A stretch of 64,000 nt of DNA, taken from contig NZ_CP012034.1 of the NCBI RefSeq assembly GCF_001050475.1, positions 992,001-1,056,000 of the forward strand. The letters run 5' to 3'. The notes under the pieces are model-generated. The model made no database searches, was not told the origin of the DNA, and saw only the letters and a program-made list of their open reading frames with translations. This DNA is from Companilactobacillus ginsenosidimutans (GTDB lineage Bacteria; Bacillota; Bacilli; Lactobacillales; Lactobacillaceae). Below are positions 1-64,000 of the stretch, in pieces; within the stretch, counting starts at the first letter, position 1, and each line of letters starts with the position of its first letter. The translations under genes were made by a program, and so were the position numbers.

Positions 1-114
1 ATAGTCATTGACATCTCTCTTGTTAATAGTAATCTTACCGTTTCCTGGAACTAATCGAACACGCGCAACTGAGTCTTTGCGACGGCCTGTTCCAGCATAA
101 AATACATCTGCCAA
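1..114 (-). CDS. rpsI: 30S ribosomal protein S9 (N-terminal part)
   Basis: The first 38 codons are visible; the rest lies beyond the window edge. The protein begins [19 protein letters not shown], the typical S9 start. S9 sits in the head of the small subunit and its C-terminal tail contacts P-site tRNA. The start is a TTG at 112-114, placed after a strong TAAGGAGG 7 to 14 bases upstream. It follows rplM by 13 bases in the usual rplM-rpsI pair and should share its promoter and any L13-type autoregulation. Confidence 0.95.
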
Positions 115-127
115 AATTTTTTCCTCC

Positions 128-571
128 TTAGATTAGTTTGTTGATATCCAATGCTTCTGGATTTTGTGCTTGGTTCTTGTGTTCTGAACCTGCATAAACA
201 TGCAACTTCAAAATTTGTTGACGGCCAAGACTGTTATGTGGCAACATACCACGAATTGAATCTTCGATCAAACGTTCTGGTGTCTTGTCTCTCTTTTCAC
301 CAGCACTAATACTCTTCAACCCACCTGGGTGGTCTGAATGAGAATAATAGATCTTATTCTTAGCTTTCTTACCTGTTAATTTAACTTTTTCTGCATTGAT
401 GATAATAACATTATCACCTGTATCAACGTTAGGTGTGTAAGTTGGCTTGTTCTTACCTCTAAGAATAGCAGCAACAACTGATGAAATTCTACCAAGAACA
501 ACGTCAGTTGCATCAACTACATACCATTTACGTTCAACTTCACTTGCTTTTGCTAATGGTGTTGTACGCAT
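128..571 (-). CDS. rplM: 50S ribosomal protein L13
   Basis: L13 is an early-assembling large-subunit protein. The protein is 147 residues from the ATG at 569-571 and begins [21 protein letters not shown], the family start. A longer reading from 604 adds 11 residues unlike any L13, whereas the ATG at 571 has GGAGG at normal spacing, so I prefer it. The conserved core with HSDHPGG and RGMLPHN is present. It is co-transcribed with rpsI and has its own promoter downstream of truA. Confidence 0.97.
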
Positions 572-645
572 TTGTTTTCCTCCAAATTTCTGTCTGTTTG
601 ACACTCAATAAGATTCCGGGGCTTATCGTGGGGCAAACAATACCA
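572..645 (-). promoter_or_regulatory. rplM 5' untranslated leader, candidate L13 leader
   Basis: About 74 bases separate the predicted transcription start near 645 from the rplM start codon. In transcript sense the leader contains a GTTTGCCCCACGATAAGC stretch that is GC-rich for this genome. An autoregulatory L13 leader is known upstream of rplM in Firmicutes. Membership is inferred from position, not from a matched consensus. Confidence 0.4.
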
Positions 646-651
646 GGTACA

Positions 652-680
652 ATATTACTTGGTATTCCCACATATGTCAA
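652..680 (-). promoter_or_regulatory. sigma-A promoter of rplM-rpsI
   Basis: Read on the minus strand, a perfect -35 TTGACA (675-680) is followed after 17 bases by TAATAT (652-657). It lies in the gap between truA and rplM, so the two ribosomal protein genes can be transcribed independently of the ecf-truA genes upstream. Confidence 0.85.
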
Positions 681-698
681 TATCATAACTTGTATTTA

Positions 699-1442
699 TC
701 AATAAAAAACTTCTTTTAAATATAGCCCACTAGCAGGTGCTGTTCCACGGGCTTCTTGACGATCTTTTACTTCAAATAACCGTTGAAAATCATGTACTGG
801 ACGTCGACCGTTACCTATTTCTAATAACGTGGCAACTAATATTCTCACCATATTGTATAAAAACCCGTTACCTGTAAACTCGAATACTAATTCATTACTA
901 TCTTCTAAATACTTAACATTTGCATCATAGATGGTACGAACCTTATTCTCAATAACCCCACCAGATGCAGCAAAACTTGTGAAATCATGTTCTCCAATGA
1001 GGTCAACGATTGCATCCTCTATCTTATGAACATCGAGTGAGTACGGATAATGTCCTGTATAAAATCGCTTAAACGGATCAGTGTAATGACCACAGTCTAC
1101 TCTATAAGAGTACGTTTTCTTTTTAACACCAAATCTGGCATGAAAGTCATCCGCGACTATTTCTGATTTTTTTGTTATTACATCCAGTGGCAATAAAGAG
1201 TTCACAGCTTTTAGCATGCTATCGGCAGGAATATTACCTGGATACTGAAACGAAACAACTTGTCCAAAAGCATGCACACCCGCATCAGTTCTACCTGAAC
1301 CAAGTACCTCGACATGTTTACCTTTAGTCATCTTGGATAAAACTTTTTCTAAAATGCCTTGAACTGTTCTCTGATCTGGCTGTCTTTGAAAGCCATGAAA
1401 GTTTGAACCATCATAGGCAATAGTCAATTTATAGTTTGTCAT
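699..1442 (-). CDS. truA: tRNA pseudouridine(38-40) synthase TruA
   Basis: TruA converts uridines 38, 39 and 40 of the tRNA anticodon arm to pseudouridine in the cytoplasm. The 247-residue product has the usual family length. The catalytic aspartate is D53 within [13 protein letters not shown], and a second family motif, [11 protein letters not shown], lies near residue 190. The ATG overlaps the ecfT stop by 4 bases (ATGA), implying translational coupling at the end of the ecfA1-ecfA2-ecfT operon. Confidence 0.96.
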
Positions 1443-2239
1443 TTGTAGCTCCGTAGCAATAATAAAATTATTGTGATGACGACCATGAATAATATGGTCA
1501 AATTATCGCGTCTGGACCACTTTAGTACACGGTACTTACTTCTGCCCTCGCCGTCTTTATAACCACGTGACTCCATGGCTATGGCCAAATCATAGGCAAT
1601 TGAAAAACTACTTACGAAAAGTGGAATCAAAATAGGTACGAACGACTTGATTCGTTTGATTAGTCCACCTTCGCCGAAGTCGACACCACGTGCACGCTGT
1701 GCATCCATTATTTTGGTCGTCTCATCTATTAACAACGGCACGAATCTTAATGCAATCGACAACATTAAAGCTACCTGTGTTACTGGGAACTTTACAACCT
1801 TCAAAGGCTTGAGAATGCTCTCGATTGAATCGGATATTTCGATAGGTGTGGTTGTTAATGTTAACAAGGTGGAGATAAAAATGATTAAGACGAAACGCAT
1901 AAAGATGTATGCAGCAATTACCAAACCTTCTTTTGACAACGTTAAGAATGCCCAATGCCAAATTGGATGACTGCTGGGCGTGAAGAACGCCTGTAACGCG
2001 ACTGTAAATAGAATCAGCCAAAACATTGGCCGTAGTCCTTTGATGAAGAACGACAAATTAACTTTTGAAACATAAACTGCGAACAGTACAAATACTAGCA
2101 AGAAGGCATACGAAGCCACATTGTTAGCAAGAAAGACTATTCCTATGAAGTAAAATGTAATTAAGAATTTTAACCGAGGATCAAGCCGATAAATCAATGA
2201 TTCCCCAGGTAAATACCGTCCTATTATTAATTTGTCCAT
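1439..2239 (-). CDS. ecfT: energy-coupling factor transporter transmembrane protein EcfT
   Basis: EcfT is the membrane scaffold of ECF-type vitamin and micronutrient importers. It couples EcfA1/EcfA2 ATPases to interchangeable substrate-binding S components. The 266-residue protein has several hydrophobic helices (about 24-56, 72-87, 106-130, 200-220, 246-263). It carries the two signature coupling motifs, AQRARG at 180-185 and AMESRG at 221-226, that dock on the ATPases. It starts one base after ecfA2 ends. No S component is encoded here, consistent with a shared (group II) module. Confidence 0.96.
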
Positions 2240-3094
2240 TTAATCACCATTAATTTGGTTTTTTATTTCAGCAGTCAATTCACTGATAGTAATTGGTAGC
2301 TTATCAAATCGGAAATTTTTGTCTTGTAGTTTCCGAGCAAACATCGCGCTTTGTGGTAAACTGATATATTTTTTCTCAAGCAATTCTTTATTATTAAAAA
2401 TTTCGGTTGGTGTTCCGGAAGCAACTATGCTTGCATCATGCATAACTATCATTTTCTCTGCATAGTTTGCCACGTCATCCATGTTGTGTGTAATCAGGAG
2501 AATTGTCTTACCTTGTGCCTGTTGTTGCTTAAACAGGTCCATAATCTCTTTTCGACCAACGGGATCTAACCCGGCTGTGGGTTCATCCAAAATTATAGTC
2601 TCAGGATTACTAGCAAGGACACCCGCAATTGCAACACGTCTCATTTGCCCACCTGACAGATCAAATGGTGACTGTTGAAGGTAATCTTTTCCAAGACCAA
2701 CAACATCAATCATTTTATTTGCAGCTATCTTAGCATCTTCTTCAGAGACACCAAAATTTTTCGGTCCAAACATAATATCTTTTTCAACTGTATCTTCAAA
2801 TAACTGACTTTCCGGGAATTGAAAAACCATTCCAACATTTTTCCGAAGTGGTTTCAGATTCTTGTTATCAGTTTCCGGCGTAATTTCTCTATCACCAACG
2901 ATTAATGACCCACTGGTTGGTTTGAGTAAAGCGTTAATGTGACGCACCAATGTTGATTTTCCACTACCTGTTTTTCCAACAATAGCGGTAAACGCTCCAT
3001 CTTCAATGGTACAAGAAACATCGGATAATCCCAGTCCAGACATTGGATTACTAGATTCATATGAATGAGTTACATGTTTGAATTCAATTTGCAT
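2240..3094 (-). CDS. ecfA2: energy-coupling factor transporter ATPase EcfA2
   Basis: This is the second ATPase of the ECF module. The protein has 284 residues with Walker A GKTGSGKST (40-48), Q-loop in VFQFPE near 90, signature LSGGQ (146-150) and Walker B with DEPTAGLD (170-177). A C-terminal extension of about 60 residues fits the EcfA heterodimerisation domain. Its ATG at 3094 lies inside the end of ecfA1, a 25-base overlap, so the subunits are probably made in a coupled manner. Confidence 0.96.
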   Translation of the reverse strand: MQIEFKHVTHSYESSNPMSGLGLSDVSCTIEDGAFTAIVGKTGSGKSTLVRHINALLKPTSGSLIVGDREITPETDNKNLKPLRKNVGMVFQFPESQLFEDTVEKDIMFGPKNFGVSEEDAKIAANKMIDVVGLGKDYLQQSPFDLSGGQMRRVAIAGVLASNPETIILDEPTAGLDPVGRKEIMDLFKQQQAQGKTILLITHNMDDVANYAEKMIVMHDASIVASGTPTEIFNNKELLEKKYISLPQSAMFARKLQDKNFRFDKLPITISELTAEIKNQINGD

Positions 3095-3900
3095 AATTCG
3101 TCTATTAATCCTTTCTCACTCAGATATCCGTTAAAGGAAGTAACGTCTTTAAGACCAGCAGCAACTAAATTAGTGAAAGGCTCTTCTAATCCATACTCTG
3201 TCAATTGTGGGCCCAAATTGTAAAGATCAGCAGGAGTAGTATCCTTTACGACCTTCCCTGAGTTCAATACTATAATTCTATCAGAAAGTTGTGTCTCTTC
3301 AATATCATGTGTTATGGAAATTACAGTTAATTTTTGTTGAGAACGTAATTCCTTAATCAAATTGATAACTGTCTTTCGTCCATCGGGATCTAGCATGCTT
3401 GTCGACTCATCCATGATGATAATTTGTGGTTTAATTGCTAACACTCCGGCAATTGCCACACGCTGTTTTTGCCCACCGGATAATGACTGTGGATCCCTTT
3501 TCTTATAGTCTTGCATATCAACCATTTTTAAAGCATCATCAACAGCAACAACCATCTTATCACGAGGCATACCCTGATTTTCAAGTCCAAACGCAACATC
3601 ATCTTCCACAGTAGCACCAACAAATTGATGATCCGGGTTCTGAAAAACAATTCCAATTTTTCTTCTCGCATCCCAGATAGTATCCTCATTCATAACTTGT
3701 CCGTCAACTTCAATGGTTCCCGACTCACATTCTTCCAATCCATCAATCAATCGAGTCAATGTAGTCTTTCCACTACCATTTTTACCAACGATAGAAATCC
3801 ATTCATTTTCCTGAAGGTCCAAACTAACACCATTAACAGCGTATTTTGAAGCACCAGGATATTTATAAAAAACATCTTTAATAGAAATTATATTAGTCAT
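3070..3900 (-). CDS. ecfA1: energy-coupling factor transporter ATPase EcfA1
   Basis: This is the first ATPase of the ECF module, 276 residues from the ATG at 3900 (MTNIISIKDVFYKYPG). Walker A GKNGSGKTT is at 39-47 and LSGGQ at 140-144. Walker B is followed by DESTSMLD, the EcfA1-type variant of DEPT. The frame stays open 36 codons further upstream, but that stretch has no ribosome binding site and an atypical sequence, while AAAGGTG precedes the ATG at 3900. A folded leader with a U tract lies just upstream. Confidence 0.95.
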   Translation of the reverse strand: MTNIISIKDVFYKYPGASKYAVNGVSLDLQENEWISIVGKNGSGKTTLTRLIDGLEECESGTIEVDGQVMNEDTIWDARRKIGIVFQNPDHQFVGATVEDDVAFGLENQGMPRDKMVVAVDDALKMVDMQDYKKRDPQSLSGGQKQRVAIAGVLAIKPQIIIMDESTSMLDPDGRKTVINLIKELRSQQKLTVISITHDIEETQLSDRIIVLNSGKVVKDTTPADLYNLGPQLTEYGLEEPFTNLVAAGLKDVTSFNGYLSEKGLIDELCKLNSNM

Positions 3901-3916
3901 TAGTTCACCTTTGGGT

Positions 3917-4023
3917 AAAAAAAAATCATTCGACAAATTAGTGTCTCCGTTGTCGGAGATCTCAGAGATAGACTTAGTTACGGTGGTAACCATCATCTTA
4001 ACACTCACTAATTCATCAGAATG
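3917..4023 (-). promoter_or_regulatory. branched hairpin with U tract ahead of ecfA1 (terminator or attenuator)
   Basis: In transcript sense, an outer stem forms between 4006-4013 plus 4019-4023 and 3936-3943 plus 3927-3931: AATTAGTG pairs with CACTAATT and CATTC with GAATG. It encloses two hairpins, GTTAC-CACC-GTAAC (3977-3990) and TCTCCG-ACAA-CGGAGA (3944-3959). Nine consecutive U residues (3917-3925) follow the outer stem, only 16 bases before the ecfA1 start codon. Pairing was found by eye; function is inferred. Confidence 0.6.
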
Positions 4024-4057
4024 ACTGATTTTTTATTAATGAAACTTCATATTATTA

Positions 4058-4438
4058 TTAAACTAGTTCAATAATAACCATAGGTGCAGCATCACCACGG
4101 CGAGGTGCAGTCTTCAAGATACGTGTGTATCCTCCGTTACGTTCTTTGTAACGTGGGGCAATATCACTGAATAACTTTTGAAGAGCTGATTGTACTACAA
4201 CTGCGTCATCATCTTCTGTAATGTTAGCTACTTCGTCTCTAACAAATGAAGCTGCTTGGCGACGAGCATGCAAATCTCCACGTTTACCTAAAGTTATCAT
4301 CTTTTCAGTTGTACGGCTGATTTCTTTAGCACGAGTTTGTGTAGTAACAATACGTTCATTAATGATTAAATCAGTAGTTAAATCGCGCAACATTGCTTTT
4401 CTTTGAGAACTTGTACGTCCTAATTTACGGTAGCCCAT
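4058..4438 (-). CDS. rplQ: 50S ribosomal protein L17
   Basis: L17 lies near the polypeptide exit tunnel of the large subunit. The 126-residue protein begins [20 protein letters not shown] and contains the family motif RGGYTRI in the form NGGYTRILK. It is the last gene of the alpha operon, 30 bases after rpoA, with a good AGGAGG before the ATG. The folded region before ecfA1 begins about 35 bases after its stop. Confidence 0.97.
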
Positions 4439-4468
4439 GTGTTTACCTCCTGTTTGAATTTGATATTT

Positions 4469-5410
4469 TTAATCTTCTTGCTTTAATGATAATCCGAGAT
4501 CAGAAAGCTTTTCTTTAACCTCAACTAATGACTTACGTCCTAAATTACGAACACGCATCATATCAGCTTCAGTTTTTTCAGTAAGCTCTTGCACAGTATT
4601 AATACCGGCACGCTTCAAACAATTATATGAACGAACTGATAAATCGAGTTCTTCAATAGTCATTTCAAGTTTCTTTTCTTTTTGTGTTTCTTCTTTTTCA
4701 ATCATCATGTCGGCACTTTTAGCTTCTTCGGTAAGATTTACAAAACTAGTTAAGTGTTCTGTAAGAATCTTAGCAGACAAACTAATAGCTTCTCTAGGGC
4801 CAATGGAACCATTAGTCCAGATATCGATTGTCAATTTATCGAAGTCGTTTCTTTTACCCACACGAGTATTTTCAACTTGGTAGTTAACTTTTTCAACTGG
4901 TGTGAAAATTGAGTCAACTGGTAAAACACCAATAGGTGTTTCGTCGGTCTTATTTTGTTCTGCAGGAGTATATCCACGACCATTTTTAATTGTCATTTGC
5001 ATATGGAAATGTCCGCCCTCAGCAACAGTACAAATGTATTGTTCAGGATCAAGAATTTCCAGATCATCATCTGCTTTGACGTCTTTAGCTGTGACAGTTG
5101 CAGGACCAGTAATATCGATCTCAGCTTTTAAACTGCCTTCTTCAGCGTATGACTTCAATGATAGTTTCTTGATGTTAAGCACGATTTGTGTAACATCTTC
5201 GATGACACCATCGACAGCAGAAAATTCATGCAAGACACCATCTATTTGAATATCAGAAACCGCTGTACCAGGTAATGATGCAAGTAATACACGACGTAAT
5301 GAATTACCTAATGTAGTACCGTATCCTCTTTCTAGCGGTTCAATAATATATTTACCATGATCATTACTTTCTTCAACAGGTGTAATGGTTGGCTTTTCAA
5401 ATTCGATCAT
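4469..5410 (-). CDS. rpoA: DNA-directed RNA polymerase subunit alpha
   Basis: The alpha subunit nucleates RNA polymerase assembly and contacts UP elements and activators. The 313 residues cover the N-terminal dimerisation domain (about 1-230, including [20 protein letters not shown]), an acidic/lysine linker near 230-245, and the C-terminal DNA-binding domain (about 246-313, with the [14 protein letters not shown] helix-hairpin-helix). Length is normal. It lies between rpsK and rplQ, the standard alpha operon arrangement. Confidence 0.98.
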
Positions 5411-5472
5411 TCGGTTAGTTCCCCTTTCAAAACGAAATGTGTGTAGCTTAGTTCATATGGGTATGAAACCAT

Positions 5473-5859
5473 CTATACACGACGACGCTTTGGAGGACGT
5501 GAGCCATTATGTGGAACTGGTGTGACGTCGCGAATTGCAGTAATTTCCAAACCTGTGGCTTGTAATGAACGAATTGCGGCTTCACGACCTGAACCAGGTC
5601 CTTTAACAGCTACTTCTACTGTTTTCATACCATGTTCCATTGATTCTTTGGCAGCTGCTTCACCAGCCATTTGTGCAGCAAATGGTGTTGACTTACGGCT
5701 TCCCTTAAATCCAAGTGCACCAGCTGATGACCATGAAACGGCATTACCGTTAACATCAGTAATCATAACTAGTGTGTTATTGAAAGTTGAGTGGATATGT
5801 GCAACACCAGCTTCAATATGCTTCTTTGTACGACGTTTGCGACCTTTGTTTTGAGCCAT
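5473..5859 (-). CDS. rpsK: 30S ribosomal protein S11
   Basis: S11 forms part of the small-subunit platform near the mRNA exit. The protein has 128 residues with [12 protein letters not shown] near the N-terminus, [12 protein letters not shown], and the conserved C-terminus [11 protein letters not shown]. It is 16 bases after rpsM and upstream of rpoA. Confidence 0.98.
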
Positions 5860-5875
5860 GAATTAACCTCCTATC

Positions 5876-6241
5876 CTACTTTTTCTTACCGGCAATAGAA
5901 ACTTTCTTGCCTTTACGAGTTCTAGCGTTGTTCTTTGTGTTTTGTCCACGAACGGGCAATCCACGACGATGTCTCATACCACGGTATGAACCAATTTCTT
6001 GAAGTCTCTTGATGTTCATACTTGTTTCACGACGCAAGTCACCTTCAACAGGAATCTTGTCAATTTCTGCACGAATCTTATCTTCTTGATCAGGAGTTAA
6101 GTCTCTTGCACGAACGTCTTCAGAAACATCAGCATTTTTAAGCACTTTTTGTGCAGTAGTATTGCCAATACCGAAAATATAAGTTAAGGCAATTACGATT
6201 CTCTTATCACGAGGTAAATCTACACCTGCTATACGAGCCAT
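5876..6241 (-). CDS. rpsM: 30S ribosomal protein S13
   Basis: S13 sits at the top of the small-subunit head and contacts P-site tRNA and the large subunit. The 121 residues include [14 protein letters not shown], the [12 protein letters not shown] helix-turn region and the basic tail [27 protein letters not shown] precedes the ATG. It follows rpmJ directly, the usual infA-rpmJ-rpsM-rpsK order. Confidence 0.98.
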
Positions 6242-6263
6242 TAATTAGCACCTCCTATTTTTA

Positions 6264-6380
6264 TTATCCTTGTCTTTGTTTGTGTTTTGGATCTGCAGAG
6301 CAAATAATCATAACGCGACCGCGTCTCTTAATTACTTTACAGTGTTCACACATAGGTTTAACGGATGGTCTTACTTTCAT
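6264..6380 (-). CDS. rpmJ: 50S ribosomal protein L36
   Basis: This short gene encodes 38 residues, beginning [19 protein letters not shown] and ending [10 protein letters not shown]. The C-x2-C pair in CEHC, with the later Cys and His of the family (ICSADPKH), forms the zinc-binding site of the C+ type. GGAGGTT precedes the ATG at 6380. It fits exactly between infA and rpsM. Confidence 0.96.
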
Positions 6381-6415
6381 ATTGTGGAACCTCCATTCCA
6401 TTAAAATACATTTTT

Positions 6416-6634
6416 TTATCTATATCTATATGTAATTCTTCCCTTGGTTAAATCATAAGGTGACAATTCTACAGTGACCTTATCGCCGGGTAAAATTCTA
6501 ATATAGTGCATACGGATTTTACCTGACACATGGGCTAGAACTGTAGCACCATTTTCAAGTTTCACCTTAAACATCGCATTAGGCAATGTTTCTGAAATTG
6601 TACCTTCTACTTCAATGACATCATCTTTTGCCAA
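6416..6634 (-). CDS. infA: translation initiation factor IF-1
   Basis: IF-1 binds the A site of the 30S subunit during initiation. The 72-residue protein is a single OB-fold ([19 protein letters not shown] through GRITYRYR), exactly the family length. A promoter is visible upstream at 6688-6716, so infA probably begins an independently transcribed segment that continues into rpmJ, rpsM, rpsK, rpoA and rplQ. Confidence 0.98.
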
Positions 6635-6687
6635 AGATATTAACCTCCAATGATTAGCGGGATAAATTCATTTGCATACAGCGCCAA

Positions 6688-6716
6688 ATTATACAATAAA
6701 TTTGAGCTGTTGTAAA
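6688..6716 (-). promoter_or_regulatory. sigma-A promoter of infA-rpmJ-rpsM-rpsK-rpoA-rplQ
   Basis: On the minus strand, TTTACA (6711-6716) and a perfect TATAAT (6688-6693) are separated by 17 bases in the adk-infA gap. This gives an internal promoter for the alpha operon with a leader of about 45 bases. Confidence 0.8.
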
Positions 6717-6723
6717 CAAACCA

Positions 6724-6765
6724 AAGTTAAAAAGTTTTACAAACTTTGCAAAACCTTTTTAACTT
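6724..6765 (-). terminator. long AT-rich hairpin spanning the adk stop codon
   Basis: AAGTTAAAAAG (6724-6734) pairs perfectly with CTTTTTAACTT (6755-6765), and TTTT (6735-6738) with AAAA (6750-6753) further inside. The stem of about 15 pairs includes the adk stop codon at 6737-6739. In transcript sense the U-rich part lies within the stem and is followed by TTTGGTTTG, so partial termination is plausible but unproven. Confidence 0.45.
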
Positions 6766-7390
6766 CTTTATATACATCGTCAATTTCTTGTTCACCATTG
6801 ATCTTATGTAACAAGTTCAACTTGTCGTAAAAATCGATAAGTGGAGTATTCATTTCGATGTTAACTTTTAATCTGTTCTTAACTGTCTCAGGTTTGTCAT
6901 CTTCACGTTGGTAAAATTCATGACCACCGCAAACATCACAAGTACCCTCAACCTTTGTTGGATTGTAAACTTTGTGATAAGTTGCTCCACAATTCTTGCA
7001 GATATATCTACCAGATAAACGTTCAACAAGAACCTCTGGTTTAACATCTATATATATTACACCACCGATTGGCTTATTTACATTTTTTGCAATTGTCTGT
7101 AAAGCGTTAGCCTGATCGATAGTTCTTGGAAATCCATCTAACATATATCCGCTATTTTGAACATCATCTTTGCCTAAACGTTCTTCAACAATAGATTCTG
7201 TTACTTCATCGGGAACTAACTCACCTTTGTCAATATATGACTTGGCATCCAAACCAACTTTAGTCTTATCGGCCATAGCTTGTCTGAACATATCACCAGT
7301 CGAAATATGAACAATTTCAAAATCTTCAACAATCTTTTCTGCTTGTGTACCTTTACCAGCACCAGGCAATCCCATCAATATAATGTTCAT
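6737..7390 (-). CDS. adk: adenylate kinase
   Basis: Adenylate kinase interconverts ATP + AMP and 2 ADP. The protein has 217 residues from the ATG at 7390. The P-loop GLPGAGKGT is at 7-15 and the AMP-binding region around 31-36 and 84-88. A zinc-type LID carries C131, C134, C151 and C154, typical of Gram-positive enzymes. A second ATG nine bases upstream touches the GGGAG ribosome binding site and is unlikely to be used. The gene follows secY as in the spc operon of most Firmicutes. Confidence 0.97.
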
Positions 7391-7414
7391 TCTTAACATC
7401 TCCCAACAATTTAC

Positions 7415-8710
7415 TTATCTGATAAACCCAACGTATTCACGTTTCATCAATAGACCTCTAAGTTGACGATCCATCTCAACTGTAACACCAACGATGATAA
7501 GTAAACTTGTACCACCTAAACCAATTGATTGAGGTAGGTTGAACAAGTTAGCTGCAAGCAATGGTAGCAATGAAACTAAACCTAAGAAGATTGAACCTAC
7601 TGTAGATAATCTAAGTAAGACACCATTCATAAATTTAATTGTTTCATTTCCAGGCCAAATGCCAGGAATATATGCACCTTGTTTTTGCAAGTTTTCTGAT
7701 AACTTTTCAGGATTAACTTGAACGAATGCATAGAAGAAAGTGAATAACACAATCAACAATGTATATAGAAGTGATCCTGTAGTTGTTTGCATACTGAATA
7801 TTTCTGATAGTACTTGGTACCAGCTGTCTCCACTGTGATTTGCTTGGAACGCCATCAAAATAGTTTGTGGTGTAACAATAAATGAACTAGCGAAGATAAC
7901 AGGAATAACACCAGCAACGTTAACCTTTAGTGGCAAGAAACTTTCGCTTCCGCTACCTGCGGCACGTCTTGTATATTGAATAGGGATTCTACGACTAGCT
8001 TGTTGTACATATGTAACAAACTGAACAACAACTAAAATTAGAATAACTAATCCAACGATAAAACCAATGTTCTTTGCTAGGTCTCCGGTGTTTGCGTTCT
8101 TAATATAATCACGGTAAATTTGTTCCATTCCATTAGGGAATCTCGCAACGATACCAGCGAAGATAATAACTGAAACACCATTACCCAACCCTTTATCAGT
8201 GATTTGCTCACCAATCCAAGTTAGCAACATAGTACCACCAGTTAGGATAACACCGATTGTAATGAACGCTTGAGCGTTTGGAGATTTAACTAATCCCAGA
8301 CCACTAAGTGTATTGAAACCAGCAGTAATACCAATTGATTGTACGAAACCTAACACAATAGTTAAGTATCTAGTTACTTGGTTTAGTTTTCTACGACCAA
8401 CTTCACCTTGTTTACTCCATTCAACAAACTTTGGAACGATGTCCATTTGTAACAATTGGACAACGATTTGAGCAGTGATGAATGGTGAAACACCCATTGA
8501 GAAGATGGAATAATTTGATAAACCACCACCAGTAACTGTATCCAACAATGGGACAAGACCAGTAGAACTGACCTTATCCATCGCAGCGGCATTAACACCG
8601 GGAACAGTTATCTGTGAACCCAAACGGTAAATCACAAGTAACATAAGGGTAAAGAAGATTTTTTGTCTAATTTCTTTAACCTTTAGAGCATCTCTGATAG
8701 TTCTAAACAT
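7415..8710 (-). CDS. secY: preprotein translocase subunit SecY
   Basis: SecY forms the protein-conducting channel of the Sec translocon with SecE and SecG. The 431-residue protein shows about ten hydrophobic helices, starts with the family-typical [18 protein letters not shown], and contains the conserved cytoplasmic loop GVIPVIFASSF. Its ATG overlaps the rplO stop by one base. Housekeeping SecY; no accessory Sec2 features are seen. Confidence 0.97.
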   Translation of the reverse strand: MFRTIRDALKVKEIRQKIFFTLMLLVIYRLGSQITVPGVNAAAMDKVSSTGLVPLLDTVTGGGLSNYSIFSMGVSPFITAQIVVQLLQMDIVPKFVEWSKQGEVGRRKLNQVTRYLTIVLGFVQSIGITAGFNTLSGLGLVKSPNAQAFITIGVILTGGTMLLTWIGEQITDKGLGNGVSVIIFAGIVARFPNGMEQIYRDYIKNANTGDLAKNIGFIVGLVILILVVVQFVTYVQQASRRIPIQYTRRAAGSGSESFLPLKVNVAGVIPVIFASSFIVTPQTILMAFQANHSGDSWYQVLSEIFSMQTTTGSLLYTLLIVLFTFFYAFVQVNPEKLSENLQKQGAYIPGIWPGNETIKFMNGVLLRLSTVGSIFLGLVSLLPLLAANLFNLPQSIGLGGTSLLIIVGVTVEMDRQLRGLLMKREYVGFIR

Positions 8711-9150
8711 TAGATCACCTCGACTGAGCCACCAGCAGCTTCGATAGCTTTGGTAGCGGCGTCAGAGCTTTTTGCAACTTTAACAGTTAATTTGGCGCTT
8801 ACTTCACCATTGGCAAGTAACTTAACACCGTTAAATTCTTTCTTAACGATTCCAGCTTCTTTCAATGTTTGAAGATTTACTTCGGCACCATCACTGAACT
8901 TGTTCAAGTCTTTAAGGTTAACAACTGCATATTCTTTGCGGTTGATATTCTTAAATCCACGTTTTGGCATACGACGGAATAAAGGCATTTGTCCACCTTC
9001 AAAACCGATACGAGTCTTACCACCTGATCTTGCTAATTGACCTTTTTGTCCACGACCAGCAGTCTTACCAGTACCACTTGAAGTACCACGACCTAAACGT
9101 TTTCTGGAATGTCTTGAACCTTCAGTAGGCTTAAGTTCATGTAGTTCCAT
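8710..9150 (-). CDS. rplO: 50S ribosomal protein L15
   Basis: L15 is a late-assembly large-subunit protein. It has 146 residues, beginning [20 protein letters not shown], followed by the glycine/arginine-rich N-terminal extension ([18 protein letters not shown]) and a globular C-terminal domain. It is coupled to secY by a one-base overlap and lies 30 bases after rpmD. Confidence 0.97.
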
Positions 9151-9180
9151 TCTTGCACCTCCTAATCTATGAATGAATTA

Positions 9181-9366
9181 TTAATCTTTAACTTCTTCAA
9201 CACTAACTAAATGAGCAATCTTTAATACAGCACCGCGGATTGCAGGATCATCCGGCTTAACAACAGAACTATTGACTCTTCCAAGTCCTAGTTCTTTAAC
9301 AGTTTTACGTTGAGCAGGAAGGCGGTGAGCTGCACTTCTAATAAGAGTAATCTTAAGTTTAGCCAT
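9181..9366 (-). CDS. rpmD: 50S ribosomal protein L30
   Basis: A short bacterial-type L30 of 61 residues ([19 protein letters not shown], then [14 protein letters not shown]). It lies between rpsE and rplO in standard spc order. Confidence 0.97.
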
Positions 9367-9383
9367 TATTACACACCTTTCTT

Positions 9384-9884
9384 CTAGTTAAGCAAGTTTT
9401 GAGCTGAAATTCCGCGCATGTCTGCAACACTTTCAGCAGTTTTGATTTGTTTTAGTCCTTCGATTGTAGCACGGATAACGTTGATTGGTGTATTTCTACC
9501 AAGTGATTTACTTGTAATATCACCAACACCGGCTAATTCCATAACGGCACGAACGGAACCACCAGCAGCGATACCAGAACCTTCAATAGCAGGTTTCAAC
9601 ATAATTTTACCGGCACCGAATCTACCAATTACTTCGTGAGGAATTGTTGATCCGACCATAGGAACATTAACTAAGTTCTTCTTAGCGTCTTCAACAGCTT
9701 TACGAATAGCTTCTGGAACTTCTTGAGCTTTACCAGTTCCGAAACCAACGTGGCCATTCTTGTCACCAACGATTACGATGGCTGCAAAACGTAGACGGCG
9801 TCCACCTTTAACAACTTTAGTAACACGGTTGATTGAAACAACGCGATCTTCTAACTCTAATTGAGATGGATCGATATATGTCAT
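9384..9884 (-). CDS. rpsE: 30S ribosomal protein S5
   Basis: S5 lies at the mRNA entry side and influences decoding fidelity. The 166 residues contain the N-terminal dsRNA-binding-like domain with [16 protein letters not shown] and the C-terminal domain with [16 protein letters not shown]. The spectinomycin-associated loop region, around VVKGGRR, looks like the ordinary sensitive type. Confidence 0.97.
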
Positions 9885-9902
9885 AAGTTTGGTTTCCTCC
9901 TT

Positions 9903-10259
9903 CTAGAATTTTAGCCCATTTTCACGAGCAGCTTCAGCTAAGCTTTGTACACGACCATGGTATAAGTAACCTGCACGATCGAATACTACATCACTGATTT
10001 TTGCATCTTTAGCTCTTGTGGCAATTAATGCACCAACAGCTTCAGCTTGTTCAACTTTTGAACCGTCTTTGACTTCTTTATCAAGAGTTGAGGCACTTGC
10101 TAGCGTTACACCCTTTACGTCATCAATTAATTGAGCGTAAATGTTTTTGTTCGAACGGAACACATTTAAGCGTGGGCACTCAGCAGTACCAGAGATCTTA
10201 GCACGTACACGTTTTTGACGCTTTTGACGTGCTTTGTTTTTATCTGGTTTTGTTATCAC
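9903..10259 (-). CDS. rplR: 50S ribosomal protein L18
   Basis: L18 binds 5S rRNA in the central protuberance. I place the start at a GTG (10257-10259), giving 118 residues beginning [23 protein letters not shown] nine bases further upstream belongs to the GAGGTG ribosome binding site itself. The motif [20 protein letters not shown] is the family signature. Confidence 0.96.
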
Positions 10260-10284
10260 AATTTTCACCTCATAGAATTATTTA

Positions 10285-10815
10285 CTACTTACCAGTTTTA
10301 CCTTCTTTACGACGTACATATTCGTCAACATAACGAATACCTTTACCCTTATATGGTTCTGGAGGACGTACGTCACGAATCTCAGCAGCAAATTGTCCAA
10401 CCTTTTGCTTACTAATACCTGAAATGTTAATTTCAGTATTTGAAGGAGATTCAATTTTAATACCTTCTGGTGCATCCATATCTACAGGATGTGAGTAACC
10501 AACTGAAAGAGTTAGCTTTGTACCCTTAACTTGGGCACGGTAACCAACACCTCTGAGTTCAAGTTTCTTTTCAAATCCTTCTGTAACACCAAGAACCATG
10601 TTGTTAAGGTTTGAACGCATTGTTCCGTGAAGAGCTTTATCATTTTCACTTTCACGTGTGAACTTAGCTTCGTTACCTTCAATAGTCAACTTGATAGCTG
10701 GATTAAAATGTCTTGTTATTTCACCCTTAGGGCCTTTAACAGTAATGTTTTCATCTTTTTCTGTAATTGTTACACCTTCTGGTATATCAATCACTTTATA
10801 ACCGATACGACTCAA
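10285..10815 (-). CDS. rplF: 50S ribosomal protein L6
   Basis: L6 is a two-domain large-subunit protein near the factor-binding site. The 176 residues include the C-terminal signature [25 protein letters not shown]. Initiation is at a TTG (10813-10815), eight bases after AAGGAGGTG; the protein begins [15 protein letters not shown] as expected. Confidence 0.97.
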
Positions 10816-10845
10816 ATTTGTGCACCTCCTTGTCCTTAAAAATTA

Positions 10846-11244
10846 TTACCAAATATAAGCGATTACTTCTCCACCAACGTGTTGTGCACGGGCTTCTTTA
10901 TCAGTAATTACACCTTTTGAAGTTGAGATAATAGCAATACCAAGTCCGTTAAGAACCTTTGGTACATTATCAGCATCAACATAACTACGTAGACCAGGTC
11001 TTGAAATACGTTTCAAACCTGAGATAACGCGTTGTTGATCTTGTCCATATTTAAGGAAAATACGAAGTACGCCTTGCTTGTTGTCTTCGACAACTTCGTA
11101 ATCCTTGATAAATCCTTCATTCTTTAAAATCTCTGTAATGCTCTTCTTAATGTTTGAAGCAGGCACTTCTAGAGATTCATGCTTTACCATATTAGCATTG
11201 CGAATACGTGTTAAGTAATCTGCAATAGGATCTGTCATGACCAT
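10846..11244 (-). CDS. rpsH: 30S ribosomal protein S8
   Basis: S8 binds helix 21 of 16S rRNA and in many bacteria represses the spc operon. The 132-residue protein starts [18 protein letters not shown] and carries the C-terminal family motif [19 protein letters not shown] precedes the ATG at normal spacing. Confidence 0.97.
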
Positions 11245-11274
11245 TTAATTTACCTCCTTATTTATAGTTAATTT

Positions 11275-11460
11275 CTACCAACTAGCTTTTCTCATACCAG
11301 GAATTTGACCCTCATGAGCTAAATTGCGAAGGCAAATACGGCAAAGTTTAAATTTACGATATACAGAATGTGGACGGCCACAGCGTTCACAACGTGTGTA
11401 TTCTTGTGATGAGAACTTGGCTGGTCTATGGTTACGTACTATTTGAGATTTCTTAGCCAA
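11275..11460 (-). CDS. rpsN: 30S ribosomal protein S14, zinc-binding type
   Basis: This is the short (61-residue) zinc-ribbon form of S14. Four cysteines lie in [10 protein letters not shown] and CRICLR. The start is a TTG (11458-11460) after GGAGGG. The zinc-free, longer S14 is often a second gene elsewhere in lactobacilli; it is not in this window. Confidence 0.97.
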
Positions 11461-11475
11461 TTTAATGACCCTCCT

Positions 11476-12018
11476 TTATTTTGTAAATGGCATTCCAATT
11501 TGTGATAGTAGTTCACGTGATTCTTCATCTGATTCAGCTGTTGTTACAAGAACAATATCCAAACCACGAATCTTGTTAACCTTATCATAATCAATTTCTG
11601 GGAAAACCAATTGTTCCTTAAGACCTAGTGTGTAGTTGCCACGGCCATCGAATGAACGAGTAGATACACCACGGAAATCACGAACACGAGGTAATGCGAC
11701 ATTGATTAACTTGTCAAGGAAGTCGTACATACGGTCACCACGAAGTGTAACCTTAGCACCGATTGACATACCTTCACGAAGTCTGAAGCCGGCAATAGAT
11801 TTCTTTGCTTTTGTAATCAAAGGTTTTTGACCTGCAATCAAGCCTAATTCTTCAACAGCTTCATCAAGGTTCTTTGAGTTAGCAATAGCGTCACCAACAC
11901 CCATGTTAAGAACGATTTTTTCGATCTTAGGTGTTTGCATGATTGATGTGTAATTGAATTTTTCCATCATTGATGGTGTGATTTCTTTTACATATCTTTC
12001 TTTTAATGCATTAACCAT
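11476..12018 (-). CDS. rplE: 50S ribosomal protein L5
   Basis: L5 binds 5S rRNA and contacts P-site tRNA. It has 180 residues, with [15 protein letters not shown] near residue 30 and the C-terminal QIGMPF. It lies in the rplN-rplX-rplE-rpsN order of the spc operon, 16 bases after rplX. Confidence 0.98.
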
Positions 12019-12034
12019 TTAGTTTTCTCCTTTC

Positions 12035-12319
12035 TTACTTATCTTCTTTTTTATCAGTTGATTTTGTTGATTTCTTGGCTGTAGTTGTTTTCTTAGTTGA
12101 TCCCTTAACGACTTTAACGTTAGTTACATCGATAGGTCTTTCAACGTCGACGATTCCGCCTTGAGGTTGTGTGTTAGTTGGCTTTGAATGTTTTTTTACA
12201 ACATGTACGCCTTTAACAATAACCTTGTTTGCGCTTGGCAAAGCTTTGATAACAGTACCTTGCTTGCCTTTATCGTCACCAGAAATAATTTCAACGTTGT
12301 CTCCAGTTTTTACAAACAC
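12035..12319 (-). CDS. rplX: 50S ribosomal protein L24
   Basis: L24 is an assembly-initiator protein with a KOW domain (MFVKTGDNVEIISGDDKGKQ). The start is a GTG at 12317-12319 after AGGAGGTG. The 94-residue protein ends in a lysine/threonine-rich low-complexity tail (from about residue 73, STKKTTTAKKSTKS). It is likely disordered and is unusual beside the otherwise conserved family. Confidence 0.96.
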   Translation of the reverse strand: MFVKTGDNVEIISGDDKGKQGTVIKALPSANKVIVKGVHVVKKHSKPTNTQPQGGIVDVERPIDVTNVKVVKGSTKKTTTAKKSTKSTDKKEDK

Positions 12320-12351
12320 TATTCAGCACCTCCTGAATTTAATTGATCTTT

Positions 12352-12720
12352 TTATAGCACTTCTGGTGCTAGTGATACGATCTTCATAAAATCGCTATCA
12401 CGTAGTTCACGAGCAACGGGTCCGAAGATACGAGTTCCTCTAGGTGTTTTATCAGCATTAATAATAACTGCGGCATTTTCGTCGAATCTGATATATGAAC
12501 CATCAGTACGATGTGCACCTGATACAGTTCTTACGATTACGGCTTTAACAACGTCACCCTTTTTAACAACGCCACCTGGTGTTGCTTGTTTGACAGTAGC
12601 GACAATAATATCACCGATATTAGCTGTTTTACGGTTTGAACCACCGAGAACTTTAATTGTTAGAATTTCACGAGCTCCAGAATTATCTGCAACTTTTAGA
12701 CGGCTTTCTTGTTGAATCAC
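12352..12720 (-). CDS. rplN: 50S ribosomal protein L14
   Basis: L14 contributes to intersubunit bridges. The 122 residues start [20 protein letters not shown] and end with [21 protein letters not shown], matching the family at full length. It is the first gene of the classical spc group, 32 bases after rpsQ with no promoter evident between. Confidence 0.98.
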
Positions 12721-12751
12721 TTATTAGTCCTCCTCTCATCAGTATTTAATA

Positions 12752-13024
12752 CTAGATAATAACTGCTTTTTCGACGATTTCTAATAAACGGAAGCGCTTT
12801 GTCTTTGACAAAGGTCGAGTTTCCATAATACGAACAACATCGCCAACTTTAGCTTCGTTCTTTTCGTCTTGAACGTAGAACTTCTTTGAGTATCTTACAC
12901 GTTTGCCATAAACTGGGTGTTTCTTGTAAGTTTCAACAACAACTGTAATTGTTTTTTCTGCTTTATCTGAAACGACACGGCCTTGGTATACTTTACGACT
13001 GTTACGAGTTTCTTTTTCGCTCAA
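12752..13024 (-). CDS. rpsQ: 30S ribosomal protein S17
   Basis: A primary 16S-binding OB-fold protein of 90 residues with [19 protein letters not shown] and the MHDE-like loop MRVRYSKKF variant [12 protein letters not shown]. The start is a TTG (13022-13024) preceded by AAGGGAG. It follows rpmC by 24 bases. Confidence 0.97.
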
Positions 13025-13047
13025 CGTGATATCTCCCTTCCTGTTTA

Positions 13048-13242
13048 TTATTTTTCGTTATTTACTTGATTTTGAACAGTTCTTAATCTAGCAATATTCT
13101 TTCTGACAGCCTTTAAACGAGCTGTGTTTTCCAATTGACCAGTAGCTTGTTGGAAACGAAGGTTAAATAACTCTTCTTTATATTGCTTAACTTTATCTTG
13201 TAATTCAGTAGCAGTTAGCTCTTTGATTTCACTAGCCTTCAT
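13048..13242 (-). CDS. rpmC: 50S ribosomal protein L29
   Basis: L29 borders the polypeptide exit tunnel and helps recruit trigger factor and SRP. I take the ATG at 13240-13242 (64 residues, [18 protein letters not shown]). A GTG three codons upstream overlaps the AGGTGG ribosome binding site. The start lies 11 bases inside the end of rplP, so the two are translationally coupled. Confidence 0.95.
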
Positions 13243-13663
13243 CAGCGCCACCTACTTTCTCTGCTTTAACAAACTTAGTTCTAACAGGAAGTTTGTTTGA
13301 TGCAAGTCTTAGGGCTTCACGGGCAACTTCTTCAGGTACGCCACCGATTTCAAACATGACTTTTTCACGTTTTACTACGGCAACCCAACCAGCTGGAGCA
13401 CCTTTACCAGAACCCATACGAACACCAACACCTTTAGCAGTGTATGATTTGTGAGGGAAGATTTTAATCCAAACCTTACCACCACGCTTCATGTAACGAG
13501 TCATAGCAACACGAGCTGCTTCGATTTGTCTATTAGTGATCCAACTTGAATCAAGTGCTTTCAAACCGTATTCACCAAAATCGACGTTCTTACCGCCTTT
13601 AGCTTCTCCGCGCATCTTTCCACGGAATTCACGACGGTGCTTTACACGCTTTGGTACTAACAT
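13232..13663 (-). CDS. rplP: 50S ribosomal protein L16
   Basis: L16 organises the A-site region and is essential late in 50S assembly. The 143 residues begin [19 protein letters not shown] and contain the [14 protein letters not shown] loop. It is three bases after rpsC and overlaps rpmC. Confidence 0.98.
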
Positions 13664-13666
13664 GGA

Positions 13667-14338
13667 TTATTCTCCTTTCCCTTCGTTTTTGTCTGAGTTA
13701 TGTTGAGGTTTAGCAGGAAGAATTTCACCACGATAAATCCAAGTTTTAACACCTAAGTTACCGTATTGAGTCTTTGCTTCAACCCATGCATAATCAATAT
13801 CTGCACGTAATGTGTGTAGAGGAACAGTTCCCTCTGTATGCCATTCTCTACGAGCCATATCGGCACCGTTTAAACGACCAGAGATTTGAATCTTGATACC
13901 CTTTGCGCCTGCACGTCTAGAACGTTGAACAGCTTGACGTTGTGCACGTCTAAAAGCAATACGAGCTTCTAGTTGACGAGCGACGTTTTCACCGACAAGT
14001 TTTGCATCCAAGTCAGGTTTCTTGATTTCAATAATGTTAATGTGAATGTTTCTATTAACAAGTTTGTTTAATTCGTTACGTAATTTTTCAACTTCAGAAC
14101 CACCCTTACCAATAACCATTCCTGGTTTAGCAGTGTGGATAGAAATTGTTACGTTCTTTGCTGTACGTTCAATTTCAATTCTTGAAACTGAAGCGTTTGA
14201 AAGTCTGTCTTCAATATACTTACGAATCTTAAGATCTTCATGTAAGAATTTTGAAAAATCTTTTTCTGCATACCATTTGGCATCCCAGTCACGGATAACA
14301 CCTACACGGAATCCGACTGGATTAATCTTTTGACCCAC
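13667..14338 (-). CDS. rpsC: 30S ribosomal protein S3
   Basis: S3 lies at the mRNA entry and has helicase-assisting basic residues. The 223-residue protein has a KH domain with [11 protein letters not shown] (about residues 80-90) and the C-terminal motif [20 protein letters not shown]. It starts at a GTG (14336-14338) after TTGGAGG. Confidence 0.97.
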
Positions 14339-14355
14339 TCAAGTTACCTCCAATA

Positions 14356-14712
14356 CTAATCTTTTTCTGTTACAACTACTGTAATGTTACTTGTTCTTTT
14401 ATTAATTGGTGATGCTGAACCTTTAGCTCTAGGACGGAAACGTTTTAGAGTTGGTCCTTCGTCAACGAAGGCTTCGCTAACGAATAAGTTTTGTGCATCT
14501 AAATCAAAGTTATGTTCTGCATTTGCAATTGCTGACTTAAGAGCTTTGGCAATAATAGGAGAGCCTGCTCTTGGTGTGAATTGCAAAATTGCAAGTGCCT
14601 CAGCGGCATTCTTGTTTCTGATTAAATCAATAACAAGGCGAGCCTTACGAGGTGCAATACGCACGTTCTTAACTTTGGCTGTTGCAGATGTAATTTCTTG
14701 TTCTGCCATCAT
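14356..14712 (-). CDS. rplV: 50S ribosomal protein L22
   Basis: L22 lines the exit tunnel; its beta-hairpin loop, here around [19 protein letters not shown], is a site of macrolide resistance changes, and no insertion is evident. The protein has 118 residues. Two adjacent ATGs (14710-14712 and 14707-14709) follow GGGAG. The second has slightly better spacing, so the N-terminus is uncertain by one residue. Confidence 0.96.
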
Positions 14713-14728
14713 TTAGTCTCCCTTCTTA

Positions 14729-15007
14729 TTACTTAACAGTTTTCTTATCGTCAGTACCATGACCATGGAATGTACGTGTTGGTACGAATTCGCCCAACTT
14801 GTGTCCAACCATATCTTCTTGGATATAAACTGGAACGTGTTTACGTCCATCATGAACTGCAATAGTGTATCCTACGAAACTAGGAAAAATTGTTGAACGT
14901 CGTGACCATGTTTTGATCACTGACTTCTTGTCTGAATCGGCTTGTGCTTCGATCTTCTTTAGAAGATGTGCATCAGCGAATGGTCCCTTTTTTAAACTAC
15001 GACTCAT
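14729..15007 (-). CDS. rpsS: 30S ribosomal protein S19
   Basis: S19 pairs with S13 in the small-subunit head. The 92 residues begin [18 protein letters not shown] and include the signature [14 protein letters not shown]. It lies between rplB and rplV in standard S10 operon order. Confidence 0.98.
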
Positions 15008-15041
15008 CTTATGTCCTCCTTATATTATTCTTGCGAAATAA

Positions 15042-15875
15042 TTACTTACCTTTTCTGTGACGAACGATAAGCTTTTCAGATTTGGCATGTTTTGAACGAG
15101 TTTTCTTACCAAGAGTCTTCTTACCCCATGGTGACATAGGTGATGGATGACCGATAGGAGCTTTACCTTCACCACCACCGTGTGGGTGATCGTTAGGGTT
15201 CATAACTGAACCACGAACTGTAGGTCTAATACCTAACCAACGTTTACGTCCAGCTTTACCAATCTTAATTAATTCATGTTGTTCGTTACCAATAGCACCA
15301 ACAGAAGCACGGCAAGTTGAAAGGATCATACGAACTTCACCAGAAGGCAAACGTACTAATGAGTACTTTCCATCTCTACCTAACAATTGAATTGAAGTAC
15401 CAGCAGAACGGCCAAGTTGACCACCCTTACCAGGTTTTAATTCAACGTTATGAATAATTGTACCTACGGGAATGTTAGCTAATGGAAGAGCATTTCCGGG
15501 TTTAATATCTGCTTCAGTACCTGATTGAACTTTTTGTCCAACGACAAGACCTTTAGGAGCCAAGATATATGATTTAACACCATCTGAATAGTGTAGTAAT
15601 GCAATGTTAGCTGTACGGTTAGGATCATATTCGATTGCCTTAACTGTAGCTTCTACATTATCTTTAGTACGTTTGAAATCGATGATACGGTAGTGTTGCT
15701 TGTGACCACCACCACGATGTCTAACTGTAATATGACCGTATGAGTTACGACCAGCAGTATGGCTTTGTGATTCTAACAAAGTCTTTTCAGGAGTAGTTTT
15801 AGTAATCTCCGCAAAGTCAGAACCTGTCATATTACGACGACCGTTTGTGGTTGGTTTATACTTGATAATCGCCAT
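15042..15875 (-). CDS. rplB: 50S ribosomal protein L2
   Basis: L2 is a core protein next to the peptidyl-transferase centre. The 277 residues carry the signature [17 protein letters not shown] near 220-236, containing the histidine implicated in ribosome activity. Normal length and position between rplW and rpsS. Confidence 0.98.
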
Positions 15876-15891
15876 TATGTGTCCTCCTTAT

Positions 15892-16179
15892 TTATTCTTC
15901 ATCAAAAATCTTAATTTCATCTGAATCTTCTGTAAGAGTAACAATAGCTTTACGACGTTTTGCTGTAAAACCAACATAACGACCTTGGCGCTTCTTCTTA
16001 CCTGAAACATTCATGATATTTACTTTTTTAACTTTTACACCAAAGATTTCTTCAATAGATTGTCTAACAAGAACTTTGTTAGCATCAAGAGCTACATCAA
16101 ATGTGTATTTCTTGTCTGCCATCAAATCCATTGAACCTTCAGTAACGACTGGGCGAATAATTACGTCTCTTGCGCTCAT
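15892..16179 (-). CDS. rplW: 50S ribosomal protein L23
   Basis: L23 sits at the tunnel exit and docks trigger factor and SRP. The protein has 95 residues, with [14 protein letters not shown] and [19 protein letters not shown]. Its ATG overlaps the rplD stop by one base. Confidence 0.97.
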
Positions 16180-16802
16180 TATCCAAGCACCTCCTCAATC
16201 TTAGAAAGTGCTGCTTGAGTAACTACTAATTTATTAGCGTTGATAACATCAAGTACGTTTACACCTTCTGGTGCAACTACTGTAACTTTATCAATGTTTC
16301 TAGCTGATAAAGCAGCATTGTCATTACCGTCTTCAAGAACAACAAGTGTCTTTCCATTAGCACCTACTGTTGAAAGTAATTGTGCGAATGATTTTGTGTT
16401 TGGCTTGTCGTATGAAATTGAGTCGATAACGATGATGTTACCATCAGCAGCTTTTTGTGAAAGTACAGACTTCAATGCCAAACGGCTAACTTTTCTAGGA
16501 AGATGGTATGCGTATGATCTAGGTGTGGGACCGAATACAGTACCACCGCCAACCCATTGTGGTGAACGGATTGATCCTTGACGAGCACGACCTGTTCCTT
16601 TTTGACGCCATGGTTTCTTACCACCACCACGTACTTCAGAGCGGTTCTTAACATCATGAGTACCTTGTCTTAAGCTGGCACGTTGCATGATAACTGCGTC
16701 TGTAACTACAGAATTATTTAGTTCAATACCAAAGATTGAATCGTTGATATCAACAGTACCGTTTTCAGCACCGCTGTTTTTGTAGGCTGTGATTTTTGTC
16801 AT
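16179..16802 (-). CDS. rplD: 50S ribosomal protein L4
   Basis: L4 lines the exit tunnel. Its tunnel loop contains [16 protein letters not shown] (around residues 63-78), the region altered in some macrolide-resistant strains; no change is evident. The protein has 207 residues. In Gram-negative bacteria L4 represses its own operon through the S10 leader, which makes the folded leader upstream of rpsJ of interest here. Confidence 0.98.
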
Positions 16803-16819
16803 AACTCAGTTCCTCCTTC

Positions 16820-17455
16820 CTATTTTGTATTAGCTTTAACAGCTGTTTGGATTTTAACTAGTGAATTGTTTGCTCCAGGGACATTACCCTTGATCATGAT
16901 TGCGTTGTTCTCTGCATCAACTTTAACAATTGCTAGGTTTTGTGTTGTCACACGATTGTTACCCATACGTCCGGGAAGCATCTTACCTTTAAATACACGG
17001 TTAATGATGGCACCCATTGAACCAGGGATACGGTGATATCTAGAACCATGTGTTTCTGGACCTCTAGCTTGACCGAATCTCTTAATGTTACCTTGCATAC
17101 CATGTCCCTTTGTTGTACCTGTAACGTCGACAATATCACCTGAATTAAATGTGTCTACTGAAACTTCTCCACCTAATTCATAATCTCCCATTTCAACATC
17201 GCGGAATTCGCGAGTGTAGTGTTTAGGAGTTGTGTTTGCCTTTTCTGCATGACCTTTGGCAGGTTTGTTAGTTAGAACTTCACGACGATCTTCAAAGCCA
17301 AGTTGAATAGCTTCATAACCGTCAGATTCAACTGTTTTCACTTGTGTAACAACGTTTGGTGTTGCTTCAACAACTGTAACAGGAACTAATTCACCATTTT
17401 CAGTGAAAATTTGAGTCATCCCAATTTTCTTACCAAGGATTACTTTTCTGGCCAT
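16820..17455 (-). CDS. rplC: 50S ribosomal protein L3
   Basis: L3 starts large-subunit assembly and approaches the peptidyl-transferase centre. It has 211 residues, with the loop signature [20 protein letters not shown] around 128-147. It begins [17 protein letters not shown]. It lies 31 bases after rpsJ. Confidence 0.98.
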
Positions 17456-17486
17456 GTTTGCACCTCCAATAATTTATTTTTTGTAA

Positions 17487-17795
17487 TTATAATTTGATTT
17501 CGATGTCTACACCTGATGGTAGATCTAACTTCATTAATGAATCAACTGTTTTAGGTGATGGATTAACGATGTCAATAAGTCTTTTATGTGTACGCATTTC
17601 GAATTGCTCTCTAGCGTCTTTATGCTTATGTGGTGAACTCAACACTGTATATAGTGAACGTTCTGTTGGTAAAGGAATTGGACCTGAAATTTCAGCACCA
17701 GTTCTCTTTGCTGTTTCCACAATTTTGTCAGCTGATTGATCTAGAATACGATGTTCGTAAGCTTTTAAACGAATGCGAATCTTTTGACTTGCCAT
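17487..17795 (-). CDS. rpsJ: 30S ribosomal protein S10
   Basis: S10 is a head protein of the 30S subunit and also acts as NusE in antitermination. The 102 residues include [21 protein letters not shown] written in part as [14 protein letters not shown] and the C-terminus [11 protein letters not shown]. It is the first gene of the long ribosomal block, with AAGGAGGTAA before the ATG and a 160-base structured leader. Confidence 0.98.
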
Positions 17796-17958
17796 GGGGT
17801 TACCTCCTTTTTGTCTCTTTCAAGATGACCGGCTCCGTGAAAATATCCAACAGCTCTGCCGTGGCAAAGCGGCCGGGCGTGTCGCAACCTCTCACTTCTA
17901 TGCCGTCGATATTTATTAAATACCTATAGGCGCATACTTCTCTTGCGAAATAAGCACT
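17796..17958 (-). promoter_or_regulatory. S10 operon leader RNA, GC-rich and folded
   Basis: About 163 bases lie between the predicted transcription start and rpsJ. The central part (about 17830-17895) is far richer in G and C than its surroundings. In transcript sense it contains GCGACACGCCCGGCCGC and TTTGCCACGGCAGAG, with self-complementary GGC/GCC blocks. No terminator is obvious. A ribosomal-protein-binding leader is the natural reading by analogy to other S10 operons; the ligand is unknown. Confidence 0.55.
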
Positions 17959-17964
17959 TTTCTT

Positions 17965-17993
17965 ATAATACACGATTTCCAAAGCATTATCAA
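17965..17993 (-). promoter_or_regulatory. sigma-A promoter of the S10-spc block
   Basis: Minus-strand TTGATA (17988-17993), 17-base spacer, TATTAT (17965-17970). It is the only good promoter upstream of rpsJ and would drive the block from rpsJ towards secY-adk. Confidence 0.8.
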
Positions 17994-18259
17994 GGGATTT
18001 TTGATGGTTAGCTCTCAAAAATCAGGTGCAATCTTTTGTGCAATTATTTTCAAAATTAATACAAAATAATTTTTTAATCGACACAGTTAAAAAATCGTTC
18101 ATTGGGTATTATACAATCTTTTTCGATGATATCTAATTACAATTGTGTGACAAATTGATATACCTACTTTTAGGCTTTTTATTAAGTAAATCAAGTTTTT
18201 AACTACTCAACTGTCTTTATGCGATACTGAAATTAATTATTCAATCAGGAGAGGTCCAC
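17994..18259. other. gene-free divergent region between rpsJ and the CPBP protease gene
   Basis: This AT-rich stretch holds the upstream side of the S10 promoter and presumably the promoter of the plus-strand protease gene, for which no convincing -35/-10 pair is seen. A 9-base inverted repeat, GATTTTTGA with TCAAAAATC around a 10-base loop, lies at about 17995-18022 immediately behind the S10 -35 box. Confidence 0.5.
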
Positions 18260-19429
18260 ATGAAACGACAAACCCCATTATTCTATCGACTTTATTACAC
18301 TCAACTAATATTCAATTCTATCGTAATAATTCTTTACGCAGTAGAACCGAAAAATACTGCCTATTACTTCTTAATCATCTTTAATATTCTCGGACTATTT
18401 ATCGTTCCTCGTAATCACAATACGTTGTGGCAAAATTCTAACCGCGTCATCCAAATAATTACACAAGCATCCTTAATCCCACTTAGTTTTTCATTCATCA
18501 TTAGAATGACAAATGGTGTATCAGACTGGAACAACCCGATAATGTTGTTTTTACTTATCGTCTATTCTTTTCTCATGTATATCCCTTATACATTCGTACT
18601 ACTTACGCCGGTAAAATCGAAAGTCATGCAAATCATTGTAGCTATATTCTCATTTGTATACACGGCATCTTCAGCACTGGATTTGATCGTAGAATCAACA
18701 ACTATTTCCGGCAATGATTTTATATCAACGATGATTGATTCCATTTTCATCGGAGCGATAATCTTTTCTATCATGATTTTTATTATGATGTACAAATGGG
18801 GCTATGGATTCCCAAAGTCTCAATTCAATAAAAATGCTAATTGCTGGGTAACACTAAGTATCAGTATATTTACACTTTGGTTTGCGATGTGGAATGCTTT
18901 TTCTGGAAACAGAAATATTATCCAATCATTCTTTCATTTCAATTTTAACAATATTCGTATTACACCTCTCAATATTTTTGGTGGTCTAGAAGCTGGTATC
19001 GCCGAGGAACTGGTATTTAGATTTGCGGTTCTTACGATTGTATTGAATATCTTTTATAATAGTAGAAACAAGTTTTATTTTGCCACCTTGATCAGCAGTT
19101 TGCTATTTGGATTACTACATGGAATGAACGCTCTTGCTGGTCAAAGCTTAGGTAACACCTTAATTCAAATGATATTCGCATTTTCATTTGGTTTGTATTT
19201 GGCTGGTATTTATGTTTATACAGATATGTTCTATCTAGTGGTAATATTTCATGCGCTGATTGATACTTTAGTCTTTTTAACGACATCAACTCAACTAATG
19301 TCCGGAAAAGTTTCGCCAGTGGATTTTCTATTCTCACTTGTGGAGTCCGCGGTATTCATTATCATCGGTTTGTATCTAATACATCAAACTTCAATCCGGC
19401 AAACTAAGATGAAATTCCATTTATACTAG
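18260..19429 (+). CDS. CPBP-family intramembrane metalloprotease-like protein
   Basis: A 389-residue polytopic membrane protein with about ten hydrophobic segments. The C-terminal third carries the CPBP (Abi/CAAX protease) motifs: E249-E250-x3-R254 in AEELVFRF, H287 in LLHGMN, and H331 in FHALID. Such proteins are glutamyl intramembrane proteases; in lactobacilli some act in bacteriocin immunity, but no bacteriocin gene is nearby. AGGAGAGG precedes the ATG. It is a single plus-strand gene between two minus-strand ribosomal operons, and it ends in a terminator shared with fusA. Substrate unknown. Confidence 0.85.
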   Translation: MKRQTPLFYRLYYTQLIFNSIVIILYAVEPKNTAYYFLIIFNILGLFIVPRNHNTLWQNSNRVIQIITQASLIPLSFSFIIRMTNGVSDWNNPIMLFLLIVYSFLMYIPYTFVLLTPVKSKVMQIIVAIFSFVYTASSALDLIVESTTISGNDFISTMIDSIFIGAIIFSIMIFIMMYKWGYGFPKSQFNKNANCWVTLSISIFTLWFAMWNAFSGNRNIIQSFFHFNFNNIRITPLNIFGGLEAGIAEELVFRFAVLTIVLNIFYNSRNKFYFATLISSLLFGLLHGMNALAGQSLGNTLIQMIFAFSFGLYLAGIYVYTDMFYLVVIFHALIDTLVFLTTSTQLMSGKVSPVDFLFSLVESAVFIIIGLYLIHQTSIRQTKMKFHLY

Positions 19430-19437
19430 TACACAAA

Positions 19438-19475
19438 AAAAAGATTCAAAGGACATTGTCCCTTGAATCTTTTTA
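19438..19475. terminator. bidirectional terminator between the CPBP gene and fusA
   Basis: AAAGATTCAA with GGAC pairs with GTCC and TTGAATCTTT around an ATT loop, with one A-C mismatch. A-rich sequence before and T-rich sequence after make it usable for both converging genes. Confidence 0.9.
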
Positions 19476-19481
19476 TTTGGC

Positions 19482-21578
19482 TTAATCTTCAGCTTTTCCG
19501 CCGTTCTTTTCAATAATTTCTTTTTGAATTGACTTAGGAACTTTCTCGTAATGATCAAATGTCATTGTGAAAGTACCACGACCTTGTGTTGCTGAACGAA
19601 GAGTTGTAGCATATCCGAACATTTCTGAAAGTGGAACAAACGAGTTAATCAATTGTGCATTACCACGTGCTTCCATACCTTCAACACGTCCACGACGAGC
19701 TGTAACTTGTCCCATAACATCACCTAAGTAATCTTCTGGTGTAACAATTTCAACCTTCATAATAGGTTCAAGAATTACAGCACCAGCATTCTTAGCAGCG
19801 TTACGTAAGGCAATTGAAGCAGCAATCTTGAAGGCTGCTTCAGATGAATCGACTTCGTGATATGAACCATCATATAACTTAGCCTTAACATCGATCAATG
19901 GGTATCCAGCAAGAACACCGTTTTCCATTGATTCTTTCAAACCTTGTTCAACTGAAGGAATGTATTCACGAGGAACAACACCACCGACGATGGCATCTTC
20001 GAATTCGAAGCCTTTTCCTTCTTCATTTGGTGTAAATTCAACCCAAACGTCACCATATTGACCTTTACCACCAGATTGACGAACGAATTTACCTTGAGCT
20101 TGTGTTGACTTAGTAAATGTTTCACGGTAAGCAACTTGTGGCTCACCAACTTTACATGCAACCTTGAACTCACGTTTCATACGGTCAACCATGATGTCCA
20201 AGTGAAGTTCTCCCATTCCGGCAATCAATGTTTCACCAGTTTCAGGGTTTGTTTCAGCTTGGAAAGTAGGATCTTCTTCTGAAAGTTTTTGGATAGCAAT
20301 ATCCATCTTATCTCTATCTTCCTTTGAATCAGGTTCGATAGAAACTTGGATAACTGGATCTGGAATATCCAATGATTCAAGAATTAATGGTTCGTCAGGA
20401 TCTGTAAGTGAGTCACCTGTTGTAGTATTCTTCAATCCGATAACGGCAGCGATATCACCTGAGAACACTTCTGGGATTTCCTTACGGTGGTTAGAATGCA
20501 TTTGTAGCAAACGACCAACACGTTCACGCTTGTCTTTTGTAGCGTTAAGAACGTATGAACCTGATTCTAGTGAACCTCTATATACACGAATGTATGTTAG
20601 ACGTCCAACGAATGGGTCAGTAGCAATCTTGAAAGCAAGACCAGCAAATGGTTTGCTGTCATCAGCTTTCAATTCAACTTGGCTATCATCCTTAGGATTT
20701 GTAGCATTGTAAGGACGAACATCAAGAGGTGATGGAAGATAATCAACAACAGCATCCATCAACATTTGAACACCCTTGTTCTTGAAGGCAGAACCTGCAA
20801 GTACAGGGAAGAATTTCAAATTGATAGTAGCAGTTCTGATAGCCTTACGTAGTTCGTCGTTACTGATTTCAGCACCATCAAGGTATTTCTCCATGATGTC
20901 ATCATCAACGTCAGCAACAGCTTCAACTAATTCAGAACGTTTCTTCTTTGCTTCTTCAACGTAGTCATCAGGAACATCAACTGTATCCCATTTTGTACCT
21001 AACTCATCTTCATCATAAAGATCAGCTTTCATTTCGATTAAATCAATAACACCTTCGAAGTTATCTTCAGCACCAATAGGCATTTGGATAGCATGAGCAT
21101 TAGCATCTAATCTTTCGTGAAGTGTCTCTACAGAATAGTCAAAGTTAGCACCGATTTTATCCATCTTGTTAACAAAGACGATACGAGGAACACTATATGT
21201 TGAAGCTTGACGCCAAACATTTTCAGTTTGTGGTTCAACACCTGATTGAGCATCAAGAACAGTAATGGCACCATCTAGCACACGTAATGAACGTTCAACT
21301 TCGATAGTGAAGTCAACGTGTCCTGGGGTATCAATGATATTGATACGGTTACCTTTCCATTCAGCTGTTGTAGCAGCAGATGTAATAGTAATACCACGTT
21401 CTTGTTCTTGGGCCATCCAGTCCATTTGTGAAGCTCCATCATGAGTTTCACCAATCTTGTGGATTTTACCAGTATAGTACAAGATACGTTCTGTAGTTGT
21501 TGTCTTACCAGCATCAATATGAGCCATGATACCGATATTACGAGTTTCTTCTAGTGGAAATTCACGTTTATTAGCCAT
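19482..21578 (-). CDS. fusA: elongation factor G
   Basis: EF-G is the GTPase that drives ribosomal translocation and, with RRF, recycling. The protein has 698 residues. The G domain has AHIDAGKT (19-26), DTPGH and NKMD, followed by domains [20 protein letters not shown] is near the C-terminus. It is the last gene of the str operon (rpsL-rpsG-fusA); tuf is not adjacent, as in other lactobacilli. Confidence 0.98.
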
Positions 21579-21611
21579 TAAAAATCTTATCTCCTCTCAG
21601 TTTACTGAATT

Positions 21612-22082
21612 CTACCAACGATAATGGGCGAAGGCACGGTTGGCATCAGCCATCTTATGTGTATCTTCACGTTTCTTAACAGCAGCACCAGTATTGTTTG
21701 CTGCATCCATGATTTCGTTTGCTAGTCTTTCGTCCATTGTGTGTTCACCACGTAAACGAGCATAGCTAACAATCCAGCGTAAACCTAAAGTTGTACGACG
21801 ATCTGGACGTACTTCAATAGGAATTTGGTAGTTAGAACCACCGATACGGCGAGCCTTAACTTCTAGAACTGGCATAACATTGTTCATTGCTTCTTCAAAC
21901 ACGTCCAATGGTTCGTTACCAGTCTTATCCTTAATGATGTCAAATGAGCGATAAAGAATTGTTGAGGCAGTACCTCTTTTACCGTCATACATCAAGTGGT
22001 TAATTAATCGTGTTACTAATTTTGAGTTATACATTGGATCAGGCAAAACATCGCGTTTTGGAGCGCTACCTTTTCTTGGCAT
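21612..22082 (-). CDS. rpsG: 30S ribosomal protein S7
   Basis: S7 nucleates the small-subunit head and lines the E site. It has 156 residues, beginning [16 protein letters not shown] and ending [14 protein letters not shown]. It lies 31 bases after rpsL. Confidence 0.98.
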
Positions 22083-22113
22083 ATTAAATTCCTCCGTTAA
22101 TATTCTTTACTAA

Positions 22114-22527
22114 TTATTTCTTAGGTTTCTTAGCACCGTATTTTGAACGGCTTTGCATACGTCCGTCAACACCGGCTGTATCAAGAGCACCTCGAACAAC
22201 GTGATAACGTACACCAGGTAGATCCTTTACACGTCCACCACGGACAAGAACAACACTATGCTCTTGCAAGTTGTGTCCGATACCAGGAATATATGCTGTT
22301 ACTTCGATAAGGTTTGATAATCTAACACGGGCATACTTACGTAGGGCTGAGTTAGGTTTCTTAGGTGTCATTGTTCCGACACGAGTTGCAACACCACGTT
22401 TTTGGGGTGCTGGATTCTTTGTAGCTATTTTCTTCATACTGTTGTAGCCGAAGTTCAATGCAGGTGCATCAGACTTTGATGTTTGTGACTTACGGCCTTT
22501 ACGTACTAATTGGTTAATTGTAGGCAT
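22114..22527 (-). CDS. rpsL: 30S ribosomal protein S12
   Basis: S12 lies at the decoding centre. It has 137 residues. The region [20 protein letters not shown] retains the wild-type lysine associated with streptomycin sensitivity. GGAGG precedes the ATG. It begins the str operon, which has a consensus promoter and a leader of about 137 bases. Confidence 0.98.
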
Positions 22528-22664
22528 TCAAAGTTCCTCCTAAAAATTTTAAGTACACACATCCAGGTGGTTCACAATTTTGGAAAAATAATAAACCACA
22601 TGAGTGGCGTACCTTTTGAGCTTATATTTATAAACAAATTGTCCTTGCTGCCAATAAAAGCACG
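22528..22664 (-). promoter_or_regulatory. rpsL leader with mutually exclusive hairpins
   Basis: In transcript sense a short hairpin (CCAC-TCAT-GTGG, 22596-22607) is followed directly by a TTTATTATTTTT run. The same GTGG can instead pair as GTGGTT (22594-22599) with AACCAC (22567-22572). The arrangement resembles a weak attenuator. Pairing is seen; function is inferred. Confidence 0.4.
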
Positions 22665-22670
22665 TCTATT

Positions 22671-22699
22671 AGAATAACATCCATCTCGGGCACTGTCAA
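22671..22699 (-). promoter_or_regulatory. sigma-A promoter of rpsL-rpsG-fusA
   Basis: Minus-strand perfect TTGACA (22694-22699), 17-base spacer, TATTCT (22671-22676), upstream of the str operon. Confidence 0.85.
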
Positions 22700-22765
22700 C
22701 GCTACTTTTTAAGACTTTGTGGAAAAAATCTGAAGTAATTGCGTAATATCTCTATGAGGTGATGC

Positions 22766-23434
22766 ATGATGGAAATAATTTTATATTCGATACTATTTTT
22801 TACTGGAGCAAGTATAGTTTCATTCTTGACAGTTATGGCTTATGAAATCCCCAACAGCAACGTGTTTTGTCTAAGACGTTCTTGTTGTGACAACTGTAAA
22901 AGGCAACTATCGTGGAATCACACTATTCCTATTCTAGGCTATTTAATGACATTTGGTAAGTGCATTTGGTGTCATTATAAAATTCCGATCTTATATCCAG
23001 TCAGTGAGCTACTTGGTGGGCTATTTTTATTAGCAATTCTCCCGCTTGAGAAAGATATATACTTCGTCATACCAATATTTGTTATGTTGATACTTTTTTC
23101 ATTCATGGATATTTTCCATGGATATATCTTGCCAGTTTATTACTTGCTTGTAGTACCTTGCTTTTTACTCCACACTCATACACTATTCGTCATTGCTGGA
23201 CTGGCAGTTTGGGGAACGCTCTACCTACTTGAATATTTTGGGTTCGGAATTGGACTTGGAGATGTTGAAGTCATTACCTTGCTAACATTCCTACTTGGAT
23301 TTGAAAAAATTTTGTTAATCGTTATTTTAGCTTGTTTATTGTGTCTTCTAACCTTCTTACTAAAGAAAAAAAGATCATTTAGATTCATCCCTTATCTTAC
23401 AATCTCGACAGGACTCATCTATTTGATCTTTTAA
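22766..23434 (+). CDS. comC: type IV prepilin peptidase (A24 family), ComC/PilD-like
   Basis: A 222-residue polytopic membrane protease of the class that cleaves and N-methylates prepilins. The cytoplasmic zinc-binding loop has C41, C44, C66 and C69. The catalytic aspartates are D115 (in SFMDIFHG) and D166 (in GIGLGDVE). In Gram-positive bacteria this enzyme processes the ComG pseudopilins of the competence machinery; no comG genes are in the window. It lies on the strand opposite to rpsL and rpoC. Two adjacent ATGs follow GAGGTG; the first is used here. Confidence 0.88.
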   Translation: MMEIILYSILFFTGASIVSFLTVMAYEIPNSNVFCLRRSCCDNCKRQLSWNHTIPILGYLMTFGKCIWCHYKIPILYPVSELLGGLFLLAILPLEKDIYFVIPIFVMLILFSFMDIFHGYILPVYYLLVVPCFLLHTHTLFVIAGLAVWGTLYLLEYFGFGIGLGDVEVITLLTFLLGFEKILLIVILACLLCLLTFLLKKKRSFRFIPYLTISTGLIYLIF

Positions 23435-24259
23435 TTAATTAGTTGGTAAAACATTAATTTGTTTCAACCAGTTAAGGCATAGTTCCCACCACTTTGATGC
23501 TTGGTGATTCAAGTAATGGTCCCCACCTGGTTTTTGAACTTGATAGGTGGCTAATGACATGCCATGAGGGCCACTTGAGAATAGATGCAATTCAAACGGA
23601 ATATTCAACTCTTCCATTTTATTAGCATAGAGTAGCGAATTCTTTACCGGTACTGTTTGATCAGTAATTGTTTGCCACATAAATGTTGGCCTTCCTGACT
23701 CAGTTAAACTTTCCTCCGGCTTCCAAAATTTATCATCGGGACTAATTTTTTTAACATCATCCATTGTAGGTGGCCAACCAATTGTCATATCGACCACGGA
23801 ATACCCCATTATATTGGCATAAGGCATCACTTCAATATCATCTGGAAAAATCTTTCTTTGCGTATCTTTATTTGTCATCAAAGAATTGAAGTTGGCAATA
23901 ATATTTCCACCAGCTGAAAATCCTACCAATAATATTTTGTCCAAATCAATTTGATGTGATGATGCTTGAGTTTTTATCCAGTTTAATGTTGTGGCCAATT
24001 CTTGTAATGCTAGTGGAAAGACCGATTTATCATCTTTTAACAACTGATAGTGAAAAACCACTGAATGAACGCCCGCCGCTGCAAAATTCATAGCAATCGG
24101 TTGAGCTTCACGATCAGAGTGAAATTTGAAGGCACCACCCGGAATAATGATTGCGAGCGGATCTTTTATTTCTTGATCAAAATCACTAATTGGATCCAAA
24201 AAGTATGTATCTAAATCAAAGTTATTATCTTGATAATTCAAGGTCTTTTTTTGAAACAT
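23435..24259 (-). CDS. alpha/beta hydrolase, esterase-lipase type
   Basis: A 274-residue cytoplasmic hydrolase with no signal peptide. An oxyanion-type IIPGGAF (38-44) precedes the nucleophile elbow GFSAGG with S115. D200 (TDQTVP) and H232 (GPHGMS) complete a probable triad. This pattern fits carbohydrate or short-chain carboxylesterases. I start at the ATG at 24259, seven bases after GGAGG; a TTG two codons upstream is less likely. Its stop directly abuts that of the prepilin peptidase gene, with no terminator between these converging genes. Confidence 0.85.
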   Translation of the reverse strand: MFQKKTLNYQDNNFDLDTYFLDPISDFDQEIKDPLAIIIPGGAFKFHSDREAQPIAMNFAAAGVHSVVFHYQLLKDDKSVFPLALQELATTLNWIKTQASSHQIDLDKILLVGFSAGGNIIANFNSLMTNKDTQRKIFPDDIEVMPYANIMGYSVVDMTIGWPPTMDDVKKISPDDKFWKPEESLTESGRPTFMWQTITDQTVPVKNSLLYANKMEELNIPFELHLFSSGPHGMSLATYQVQKPGGDHYLNHQASKWWELCLNWLKQINVLPTN

Positions 24260-24272
24260 AGTCAATCCTCCT

Positions 24273-24290
24273 CAGCATTTACAAACGCTG
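24273..24290. promoter_or_regulatory. 18-bp palindrome upstream of the hydrolase gene
   Basis: CAGCATTTACAAACGCTG reads as CAGCGTTT-GT-AAATGCTG on the coding strand, with eight paired positions including one G-T. It lies just upstream of the ribosome binding site, where an operator is expected. No regulator is encoded beside it. Confidence 0.4.
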
Positions 24291-24317
24291 TTTGACTACA
24301 TTCTAACAAATTTGGAC

Positions 24318-24358
24318 AAAAAAATAAGTTGATATGATTTTAATCATACCAACTTATT
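24318..24358 (-). terminator. terminator of rpoB-rpoC
   Basis: AATAAGTTG and ATGATT pair with AATCAT and CAACTTATT around a short loop, followed in transcript sense by seven T residues. It lies eight bases downstream of the rpoC stop codon. Confidence 0.92.
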
Positions 24359-24365
24359 AATTTAA

Positions 24366-27300
24366 TTACTTATTACGTTCCTCTTGTTTTTTGGCATCTT
24401 CAGCTTTCATTTGCTCTTCGATGTCAGAAATTGTGTAAGCCCCATTTAAAGAGTTTGCAGCCATAGGACCAGTTTTCTTAGGTTCCATGTGGTTATACTT
24501 AGCCATACCAGTACCGGCAGGAATAAGTTTACCAATAATAACATTCTCTTTAAGTCCAAGAAGTGGATCATTCTTACCACGAATTGAAGCGTCAGTAAGA
24601 ACTCTTGTTGTTTCCTGGAATGATGCAGCTGACAAGAAACTGTTTGTTTCAAGTGAGGCTTTAGTAATACCAAGCAATACAGGACGACCTGTTGCTGGAA
24701 TTCCACCTTTAATCAAAGTATCACGGTTGTGATCTGTGAATTGTGAAATATCCATTAATTCACCTGGTAATACATCTGTATCACCTGGATCAAGAACACG
24801 TACTTTACGAAGCATTTGTCTGATCATAACCTCGAAATGCTTATCAGAAATATCAACACCTTGCATACGGTAAACTTTTTGAACTTCAGCAAGTAGATAG
24901 TTTTCTGTTGTTTGAACGTTTGTAATCTTGATTAATTCCTTAGGATCGATTGAACCTTGTGTTAACTTACTACCACGTGTAATGACGTCACCTTCGGCAA
25001 CGGCAACACTTGATGTATAAGGAACACTGTAAGTTCTGTTATCGATATTACCTTCAACAGTAATTTCCTTTGTATGTTCTGCAGGGTTTTCGTCGATTGC
25101 TGTAATAGTACCATCAACCTCAGAAATAATTGCAAGACCTTTGGGGTTTCTAGCTTCAACGATTTCTTGAACACGAGGAAGTCCTTGTGTAATATCGTCA
25201 CCACCAGCAACACCACCAGTATGGAAGTTACGCATTGTTAGTTGTGTACCGGGTTCACCGATTGATTGAGCAGCAACAGTACCAACTGCTTCACCAATTT
25301 CAACTTCTTCACCAGTAGCAAGGTTACGACCGTAACACTTCTTACATACACCATGTTTTGTGTTACATGTAAATGCTGAACGAATTGTAACTGTTTCAAC
25401 ACCAGCGTCAACAATCTTTTGAGCCATATCCTCATCCATCATTACACCACGAGGAACAATTACGTCACCTGTAGCAGGATCTTTAACTGTCTTTTGAGTA
25501 TAACGACCAACTAGACGGTCATACAATGGTTCGATCATGTCTGTACCTTCAACAATTGAGCTGACTTCTAGACCACGATCAGTACCACAATCTTCTTCAC
25601 GGACAATAACATCTTGTGCAACATCAACTAGACGACGAGTCAAGTAACCTGAGTTAGCTGTCTTCAACGCAGTATCAGTCATACCTTTACGGGCACCGTG
25701 AGTTGACATGAACATTTCCAAAACAGATAGGCCTTCACGGAAGTTAGAAATAACAGGGATTTCCATCATACCACCATTAGGAGCAGCCATAAGTCCACGC
25801 ATACCTGCAAGCTGTGTAAAGTTTGAGATATTACCACGGGCACCAGAGTCAGACATCAAGTTAATAGGATTTGTTGGATCGAAGGAATCAATCAATCTTT
25901 GTTGAATATCATCCTTAGTTTCGTTCCAAACACTAATAACACGATCGTGTCGTTCTTCATCAGTAATCAAACCACGACGGAATTGCTTAGAAATTGAAGC
26001 AACTTGTTTGTGGGCCTTATCGATGATTTGTGGTTTTTCAGTTAAATTAGGAACATCAGTAACACCAACAGTTAATCCAGAATAAGTACAGATTGTGTAA
26101 CCTAATTCCTTCATATCATCAAGCAGTTCTGATGTTCTTTGAACACGGTAAACTTTGAAGATTTGAGCGATGATATCACTTAAATAACCACTCTTAAGTG
26201 GATCGATAAGTTCCATTTCGTCCAAACGGTCTTCAATGTTTTCACCCTTACCTAAGAAGTACTTATCGGGAACACCATTGATAAGGTTGTCATCAGTAGG
26301 TTCGTTTAAGTATGGGAAATCTTCTGGAAGAATTTCGTTAAAGATTGCCTTACCAACACTGGTAATCATAATCTTGTTACGTTGATCTTCTTTGAAAGGT
26401 TTCTTTGGCATTGATTCAACAGAAATACCAATTCTTGTATGGTAATGAACATCACCATTTAACAAAGCAATTTTAATTTCGTTAAGATCCTTAAAGATCT
26501 TACCTTCACCAGCCATATGTCTTGTTTCAATTGTTAAGTAGTAGTTACCCAAAACAACATCCTGTGATGGTGTAACGATAGGTTTACCATCTTTAGGAGC
26601 AAGAATATGGTGAGCAGCTAGCATCAACATACGTGCTTCAGCTTGAGCTTCGTCTGATAGTGGCACATGGACAGCCATCTGATCACCATCAAAATCGGCA
26701 TTATAAGCTTCACAAGCAAGTGGGTGAAGACGAATTGACTTACCATCAACCAATACAGGTTCAAAGGCTTGGATACCAAGTCTGTGAAGTGTAGGTGCAC
26801 GGTTAAGTAATACTGGACGTTCTTTAATTACATCTTCAAGAACATCCCAAATGTCGTCATCTTGACGATCAATTTTTCTTCTAGCATTTTTAACGTTTGA
26901 TGCAATCTCACGTTTAACTAATTCATGCATTACGAAAGGCTTGAATAATTCCAAAGCCATTTCACGAGGAAGTCCACATTGATAGAACTTCAATGTAGGA
27001 CCAACATCGATAACTGAACGACCTGAGTAGTCAACACGTTTACCAAGTAAGTTTTGACGGAAACGTCCTTGCTTACCTTTAAGCATATGTGAAAGTGACT
27101 TCAATGGTCTGTTACCTGGTCCAGTAACTGGACGGCCACGACGACCATTATCGATCAAGGCATCAACAGCCTCTTGCAACATTCTCTTTTCATTTTGAAC
27201 GATGATGTTAGGAGCATTTAAGTCCAACAATCTCTTCAAACGGTTGTTACGGTTAATTACACGACGGTATAAATCGTTCAAGTCAGATGTGGCAAAACGT

Positions 27301-28043
27301 CCACCTTCAAGTTGAACCATTGGTCGTAAATCAGGTGGGATAACGGGAATAGCATCCATTACCATCCATTCTGGTTTGTTACCAGATTTTTGGAAAGCAC
27401 TTAAAATATCCAAACGTCTGATAGCACGTGTACGTTTTTGACCTTGTGCAGTATGTAGAACTTCACGTAAGTCTTTAACTTCTGCAGCCATATCAACTTG
27501 GCTGAGCAATTCTCTAATACCTTCAGCACCCATTTTAGCAACAAACTTGTTACCAAATTCTTCTCGCTTCTTACGGTATTCAGATTCTGTAAGTAGTTGT
27601 TTTGTTTCTAGGTCTGTACCTTCACCTGGATCAATAACTACGTATGAAGCAAAGTAAATAACTTCTTCAAGGTTTCTTGGGCTCATGTCCAAAACGAGTC
27701 CCATACGTGATGGAATTCCCTTGAAGTACCAGATATGTGTAACTGGAGCTGCTAATTCGATATGAGCCATGCGTTCACGACGAACTTTTGAACGTGTAAC
27801 TTCAACACCACAGCGATCACAAACAATACCCTTATAACGGATACGTTTGTACTTACCACAGGCACATTCCCAGTCTTTAGTTGGTCCAAAAATTCTTTCA
27901 TCGAATAGACCATCTTTTTCTGGTTTCAAAGTACGGTAGTTGATTGTTTCGGGTTTCTTAACTTCACCATAAGACCAACTACGGATCTTATCTGGAGAAG
28001 CCAAACCAATTTGCATACTTTCGAATTTATTAACGTCTATCAA
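24366..28043 (-). CDS. rpoC: DNA-directed RNA polymerase subunit beta'
   Basis: The 1225-residue beta' subunit carries the catalytic magnesium site NADFDGDQM near residue 450. The N-terminal zinc site has C60, C62, C75 and C78, and the second zinc cluster lies in the C-terminal third ([13 protein letters not shown]). The lineage-typical Firmicutes form lacks the long proteobacterial insertion. The start is a TTG (28041-28043) after GGGAGG. It lies 34 bases after rpoB, followed by a strong terminator. Confidence 0.98.
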
Positions 28044-28077
28044 AAGGTAACCTCCCTAACATGCTAAATTTTGACTA

Positions 28078-31000
28078 TTATTCTGATTTTGTACTTGTTG
28101 AATTGTTAGTTTGAACAGATGATTGGTTATCTTCTGCTTCCAACTTTTTAGCTTCTTCTTCAGCACGTTTTTGTTCTTGTTGCTTAGCAAATTTAGATAG
28201 TGCATCAATACTTACAGTATCGTCATCATCATCCATATCTCTAAGTTCAATTTCTTTTTTACTGCTATCAAGAACCTTCATATCAAGTCCAAGAGCTTGT
28301 AATTCTTTAACAAGAACACGGAATGATTCAGGAACTCCTGGCTTAGGAATACTTTCACCCTTAACGATAGCTTCATATGTCTTAACACGTCCAACGATAT
28401 CATCAGACTTGTATGTCAAGATTTCTTGAAGTGTATAAGCGGCACCATAAGCTTCCAAAGCCCAAACTTCCATTTCACCAAATCTCTGACCACCAAATTG
28501 TGCTTTACCACCAAGTGGTTGTTGAGTAACTAGTGAGTAAGGTCCGATTGAACGAGCGTGCAATTTATCATCAACCATGTGAGCTAGTTTCATGTAGTAC
28601 ATAACACCAACGGCAACACGGTTCTTAAATGGTTCACCAGTACGTCCATCATAAAGAATTGACTTAGCATCTGAATCCATATCGGCTTCTTTAACGATGT
28701 CCCATAATTCATCATCACTAACACCATCGAAAACAGGTGTAGCAACGTGGATACCAAGTTTTCTAGCAGCCATACCTAAGTGAAGATCAAGTACTTGTCC
28801 AATATTCATACGTGATGGAACACCCATTGGGTTCAAAAGAATATCAACTGGTGTACCGTCTGGCATGTATGGCATATCTTCTTGAGGTACAACGATTGAA
28901 ACAGTACCTTTGTTACCATGACGACCAGACATCTTGTCACCAACTTGAATCTTACGTTTTTGTGCAATATAAACACGAACCATCATGTTTACACCAGGAT
29001 TCAATTCATCGCCGGCTTCACGTGTAAATACTTTAACATCTTGGATAATTCCGCCACCACCATGTGGTACACGAAGTGAAGTATCACGAACTTCACGAGC
29101 TTTTTCACCAAAGATTGCGTGTAGTAAACGTTCCTCAGCTGATAATTCAGTAACACCCTTAGGTGTAACTTTACCAACAAGAATGTCACCGTCACGTACT
29201 TCAGCACCAATACGGATAACACCAAATTCATCAAGATCTTTTAGTGATTCTTCTCCGACATTAGGAATCTCACGAGTGATTTCTTCAGGTCCAAGTTTTG
29301 TATCACGTGCTTCTGATTCATACTCTTCAATATGAATTGAAGTATATGCATCTTCACGGACTAATTTTTCTGAAAGAACAATAGCATCTTCATAGTTATA
29401 CATATTCCATGTCATGAAAGCGATAAGTGGGTTTTGACCAAGGGCCAATTCTCCACCTTCCATGGCAGGACCATCAGCAATAATGTCGCCAGCCTTAACT
29501 TCTTCACCCTTACGAACGATAGGTCTTTGGTTGTAACTCTTACCATTATTTGAACGACGGAATTTTGTTACTTTATATTCATCAATTGTTCCATCATCAC
29601 TGCGTTCAATAGTGATCTTCTTAGCATCAACATATTGAATAGTTCCGGCGTGATCAGCAAGCAAGGCAGCACCAGAATCGTGAGCAGCAATATATTCCAT
29701 ACTTGTACCAACAAGTGGTGCGTGTGGATTAATTAAAGGAACAGCTTGACGTTGCATGTTGGCACCCATTAAGGCACGGTTTGAATCATCATTTTCCAAG
29801 AAAGGAATACATGCAGTAGCAACAGAGACAACTTGTCTAGGTGAAACATCCATGTAATCGACCTTTTCGGCTGTTGTTTCGATATTGTCATCTTGATGAC
29901 GAGCCAAAATTGTATCTTCAGCAAATGATCCATCGTCAGTTAAATGAGTATTAGCCTGAGCAACGATGTAGTTATCTTCTTCGTCAGCTGTTAAGTAATC
30001 GATCTTATCAGTAACTTTGTGAGTATCCCATGAAACACGACGATATGGTGTTTCGATGAAACCATATTTATTAACAATAGCGTAACTGGCCAAGTTGTTA
30101 ATAAGTCCGATATTAGGACCTTCAGGAGTTTCAATAGGACACATACGGCCATAGTGAGTATAGTGAACATCACGAACTTCATATCCGGCACGATCACGAG
30201 TCAAACCACCAGGTCCAAGAGCTGATAGACGACGCTTGTGTTCTAGCTCACCAAGTGGATTAGTCTGATCCATGAACTGTGATAGTTGTGATGAACCAAA
30301 GAATTCCTTGATTGAGGCAACAACTGGTCTAATGTTGATCAATTGTTGAGGTGTAACAGTTGATGAGTCTTGAATTGACATTCTTTCACGTACAACACGT
30401 TCCATACGTGATAAACCAATACGGAATTGGTTTTGAAGTAATTCACCGACTGAACGAATACGACGGTTACCCAAGTGATCAATATCATCTGTTGAACCAA
30501 TTCCCTCTTTAAGGTTCAAGAAGTAATTAAGTCCAGCTAAGATATCAGCAACTTGAATTGTACGGTTGTGTTCATCAATATGACCGTTACCGATAATATT
30601 AACAACCTTTTCGTTATCTTCTTGTGAATAAACTTTGATGATTTGTAGAGTAACAGGATCTGTTTGTGCACCCTCATCAGATGGTTGAACAGTAGTTGTC
30701 TTGAAATCGTCGCGGTCAAGATATGGGCTCAATTTGCTCATAGCATCACGGTCGATAACTGTATCTTTAGCCAAAACAACTTCACCTGTATCAGGATCAG
30801 CTAATGTTTCAGCCAATGTTTGATTCAACAAACGTGTTTTAAGATTTAACTTCTTATTGATCTTGTAACGACCAACAGCAGCTAAATCGTATCTACGTGG
30901 GTCAAAGAATCTAGCATAGAGCAATGAACGAGAACTATCAGCAGTCTTAGGTTCACCAGGACGTAATCTTTCATAGATGTCATTCAAGGCTTCTTCAACA

Positions 31001-31698
31001 CGTGAATCAGAAGTATCTTTATGTACATCTTTTTCAAGAGTACGGTTCAATGTGTCATTTTCACCGAAGATATCAAGAATTTCAGCATCTGAACCAAAAC
31101 CAAGTGCACGCACTAGTTCTGAAATCAAAAGTTTTCTTGTTCTATCGATTCTTACATAACCAAGACCTTTAGCATCTGTTTCATATTCCAACCAAGCACC
31201 ACGGTTAGGGATAACAGTTGTACCAAATGTCTCACGGCCGTTCTTATCAGTATCAGCATTATAGTAGATACCAGGAGAACGAACTAATTGAGAAACGATA
31301 ACACGTTCAGCACCATTAATAATGAAAGTACCTTGGTCTGTCATTATTGGGAAATCACCAAAGAACACGTCTTGAGTCTTGATTTCACCAGTTTCATGGT
31401 TAGTCAATTTCAAGGTAACATGTAATGGAGCTGAGTAGTTGGCATCATGTTGTCTAGCTTCTTCAACAGTGTATTTCTCTTCTAAAAGCTTGTAGTCAAC
31501 ATATTCCAAAGAAAGGTTTCCAGCAAAATCATCGATTGGCATAACATCATCAAACATATCTTTTAGACCTTCGTCTAAGAACCAGTTATATGAGTTTTTT
31601 TGAATGTCAATTAGATTTGGTAGTGGAAGTACTTCCTTGATCTTGGCATAACTACGACGAACACGGTGTGCACCATAATTTACGTTATGAAAAGTCAA
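28078..31698 (-). CDS. rpoB: DNA-directed RNA polymerase subunit beta
   Basis: The beta subunit has 1206 residues from a TTG at 31696-31698. A GTG nine bases upstream is part of the GAGGTG ribosome binding site, so I do not use it. The rifampicin pocket ([20 protein letters not shown], then [11 protein letters not shown]) shows no recognised resistance change. The C-terminus ends in a low-complexity, Ser/Thr/Asn-rich tail after an acidic and lysine-rich helix. Confidence 0.97.
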
Positions 31699-31799
31699 AT
31701 TCTTCACCTCAACATTTATTTTTGTTCAAAATGTAGCCGTAAGAAATATTACAATTGTGTTACAAATTGTATGCAAACGGTTTATTTACCTGATTTAGG
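31699..31799 (-). promoter_or_regulatory. rpoB promoter and leader region
   Basis: On the minus strand TTGCAT is followed after 19 bases by TAATAT (or after 17 by TGTAAT), within AT-rich sequence at about 31745-31775; the exact boxes are uncertain. A conserved Lacto-rpoB RNA motif has been described upstream of rpoB in Lactobacillales, so this leader is where to look for it. I cannot confirm it by reading. Confidence 0.4.
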
Positions 31800-31845
31800 G
31801 CAAAAAAAAACCAAAAATAGAAACTAAATTCTATCTTTGCTTTTT
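31800..31845 (-). terminator. terminator of clpC
   Basis: In transcript sense AGATAGAA and TTCTAT form a 6-bp core stem, extended outside by A-T pairs, followed by TTTTTGG and nine T residues. A second 6-bp hairpin (ACTACG/CGTAGT, 31858-31879) lies just before it. Confidence 0.75.
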
Positions 31846-31959
31846 CTATACGGCATCACTACGGACAATAGATCGTAGTTTGCGTTTTGAACTTTAAATC
31901 TCATTTGCCATATTACTAGCCTATATACGTTTTGTCAATGCTTAAGCATTAATTTTTCG

Positions 31960-34479
31960 TTAGACTTTGGCGCCTTTTTTATTATCGTTCAATTTCTTTT
32001 TATTATTTTTTGAAGCAGGTTTCTTTTCGCCTTTAGTTACAGAAATATCAAGCTTGCCCTTCTTCGAACCAACCTTAATCGTGTCGCCCTCTGAAATGTT
32101 ATTCATCAATAACAATTCACTTACTGGATCTTCAATTTCACGTTGGATTGTTCTTCTCATAGGACGAGCACCATACTCTGGATTGTAACCATCTTTAACC
32201 AAGTCATCATATGCGGATGGAGAAATTGATAATTGAATTTCTCTTTCTGCAAGTCTCTTTCTAAGATTGTTACTCATGATCTTAGCGATTGCCTTAAGTT
32301 GCTCTTTGTTAAGAGACTTAAAGACGATTGTTTCGTCAATACGATTCAAGAATTCTGGTCTGAAGAACTTCTTCAACTCTTCGTTAATACGTGATTGCAT
32401 TTCCTTGTAGTCATTTCTGGCATCTTTCGCACCAAAACCAACTGACTTATCTTCATCAAGCGAACGTGCACCTAAGTTAGAAGTCATAATGATAATTGTG
32501 TTTCTGAAATCAACCTTGCGGCCTTTAGCATCAGTTAAGATACCATCATCCAAAACCTGGAGCAAAATGTTAAACACATCTGGATGAGCCTTTTCAACTT
32601 CATCAAGCAGGATTACTGAATAAGGTTCATTTCTAACTTTCTCAGTTAGTTGTCCACCTTCATCAAATCCTACATAACCAGGAGCTGAACCAATCAACTT
32701 GGAAGTACTGTATTGTTCCATGTACTCAGACATATCAACACGGATCAAGTTATCTTCTGATCCAAACATTACTTCAGCAATTGATTTAGCAAGTTCAGTC
32801 TTACCAACACCAGTAGGTCCAAGGAACATAAATGAACCAATTGGACGGTCAGGATCCTTCATACCACTTCTAGCACGACGAATAGCTCTTGAAACAGCAC
32901 CAATTGCATCTTCTTGGCCAACAACACGTTTGTGTAACTCTTTTTCAAGATTCAACAGACGTTCACTCTCTTTACGAGTGATTTGTTTAACTGGAACACC
33001 TGTCCAGTCAGCAATGATCTCAGCAATGTCTTCTTCAGTGACAACTGGCTTTTTGGCCTTGCCACTTTCTTCAGCCTGCTTGTACTCTTCAATCTTCTCT
33101 TGAATATCTTGTTCTTTTTCACGAATTTGCGCAGCTTTTCCGAAATCTTGGTTCAGAATTGCGGCATTCTTTTCATCAATTAACTCAAGCGATTGAGAGT
33201 TCAACTCTTCTAGCTTGTTATTGTGTTCAGAATTGTGGATACGAACCTTTGCAGAAGCCTCATCAATTAAATCGATGGCCTTATCTGGTAAGAATCGGTT
33301 CGTCAAGTATCTTGTTGAAAGTCTAACAGCTGCAGTAACAGCAGCATCAGAAATTGTTAGTCCATGATGTTGTTCATAGCGTGGACGTAAACCATCGAGA
33401 ATCTGGATTGATTCTTCAGCTGTAGGTTCTTCAACATAAACTTTGGCAAAACGACGCTCCAAAGCAGTATCTTTTTCAATGTATTTTTGATATTCGTTTG
33501 ATGTTGTTGCACCAATTAATTGCAATTCTCCACGAGCTAAAGCAGGTTTCAAAATGTTAGATGCATCAATAGCACCTTCAGCACCACCGGCACCAATCAA
33601 TGTGTGTAACTCATCAATAAATAGAATGACATGCTTATCAGCATAAATTTCTTCAATAATTTTCTTCAGACGGTCCTCAAACTCACCACGATACTTAGTA
33701 CCGGCAACTAATGAACCCATATCTAGCATCATGATACGTTTATTCTGCATATCAGCAGGGACAGTTTTGGCAACAATTGCCTCAGCAAGTCCTTCCACAA
33801 TAGCAGTCTTACCAACACCTGGCTCACCAACTAATACAGGATTGTTCTTTGTACGACGACTAAGAATTTGGATAGTTCTCTCAACTTCTTTAGAACGACC
33901 AACAACAGGATCTACACGATTATCAGCTGCTAATTGCGTCAAATTACGAGCGAGACCATCAAGAGTAGGAGTTCCCGCTTGTGCAGTCTTCTTCTTCTGA
34001 TTCATTCCAACTCCACGACGTGAAGTCTTATTTGTCATTCCCATTTTACTAAGAAGTAAATTCTTTGTTTTAGTCAAACTCAATCCGAGATTAGTCAAAA
34101 TACGATTTGCTAAATTATCAGAATCATCCAAAATTGCAAGAAGGATGTGTTCTGTTCCAATTCGGCTTGAGCTATATTGGTTTGAAACATTTTCTGAACT
34201 AGAAAGGATTTGCTGTCCTTTTGGTGAATAAGGGAGGTAAATTCCACTTGCTGCGTTTGCTGATGTGTCTCCATAACCTGTAAGATGTTCAATTTCTTCT
34301 TGAACGTCTCGGTCACTTACAGCTAGGTCGCGCAAAGTAATACCGGCAATACCATCATTTTCCATGGTTAAGCCAAGCAAGATATGCTCTGTTCCAACAG
34401 CATTATGATGAAATGTCTTAGCCTGCTCTTGAGCCAAGACAAGTGCGTTTTTCGCGCTTTCGGTAAACACTTTATCCAT
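31960..34479 (-). CDS. clpC: ATP-dependent Clp protease ATP-binding subunit ClpC
   Basis: ClpC is a Hsp100 unfoldase that feeds substrates to ClpP. The 839-residue protein has a double Clp N-domain (about 1-145) and a first AAA+ module with Walker A GEPGVGKT (218-225). A short coiled-coil/UVR middle domain (about 415-475) precedes the second Walker A, GPTGVGKT (554-561). A VGF loop (in SVGFGAKD) is of the type that contacts ClpP. The lysine-rich C-terminus is low-complexity. Normally ctsR precedes clpC in lactobacilli; here no ctsR or CtsR-type box is found upstream. Confidence 0.96.
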
Positions 34480-34797
34480 ATTCGTTACCTCGACTTATTA
34501 ATTTATCTGTGATGAAAGTATAATTCTGTTTAATAGAATTGCAAGCAATAAATATCAACCACCTAATTATCACCTTTTTATCACGGATCTCCTAAACATC
34601 TATTCGTTTAAATCTAATGAAACAATAACATTGTTACGGAATATTTCACACAAATTAGATTAGAAATATATTTATGTGGTTACTCTTATTCTAACAAGAA
34701 CGGTGGCCTGTGCCATTAATAAACTTAAAAAATTATTATTAAAATCAGACCTTATAATTCTGTCCCTAAATGTTTAAGGATATTTATATTAAAGTTT
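34480..34797. other. gene-free region upstream of clpC
   Basis: This AT-rich stretch contains the clpC promoter (34517-34544) and its palindrome. I found no protein remnant of ctsR and no TTTGACC-type heptad repeats expected of a CtsR box. The remainder is unexplained spacer. Confidence 0.5.
34517..34544 (-). promoter_or_regulatory. clpC promoter with a palindrome in its spacer
   Basis: Minus-strand TTGCAA (34539-34544), 16-base spacer, TATACT (34517-34522). The spacer is almost filled by AATTCT-N7-AGAATT (34522-34540), perfectly symmetrical six-base arms. Such a position would suit a repressor, and the sequence is not a CtsR or CIRCE site. Confidence 0.65.
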
Positions 34798-35059
34798 TTT
34801 ACATTATTTGTAAAGCGATTGAGCTTGATGGGTTCTACTAAACATTTAGTTTGGATGTTCACTGCCGGTTCCGACAGGAAATCGATTTTTTGCCCTGGAA
34901 CGTACTGGGCACGATTTGGAGCCACTGCAAAAAACGCAGTGTCTTCAAACTCGGCCTTTGAGGTAGGTCGGGACAGTTCCCCGACCAACTCAAAATTCAG
35001 TACTGAGGGCAAATCGATTTCCTGTCTCCACCTAGATCATCATTAATCTGATGTTTAGT
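34798..35059 (-). ncRNA. candidate structured RNA repeat, copy C (diverged)
   Basis: In minus-strand sense, GTGGA (35027-35031) is followed directly by GACAGGAAATCGATTT (35011-35026). This pairs over 16 bases with 34873-34888, directly followed by GGAAC (34868-34872). Inside are hairpins GGTCGGG/CCCGACC and CACTGC/GCAGTG. Downstream come GTAGAAC, CAA, AATCG and a TTTACA-AATAA-TGTAAA hairpin. An outer 9-bp stem joins 35051-35059 with 34838-34846. The GTGGA-stem-GGAAC plan equals copies A and B at 56444 and 57386. Read on the plus strand, the outer stem is followed by eight T residues and could terminate transcription. Confidence 0.55.
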
Positions 35060-35177
35060 TTTTTTGGTGTTGGCCATTGATTGCACGTCCTTTTTTATTC
35101 GTTTGCACTTTAAGAAATAGTATTTAATTTGTTGAATTGTAAGATTAATCCGAACACCTAAATAAAATACAAAAACC

Positions 35178-35238
35178 CATAGTAAATGTTCTACAATGGT
35201 TAGCGACTAAACAGACCAGAAAGAAGACATTTACTATG
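35178..35238 (+). promoter_or_regulatory. hairpin sequestering the transposase start codon
   Basis: CATAGTAAATGT (35178-35189) pairs perfectly over 12 bases with ACATTTACTATG (35227-35238), whose last three bases are the transposase ATG. Transcripts entering from outside the element would hide the start codon. Protection of this kind is known for other insertion sequences. Confidence 0.7.
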
Positions 35239-36165
35239 AGCATATCTACTTTATCACAGTTTGAGCGCGGAGCCATATATCAATTATTAAAAGATGGTAA
35301 TTCTCACAATGAAATTGCAAGAAGGATGAAGTTGTCCAAATCTACAATTAGTAATGAACTCAGCCGTGTCAATCCGTATGACCCTGTTCTGGCACAAGAG
35401 CACGCTGATAAAATGAGGCGCCATTGCGGAAGACAATCAATACTGTCAAAGGATAATGCCATTCTGATTAAGCAACACCTTGAGCTAACTTGGTCACCTG
35501 AACAAATAGCTAGTGAATTAAACCTGTGTTTTAAATCCATCTACAACTGGATTTATCAGAGGTTGATCGATTTTGATTCAGAACTATTACCAGATAAATC
35601 TCGTCGTAAAAAGCATAAACATGAGACACGTGGGACTTTCAAAGTTGATGAAACCATAGAGACGAGACCCGAAGAAATTAATACTCGTAAGACCTTTGGA
35701 CATTGGGAAGCTGATACTGTCCTATCTTCACGTGGACAATCAAAGGCTTGCTTAGCAACGTTTGTAGAACGTAAGACAAGATTCGTCTGGGCGATTAAGA
35801 TCAATGATCGTACTAAGGAATCAATGAATTCAGCGATAAAAAAGATGAAATCAATCTTTGGTGAAAACATTAAATCTATAACAGTGGATCATGGAAAAGA
35901 GTTCTCAGGATTCAACGACTTGGCCGATTATTACAATCTTCCAGTCTATTTCTGTCATCCATATTCACCATGGGAACGTGGAACTAATGAGTACTTCAAT
36001 CGAAAACTACGTTGGTTCTTTCCAAAGAAAACAGACTTCAACAGTGTTTCTGAAGATGAGTTGCTGGAATCATTAGAATTGATCAATAATCGACCATTAA
36101 AAATACTTGGCTGGAACACGGCCATTGAGACGTTTAGGGATTGTGTATTGAAGTGTTCGGATTAA
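35236..36165 (+). CDS. IS30-family transposase
   Basis: A 309-residue DDE transposase. The N-terminus has a helix-turn-helix for end recognition (about residues 20-44, HNEIARRMKLSKSTISNEL). The catalytic domain carries D160 (GHWEADTV), D218 (ITVDHGKEF) and E252 (GTNEYFNRKLR), the IS30 arrangement. The gene is intact with no frameshift. The ribosome binding site is weak and lies within a hairpin with the ATG. Confidence 0.95.
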   Translation: MSISTLSQFERGAIYQLLKDGNSHNEIARRMKLSKSTISNELSRVNPYDPVLAQEHADKMRRHCGRQSILSKDNAILIKQHLELTWSPEQIASELNLCFKSIYNWIYQRLIDFDSELLPDKSRRKKHKHETRGTFKVDETIETRPEEINTRKTFGHWEADTVLSSRGQSKACLATFVERKTRFVWAIKINDRTKESMNSAIKKMKSIFGENIKSITVDHGKEFSGFNDLADYYNLPVYFCHPYSPWERGTNEYFNRKLRWFFPKKTDFNSVSEDELLESLELINNRPLKILGWNTAIETFRDCVLKCSD

Positions 36166-36283
36166 ACTTGCAATCTCTCATTTCAAAAAGATGAGCATGT
36201 ATAAAAAAAAACTGATTTAGTCAGAAACCGCGCTCTTGATACTTTTGTATAACATCTTCAACTAATTTAAACTTTCGTCCAAA

Positions 36284-36326
36284 AATAAAAGGACTGAAAA
36301 CATATTCTGTTTTCAATCCTTTTTAT
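36284..36326 (-). terminator. terminator of the tRNA cluster
   Basis: AAAAGGA and TGAAAACA pair with TGTTTTCA and TCCTTTTT around TATTC. In minus-strand sense it is followed by TTTTATTTTT, about 25 bases after tRNA-Gly. Confidence 0.88.
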
Positions 36327-36348
36327 TAATTGTGCTTATTTTTCAATA

Positions 36349-36420
36349 AGCGGAAGACGAGATTCGAACTCGCGACCCCCACCATGGCAAGGTGATGTTC
36401 TACCACTGAACTACTTCCGC
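36349..36420 (-). tRNA. tRNA-Gly (anticodon GCC)
   Basis: Cloverleaf with acceptor GCGGAAG/CTTCCGC, D-arm AGTTCAGTGGTAGAAC, anticodon loop TTGCCAT, T-arm GCGAG-TTCGAAT-CTCGT, discriminator T. CCA is not encoded. It is last in the cluster, before the terminator. Confidence 0.95.
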
Positions 36421-36424
36421 AAAA

Positions 36425-36497
36425 TGCCGACTAGAAGATTCGAACTTCCGACCCCCTGTTTACAAGACAGATGCTCTGCCAACTGAGCTAAGTCGGC
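36425..36497 (-). tRNA. tRNA-Thr (anticodon TGT)
   Basis: Acceptor GCCGACT/AGTCGGC, discriminator A, anticodon loop CTTGTAA on a CTGTC-type stem, T-arm with TTCGAAT. It lies four bases from tRNA-Gly. CCA is not encoded. Confidence 0.95.
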
Positions 36498-36532
36498 ATA
36501 ATTTTCTAATTATGCACTTTTATAAGTACTAA

Positions 36533-36615
36533 TACGGGTGAAAGGACTTGAACCTTCATGTCCAAATGACACTAGAACCTAAATCTAGCGCGTCTGCCAA
36601 TTCCGCCACACCCGC
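36533..36615 (-). tRNA. tRNA-Leu (anticodon TAG)
   Basis: An 83-base class II tRNA with a long variable arm (GTGTCATTTGGACAT). Acceptor GCGGGTG pairs with CACCCGT, the first pair being G-T. The anticodon loop is TTTAGGT on the stem CTAGA/TCTAG. Confidence 0.95.
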
Positions 36616-36645
36616 AAAACTTTAAACCATTAAGCCAAAGCTTAA

Positions 36646-36718
36646 TGGAGGATACAGGGATCGAACCTGTGACCTCCTGCTTGTAAGGCAGATGCTCTCC
36701 CAGCTGAGCTAATCCTCC
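36646..36718 (-). tRNA. tRNA-Val (anticodon TAC)
   Basis: Acceptor GGAGGAT/ATCCTCC, discriminator A, anticodon loop CTTACAA, T-arm CACAG-GTTCGAT-CCTGT. First gene of the four-tRNA cluster, 24 bases after the promoter -10 box. Confidence 0.95.
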
Positions 36719-36741
36719 AAGTAATGCGAAACAACTATATA

Positions 36742-36771
36742 AGTATACCTAAAAACAAACAAAAAAGTCAA
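36742..36771 (-). promoter_or_regulatory. promoter of the tRNA cluster, overlapping the lysS terminator
   Basis: Minus-strand TTGACT (36766-36771), 18-base spacer, TATACT (36742-36747). The -35 box is built from the 3' arm of the lysS terminator hairpin and the spacer from its T tract. Confidence 0.8.
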
Positions 36772-36793
36772 CGACTAATCGCTGACTTTTTAA
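36761..36793 (-). terminator. terminator of lysS operon
   Basis: AAAAAGTCA-CG pairs with CG-TGACTTTTT around ACTAAT, followed in transcript sense by a T-rich stretch. It ends the long pth-to-lysS transcription unit. Confidence 0.88.
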
Positions 36794-36802
36794 AATAAAT
36801 TT

Positions 36803-39353
<2,551 letters not shown>

Positions 39354-39424
39354 AGTGGGTACCTCTATTTTTTCAATTACAACTTGTCATGATAACAAAT
39401 ATTGCAATTGATTAGCAAATAACA

Positions 39425-40306
39425 TTACTTTTTATCAGCAATTATTTCAGTTAATTCTTGTTCAGAAAATTGATATTTGTTCCCACAGAACTTGCATACT
39501 GCTTCTGCACCATGGTTTTCGTCAATCATTTCTTGTAGCTCTTTATCAGACAAGGTTGCAAGTGACTTAGAAAATCTATCTTTAGAACAATCACACTTAA
39601 ATTGAATTGGTTGTGAGGATAGAATCTTAGTTTCGATGCCATTCATCAATTTATCCATAATTTGCTCGGGTGTTAATCCCTCATTCATTAGTTCAGAAAT
39701 ATTTGGAACAATTTTCAAATTATTCTCAATTTGGGTGATGTCATCATCCCCAGCATCAGGCAATGTTTGGATTAGAAATCCCCCAGCTTTTCCAACGGTT
39801 TCATTTGGATGTACGAATACAGAAACTCCAACTGCTGATGGAATCTGTTCAGATTTTGCCATGTAATATGCAAAATCATCTCCAATTTCACCGGAAACAA
39901 TCGGTGTTTGTCCTGTAAATGGATCCTTTAGATGTAAATCCTTAGTAATACTCAAAGTACCTTGTGTACCAACTGCACCACGTACATCAATATGATGTTT
40001 ATCGTTAAGTGGAAGACTCACATGAGGGTTTTGAATATATCCTTTCACGTCACCTTGTGCATTTGAATCAACTACGATTGCGCCAGCAGGACCATCGGCA
40101 ACGATTCTTGTTGTTAAAACTTCATCCTCTTTCAAGGTTGAAGTGGCAACTAAAATTGTTCCAATCATGGTCCTGCCGAGTGCGGCAGTTGAATTTGACC
40201 AAGTATCATGTCTTTTTTGAGCTTCAGCAATTGTATTGGTTGCATCAATTACATACACGCGAAATTTTCCATTAGTTGAAACTGCTTTGATTAATTTGTC
40301 TGCCAT
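39425..40306 (-). CDS. hslO: Hsp33 redox-regulated chaperonin
   Basis: Hsp33 is a holdase activated by oxidative unfolding. The protein has 293 residues. The C-terminal zinc centre is complete: C238 and C240 (CDC), C271 and C274 (CKFC). It therefore looks redox-competent. AAGGAG precedes the ATG. The ftsH terminator lies between it and ftsH, so its expression may partly depend on read-through. Confidence 0.96.
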   Translation of the reverse strand: MADKLIKAVSTNGKFRVYVIDATNTIAEAQKRHDTWSNSTAALGRTMIGTILVATSTLKEDEVLTTRIVADGPAGAIVVDSNAQGDVKGYIQNPHVSLPLNDKHHIDVRGAVGTQGTLSITKDLHLKDPFTGQTPIVSGEIGDDFAYYMAKSEQIPSAVGVSVFVHPNETVGKAGGFLIQTLPDAGDDDITQIENNLKIVPNISELMNEGLTPEQIMDKLMNGIETKILSSQPIQFKCDCSKDRFSKSLATLSDKELQEMIDENHGAEAVCKFCGNKYQFSEQELTEIIADKK

Positions 40307-40325
40307 TTAAGTACTCCTTCGCAAG

Positions 40326-40354
40326 AAAAAGCGACTCTTTCGAGTCGCTTTTTT
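40326..40354 (-). terminator. terminator between ftsH and hslO
   Basis: AAAAAGCGACTC pairs perfectly with GAGTCGCTTTTT around TTTC. The stem begins two bases after the ftsH stop codon. Confidence 0.9.
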
Positions 40355-40356
40355 CG

Positions 40357-42579
40357 TTAATCTTTATTATTGTCATCATCTTTTTCGGAAGGGAATTCAA
40401 TCTTATTTGGATCGTCATCGTCTTTCTTATCTTCTGATGGCTTGTTTTCTGACTTATTATCTGCATCTTCTTTTGGTGCTGTGTTTGCATCGTCTGAACT
40501 TGAAGTGTCGCCTGAGTTTGAATCATCATGATAATCGTTGTCATCTGAATCTTCATCAGTTGAACTTGTTTCAGTCTTTTGCTTTGCAGCATCCTTAGCT
40601 TCTGCAGCGCGCTTAGCTTGCTCAAATGAGTTAGCTGTTTCGCTTGGAAATTCTTGTGTTGAGTCATTTTCAGGCATCTTACCTGAATCAAACAAACTGA
40701 GAATTTCTTTTTCATCAAGTGTTTCGTATTTCAATAGAGCTTCAGCAATTAATTTATGCTTGTCACGGTGGCTTTCGATAATCTCTCTAGCTTGTTCGTG
40801 AGCTTCATCAATAATACGTTTAACTTCTTGATCAATAGCTTTAGCAGTGTCTTGCGAATATGTAGGCTCTGCACGGTAACCACCGCTACCAACAGGTTGT
40901 CCATCTTTTTCAAGTTGAACAGTACCTAGTCGGTCTGTCATACCATATTCAGTAACCATTGTACGGGCAATTTGTGTTGCCTGTTCAAAGTCATTTGAGG
41001 CACCTGATGATTGTTGACCAAAGATAATTTCTTCAGCTGTACGTCCACCAAGTAAACCAGCAATTTGTTCTGTTAATTCTTTCTTAGTTACTAAGTTTTG
41101 ATCGTCTTTAGGAAGCATGATGGCATAACCACCTGCACGTCCACGAGGTACGATAGTAACTTTCCTAACTACACGAGAATCATTTAACACAAGACCGATA
41201 ATTGCGTGTCCAGCTTCGTGATAAGCAACCATGTGACGTTCCTTATCAGAAATAACACGGTTTCTCTTAGCTGGTCCAGCAATAACACGATCTTCAGCTT
41301 CATCGATATCTGAAGAATCAATCTTTGTCTTATGACGTCTAGCTGCAACTAAAGCAGCTTCGTTTAGTAGGTTTTCTAGGTCAGCACCAACGAAACCAGG
41401 AGTTTGTTGAGCAATAACCTTTAAATCAACATCGTCAGTAAAGGTCTTGTTCTTAGAATGAACCTTAAGAATAGCTTCACGACCCTTAACGTCTGGACGA
41501 CCAACCAAAATCTTACGGTCAAAACGTCCTGGACGAAGCAAGGCTGGATCAAGGACATCGGAACGGTTAGTAGCAGCCATAACGATAACACCTTCATTAC
41601 CAGTAAATCCATCCATCTCAATCAATAATTGGTTAAGTGTTTGTTCACGTTCATCGTTTCCGCCACCTGTACCGGCACCACGTTGACGACCAACGGCATC
41701 AATTTCATCAATGAAGATGATTGATGGAGCATCTTTTTTAGCGTTTTCGAATAAGTCACGAACACGAGATGCACCAACACCAACGAACATTTCAACGAAA
41801 TCTGAACCAGAAATTGAATAGAAAGGAACTTTAGCTTCACCGGCAACAGCCTTGGCAAGCAATGTTTTACCAGTACCAGGAGGACCTTCTAGAAGAACAC
41901 CGGATGGTATTCTAGCACCAAGTGAAACATATTTTCGTGGATCTTTTAAGAAATCAACAACTTCAACAAGTTCTTGTTTCTCTTCTTCAGCACCAGCAAC
42001 ATCAGAGAATCTAACTTTGTTTTTCTTAGGATCCTCAGGTTTAACTTTGGATTTACCAAAGCTCATAACTCGGTTGGCACCACCGCCTTGGCCTCCACGA
42101 CCCATAAGGGCAAAGAAGACAAAGAAAATCAATACTAGTGGGACAACAAAGGAAATAACCAAGTATACCCATTGACTAGACTGCGACTTTGGCGCTGCAG
42201 TAGTCTTTACATGTTTTGCCGAAGCGGCATTGTTAATTTGTTTCAAAGTATCATTGTTTGGTAGAACGGTAGAAGTAAATTGAGTTACCTTCGAACTTGA
42301 AGAATTACTACGTCCTAGCAATGAAACTGAACGTGACGCATTTGAAGTTTGAGCTTTCTTGTAAGTACCAGTTACTTGATAAGCTCCTCCGATAGGCTCA
42401 ATTTTAAAGCTCTTAACCTTGCCTTGCTTAATTTGAGTAATAAATTGATCTTGGCTTAAAGTCTTAGATTGTTCGGTAGATTGACCACCGGCAAACCAAC
42501 TTGCTGCAAGAACTAATACTACAAATAGCAAGATGTAAAACAGGCTATTGTTGATAAGCCTATTTCGATTATTTTTCAT
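40357..42579 (-). CDS. ftsH: ATP-dependent zinc metalloprotease FtsH
   Basis: FtsH is the membrane AAA+ protease of quality control. The protein has 740 residues from the ATG at 42579, which has AGGAGG; a longer reading adds 13 atypical residues. TM helices lie at 11-31 and 137-159, Walker A GPPGTGKT at 232-239, and the zinc site HEAGH at 454-458. The last 80 or so residues form a strongly acidic, Ser/Asp/Asn-rich tail, long compared with many homologues and probably disordered. Confidence 0.96.
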
Positions 42580-42601
42580 ATGTTTCCTCCTAAGCTTAGA
42601 C

Positions 42602-42636
42602 GTTACATATTGTAACATTAGTGGATATTAACACAA
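42602..42636 (-). promoter_or_regulatory. ftsH promoter overlapped by a palindrome
   Basis: Minus-strand TTGTGT (42631-42636), 16-base spacer, extended -10 TGTTACAAT (core 42609-42614). The -10 lies inside the 15-bp palindrome GTTACATATTGTAAC (42602-42616), suggesting repressor control. Confidence 0.55.
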
Positions 42637-42659
42637 TAATAATTGTACTGCTATTTTTG

Positions 42660-43205
42660 CTATTTTGTTGAATAAACCTCTTGTTTTAAAACACCAACAT
42701 AAGGAAGATTTCGATAGCGCTCATCATAGTCCATTCCATAACCTACAACAAACTCATCTGGAATCTTGACACCATTATAATCAACATGGACGTGTTTGAT
42801 TCTTCTAGATGGTTTATCTAAGAATGAAACAATTTTAATTGACTTGGCATGTCGAGTGTTAAAAAGCTCAACTAGACGGTCTAGTGTAAATCCAGTGTCA
42901 ATTATATCTTCAACAATTACTACATCCCTGTCTCTCAAAGAAGTATCAAGATCTTTTATAATCCTGACATCCCCTGTCGAAACGGTATTCTCACCACCGT
43001 AGCTAGAAACATCCATAAAGTCGTATTCAAGTGGAATATCGATATTCTTGATTAAATCCATCATGAACATCGCAGCACCACGTAAAATACAGACAAACAG
43101 CGGATTCTTGCCAGCGTAGTCTTGAGACAACTGTTCGCCTAAACGACGATTTGCCTCAGCAATTTCTTCCTCGGAAACTAAGACTCTCTCTATATCGGAA
43201 TTCAT
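42660..43205 (-). CDS. hpt: hypoxanthine phosphoribosyltransferase
   Basis: A purine-salvage enzyme transferring phosphoribosyl from PRPP to hypoxanthine or guanine. It has 181 residues from the ATG at 43205, which is seven bases after GAGG; an ATG two codons upstream is too close to it. The PRPP motif VVIVEDIIDTGFT is at 95-107. It lies two bases after tilS, the conserved tilS-hpt-ftsH trio. Confidence 0.96.
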   Translation of the reverse strand: MNSDIERVLVSEEEIAEANRRLGEQLSQDYAGKNPLFVCILRGAAMFMMDLIKNIDIPLEYDFMDVSSYGGENTVSTGDVRIIKDLDTSLRDRDVVIVEDIIDTGFTLDRLVELFNTRHAKSIKIVSFLDKPSRRIKHVHVDYNGVKIPDEFVVGYGMDYDERYRNLPYVGVLKQEVYSTK

Positions 43206-43207
43206 AC

Positions 43208-44527
43208 TCATACCTCATCGAAATCAATTTTAAAGAATATTCTTCTCTTTTTTAAATAGTCGCTTAAATTATAAATTTTTTCAACCCAAATTATCTGATT
43301 ATCAAATAATAATATCGGAATTTTATTTCTTTCCTCTTTGGATATTTTTTTATTTATGAATCGTTTACTAAGTTTTTGATGTTCTGAGGGACTAATAGTT
43401 AATCTATCACCAGTTTGTCGCGTTCTCAAAATAATATGCTTGGGAATTTCATCCACTGAAAAAGTAGCATTTTCCTCGGTCGAAATTGTGAGCCTAAATA
43501 TTTTATTATTAACAGAATACTTTTGACCCAATTCAATCTCAATTTCAAAATCTGAATCCCCAACAATTCTAGAAATTTTAAATTGATCATAAATCCTGGT
43601 GAAGTTCCAACTATGCTCAAGATTTACTGTTCCATTAGGCTTATCACCCATAACAACATCAATAATTTGCTGAATCTGTTTATTACTAATAGATAATTCC
43701 ACCAAATTTTGTTTAAAAACATAACCCCAAAATAGAGTTTGTTGATTAGAAGTTAATTGCCTTACTGGTAATAAATTACCCGTAATTTCTCCATTCGTAC
43801 TTAATAATTTCATTTGCGAAGCGATTTCAGCAAATCTTTGGTTGGCAATCTCAATTAAGGCCCCTGCTTGTTCATCAAAAAGTTTGAAATGACGTAATAG
43901 TTGTCCATTCTCCTCTTGAAGTTGTGGAAAAATATCGTTACGAAGCCTATTTCGCATAGTAATATCTTCAAAATTTGTTTCATCTTGTACATGTTTTAAA
44001 TCATGCTTATTGGCATACTGTTTAATCACATTTTTCGAAAACCCTAATAATGGTCGTAATAACTGACCATTCCCAAAATCACGATGAGATTTCAAACTAG
44101 TTACTTCGTAAACATTTCCAGAACGAATCAGTTTCATCAAAATATTTTCCGATAAGTCATTGGCATGATGTGCGGTCAGTAAGGTATCAAATCCATATTG
44201 ATCCATAACTTGTTTGAAATATCCGTATCGAAATTTTCGGGCCGCAGCTTCCATTCCCAAGTTTGATTGGTGATGATCCCATTTTGAAGTAAAAAATTTC
44301 AATTGGCTTTTTTCACAAAACTTTTTAACAAATTCCACTTCGGACTGGCTTTCTGGACGTAAATCATGATCAACGTTAACTACCGCCATGTGATTTTTGG
44401 GATGAATTTTGGAGACTATATCAGTCAACACTATTGAATCTACGCCTCCAGATACTGCTATTAGAACATTATGCGCATGATACTGTTTTAAAATTTTTCG
44501 AACATTTGTGACCATGCTAACTTCCAA
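43208..44527 (-). CDS. tilS: tRNA(Ile)-lysidine synthetase
   Basis: TilS modifies C34 of tRNA-Ile(CAU) to lysidine so that it reads AUA. The PP-loop motif SGGVDS lies near residue 26, and the C-terminal TilS substrate-binding domain is present (RTRQTGDRL). I use the TTG at 44525-44527, eight bases after GGGAG (439 residues). An ATG four codons later and a TTG five codons earlier are alternatives. A terminator hairpin lies just upstream. Confidence 0.93.
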   Translation of the reverse strand: MEVSMVTNVRKILKQYHAHNVLIAVSGGVDSIVLTDIVSKIHPKNHMAVVNVDHDLRPESQSEVEFVKKFCEKSQLKFFTSKWDHHQSNLGMEAAARKFRYGYFKQVMDQYGFDTLLTAHHANDLSENILMKLIRSGNVYEVTSLKSHRDFGNGQLLRPLLGFSKNVIKQYANKHDLKHVQDETNFEDITMRNRLRNDIFPQLQEENGQLLRHFKLFDEQAGALIEIANQRFAEIASQMKLLSTNGEITGNLLPVRQLTSNQQTLFWGYVFKQNLVELSISNKQIQQIIDVVMGDKPNGTVNLEHSWNFTRIYDQFKISRIVGDSDFEIEIELGQKYSVNNKIFRLTISTEENATFSVDEIPKHIILRTRQTGDRLTISPSEHQKLSKRFINKKISKEERNKIPILLFDNQIIWVEKIYNLSDYLKKRRIFFKIDFDEV

Positions 44528-44542
44528 GTTTTTCGCTCCCAA

Positions 44543-44571
44543 TTAAAAAGGTTGGAACAATTGTTCCAACC
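44543..44571 (-). terminator. perfect hairpin before tilS (terminator of the S1-domain gene)
   Basis: GGTTGGAACAA pairs perfectly with TTGTTCCAACC, 11 bp (44550-44571) with essentially no loop, followed in transcript sense by TTTTTAATT. It lies within the operon, so it probably reduces rather than stops transcription into tilS. Confidence 0.75.
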
Positions 44572-44588
44572 CCCTGTATTTGTATTAA

Positions 44589-44993
44589 TTATCCGCGACG
44601 GCCACCACGACCACCACGTTTACCTTCAGTATTTTTGCGAAGAGTACTTAGACGTTCTTCACTTTCTTTCATGTATCCTGACATCATATCGTCAAAAGTT
44701 TCAGCATGATGTTGAACTGGTCTAGGTTTTCTCTCACGGTGTTGATAATGTGGCTTAGGCTTGTCAGAAGCTTGTTTAATAGATAAAGCAATCTTCCCGT
44801 CTTTGTCATTCAAAATCAATACTTTAACTGTATCCCCAACTTTTAGTACATCGTGAATATCTTTGACGTAACTATCTGCAACCTCGCTAATATGAACCAT
44901 TCCGCTCTTATTATCGCCAAGGTCTACAAAAGCTCCAAAATTAGTAATACCGGTAACTTTACCTTCTGTTTTGGATCCTACTTCAACTGTCAT
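44589..44993 (-). CDS. S1-domain RNA-binding protein (YabR/GSP13-like)
   Basis: A 134-residue protein with one S1 domain (about 5-75: GKVTGITNFGAFVDLGDNK, then GMVHISEVADSYV). It has a basic C-terminal tail ending RGGRGGRRG. Relatives bind ribosomes or RNA in Gram-positive bacteria. It lies between divIC and tilS as in Bacillus (yabR). Confidence 0.92.
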   Translation of the reverse strand: MTVEVGSKTEGKVTGITNFGAFVDLGDNKSGMVHISEVADSYVKDIHDVLKVGDTVKVLILNDKDGKIALSIKQASDKPKPHYQHRERKPRPVQHHAETFDDMMSGYMKESEERLSTLRKNTEGKRGGRGGRRG

Positions 44994-45015
44994 CTAAATT
45001 CAAAAATCCCTTTCC

Positions 45016-45411
45016 CTATTTTTGTACTGCAGTGTCATTCACTGGCAGATTATAAACTTGTTCCCCAGGTTTAGTATACATGTATTTGTCACGTACATAT
45101 TTTTCTAGATAATTTGTATCTTGTAGCTGATTAAGCTGAATTTTCAAATCTTTTTGAGTTGCTTTTTGCTTGTCTAATTTCTTTTGACCAACAACAACTT
45201 CTTGATTTGTTTGAGAATATTGTCTCTGAGAAAGAATAATTTGCGAACCGAAAAGTAATATAACAATTGCAAAAAGTGCGCCAATAAAAATTAATCGTCT
45301 TTGATGAACTTTTGCTGCATAATCTGACTGTTTTTCGTTAGCCTCTGAGACTGAGTCGCGCTTCGGTCTGAGCACCGAGACGTTAGAATTTGCTATATTA
45401 CGTAATTCCAT
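45016..45411 (-). CDS. divIC: septum formation initiator DivIC/FtsL-type
   Basis: A bitopic division protein of 131 residues from the ATG at 45411, which has GGGGGA upstream; an earlier reading adds nine atypical residues. A cytoplasmic N-terminus is followed by a TM helix at about 40-60, a coiled coil at 65-100, and a C-terminal YLEKYVRDKYMYTKPGE motif typical of DivIC. It acts with FtsL and DivIB at the divisome. It is placed between rqcP and the S1 gene as in Bacillus. Confidence 0.9.
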   Translation of the reverse strand: MELRNIANSNVSVLRPKRDSVSEANEKQSDYAAKVHQRRLIFIGALFAIVILLFGSQIILSQRQYSQTNQEVVVGQKKLDKQKATQKDLKIQLNQLQDTNYLEKYVRDKYMYTKPGEQVYNLPVNDTAVQK

Positions 45412-45512
45412 GCCGTTTATTCCCCCGTGAAAAATCATTATATTGAGTATACCAACTTTACAAGCTTATTTGTTAAAATTTTATATTTTTTAAACTTTGG
45501 TTAAGAATTAAC

Positions 45513-45755
45513 CTATTCTACTTCTTCAAATAAATCGGCAGATTCATTCTTTTTAGTTGTTTCTTTAGTATTCAGTACACGAACTTTCATGGTTCTTTCA
45601 CCAAAATGTAATTCAATCGTGTCTCCTTCAGCAACGTTTGTTGAAGATTTTGCTACGCGATCGTTAACTAATGCACGACCGTTATCAGTGAATTCTTTAG
45701 CAACTGTACGACGTTTGATAATTCTACTTACTTTTAAAAATTTGTCTAATCTCAT
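45513..45755 (-). CDS. rqcP: RNA-binding S4-domain protein RqcP
   Basis: An 80-residue protein, almost entirely an S4 domain (MRLDKFLKVSRIIKRRTVAKE). The Bacillus homologue (YabO) works with RqcH in alanine-tailing of stalled nascent chains on 50S subunits. It overlaps the flippase stop by one base. RqcH itself is not in this window. Confidence 0.92.
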   Translation of the reverse strand: MRLDKFLKVSRIIKRRTVAKEFTDNGRALVNDRVAKSSTNVAEGDTIELHFGERTMKVRVLNTKETTKKNESADLFEEVE

Positions 45756-47323
45756 TATTTATCCTCTATCTTAATAAACTTTGTTAATTGTTTTCCTAGT
45801 GGTAGGATCTCCCACTCTTTTTTGTTCAAAAGTTTCCACTGGACAACTAAGAAAACGAAAATTACGACTCCTATTGGAATCAAAACCAGATTAATCACGA
45901 CTGATGTGGCTCTGGTTAAAACTATAAAATGTAAAAAAACTTTTTCAAGCACTCTAATGGTCAAGGCCATCAGCAATCCAGCAATAACTGTCTTAAAAAC
46001 AAATCCCCAACTTAATAACAAGAAACCTAAGCTAGCACGATAGATGAACAAAATTCCTACTAAAATCACTAACTCACTCATTACAGTTGAGATTGCAGCA
46101 CCGGAAATGTGCAATTGTGGAACTAACAATAAGTTCAAGCCAACTTTAATGACTAACGATACTATGAACAGTAGCAACTTGGAAAGATTTTTGCTCGAAT
46201 CTCCACTTGTAACTGCGACCAATAAATTAATTATCGAAACTATAAAAATTGAACACATATATATTGCTAATGCGACTGATCCTGTAGCATCGGTAAATAA
46301 CATTGTATTTATATCTGGCATTAATGCAATCAAGCCAGCAGTCTCAGCAACAGCTAAAATCACACACACTCGGACCATTCGTTTAATCAAAGGTTTGTTT
46401 TGATCAGACTCATTTTTCTGATGTAATTGCGGCATGATCGTCGAAACAAATGACAAGGAAATTACGATCCCTAACTGAATCAATGGTTGTGCACGATCAA
46501 ATACACCTTTCATAATTTCAGCTTGATTAAGTCCCATTCCATTAAGCATTAATAATCTAATCATGCTGAATGAATCGATAAACTGATAAAAGATAGTAAT
46601 ACCAGTAAAGAAAATTATTAAGACTATTTCTAATCCTAAACCTTTTTCAAGGCTGACACTGACTCCTTTACTACTGCTGAAAAAATTTTTCTGAGTGCGA
46701 AAAAAGGTGAACAATAATACTAATACGGCAAAAATTCCTCCTACGAATGCGCCGGCATTGGCTAGGCTTCCCATTTCATAAATGTTTAGCCAGCCTTTTC
46801 CAAACAATATGGCGGCAACGATGATTAATACTATTCGTAAGAATTGCTCTAGCACTTGCGATATGGCGCTTGGCTCCATGACTAGGTCACTTTGAAACAT
46901 CCCCCGCAAGCTAGCTTCAAATGGTATTAGCAAAAATGCCAAGCTGACTGTGCGAATTTCATGGAATAAACTTGGGTCACCCATAAATATTGCTAGATAG
47001 CGTGAGGCTTTCCACAAGATCAGTGTGGCTATTACTGAAAATGCTAGTAGTATCCCGAAGGTCATTTTGAGTAGTTTGTTCCGCGCAGCCTCGGTTGTTT
47101 GCTGGGCAAATGCCTTAGACAATACAACTGGTAACCCGGTTAATGCTAATACCGAAAATATTCCGTAAATTGGATAAACTTGCTGATAAATAAAGTATCC
47201 TCTATCGCCAACAATATTTTGTAATGGTATGCGATAAATGGCGCTTAGAAGCTCGGAGAACAAGGATGCAACTGTGAGTACCCACGTTCCTCTTACGGCC
47301 TTAGAGACTGTTTCTCTTCTCAT
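45755..47323 (-). CDS. MOP-superfamily flippase, SpoVB/YabM-like polysaccharide transporter
   Basis: A 522-residue polytopic membrane protein with about 14 hydrophobic helices spread over its length (first YRIPLQNIVGDRGYFIYQQV region near 28-50). Homologues in this operon position export lipid-linked sugars, and some flip lipid II. The specific substrate cannot be told from sequence alone. It overlaps mfd by four bases (ATGA) and rqcP by one. Confidence 0.88.
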   Translation of the reverse strand: MRRETVSKAVRGTWVLTVASLFSELLSAIYRIPLQNIVGDRGYFIYQQVYPIYGIFSVLALTGLPVVLSKAFAQQTTEAARNKLLKMTFGILLAFSVIATLILWKASRYLAIFMGDPSLFHEIRTVSLAFLLIPFEASLRGMFQSDLVMEPSAISQVLEQFLRIVLIIVAAILFGKGWLNIYEMGSLANAGAFVGGIFAVLVLLFTFFRTQKNFFSSSKGVSVSLEKGLGLEIVLIIFFTGITIFYQFIDSFSMIRLLMLNGMGLNQAEIMKGVFDRAQPLIQLGIVISLSFVSTIMPQLHQKNESDQNKPLIKRMVRVCVILAVAETAGLIALMPDINTMLFTDATGSVALAIYMCSIFIVSIINLLVAVTSGDSSKNLSKLLLFIVSLVIKVGLNLLLVPQLHISGAAISTVMSELVILVGILFIYRASLGFLLLSWGFVFKTVIAGLLMALTIRVLEKVFLHFIVLTRATSVVINLVLIPIGVVIFVFLVVQWKLLNKKEWEILPLGKQLTKFIKIEDK

Positions 47324-50300
47324 TTTTTCTTATCTTTAGCTTTCTGTTTTTTAAGCTCATTAAATTTAATTGCCATTTTCTCAGCAAAAATTTGTAATTG
47401 GCTAAACCATTCATCCTTGCCAACACTACCTGAATCCAACGTTATTACAAACGCCTCATCGGAATTTCTAACAGTAGCTTTCATAGTGGTGTTTTCTAGG
47501 AATTTGAAAACTAAATCTCCTGTTAAGTAATCTGCCGCTTTCTTGGCAAATGTAACAGCAATCATACCATTTTTCATCATAACTTTTTTGACGAGTGCTT
47601 CATCGAAGTTAGCTTTCAATAAACTAACATCGAGTAAATTAGATACTTCAATAGGATACTTACCGAATCGATCAATTAATTCTGAACGAACTTCTTGATA
47701 ATTTTCGACCGAATCAATTTGTCTAATTCGCTTGTAAAGCTCAACTTTTTGACGCTCGTCGGTAATGTAGTCTGCTGGCAAGTATGCATCTAATTCCAAA
47801 TTAATTTCAGAGTTAGTTTTCTCGGCACGTGTATGGCCACGTTTTCTTGCTACGGCATCATTTAGCATTTGAGAATACAAGTCGAATCCGACTGAATCAA
47901 TGAATCCGTGTTGTTGTTTTCCTAATAAGTTACCTGCACCACGAATCGATAAATCTCGCATAGCAATCTTGAATCCTGAACCTAATTCGGTGAAATTCTT
48001 GATTGCTTCAAGACGTTGCTCGCCGACTTCTGTCAAAACTTTATTGGGACGATACATCAAATATGCGTAGGCCACTCGGCTTGAACGTCCAACACGTCCA
48101 CGAATTTGATACAACTGTGACAAACCATATCGGTCAGCATTCTCAACAATTAACGTGTTGGTATTTGGCATATCAACACCAGTTTCAATGATTGTTGTTG
48201 TAACCAGAACGTCGTAGTCACCTTCGAGGTAATCAGAAATAACCCCTTCCATTTGGGTCTCGTTCATACGACCGTGAGCCGTGGCAATTCTTGCTTCAGG
48301 AACCAACGCTTGAATTTGGTCGGCAGTTCGTTCCATATCTTCCACACGATTGTGGAGATAAAAGACTTGTCCACCACGCTCCATTTCTCGCTTGATAGCT
48401 TGAGCGACCACATCAAAATTTTGCTCCATAACATAAGTTTGAACCGGATAACGGTTGCTAGGGGCGGTTTCAATCAGTGATAAATCACGAACACCGAGCA
48501 TCGACATGTTTAAAGTTCTAGGAATTGGTGTAGCTGTTAATGTTAGAACATCAACATTTGCCTTTAATTCCTTAATTTTTTCCTTATGTTTAACTCCGAA
48601 ACGCTGTTCCTCATCGATAATCAACAATCCAATATCGTGGAACTTAACATCTTTTGACAAAAGTCGATGTGTTCCCACAACGATGTCAACTTCACCAGTT
48701 TCGAGTTTTTCAATTATTTCTTTACTTTGCTTACGACTCTGGAAACGAGAAAGTACCGCGATATTCACAGGGAATCCTTCAAATCTTTCACGCATAGTTT
48801 CGTAATGTTGTTGTGCCAAAAGTGTAGTTGGTGCTAGTAAAACTACTTGTTTGTTTCCTTCGACAGCTTTAAAAGCAGCACGTAAAGCAACTTCTGTTTT
48901 ACCAAAGCCAACATCCCCAACCAAAAGTCGATCCATTGGATGGGCTTTTTCCATATCACGTTTAATCTCATCAATTGACCGCAACTGATCTGGTGTTTCT
49001 GGGTAAGGAAAAGCATCGTCAAAATCATGTTGCATCTGATCATCCTTAGGAAAAGGAAATCCCTTTTCAGCTTCACGTTTGGCATATAAATCGATCAAGT
49101 CATCAGCAATATCTTCAATACTTGATTGAACTTTATTTTTAGTCTTGGCCCACTCTTTACCACCAAGTTTATTGACTCGTGGTGATTTACCTTCAGAAGA
49201 AACATATTTTTGAACCATATCCAGTTGAGTAACTGGAATAAACAAACGACCGTCATCACGATATTCAATCGTAATATAATCTTGATGCTTGCCATCAACC
49301 TCCATAGTCTTCATGCCGATAAATTTACCAATACCATGATTGACGTGAACTACATAGTCTCCAGGTTTTAATTCTGAGTAACTCTTGAGACGTTCCGCAT
49401 TGGCCAAAGTTTGGTGGCGACGACGTTTAGGCTGTTTGTTGAATAATTCTTTTTCAGTAATGACTGCAACGTGTTCATCTGGTATTTCAAATCCCAATGA
49501 TAAAGTTGCATTCATAATTTGCGTACGTTCCGGCAAGATTTTGTCAGTAGTAGTTAAGGAAGCTTTGATACCAAAATCTTGTAACGTATTATTGATTGCC
49601 TGGATACGTTTTTCATTACTAATCAAAATCATGACAGTATATTTCTGCTTCTGCCATCTTTCAACCTCAGATTTGAGTAACGGCATTTGGCTGAAAAATT
49701 GTTGCATCGAACGGACTGGAACATTCTTCAATTGATTAAGTTTCATCCGTCCCATACCTTGTTGAAGCGTCGACAAATATACTTGTGGATTATGATTTTC
49801 TTTGACAATATCGACAAAACTTTGACGAATCTTTTGTTCCGGCAAAGCTTTCCCATATTCCAATTGACTAGTTAGCCAGTCCTGATTGTCAGTTCCATTG
49901 TCGTTAGATTGTTCAACCAAGCGATTGTATTCATCAAAAAACACAAAATCATCTGAGCTCAAATAATCAAGTAAATTACTAGGTTTTTCGATCAAATAAT
50001 CAATAACGCTACCCAAATTATCCGGACGCATTCCTTCAGACAAAGCCTCAATCGTCTGTCCAAAAGTTACTTCCAGATTACTTTTAACATCTTTATCATC
50101 AGTCGAAATTTGCTTATCATAACTCTTACGAAGCTTTTCCAACCCAGCTTGAGCTTGTTCTTCTGTAACCACACGGTCCTTTGCAGGCAAAATGTTTATC
50201 TCAGTTAATTCATTAATACTACGTTGAGTCTCAGTATCAAATGATTTAATTTTATCAACTTGGTCACCAAAAAATTCAATTCTAATTGGATCGTCAACAT

Positions 50301-50850
50301 TGAGCGGATAAATATCGACAATATCACCACGAATAGCAAAATCTCCCGGCTTAGCAACTAATTTTTCTTTGCTATAACCCATTTGGACAAAAATGGAATT
50401 TAACTGTTCCAAGTTATATTCTTCATTTTTTTCAATTTTGAGTTGCGATTCCTTAAATAATTCCTTCGCTGATAAAGCATATTCAATACCAGAAGTCGAA
50501 GTTACTAAGATTCCTGGTTTGTCATCTATTAAGAAACTGAGTGCATCGATTCGTTGACTCAATTCATCAGGAGAACTAGTTGCAATCTCAGTTGAAATTG
50601 CTTCTTCAACAGGAAAAATATGAACTTGCTCGCTATTTAATAAGTTTAAGTCATCATAAAGTTTGTTGGCATGAAAATTAGTATTTTCAACCATTAAAAT
50701 CTTTTTGTTTGTTTTTGTTAAAGTTTCCAATGCAAAAAGGGAAATCGTCGAGCCTGTTAAACCTGTCAACGCATTCTTCGTATCGGGTTTGACGTTCTCT
50801 ATAAATTCCCCAAGATTGAGCTTATTGGAAATGTATTTATTAAAATTCAC
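47320..50850 (-). CDS. mfd: transcription-repair coupling factor Mfd
   Basis: Mfd displaces RNA polymerase stalled at lesions and recruits UvrA. The 1176-residue protein has UvrB-homology modules at the N-terminus and a CarD-like RNA polymerase interaction domain (YVVHVNHGIGKFIGM, about 500). The translocase motor has GDVGFGKTEV and DEEQRFG, and the C-terminal TRCF domain follows. Full length. It follows pth by 25 bases. Confidence 0.97.
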   Translation of the reverse strand: MNFNKYISNKLNLGEFIENVKPDTKNALTGLTGSTISLFALETLTKTNKKILMVENTNFHANKLYDDLNLLNSEQVHIFPVEEAISTEIATSSPDELSQRIDALSFLIDDKPGILVTSTSGIEYALSAKELFKESQLKIEKNEEYNLEQLNSIFVQMGYSKEKLVAKPGDFAIRGDIVDIYPLNVDDPIRIEFFGDQVDKIKSFDTETQRSINELTEINILPAKDRVVTEEQAQAGLEKLRKSYDKQISTDDKDVKSNLEVTFGQTIEALSEGMRPDNLGSVIDYLIEKPSNLLDYLSSDDFVFFDEYNRLVEQSNDNGTDNQDWLTSQLEYGKALPEQKIRQSFVDIVKENHNPQVYLSTLQQGMGRMKLNQLKNVPVRSMQQFFSQMPLLKSEVERWQKQKYTVMILISNEKRIQAINNTLQDFGIKASLTTTDKILPERTQIMNATLSLGFEIPDEHVAVITEKELFNKQPKRRRHQTLANAERLKSYSELKPGDYVVHVNHGIGKFIGMKTMEVDGKHQDYITIEYRDDGRLFIPVTQLDMVQKYVSSEGKSPRVNKLGGKEWAKTKNKVQSSIEDIADDLIDLYAKREAEKGFPFPKDDQMQHDFDDAFPYPETPDQLRSIDEIKRDMEKAHPMDRLLVGDVGFGKTEVALRAAFKAVEGNKQVVLLAPTTLLAQQHYETMRERFEGFPVNIAVLSRFQSRKQSKEIIEKLETGEVDIVVGTHRLLSKDVKFHDIGLLIIDEEQRFGVKHKEKIKELKANVDVLTLTATPIPRTLNMSMLGVRDLSLIETAPSNRYPVQTYVMEQNFDVVAQAIKREMERGGQVFYLHNRVEDMERTADQIQALVPEARIATAHGRMNETQMEGVISDYLEGDYDVLVTTTIIETGVDMPNTNTLIVENADRYGLSQLYQIRGRVGRSSRVAYAYLMYRPNKVLTEVGEQRLEAIKNFTELGSGFKIAMRDLSIRGAGNLLGKQQHGFIDSVGFDLYSQMLNDAVARKRGHTRAEKTNSEINLELDAYLPADYITDERQKVELYKRIRQIDSVENYQEVRSELIDRFGKYPIEVSNLLDVSLLKANFDEALVKKVMMKNGMIAVTFAKKAADYLTGDLVFKFLENTTMKATVRNSDEAFVITLDSGSVGKDEWFSQLQIFAEKMAIKFNELKKQKAKDKKK

Positions 50851-50875
50851 ATTTGGCCCCCTTCCAATAAGGTAC

Positions 50876-51433
50876 CTAATTGTATTTGTTCATTAATTGA
50901 TCAAAGCTTGCGCCATCGATCCAGTCCTCTGCAGCTGCAGCTGCGTTGTCAATTCCGTTAAAAGCTTGTGGTGCGTCATCTTTAGAAAATGGCGTTAATA
51001 CCCAATTAACAACAGTTGCACGTTGTGGGTGTTGGATACCAATTTTAATACGTTTGAAATCTTTTGTACCCATGGCTGAAATTATACTCTTTATTCCATT
51101 ATGACCACCAGCAGAACCCTTAGAACGTAAACGAAGTTTTCCGATTGGCATATCTAGATCATCGTGGATAACTAAAATTTCGTCATCACCAATTTGAAAA
51201 TATCCTTTTATAAGTCGAACTGCACGACCAGAATCATTCATAAAAGTAAGTGGTTTAACTAGAAAAACAGTCTCTCCACCGACTTTAAATTTACAATATT
51301 CTGCGTCAAAATCTTTTTTCATTTGAGTTTGACCATAACTATCCATCAATTTGTCGATAGTCATGAAGCCCATGTTATGTTTAGTTTTATCATATTTTTT
51401 ACCAGGATTACCTAATCCAATAATGCATTTCAC
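50876..51433 (-). CDS. pth: peptidyl-tRNA hydrolase
   Basis: Pth recycles peptidyl-tRNA released prematurely from ribosomes. The protein has 185 residues, begins MKCIIGLGNPGKKYDKTKHN with catalytic H19, and has IHDDLDMPIGKLRLR near 93-107 and GGHNG. It starts at a GTG (51431-51433) after GGGGAA. It is the first gene of the long operon down to lysS. Confidence 0.96.
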   Translation of the reverse strand: MKCIIGLGNPGKKYDKTKHNMGFMTIDKLMDSYGQTQMKKDFDAEYCKFKVGGETVFLVKPLTFMNDSGRAVRLIKGYFQIGDDEILVIHDDLDMPIGKLRLRSKGSAGGHNGIKSIISAMGTKDFKRIKIGIQHPQRATVVNWVLTPFSKDDAPQAFNGIDNAAAAAEDWIDGASFDQLMNKYN

Positions 51434-51457
51434 GTTAATTCCCCATTTCGAAGTCCA

Positions 51458-51466
51458 ATTATAGCA
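51458..51466 (-). promoter_or_regulatory. extended -10 promoter of the pth-mfd operon
   Basis: Minus-strand TGCTATAAT, a consensus extended -10, lies about 25 bases upstream of pth. A TTGAAA 20 bases further up is too distant for a good -35, consistent with the extended element doing the work. Confidence 0.65.
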
Positions 51467-51505
51467 TTTTACATAACAAAATTTTTCAATATTTTTGTAA
51501 CGTTA

Positions 51506-51535
51506 TTGTACATTACCACTTATTATTTGTATAAT
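51506..51535 (+). promoter_or_regulatory. promoter of ldh
   Basis: TTGTAC (51506-51511), 18-base spacer, perfect TATAAT (51530-51535). The leader is about 37 bases and ends in GAAGGGATGA before the ATG. Confidence 0.75.
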
Positions 51536-51570
51536 TACATACGGAACATAATTTATTTTTGAAGGGATGA

Positions 51571-52563
<993 letters not shown>

Positions 52564-52577
52564 TCCTTTTGACAGGA

Positions 52578-52604
52578 AAGAATGCTTAGGCATTCTTTTT
52601 TTTT
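52578..52604 (+). terminator. terminator of ldh
   Basis: AAAGAATGC pairs with GCATTCTTT around a TTAG-type loop and is followed by a run of T residues. Confidence 0.92.
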
Positions 52605-52656
52605 GTCTTCAATTACTGTATTATAAGAACATTGAGTGCGGATGGAGAGTATATCT

Positions 52657-53319
52657 ATGTTAGTTAAATCATTAGTTCAAACAAAAGAAAGATTGACCAC
52701 GGTTAAGGAAAGCATCACCCTAGAGGAAGCTTTGAAAGTACTAGAGGATTCAGGCTTTCGTTGTGTGCCAATCTTAGATGAAAGTGGTCAAATATTCAGG
52801 GGAAATATTTACAAGATGCACATCTATCGTCACAAATCACGTGGCGGCGACATGAGTTTACCTGTAACTACCCTCATGAAAAATGCAACAAAGACAATTA
52901 ATGTTGATTCACCTTTCTTCAAGGTTTTCTTCAACATCAAAGATTTGCCATACATTGCTGTATTAGATGAATCAAACTTATTCTACGGAATTTTGACTCA
53001 CTCAAGATTACTCAGCATGTTATCAGATGCATGGAATTTGGAAATCAGTAGTTATGTTCTAACTGTTAGTTCATCCGGTGATCGTGGTGACCTAGTTAAA
53101 ATGTCAAAAGTGATTTCAAAATACGCTTCAATTTCTGCTTGTGTCACATTAGATGCCAAGTCAAATGAAGTTGTTCGTCGAACATTGTTCACTTTACCTG
53201 CCGGCGTTACTGTTGATATCTTAAAAGAAATCATCCACAAACTAGAAAGAAAGAGCTTTGTAGTTTCAGAAATTGATGATCTTAAATCGGGTAAGATTCT
53301 AGACAAAAATACACTTTAA
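52657..53319 (+). CDS. CBS-domain pair protein with C-terminal ACT-like region
   Basis: A 220-residue soluble protein. Two CBS motifs occupy about 1-130 (VKESITLEEALKVLEDSGFR, then GILTHSRLLSMLSDAW). The C-terminal part (about 135-205, with SYVLTVSSSGDRGDLVKMSK) resembles an ACT domain. CBS-ACT proteins of Listeria and lactobacilli bind cyclic di-AMP (CbpA type); that assignment is an inference from architecture. The start ATG at 52657 follows GGAGAG by seven bases. It follows ldh but is separated from it by a terminator. Confidence 0.8.
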   Translation: MLVKSLVQTKERLTTVKESITLEEALKVLEDSGFRCVPILDESGQIFRGNIYKMHIYRHKSRGGDMSLPVTTLMKNATKTINVDSPFFKVFFNIKDLPYIAVLDESNLFYGILTHSRLLSMLSDAWNLEISSYVLTVSSSGDRGDLVKMSKVISKYASISACVTLDAKSNEVVRRTLFTLPAGVTVDILKEIIHKLERKSFVVSEIDDLKSGKILDKNTL

Positions 53320-53327
53320 GAAAAAGC

Positions 53328-53366
53328 AAAGGTCCCTATGAGAAAATTCTCATAAGGGCCTTTTTA
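53328..53366. terminator. bidirectional terminator between the CBS gene and tetR
   Basis: AAAGG-CCCTATGAGAA pairs with TTCTCATA-GGG-CCTTT around AT, with single-base bulges. A and T runs flank both sides, serving the two converging genes. Confidence 0.9.
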
Positions 53367-53384
53367 GTTATAAATTCTTTTAAT

Positions 53385-53927
53385 CTAAACATCCAACTGC
53401 TTTCTCAAATCCTGAAGATTTGAGGCAAAAAATATTTTTACAATGATTTTAGTTAATTCATCAGGAGTCTGAGGCATTCCGTCCTTAACCCACTTTTTCA
53501 AAATGCCTTGCATACCAAGCATGACATAAACTTCTTGATATCCACCTAAGTCGTTAGCAACATCAGGTTTTCGACCGCTCATAGCAGACTGCATCTTATC
53601 GAGAACCTTCGTCTTCCCTTCAATAAATACTAAATTACTGAGTTTTCGTCGTTCGTAAAATGCATTTAAAAGTAACGAGATTGCCTCAGTAGGAGACATA
53701 TTTTGATCAATTTCAATTGAATTGAGAAATTCAGTTTCAATCGTATCAACACATTGAAAAATATCATCGTAATAGCGATAATAAGTCGTCCGATTAATAT
53801 CAGCAATCTTGCAAACCTCAGTCACAGTGATATTGCTGATTCTTTTATTTTCTAAAAGCGATAAAACCGTATCTTGAATTACTTGTTGAGTATACTGTGC
53901 GCGGCGATTATTTTTAACTCCAACCAT
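53385..53927 (-). CDS. TetR/AcrR-family transcriptional regulator
   Basis: A 180-residue regulator from the ATG at 53927, with AGGAGAG before it; the open frame upstream encodes an implausible cysteine-rich extension. The helix-turn-helix lies at about 33-52 (NITVTEVCKIADINRTTYYRYY). The C-terminal domain resembles the Firmicutes TetR_C type. It is divergent from the ABC exporter and most likely represses it, and perhaps itself, through the TGCAACAC sites between them. Confidence 0.9.
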   Translation of the reverse strand: MVGVKNNRRAQYTQQVIQDTVLSLLENKRISNITVTEVCKIADINRTTYYRYYDDIFQCVDTIETEFLNSIEIDQNMSPTEAISLLLNAFYERRKLSNLVFIEGKTKVLDKMQSAMSGRKPDVANDLGGYQEVYVMLGMQGILKKWVKDGMPQTPDELTKIIVKIFFASNLQDLRKQLDV

Positions 53928-53942
53928 AACTTCTCTCCTAAA

Positions 53943-54044
53943 TGCAACACTTTTAACAAAAGTGTCGTAATTGCAACACGTTGTTTGAATTTGGTGGTTG
54001 CATGGTAGATATAAAATTCTTATTATATGAAACATAGTGTTGCA
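53943..54044. promoter_or_regulatory. intergenic operator region of tetR and the ABC exporter
   Basis: The octamer TGCAACAC occurs at 53943-53950 and 53972-53979 and inverted (GTGTTGCA) at 54037-54044. A perfect 19-bp palindrome, ACACTTTTAACAAAAGTGT, spans 53947-53965 and overlaps the first octamer. These are the natural candidates for TetR binding; the promoters themselves are not clear. Confidence 0.6.
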
Positions 54045-54108
54045 ATAATGACAGTGTAACAGAAAAATTATACTGTACCACTAAAACTTAATTCAGAAAG
54101 GTATTATA

Positions 54109-56439
54109 ATGCTGGAATTAAAACATATTAAAAAATATTACTATGTTGGTGATTCAGTCACAAAGGCGTTAGATGACGTTTCAGTCTCCTTCCGTAAGCA
54201 AGAATTTGTTGCCATATTAGGACCTTCAGGTTCTGGTAAGACAACCATGTTAAACGGTATCGGTGGATTAGACATCTACGACTCTGGTGATTTAGTCATC
54301 AAAGGTAAATCAACTAAAGAATTCAAAGCAGCTGACTGGGATGCATATCGTAACAACTCAGTTGGATTTATTTTCCAAAGTTACAACATCATTGGACACT
54401 TAAGTATCCTCGATAATGTAGAAATGGGAATGACTCTCAGTGGTGTTCCAAACGAAGAAAAGAAGAAAAAAGCTATTTCAGCTTTGGAACGAGTTGGATT
54501 AGGTCCTCATATCAATAAGAAACCTAACCAATTATCCGGTGGACAAATGCAACGTGTCGCCATTGCTCGTGCCATTGCAAACGATCCTGAAATTCTTCTT
54601 TGTGATGAGCCAACCGGTGCCCTTGATACCGAAACTAGTCAAGAGATCATGAAGTTGATCAAGGAACTATCTAAGGAACGACTAGTAATCATGGTTACAC
54701 ATAACCCCGATTTGGCCGACGAGTTTGCCGATAGAATCATCAACTTCGCCGATGGTAAAATCCAAAACGATTCAAATCCCTACACAGAAAATGAAGCAGA
54801 AGATACTTTCAAGCTAAACAAAACAAAAATGACATTTTGGACAGCTTTGAAGTTGTCCTTCACCAACTTGAGAACGAAGAAAGCCAGAACCGCATTGACA
54901 GCCTTCGCATCAAGTATCGGGATCATAAGTATTGCTATCGTACTAGCATTATCATCAGGTTTCCAAAAACAAATTGATAAAACACAAGCAAATACATTGG
55001 CACAATTCCCAGTAACAATTTCTCAAACAGCTTCAACTCAAACCGGTGCAGCCAGTTCAACCAAAGAGAAAAAGGCTCCAAAATCGAAGCAAGTTACAGC
55101 CAAATTGAGCCAAGCGGAGAAATCAGTCCACACAAACAAAATTTCCAAAGATTATTTAAACTACATTAAAGACATGAAACCAAGTTTAAGTAAAAACATC
55201 GGTTACACATATGCAACCGGAATGAACTTGTTAACAAAAACAAACGGTAAAGTAAAATCCGCCCAATTTTCAAACGCAAGTTCAAATACAGCTTCAACCG
55301 GCATGAGCCAAATGGCAGCCTCAACCGGAGTCGGTGGTTCAGTTTATCCATCAACAGACAACAATGGAAAAGGATTTTTGAGTAAGCACTACAAAGTCCT
55401 CTCCGGATCAATGCCTAAGAATGAAAATGAAGTAGTCTTAATCGTAAACAGCGACAATTCAACTAATGTAAACGGATTGAAGAACATCGGTATCAAAGTA
55501 AAAGATGGACAAAAGATCGATTACAGTAAAATTGTCGGAAAAGAATTTAAAATAGTTTCAAACAACAACTACTATCAAAAGAATCCTTTAGGAACATATT
55601 CACCAAATACCAGCCTCTCATCAATGTACAACGATTCTTCAAACAAGACATTGAAGGTAGCTGGAATCTTGAAGGTTAAGTCAAAATCATCGGAGAATAT
55701 ACTAGCTACAGGTATCGCATATAGCGACAAACTGACACAAGATATAATCCAGATGAATAAGAATTCTAACATAGTAAAAGCACAAAAGAGTTCAGATACA
55801 AATGTATTAACAGGCGCAGAAATTGATGCTTCGGTATCTAAATCTAGCTTGGTGAGCTACTTAGGTGGTTCAACGACTCCATCAAGTATCATGATTTATC
55901 CAAACACGTTCGACAACAAGGACAAGGTTTTGAAGTACTTGGACAAGTACAACAAGGGCAAGTCGAAATCTAACAAGGTTATCTACACTGACTTAGCTGG
56001 CCAAGTTTCTACGCTTACTGGTGGCTTGATGACTGCTATCACCTATGTTCTAGTAGCATTCGCGGGTATTTCACTGGTAACAAGTATGATTATGATTGCT
56101 ATCATCACATACACATCTGTTCTGGAACGTACTAAAGAAATCGGTATTTTGAAGGCTTTAGGTGCGAGAAAGAAAGATATTACTCGTGTATTTGATGCTG
56201 AAACGGTCATTTTAGGTGTATCTTCAGGTCTACTTGGCGTCATCATCGCATGGTTAGCTACCTTCCCTATTAATGCGATTTTGAAGAGCATGACTGATTT
56301 GAGCAATGTTGCACAGTTGAATCCGGTGCATGCGCTAATACTGATCGTGATTAGTACAGTGCTTACTGTTCTAGGTGGGCATATTCCTGCTCGAATGGCG
56401 GCGAAGAAGGATGCAGCAACCGCTTTACGGTCCGAGTAA
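54109..56439 (+). CDS. ABC exporter, fused ATPase and FtsX-like permease (MacB type)
   Basis: A 776-residue fusion. The N-terminal ATPase (about 1-225) has Walker A GPSGSGKT (38-45), LSGGQ (142-146) and DEPTGALD. A first TM helix lies at about 262-287, followed by a large extracellular domain of about 330 residues rich in Ser, Thr, Asn and Lys. Three TM helices of the FtsX fold follow at about 640-770 ([19 protein letters not shown]). This architecture exports peptides, antibiotics or lipoproteins. The divergent TetR suggests drug or peptide induction. Copy A of the structured repeat starts five bases after its stop. Confidence 0.9.
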
Positions 56440-56443
56440 AGCA

Positions 56444-56666
56444 TAGAGAGTGGAGGAAGCCGTTAAAATGCTGAGCATAGCCTAGAGGAGCGATTGATGC
56501 GGTTTGTGCATCCATCGATGCTCGTAGCTAAGCGGAGGCATTTGGCTTCCGGAACTCGTTTCGGCTATAAACGTAGAACGGTTACCCAAAGAATCGGTAG
56601 CAGATAAATTTCTCTGGAGCAGACAGCGGAGGAGAAATTATCTACGTTAGCTCCCACGTTCTAACC
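56444..56666 (+). ncRNA. candidate structured RNA repeat, copy A
   Basis: TAGAGAGTGGA (56444-56454) is followed at once by GGAAGCC (56455-56461), which pairs with GGCTTCC (56544-56550). Inside, AAATGC/GCATTT, TAGC/GCTA and GAGC...GCTC form a long arm. The conserved 3' part (56551-56640) starts GGAACTCGTTTCGG and ends in an ATTTCTC/GAGAAAT hairpin around 56608-56638. An outer TAGAACG (56574-56580)/CGTTCTA (56657-56663) stem closes it. The 90-base 3' part matches copy B at 83 positions by eye. It has no coding potential and belongs to no RNA class I recognise. Confidence 0.7.
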
Positions 56667-56677
56667 AAAATCAAACA

Positions 56678-56706
56678 AAAAAGTCAGCCAAAAGGCTGGC
56701 TTTTTT
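56678..56706 (+). terminator. terminator after repeat copy A
   Basis: AAAAAAG-CAGCC pairs with GGCTG-CTTTTTT around AAAA. It ends transcription of the ABC exporter gene plus the repeat. Confidence 0.92.
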
Positions 56707-56800
56707 GCATCCATACTTTCAAAACCAATTCAAATATGGCAAACTAAAAATTAGATAGAGCTTGTAGTTCTAATACTTAACAAAAAAAAGGACACCTCAA

Positions 56801-57310
56801 ATGTTCATAAAACCCACAAAAAAATCAAACAAAATATTCAAGCAATTACCCAAAGTATCAGTAAATGACGACTCAGAAATCAATCCCCTATTCGCTTGGC
56901 ACGCAAACTATCTACCGGTAGACAGAAAAAATCTAGTCTTCCTAACAAACGACTTATCTTACGTAACAATAGTTCTCGCAAATGTAAATGCGGATAAACA
57001 ACACCATCTACAAAAAGAATTCCACGATGCTTTATTCCAACTATGTGATGATCTCTTTATACCAAATGAAAATTTTGAAAAGTATGTGAAACAAGGCGGA
57101 AAACTAGAATTTTTAGAAAATGGACCTGTTAATAGAAATGCAATTGGTGCCATGAACAATGCAATTAGAACTGGTGGAGGAGATATATATCAAGACGTTA
57201 CTTATCAGCAAGAACTATCAATGGTACTTTCCAAGTTGCTTATTAAGTATCCTGATAATTCAAGGGACACACCTGATAAAAAATTTGCAGAAGCTTTGGA
57301 TAAACTGTAA
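56801..57310 (+). CDS. conserved protein of unknown function, possibly DUF6933-like
   Basis: A 169-residue soluble protein without signal peptide or TM helix. It shows FAWHANYLPVDRKNLVFL (about 31-48), then FLTNDLSYVTIVLANV, and a helical C-terminal half. The 'WHANxxxxxRKNxVxxxND' pattern reminds me of the uncharacterised DUF6933 family; this is recall, not a search. AAAGGA precedes the ATG at 56801. It has its own terminator and lies alone between two inward-facing copies of the structured repeat. Function unknown. Confidence 0.7.
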   Translation: MFIKPTKKSNKIFKQLPKVSVNDDSEINPLFAWHANYLPVDRKNLVFLTNDLSYVTIVLANVNADKQHHLQKEFHDALFQLCDDLFIPNENFEKYVKQGGKLEFLENGPVNRNAIGAMNNAIRTGGGDIYQDVTYQQELSMVLSKLLIKYPDNSRDTPDKKFAEALDKL

Positions 57311-57315
57311 AACTT

Positions 57316-57352
57316 GAAAAGCGAGTTCTCACAATATGGAGAACTCGCTTTT
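57316..57352. terminator. terminator between the unknown gene and repeat copy B
   Basis: AAAAGCGAGTTCTC pairs perfectly with GAGAACTCGCTTTT around ACAATATG, with A and T runs on both sides. It can serve both the plus-strand gene and the minus-strand alr plus repeat transcript. Confidence 0.93.
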
Positions 57353-57385
57353 TTTGATTGTTTTGTGATTAAGCTCGAAGGTCGG

Positions 57386-57587
57386 TAATTTCTCCTCCGC
57401 TGTTTGCTCCTGAGAAATTTACCTACTACCGATTCTTTGGGTAACTGTTCTATTTTTATAGCCGAAACGAGTTCCATGACACAGCTTCCTATACATAACT
57501 GCAAAAAGAGGCAGGATCCGCATAGTTCGCGAATCATGCCTCTTTTCACTGTTATGACCGGAACTAACCGTGTCATTCCACTCTCTA
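57386..57587 (-). ncRNA. candidate structured RNA repeat, copy B
   Basis: In minus-strand sense TAGAGAGTGGA (57577-57587) begins with the alr stop codon itself. ATGACAC (57570-57576) pairs with GTGTCAT (57476-57482), the same place as the 7-bp stem of copy A but with different sequence. An inner arm pairs CATAAC/GTTATG and AAAAGAGGCA/TGCCTCTTTT. The conserved 3' part (57386-57475) begins GGAACTCG. Its terminal hairpin shows GGTAA/TTACC where copy A has GATAA/TTATC. These compensating changes argue for selection on RNA structure. Confidence 0.7.
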
Positions 57588-58697
57588 CTCGCGGTATACT
57601 CTTGGCAACCTTTCAGACAAGCAACAAAGCACTTCATAATTAATAGTGCCGGCATATTGAGCCACGTCAGTAGCTGTAATCTCATCATTACCACTTTTAC
57701 CAATCAAGATAACTTTTGTCCCTACGGGCATCTCATGTGGCAATTTAACCATGAATTGATCCATACAGACCCGTCCAACTATCTTGCAACGGATTCCATC
57801 AATCAATACGTCAGATCCTGACATTCGTCTCAACCAACCATCTGCATATCCGATTGGAACAGTCCCAATCCACTCTTCATCATTAGTTGTATAAGTTGCG
57901 CCGTAGCCAATACTTTCGCCAGGTCCAACTTTTTTAACATAAACCAATTCAGAATGAAGACTCAAAACGGGTTTCAATTCATATGGTAATTGAGAAATAT
58001 CTGTTTGTGATGGATTCAATCCATACAATGCAATTCCGTAACGAACCATATTGACAGCTAAATCCTGATGCCACAATGCTGTTGCTGAGTTAGCACAGTG
58101 AACATACTTGAATTTAATTGGTAAATCGCTTTTTAATTCCTTAAAACGACTCACTTGTTTCTCAAAGTATTTCTCATCAGGGCTATCAGCGGTTGAAAAA
58201 TGAGTAAATAAACCTTCTGGGATAAATGATTCTGGATGATTTTTCAAAAACATACATGCCTTAACTACTGAATCATGGTCACGAAATCCGATTCGACCCA
58301 TGCCACTATCGACACCTAAATGAACTTTGAGCTGATAAATATTCTCACGTGCTGCTTCTTCAAGCCAATCTAATGAGCCGACTGTTAAAGAAATATCTGC
58401 TTTATTCGCAATTTCAGCGTATTTAACGGGTGTTATTCCTAAAACCAAGATTGGTGCCACTACATCCGAGTCACGAATTTCAAGTGCCTCATCAAGTGTA
58501 GCAACACAAAGTCCGGTTGCTCCAAATTCAATTTCTGCTTGGGCAACCTTAACTAAACCATGTCCATATGCGTTAGCTTTAACTACGGCAAAAACGTCTG
58601 TACCTGCGGGTACGGATTTTAATTCATTATGCAAATTTGATTTTAAGTTTGCCATGTTAATTTCAACTGTTGCTGGTCTGTGAAGTGATGGAATCAT
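57585..58697 (-). CDS. alr: alanine racemase
   Basis: A PLP enzyme making D-alanine for peptidoglycan and teichoic acids. The protein has 370 residues, with the PLP lysine K40 in VVKANAYGHG. The catalytic tyrosine lies in the SIGYGATYTT region near 265, and the C-terminal beta domain has VGRVCMDQ. It lies two bases after acpS. Its TAG stop codon is the first part of structured repeat copy B. Confidence 0.96.
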   Translation of the reverse strand: MIPSLHRPATVEINMANLKSNLHNELKSVPAGTDVFAVVKANAYGHGLVKVAQAEIEFGATGLCVATLDEALEIRDSDVVAPILVLGITPVKYAEIANKADISLTVGSLDWLEEAARENIYQLKVHLGVDSGMGRIGFRDHDSVVKACMFLKNHPESFIPEGLFTHFSTADSPDEKYFEKQVSRFKELKSDLPIKFKYVHCANSATALWHQDLAVNMVRYGIALYGLNPSQTDISQLPYELKPVLSLHSELVYVKKVGPGESIGYGATYTTNDEEWIGTVPIGYADGWLRRMSGSDVLIDGIRCKIVGRVCMDQFMVKLPHEMPVGTKVILIGKSGNDEITATDVAQYAGTINYEVLCCLSERLPRVYRE

Positions 58698-58699
58698 AA

Positions 58700-59056
58700 T
58701 TATTCCTCCTCTATGATGACTTCAGTAATAACCAATTCATCTGTATCAGATATTGAGATTTGAATGTTTCCCTTCGAGATTTCAGTCTTGATATAAGGTT
58801 GACCGGATGGATGATTGAGAACACTTAAATCGTGAAACCCAATTTTACCTAATCCAGTTCCCATAGCTTTTGTAAAAGATTCCTTGGCGGAAAATCTTCC
58901 AGTTAAATATGTCATTTTTTGTTTTTCTGTATTTAGACTATTAAAAACTTCAATCTCATCGGGATTAAGAATTTTGTCGACAAATTTTGGATGTCGTCCA
59001 TAAATCTTCCTCACACGATCAATTTCTGCAATATCTATTCCTAAGCCTTTAATCAT
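58700..59056 (-). CDS. acpS: holo-[acyl-carrier-protein] synthase
   Basis: AcpS transfers 4'-phosphopantetheine from CoA to acyl carrier proteins. The 118 residues show GIDIAEIDRVR with the metal-binding D8, and FSAKESFTKAMGTG with the second acidic ligand. The acpS-alr pairing is common in lactobacilli. Confidence 0.95.
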   Translation of the reverse strand: MIKGLGIDIAEIDRVRKIYGRHPKFVDKILNPDEIEVFNSLNTEKQKMTYLTGRFSAKESFTKAMGTGLGKIGFHDLSVLNHPSGQPYIKTEISKGNIQISISDTDELVITEVIIEEE

Positions 59057-59081
59057 ATTCGTTTCTCACCTTGTTTTCAAC

Positions 59082-59113
59082 AAAAAAGAGGGAAGCAAAT
59101 GAATGCTCTCCCC
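59082..59113 (-). terminator. terminator of the DEAD-box helicase gene
   Basis: In transcript sense GAGGGGGAGAGC pairs with GCTTCCCTC with small bulges around ATTCATTT and is followed by six T residues. Confidence 0.75.
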
Positions 59114-59167
59114 CTCATTTATTTATATTTTAATCATTTTTATAATGATACACAATTCAATTTTAGA

Positions 59168-60715
59168 TTAAAGATTTGTTCTAATCTTGAATGCTTTCTT
59201 TGATTGTGTTGGTTTCTTGCTGTCATTACGTCTGTGGTTACTGTTATTACCACCACGACTGTGACCACCATTTCCGCCTCGACGATCATCACGTCTGCCA
59301 CCACGGTGTTCATTTCTTTCACCGCTACGACGACCATGACTGAAACGACGTTTGCCATTGCCATGACCTGAACGGTTATGACTTTGCTTGCGACCTGGTA
59401 ATGGACGTTCTGGAGCAATCTTAACAGGAACACTTTCAGCATCCTTGATTGCTGAACTCAAGTAAACCATTACTAATTGTTCAGGAGTATATTCATTTAA
59501 CAACTCTTCAGTTGCATCCTTGAAACGATCTAGATTCTTATCGTGTGCCAAGGTATCTTTGATATCTTCCTTAACACCTTCCATTTGACCTTTTAATACT
59601 TCGTTGTCAGTTGGTGGTGCTAATGGTGTCATACGTTTCTTAGTTAGGTTTTCGATTGTACGTAAGTAACTCATTTCGTTAGGTGTAACGAATGTTACTG
59701 ACACACCAGACTTACCGGCACGACCTGTACGTCCAATACGGTGAACATAACTGTCTGGGTCTTGAGGAATATCGTAGTTATAAACGTGAGATACACCAGA
59801 AATATCCAAACCTCTGGCAGCAACATCAGTTGCAACTAAGAAATCAAGTTTTCCAGCTTTGAACTTACGTAAAACGCTAGTTCTCTTATCTTGTGATAAG
59901 TCACCGTGAATACCTTCTGCATTGTAGCCACGAGCTTGTAATCCACGTGTTAATTCATCAACACGACGTTTTGTACGTCCGAAAATCAAGGCCAATTCTG
60001 GTGCTTGAACATCGAAAATACGTGTCATTAAATCAAATTTTTCGAAATCTTTGGCTTTAACAAAGTATTGGTCAATGTTATCAGCTGTTAATTCCTTTGA
60101 CTTAATTTTAACGATTTCAGGTTTTGTCATAAACTTATCAGCAATCTTCATGATAGGCTTAGGCATTGTAGCTGAGAATAATAATGTTTGGTGATCATGA
60201 GGAACGTTTGACAAGATACTTTCGATATCTTCAACGAATCCCATGTCTAACATTTCATCAGCTTCATCAAGAACAACAGTCTTAACGTTGTGTAACTTAA
60301 GTGTGTGACGGCTGATGTGGTCTTTAATACGTCCTGGAGTACCCACAACAACACTAGGATGGTTTTTCAAGGCATTAATTTGTCTTCTAATATCAGAACC
60401 ACCATAAACTGATTGAACTCTAACTTTTTTGTTGCGTCCTAACTTGAACAATTCTTCTTGTGTTTGAATTGCAAGTTCACGTGTTGGGGAAATAATCAAT
60501 GCTTGAATATCACTAGAATTAGTATCTACAGCATCTAAAATTGGAAGTCCAAAAGCAGCAGTTTTACCTGTACCTGTTTGGGCTTGCCCAATCACGTCAT
60601 CACCTGTCATTACAAGTGGAATAGTTTGTGCTTGGATAGGCGTTGTTTCTTCGAATCCGGCCTCATCGACAGCAGCTAATAATTTTGAATCTAATTTTAA
60701 TTCACTAAATTTCAC
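59168..60715 (-). CDS. cshA: DEAD-box RNA helicase, CshA-type
   Basis: A 515-residue helicase from a GTG (60713-60715) five bases after GGAGG; a longer reading adds seven atypical residues. Motifs in order: Q motif near 28, AQTGTGKT (45-52), PTRELA, DEAD, SAT, and [13 protein letters not shown]. The C-terminal tail from about 430 is rich in Arg, Gly, His and Asn (repeated RRGG/HNRSG patterns), as in CshA. Such helicases act in ribosome assembly, RNA decay and cold adaptation. Confidence 0.94.
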
Positions 60716-60757
60716 AAAAATCCTCCGTTTGAACATGGTTTAAAACATAATCGTTCT

Positions 60758-60786
60758 ACATTACCACGTTATCCAATGTTACTCAA
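60758..60786 (-). promoter_or_regulatory. promoter of the DEAD-box helicase gene
   Basis: Minus-strand TTGAGT (60781-60786), 17-base spacer, TAATGT (60758-60763), between murF and the helicase gene. Confidence 0.55.
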
Positions 60787-60795
60787 CCGACACAC

Positions 60796-62157
60796 TTAAA
60801 TTAATTCTTTTAAGACATTTTCAAGATGAATGCCATGGCTTGCCTTTAGCAAGATTGTGTCATCTGAGTTCATTTCTTCTTTTATATTTTCAGTTAGCTG
60901 AACTAACTGGTCTGAGCTATACCAACTTAAATTCGTTGGGTCATACTTTTGAACTAGTAAATCGTACAATGCTTTCATTTCATTGCCAACTAAATAGACT
61001 TTCTCAAAATCCTTAGGATCAATATGATCAGCTAAAGATTCATGAAGTCGCTTGGAAGCATCGCCTAGTTCAAGCATATCCCCAAGAACAACTATTTTAC
61101 GACCTGTAGATAATTTTTTCAAATTATCAAGAACTTCACTTGCGGCAGTTGGGTTCGAATTGTACACATCACTTAAGACGTCTGCACCATTCTTAGCCTT
61201 CAACCATTCAGTTCTGTTCTCAGTCACATAAAGCTCTGACAAAGCTTTTTGCATGTTCTCGACTTTAATATGATATCTCTGTCCAACTAACAAGGCAGCC
61301 ATTGCATTGTTGACATTGTAGTCTCCCATAATAGGAATACTAAATTCAATTTCAGGCCAAAGGTTTGTCTTAAAGGTCGTTTGTTGTTTATCACTATGTA
61401 CTTCTGTAGCAAAAATAGTATTACTATCATTGCGACCAAAAGTTGAAATTTTTTGTTGTACGTTTTGTGCGCGTTCATTCAAGAGCGGTTCATCCCCGTC
61501 ATAAATGAACATACCATCTTCTTGTAAATGGTGAGTGATCTCCATTTTAGCATCAGCAATCTTATCACGAGTTCCAAAGAACTCAATATGTGCTTCCCCA
61601 ATCATCGTAATAACCGATACATCAGGTGTTGCTATGGTGCTTAATTTTTCGATCTGTCCAGGGCGATCCATTCCCATTTCAATTACCAAAACTTCAGTGT
61701 TAATTGGCATATTTAAAATAGTAAATGGCACACCAATATCGTTGTTAAAATTCTTTGGAGTTTTAGCAACATTATTGTTCACAGCCAAGACACTAGCAAT
61801 CATATCTTTGGTAGTTGTCTTACCATTGCTACCTGTTACAGCGACAACTTTAGGATTAACTTTCGACAAATAATATTTGGCTAAAGTATTGAAGGCAGTC
61901 ATTACATCATCAACAACTACATAAGGAATTGCCTTGTTAGTTATTTGGTGATCTTTTTGCCAAATACTTGCTGAAGCACCGTTGTTAATCGCACTTTCGA
62001 TAAACTCATGTCCATCGCGATCACCCTTTAGTGGGAAGAACAAATCACCAGTCTTAGCTTTTCTACTATCAAAGCAAACGCCGGTAATTTGAACATCTGG
62101 TATATTTTCAGCGGTTATTTTTAAAGCCGAATAAACTTCTCGTAACTTCATTTTCAT
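60796..62157 (-). CDS. murF: UDP-N-acetylmuramoyl-tripeptide--D-alanyl-D-alanine ligase
   Basis: MurF adds D-Ala-D-Ala to the UDP-MurNAc tripeptide. It has 453 residues, with the ATP site GSNGKTTT (109-116), ENRTEWLKAKNGADVLSD near 312-330 and YNSNPTA. A typical Mur ligase three-domain layout and length. It starts a minus-strand unit divergent from the MFS gene; together with alr nearby it covers D-Ala supply and use. Confidence 0.96.
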   Translation of the reverse strand: MKMKLREVYSALKITAENIPDVQITGVCFDSRKAKTGDLFFPLKGDRDGHEFIESAINNGASASIWQKDHQITNKAIPYVVVDDVMTAFNTLAKYYLSKVNPKVVAVTGSNGKTTTKDMIASVLAVNNNVAKTPKNFNNDIGVPFTILNMPINTEVLVIEMGMDRPGQIEKLSTIATPDVSVITMIGEAHIEFFGTRDKIADAKMEITHHLQEDGMFIYDGDEPLLNERAQNVQQKISTFGRNDSNTIFATEVHSDKQQTTFKTNLWPEIEFSIPIMGDYNVNNAMAALLVGQRYHIKVENMQKALSELYVTENRTEWLKAKNGADVLSDVYNSNPTAASEVLDNLKKLSTGRKIVVLGDMLELGDASKRLHESLADHIDPKDFEKVYLVGNEMKALYDLLVQKYDPTNLSWYSSDQLVQLTENIKEEMNSDDTILLKASHGIHLENVLKELI

Positions 62158-62245
62158 GAATACTATTCCCCAGTTCTAAAAAAATATTTTCTCCCAAAAA
62201 ATGAAAAGAGTATACTAATTAACTTAGAAAGGATTTGATGTATTT

Positions 62246-63472
62246 ATGAGTTCAAATACACAAAATACTCCAAAAGAGAATAACTATTGGAGAAAAAATC
62301 TAATCGTCCTCTGGTTTAGTACCTTTGTAACAGGTATTGGCTTTAGTATGATAACACCCTTTATGCCATTATACATTAATAGTTTGGGGAATTTCACAAA
62401 AAGTCAATTGGTCATCTGGAACGGTATTGCCTTTTCATCAACCTTCTTGGTTATGGCAATCATCTCACCTATCTGGGGCAAAATAGCCGACAGACGTGGT
62501 CGAAAGTTAATGTTGATTCGTGCCGCATTAGGTATGTCGATTGTTATCTTTCTACAAGCGTTCGTCACGGCACCATGGCAATTAGTAGTATTAAGACTTT
62601 TGCAAGGTGTATTTTCAGGATTCGTAAGTAATGCAAATACTTTAATTGCATCTACAGCTCCAAGATCCGAAAGTGGAAAAGCTCTTGGAACATTAAACAC
62701 CGGCGTTATCTCAGGAACTTTGTTAGGACCTTTAGTAGGTGGCGTTATCGCCCAATACTTCGGCTACAGAATTCCATTTATGATAACTGGATCATTACTT
62801 TTTACCGCCTTTATTTTGACAGTGATTTTCATTAAAGAAGATTTCAAACCTGTGCCAAAAGGTCAGGAAGCCTCAACTACGGAAATCTTTCATAAGTTGA
62901 AAAATCCGAATATTATTCTAGCAATGTTTATTACTACTATGATTATTCAAATGTCCAATAATTCCATCAACCCAATCATCAGTTTGTATGTTAAACAACT
63001 AATGCACGGTTCCGACAAGGTTACCCTCATCGCCGGAGTTGTTGCCGCACTGCCTGGTATTGCAAACATTATTGCTGCACCACGTTTTGGAGCATTGGGT
63101 GATAAAATTGGTACTGGAAAAATTTTAATTGGTGGATTGATATTTGCGGTACTTGTATATATTCCACAAGCTTTCGTAAATAACATCTGGCAATTAGCAA
63201 TTCTTCGCTTTTTCGTTGGAATATCTGATGCCTGCTTAGTACCACAAGTACAAACCTTGTTAGCAAAAAATACCGATACGCAGTATACGGGACGAGTCTT
63301 TGGTTACAACCAGTCCTTCCAATCAGTTGGTAATGTCTGTGGCCCACTTCTAGGTTCTTATGTCTCAAGTGCACTAAGCTATTCAGCCGTATTCTTGACG
63401 ACAAGTGGTCTTGCATTAATCAACTTCGTATGGGTATTTACACACCTGCGGACGAAAAAGAAAAAAGCCTAG
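62246..63472 (+). CDS. MFS multidrug-type efflux transporter
   Basis: A 408-residue 12-helix permease with motif A, GKIADRRGRK (about 78-87), and a motif-C-like segment in helix 5 (TGVISGTLLGPLVGG). It resembles the PmrA/NorA group of drug:H+ antiporters. The substrate is unknown. TATACT at 62211-62216 could be its -10 box, without a good -35. The ribosome binding site AAAGGA is farther than usual (about 13 bases) from the ATG. Confidence 0.88.
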   Translation: MSSNTQNTPKENNYWRKNLIVLWFSTFVTGIGFSMITPFMPLYINSLGNFTKSQLVIWNGIAFSSTFLVMAIISPIWGKIADRRGRKLMLIRAALGMSIVIFLQAFVTAPWQLVVLRLLQGVFSGFVSNANTLIASTAPRSESGKALGTLNTGVISGTLLGPLVGGVIAQYFGYRIPFMITGSLLFTAFILTVIFIKEDFKPVPKGQEASTTEIFHKLKNPNIILAMFITTMIIQMSNNSINPIISLYVKQLMHGSDKVTLIAGVVAALPGIANIIAAPRFGALGDKIGTGKILIGGLIFAVLVYIPQAFVNNIWQLAILRFFVGISDACLVPQVQTLLAKNTDTQYTGRVFGYNQSFQSVGNVCGPLLGSYVSSALSYSAVFLTTSGLALINFVWVFTHLRTKKKKA

Positions 63473-63505
63473 AAACAACAAGTTTCTGTAAAAAAGAAAA
63501 AAATA

Positions 63506-63532
63506 AAAGCCATCCGAGAAAGGATGGCCTTA
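63506..63532. terminator. hairpin between the MFS gene and rpmE2
   Basis: GCCATCC (63509-63515) pairs with GGATGGC (63522-63528) around GAGAAA. In minus-strand sense it is followed by TTTTATTTTTTT just after the rpmE2 stop; it can also serve the MFS gene. Confidence 0.85.
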
Positions 63533-63778
63533 TTTGTTTGACAAACCATATTTCTTGTTGAAACGATCGATACGTCCATCTGCTTGAGCAAACTTTTGTT
63601 TACCTGTGTAGAAAGGATGTGAATCTGATGAGATTTCAACACGAATCAATGGGTATTCAGTTCCTTCATAATCAGTTGTTTCATCTGAGTTAACAGTTGA
63701 TCCTGCTAAGAATTTCTTACCAGTTGAAGAATCCATGAATACAACTTGGTGGTAATCTGGATGAATTCCTTGTTTCAT
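63530..63778 (-). CDS. rpmE2: 50S ribosomal protein L31 type B
   Basis: An 82-residue L31 of the zinc-free (C-) type: [20 protein letters not shown], then [11 protein letters not shown], with none of the CxxC ligands of type A. In many bacteria this paralogue is used when zinc is scarce. GGAGAC precedes the ATG. Monocistronic, with promoter and terminator both visible. Confidence 0.96.
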
Positions 63779-63842
63779 TATAAATGTCTCCTTTGCCCTA
63801 AGTCCTTTACGGAGATAGAGATTAATTTACTAACGGTATTAA

Positions 63843-63871
63843 ATAATATCATGAACAACCAAGATATTCAA
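63843..63871 (-). promoter_or_regulatory. promoter of rpmE2
   Basis: Minus-strand TTGAAT (63866-63871), 17-base spacer, TATTAT (63843-63848). The leader is about 58 bases. No obvious Zur palindrome overlaps it. Confidence 0.65.
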
Positions 63872-63878
63872 TATAATT

Positions 63879-64000
63879 CTACTCTTTCAACATTACTTTT
63901 TCATCAGCAATTGTATCAATTAGCCCAATATCATGGTCAATAATCAGCATTGTAGGATGCTGTTTTTTTATTGCTGCAATAATTTGATCACGTGTAATAA
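63879..64000 (-). CDS. ABC ATPase, probably ABC-F type (C-terminal fragment)
   Basis: Only the last 40 residues are in the window, ending at a TAG (63879-63881). They read ITRDQIIAAIKKQHPTMLII followed by DHDIGLIDTIADEKVMLKE. The PTMLIIDHD segment matches the post-Walker B and H-loop region of soluble ABC-F proteins (translation factors and ribosome-protection proteins). Subtype cannot be decided from the fragment. Confidence 0.6.
   Translation of the reverse strand, partial: ITRDQIIAAIKKQHPTMLIIDHDIGLIDTIADEKVMLKE

Follow-up and report, generated by a model that had tools for sequence, protein, structure and literature searches.

Copies A and B, which flank a DUF6933 gene in the 64-kb stretch of DNA analyzed here (the window), belong to a dispersed family of folded repeats that is widespread in Lactobacillales and occurs sparsely in other Bacilli. 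The repeat has a conserved fold, a defined strand, and, in many cases, a place directly behind a stop codon, and it differs between orthologous sites of close relatives. In our judgment, it is probably a mobile repeat of the EFAR type that is transcribed as a 3'-UTR hairpin behind the stop codon and acts there in the manner of REP elements.

Copies A and B in the window

Each of the two copies consists of a unit and a 3' module (Table 1). The resemblance noticed in the preliminary description was confirmed, as both copies open with TAGAGAGTGGA exactly where their starts had been placed, their 3' parts are identical at 83 of 90 positions without a gap, and the middle allows no convincing alignment at the sequence level. 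P1 is a perfect 7-bp helix in both (GGAAGCC/GGCTTCC in A, ATGACAC/GTGTCAT in B), and the second hairpin covaries (GATAA..TTATC in A, GGTAA..TTACC in B). The extent assigned to B also holds, except that its second hairpin reaches 57384 and ends 2 nt farther out than had been supposed. The B unit has a hairpin sequence unlike that of A, the fold and the end boxes being common to both, and the second hairpin of A contains a GGAGC..GCGGA core that is also present in its unit.

The covariance model was built from 37 copies with A and B among them, so that the match scores of these two copies arise partly by construction. A and B are its only matches in the window at E values of up to 1; a third copy, C, which the preliminary description had named without a position, was not found there by the model, and the genome as a whole has 12 model matches and eight blastn matches. 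When some adjacent bases were included in the folding, both copies proved far more stable than dinucleotide shuffles (z = -5.6 for A and -7.0 for B), with none of 200 shuffles as stable as the native fold in either case.

The TAA stop codon of the ABC transporter gene is separated from unit A by a gap of 5 nt, and the TAG stop codon of alr is composed of a T and the first AG of unit B. Copy A is followed by a terminator-like hairpin and thus lies between a stop codon and a likely terminator. No connection between the DUF6933 gene and the repeat was seen. Elsewhere in the window, a cluster of tRNA genes (Gly, Thr, Leu, and Val) is located at 36349-36719 on the minus strand.

Table 1. Positions of the two repeat copies and their neighbors in the window
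Feature	Position	Strand	Remarks
ABC transporter with FtsX-like permease	54109..56439	+	Pfam PF00005, PF02687
Copy A unit, 118 nt	56445..56562	+	Covariance-model match 124 bits, E 3e-25; long imperfect hairpin between a 5' box, AGAGAGTGGA, and a 3' box, GGAACTCGTTTC
Copy A 3' module	56563..56666	+	Small hairpin 56563-56576, second hairpin 56603-56642
Terminator-like hairpin 3' of copy A	56686..56701	+	
DUF6933 gene, between A and B	56801..57310	+	
Copy B 3' module	57384..57463	-	Small hairpin 57450-57463, second hairpin 57384-57423
Copy B unit, 123 nt	57464..57586	-	Covariance-model match 83.4 bits, E 2.6e-16
Alanine racemase, alr	57585..58697	-	Stop TAG

Anatomy and fold of the unit

The anatomy was derived from an alignment of 37 Companilactobacillus copies (39 were gathered and 2 omitted), in which the unit measures about 118 nt, with a range of approximately 115 to 125 nt. 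Its outermost part is an end stem, G-N-G-T/A-C-N'-C, with a covarying N-N' pair. A 3x3 loop, which reads GGA/GGA in A and B, separates this stem from P1, and a one-sided bulge on the 5' arm separates P1 from P2. Farther inward come the GAGC..GCGGA motif, an unpaired A that is conserved, and a short stem. The upper unit opens with an internal loop that reads CTA/GTA in many copies; beyond it lie a long variable stem and an apical loop, the latter frequently T-rich as judged by eye. The end boxes are mostly AGAGNGNG and CGTTT, and the inverted repeat at the termini amounts to just the 4-bp end stem within unpaired ends.

Base-pair swaps lie far above chance in three alignments, which bears out the selected fold proposed in the preliminary description. 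In the 37-copy alignment, 31 of the 36 predicted pairs show double changes in at least one copy. Two larger alignments were fitted to the structure of the model and hence are biased toward it; in the first, which comprises 121 distinct copies taken from 40 stretches, standard pairs occupy 96.9% of 4,312 cells, compared with 62.4% in shuffled and 35.5 to 44.9% in slid controls, and double changes occupy 1,509 cells versus 428 expected, while pairing in the second (67 distinct, more distant copies) amounts to 94.9%. Alignment A2, which was built without structure, gives the same picture. P1, corresponding to helix 2, remains paired among homologs, as had been anticipated, namely, in 98.9% of its cells across the 121 distinct copies. 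Covariation alone is no proof of a functional stable RNA, since covariation is equally to be expected of a mobile DNA hairpin. The earlier interpretation as a structured RNA accordingly stands with respect to the selected fold; it missed the dispersed and tandem-forming nature of the element, with up to about 100 matches per genome.

Cells with G-U outnumber those with A-C by 260 to 22, and the strand that was read is therefore the strand that folds. The share of G-U in the 121 copies is 0.4 to 2.1% in the basal helices 1 to 5 (1.8% in helix 2) and rises to 8.6% in helix 6 and 17.3% in helix 7; helix 4 reaches 5.3% in the more distant copy set. In alignments A4 and A5, the pairs of the basal helices swap among A-U, C-G, and G-C with about 2% G-U intermediates, a share that seems low for an RNA-only structure. 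Changes of the Watson-Crick type with so few G-U intermediates, as in helix 2, would fit a purely mutational origin of the compensatory changes, namely, as by-products of template switching in long imperfect palindromes, which would alter both arms together in the absence of selection. We regard such an origin as very improbable, because template switching should erase the unpaired parts, yet the 37 copies conserve both the 3-nt loop beneath P1 and the bulge that separates P1 from P2, and these two features were kept, together with the end stem, in single-sequence folds of all nine distant copies examined. The excess of G-U over A-C, by which one strand is favored, likewise speaks against it.

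No Rfam family matches the element. At the gathering threshold, Rfam 15 gave nothing on it in the window and 17 further loci, the sole match in the latter being a TPP riboswitch elsewhere in L343, and at E values of up to 5, it gave weak matches only, far under the family cutoffs. The view that A and B are not a riboswitch, T-box, ribozyme, or 6S RNA agrees with this outcome. That a known RNA of these classes has been overlooked might be suspected from some units with a T-box-like terminator beside them, such as the one in L215 that precedes a gene recognized by eye as probable serS, but this explanation is refuted for the window and the 17 loci as far as Rfam 15 goes, and its probability is negligible. 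Rfam matches at other places of the window are the leader RNAs of ribosomal proteins L13 and L31 (591-644 and 63788-63820, respectively, both on the minus strand).

Copy number, modules, and distribution

All eight exact AGAGAGTGGA sites in the genome that contains the window are units. Seven of the eight copies first found in this genome carry an additional stretch of about 100 nt with a second hairpin and its GGAGC..GCGGA core, and the eighth (L008) is without this second module. The 118-nt unit of A recurs with 118 of 118 identical positions at two other genomic places, at which ungapped comparison with A gives 63 and 61 matches over the next 80 nt and only 17 and 8 over the 40 nt upstream. 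B, in turn, shares the module of A and has a wholly different unit. Identical units with other flanks on the one hand and a shared module behind different units on the other indicate that the unit and the 3' module have separate histories.

Within the genus Companilactobacillus, the model search detected the repeat in 35 of 36 genomes, with counts ranging from 0 to at least 101 per genome, and blastn with A found matches in 13 of the 36. In Lactobacillales, the unit is present in at least 60 of 295 sampled genomes and at least 26 of 74 genera, these counts being lower bounds from a model search with stricter filters and 12 candidates scored per genome. A class-level search identified 11 of 398 genomes at an E value of 1e-5, 8 of them outside Lactobacillales, and a phylum search with a wider model and the same strict filters identified 4 of 398 genomes, all from the class Bacilli. 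Seven of the nine distant copies examined come from outside the order, and several of the nine have a further full or partial copy close behind. A sequence-pattern scan of GTDB representatives matched at least 120 stretches; among the matches listed, exact ones outside Companilactobacillus come from Levilactobacillus, Secundilactobacillus, Lacticaseibacillus, Ligilactobacillus, Furfurilactobacillus, and Lacticigenium. The literature searched, which omits most subscription journals, contained no report of this family in lactobacilli.

Position behind stop codons

The genomic context was analyzed in 40 stretches of 20 kb, picked around known matches, with a simple ORF caller. The 122 model matches, a few of which are fragments, form 87 arrays, including 24 with two to four tandem units; one array without an upstream neighbor was dropped. 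Among the remaining 86 arrays, 59 have an upstream gene on the same strand, and 27 have no stop codon at their 5' end. In 47 of the 59 cases, the unit starts between -12 and +10 nt from the end of the upstream stop codon, with 13 arrays starting exactly at -2, so that a T and the AG of the unit form TAG, and 7 at -1. A facing stop codon is equally close to the 3' end of the unit in only 1 of 42 cases (Fisher P = 2.8e-16 versus 47/59). In gaps between codirectional genes, the stop codon is abutted by 30 of 35 sense arrays versus 0 of 18 antisense arrays. When arrays were slid within their own gaps, a mean of 6.6 and a maximum of 15 in 2,000 trials lay at +10 or less, compared with 49 observed, two of which reach 29 and 34 nt into the gene.

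Abutment is found in 34 of 40 cases in Companilactobacillus and 13 of 19 in other genera and families. The 12 of 59 same-strand cases without it remain, and some units are located directly 3' of terminator T-runs instead of stop codons, as judged by eye. Any model of the element has to account for a stop codon adjacency that is confined to the sense strand, and such adjacency seems to be explained by neither a sequence target nor simple tolerance. For alr and the ABC transporter gene, truncation by the element was rejected as the source of the adjacency, as the C termini of the alr and ABC transporter products are about equally long with and without the element.

Turnover at orthologous sites

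Only 2 of 30 alr loci in the genus have a unit at the stop codon, which overlaps the stop in G000 and lies 5 nt behind it in G012; in G032, a masked stretch 3' of alr has a unit-like end. For the ABC transporter gene, the model places units at the stop codon in 5 of 29 loci, with gaps of 5 nt in G000 and 4 nt in G021, overlap with the stop in G027 (three units) and G028, and a 32-nt fragment in G018, while a degenerate copy was recognized by eye in G002. All units associated with these two genes are in sense orientation and start at most 5 nt from the stop codon or overlap it, and some of them may have been inherited from a common ancestor. The loci without a unit mostly contain other sequence with a terminator-like hairpin, as judged by eye.

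Comparison of orthologous sites among four close species revealed different states of the unit, the ends of which stay in place. At one site, the flanks are equal in G005 and G008 and the complete units are different; at another, G005 and G008 have two units plus a partial one where G006 has a single unit. The probable serS site is occupied by a full unit in G008 and, in three relatives, by a unit whose apical part is missing; by eye, the unit lies between a T-box-like terminator and the probable serS gene (L215, L211, L213, and L214, at about 1500-1620). None of the sites compared among the four species is cleanly empty, remnants, mini-units, extra units, or an interrupted unit being present instead, and the direction, i.e., gain versus loss, is therefore a matter of inference only.

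In G026, one unit is split by a different repeat of about 467 nt (L383, 14330-14792), the ends of which read TGCCGTC.. and ..GGACGACGGCA. It seems to be an inverted-repeat element in its own right within the genus, and similar ends occur near alr in L114, L118, L120, and L122. Long repeat-like intergenic stretches (GGAACGNNGTGGACNCGA... and CGGTCTCGAACCTCG...) are located 3' of the alr or ABC transporter gene in L109, L121, L126, L131, and L132, in species without a unit at that place, and perhaps belong to the same family as the 467-nt repeat.

The fast turnover and the absence behind most alr and ABC transporter orthologs argue against strong selection at any one site. They bear on the proposal that the units are domesticated 3'-UTR regulators or 3'-UTR-derived small RNAs under gene-by-gene selection, for which sense orientation, stop codon adjacency, and covarying stems with conserved unpaired motifs could be adduced. 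With a model match at the stop codon missing from 28 of 30 alr loci and, likewise, from 24 of 29 ABC transporter loci in the genus, and with close relatives carrying different units at the same site, we consider domestication of this kind improbable.

Probable mobility and comparison with known repeats

The distribution of the units suggests that they are mobile. Target-site duplications were not apparent, as a 4-mer common to both ends was found in 6 of 109 single elements (shuffled mean, 7.3), and shared words of 5 to 8 nt likewise fell inside the shuffled range; old insertions could have lost their duplications. A transposase of the Y1 type (PF01797), which is the established partner of REPs, was matched in 18 of 36 Companilactobacillus genomes, in some only as fragments, and none was found in G012, G024, G007, G032, G034, and G035, which have from 84 to at least 101 element matches. 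The Y1 transposase was rejected as the driver, its distribution being inconsistent with the element-rich genomes. Neither A nor a four-unit array matched anything in plasmid and phage collections, and an Enterococcus copy had no match in the plasmid collection, so that no mobile carrier was found.

The units might also be purely selfish, nonautonomous mobile hairpins that have no effect on host genes and come to lie behind stop codons through their insertion machinery or through tolerance. The very uneven copy number, the tandem arrays, the orthologous sites with different or hollowed units, and the identical 118-nt units at three unrelated sites all accord with this explanation. Tolerance alone, however, leaves unexplained both the contrast between sense and antisense arrays and the exact use of the stop codon at -2 and -1, and neither a consistent Y1 transposase nor a target duplication was detected; we therefore consider pure selfishness possible, if somewhat unlikely.

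EFAR, attributed to Venditti et al. in 2007, is reportedly an intergenic palindromic repeat of Enterococcus faecalis; EFAR/Efa-1 is said to have been described for one species and to insert into stem-loop targets, part of the target being lost. Some of the units studied here adjoin terminators, as judged by eye, and the compared sites provided no clean empty example. Genome G318, which we take to be E. faecalis because a 25-nt E. faecalis ddl primer matches it exactly, contains three homologous units within the 400 kb that were read (E values of 2e-11 to 3e-11), each followed by a strong second hairpin; its sequence is not part of the model used, and a narrower model, applied earlier under strict filters, did not pick up this genome. 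Unit and second hairpin together have 171 nt in the one case measured, and a stop codon precedes two of the three units, at distances of 5 and 9 nt, with none visible ahead of the third. Efa-1 of E. faecalis is given as a pair of adjacent stem-loops of 163 nt with 65 copies (Petrillo et al. 2008, PMC2267715). The G318 element agrees with EFAR/Efa-1 in size, which is about 163 to 170 nt in that family, and in the layout of two stem-loops, a likeness that refers to the published description and not to the sequences. Because the G318 version fits Efa-1 and the description of EFAR, we classify the element as a broader kind of EFAR-type repeat rather than as something entirely new. It differs from EFAR/Efa-1 in that the unit spans Lactobacillaceae, Enterococcaceae, and other Bacilli, forms tandem arrays, has a strict fold, and abuts stop codons.

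Unlike a classical MITE, the element shows no target-site duplication. The bcr1 elements of the Bacillus cereus group are folded repeats of about 150 nt in Bacilli and resemble the element in this respect. One table row assigns 31 copies to bcr1 (PMC2267715). BOX elements of streptococci are reported to be modular and folded with variable module numbers and to supply the stop codon in 36 of 58 overlapped annotated genes; terminal inverted repeats as well as target duplications are also reported for them (PMC3049150). Both BOX and the present element are thus modular, folded, and stop supplying, but the modules differ, judging by the description in that paper, and no duplication was seen here. 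REP/BIME sequences are described as palindromic repeats in 3'-UTRs, and E. coli REPs at most 15 nt from the stop codon reportedly stall ribosomes (PMC12306157, citing earlier work); REPs are given as 20 to 40 bp in length, many with GTAG or CGTC tags (PMC3733652). The element resembles REP/BIME as a palindromic repeat in a 3'-UTR position, and it is unlike REP/RAYT in its 118-nt unit, its other end boxes, and the lack of a consistent Y1 transposase.

Possible mode of action and implications

If the element is a mobile EFAR-type repeat acting as a post-stop hairpin, the unit would form a compact hairpin in the mRNA right behind the terminating ribosome and ahead of the transcription terminator. 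By analogy with REPs near stop codons, this hairpin may slow termination or recycling, shield the 3' end from exonucleases, or do both. New units would arrive by a hairpin-recognizing route beside stop codons or existing units, presumably moved by some enzyme, as their distribution suggests. A more far-reaching reading, which we consider unlikely, is that of a mobile hairpin in Bacilli that arrives in a manner linked either to translation termination or to the sense strand of the mRNA, its units being delivered beside stop codons and exchanged in place like cassettes by a machine that reads the folded strand; this would be a type apart from MITEs and REP/RAYT.

If the EFAR-type reading is true, repeats that appeared to be confined to single species would be united in one family with a strict common fold, which is found at as many as a hundred sites per genome in bacteria of food and the gut and is not represented in Rfam. 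Through the sense-strand stop codon rule, the question of why REP-like elements sit behind stop codons would become testable in a second, distant bacterial group, with hundreds of natural variants in stem, loop, and distance at hand to address it.
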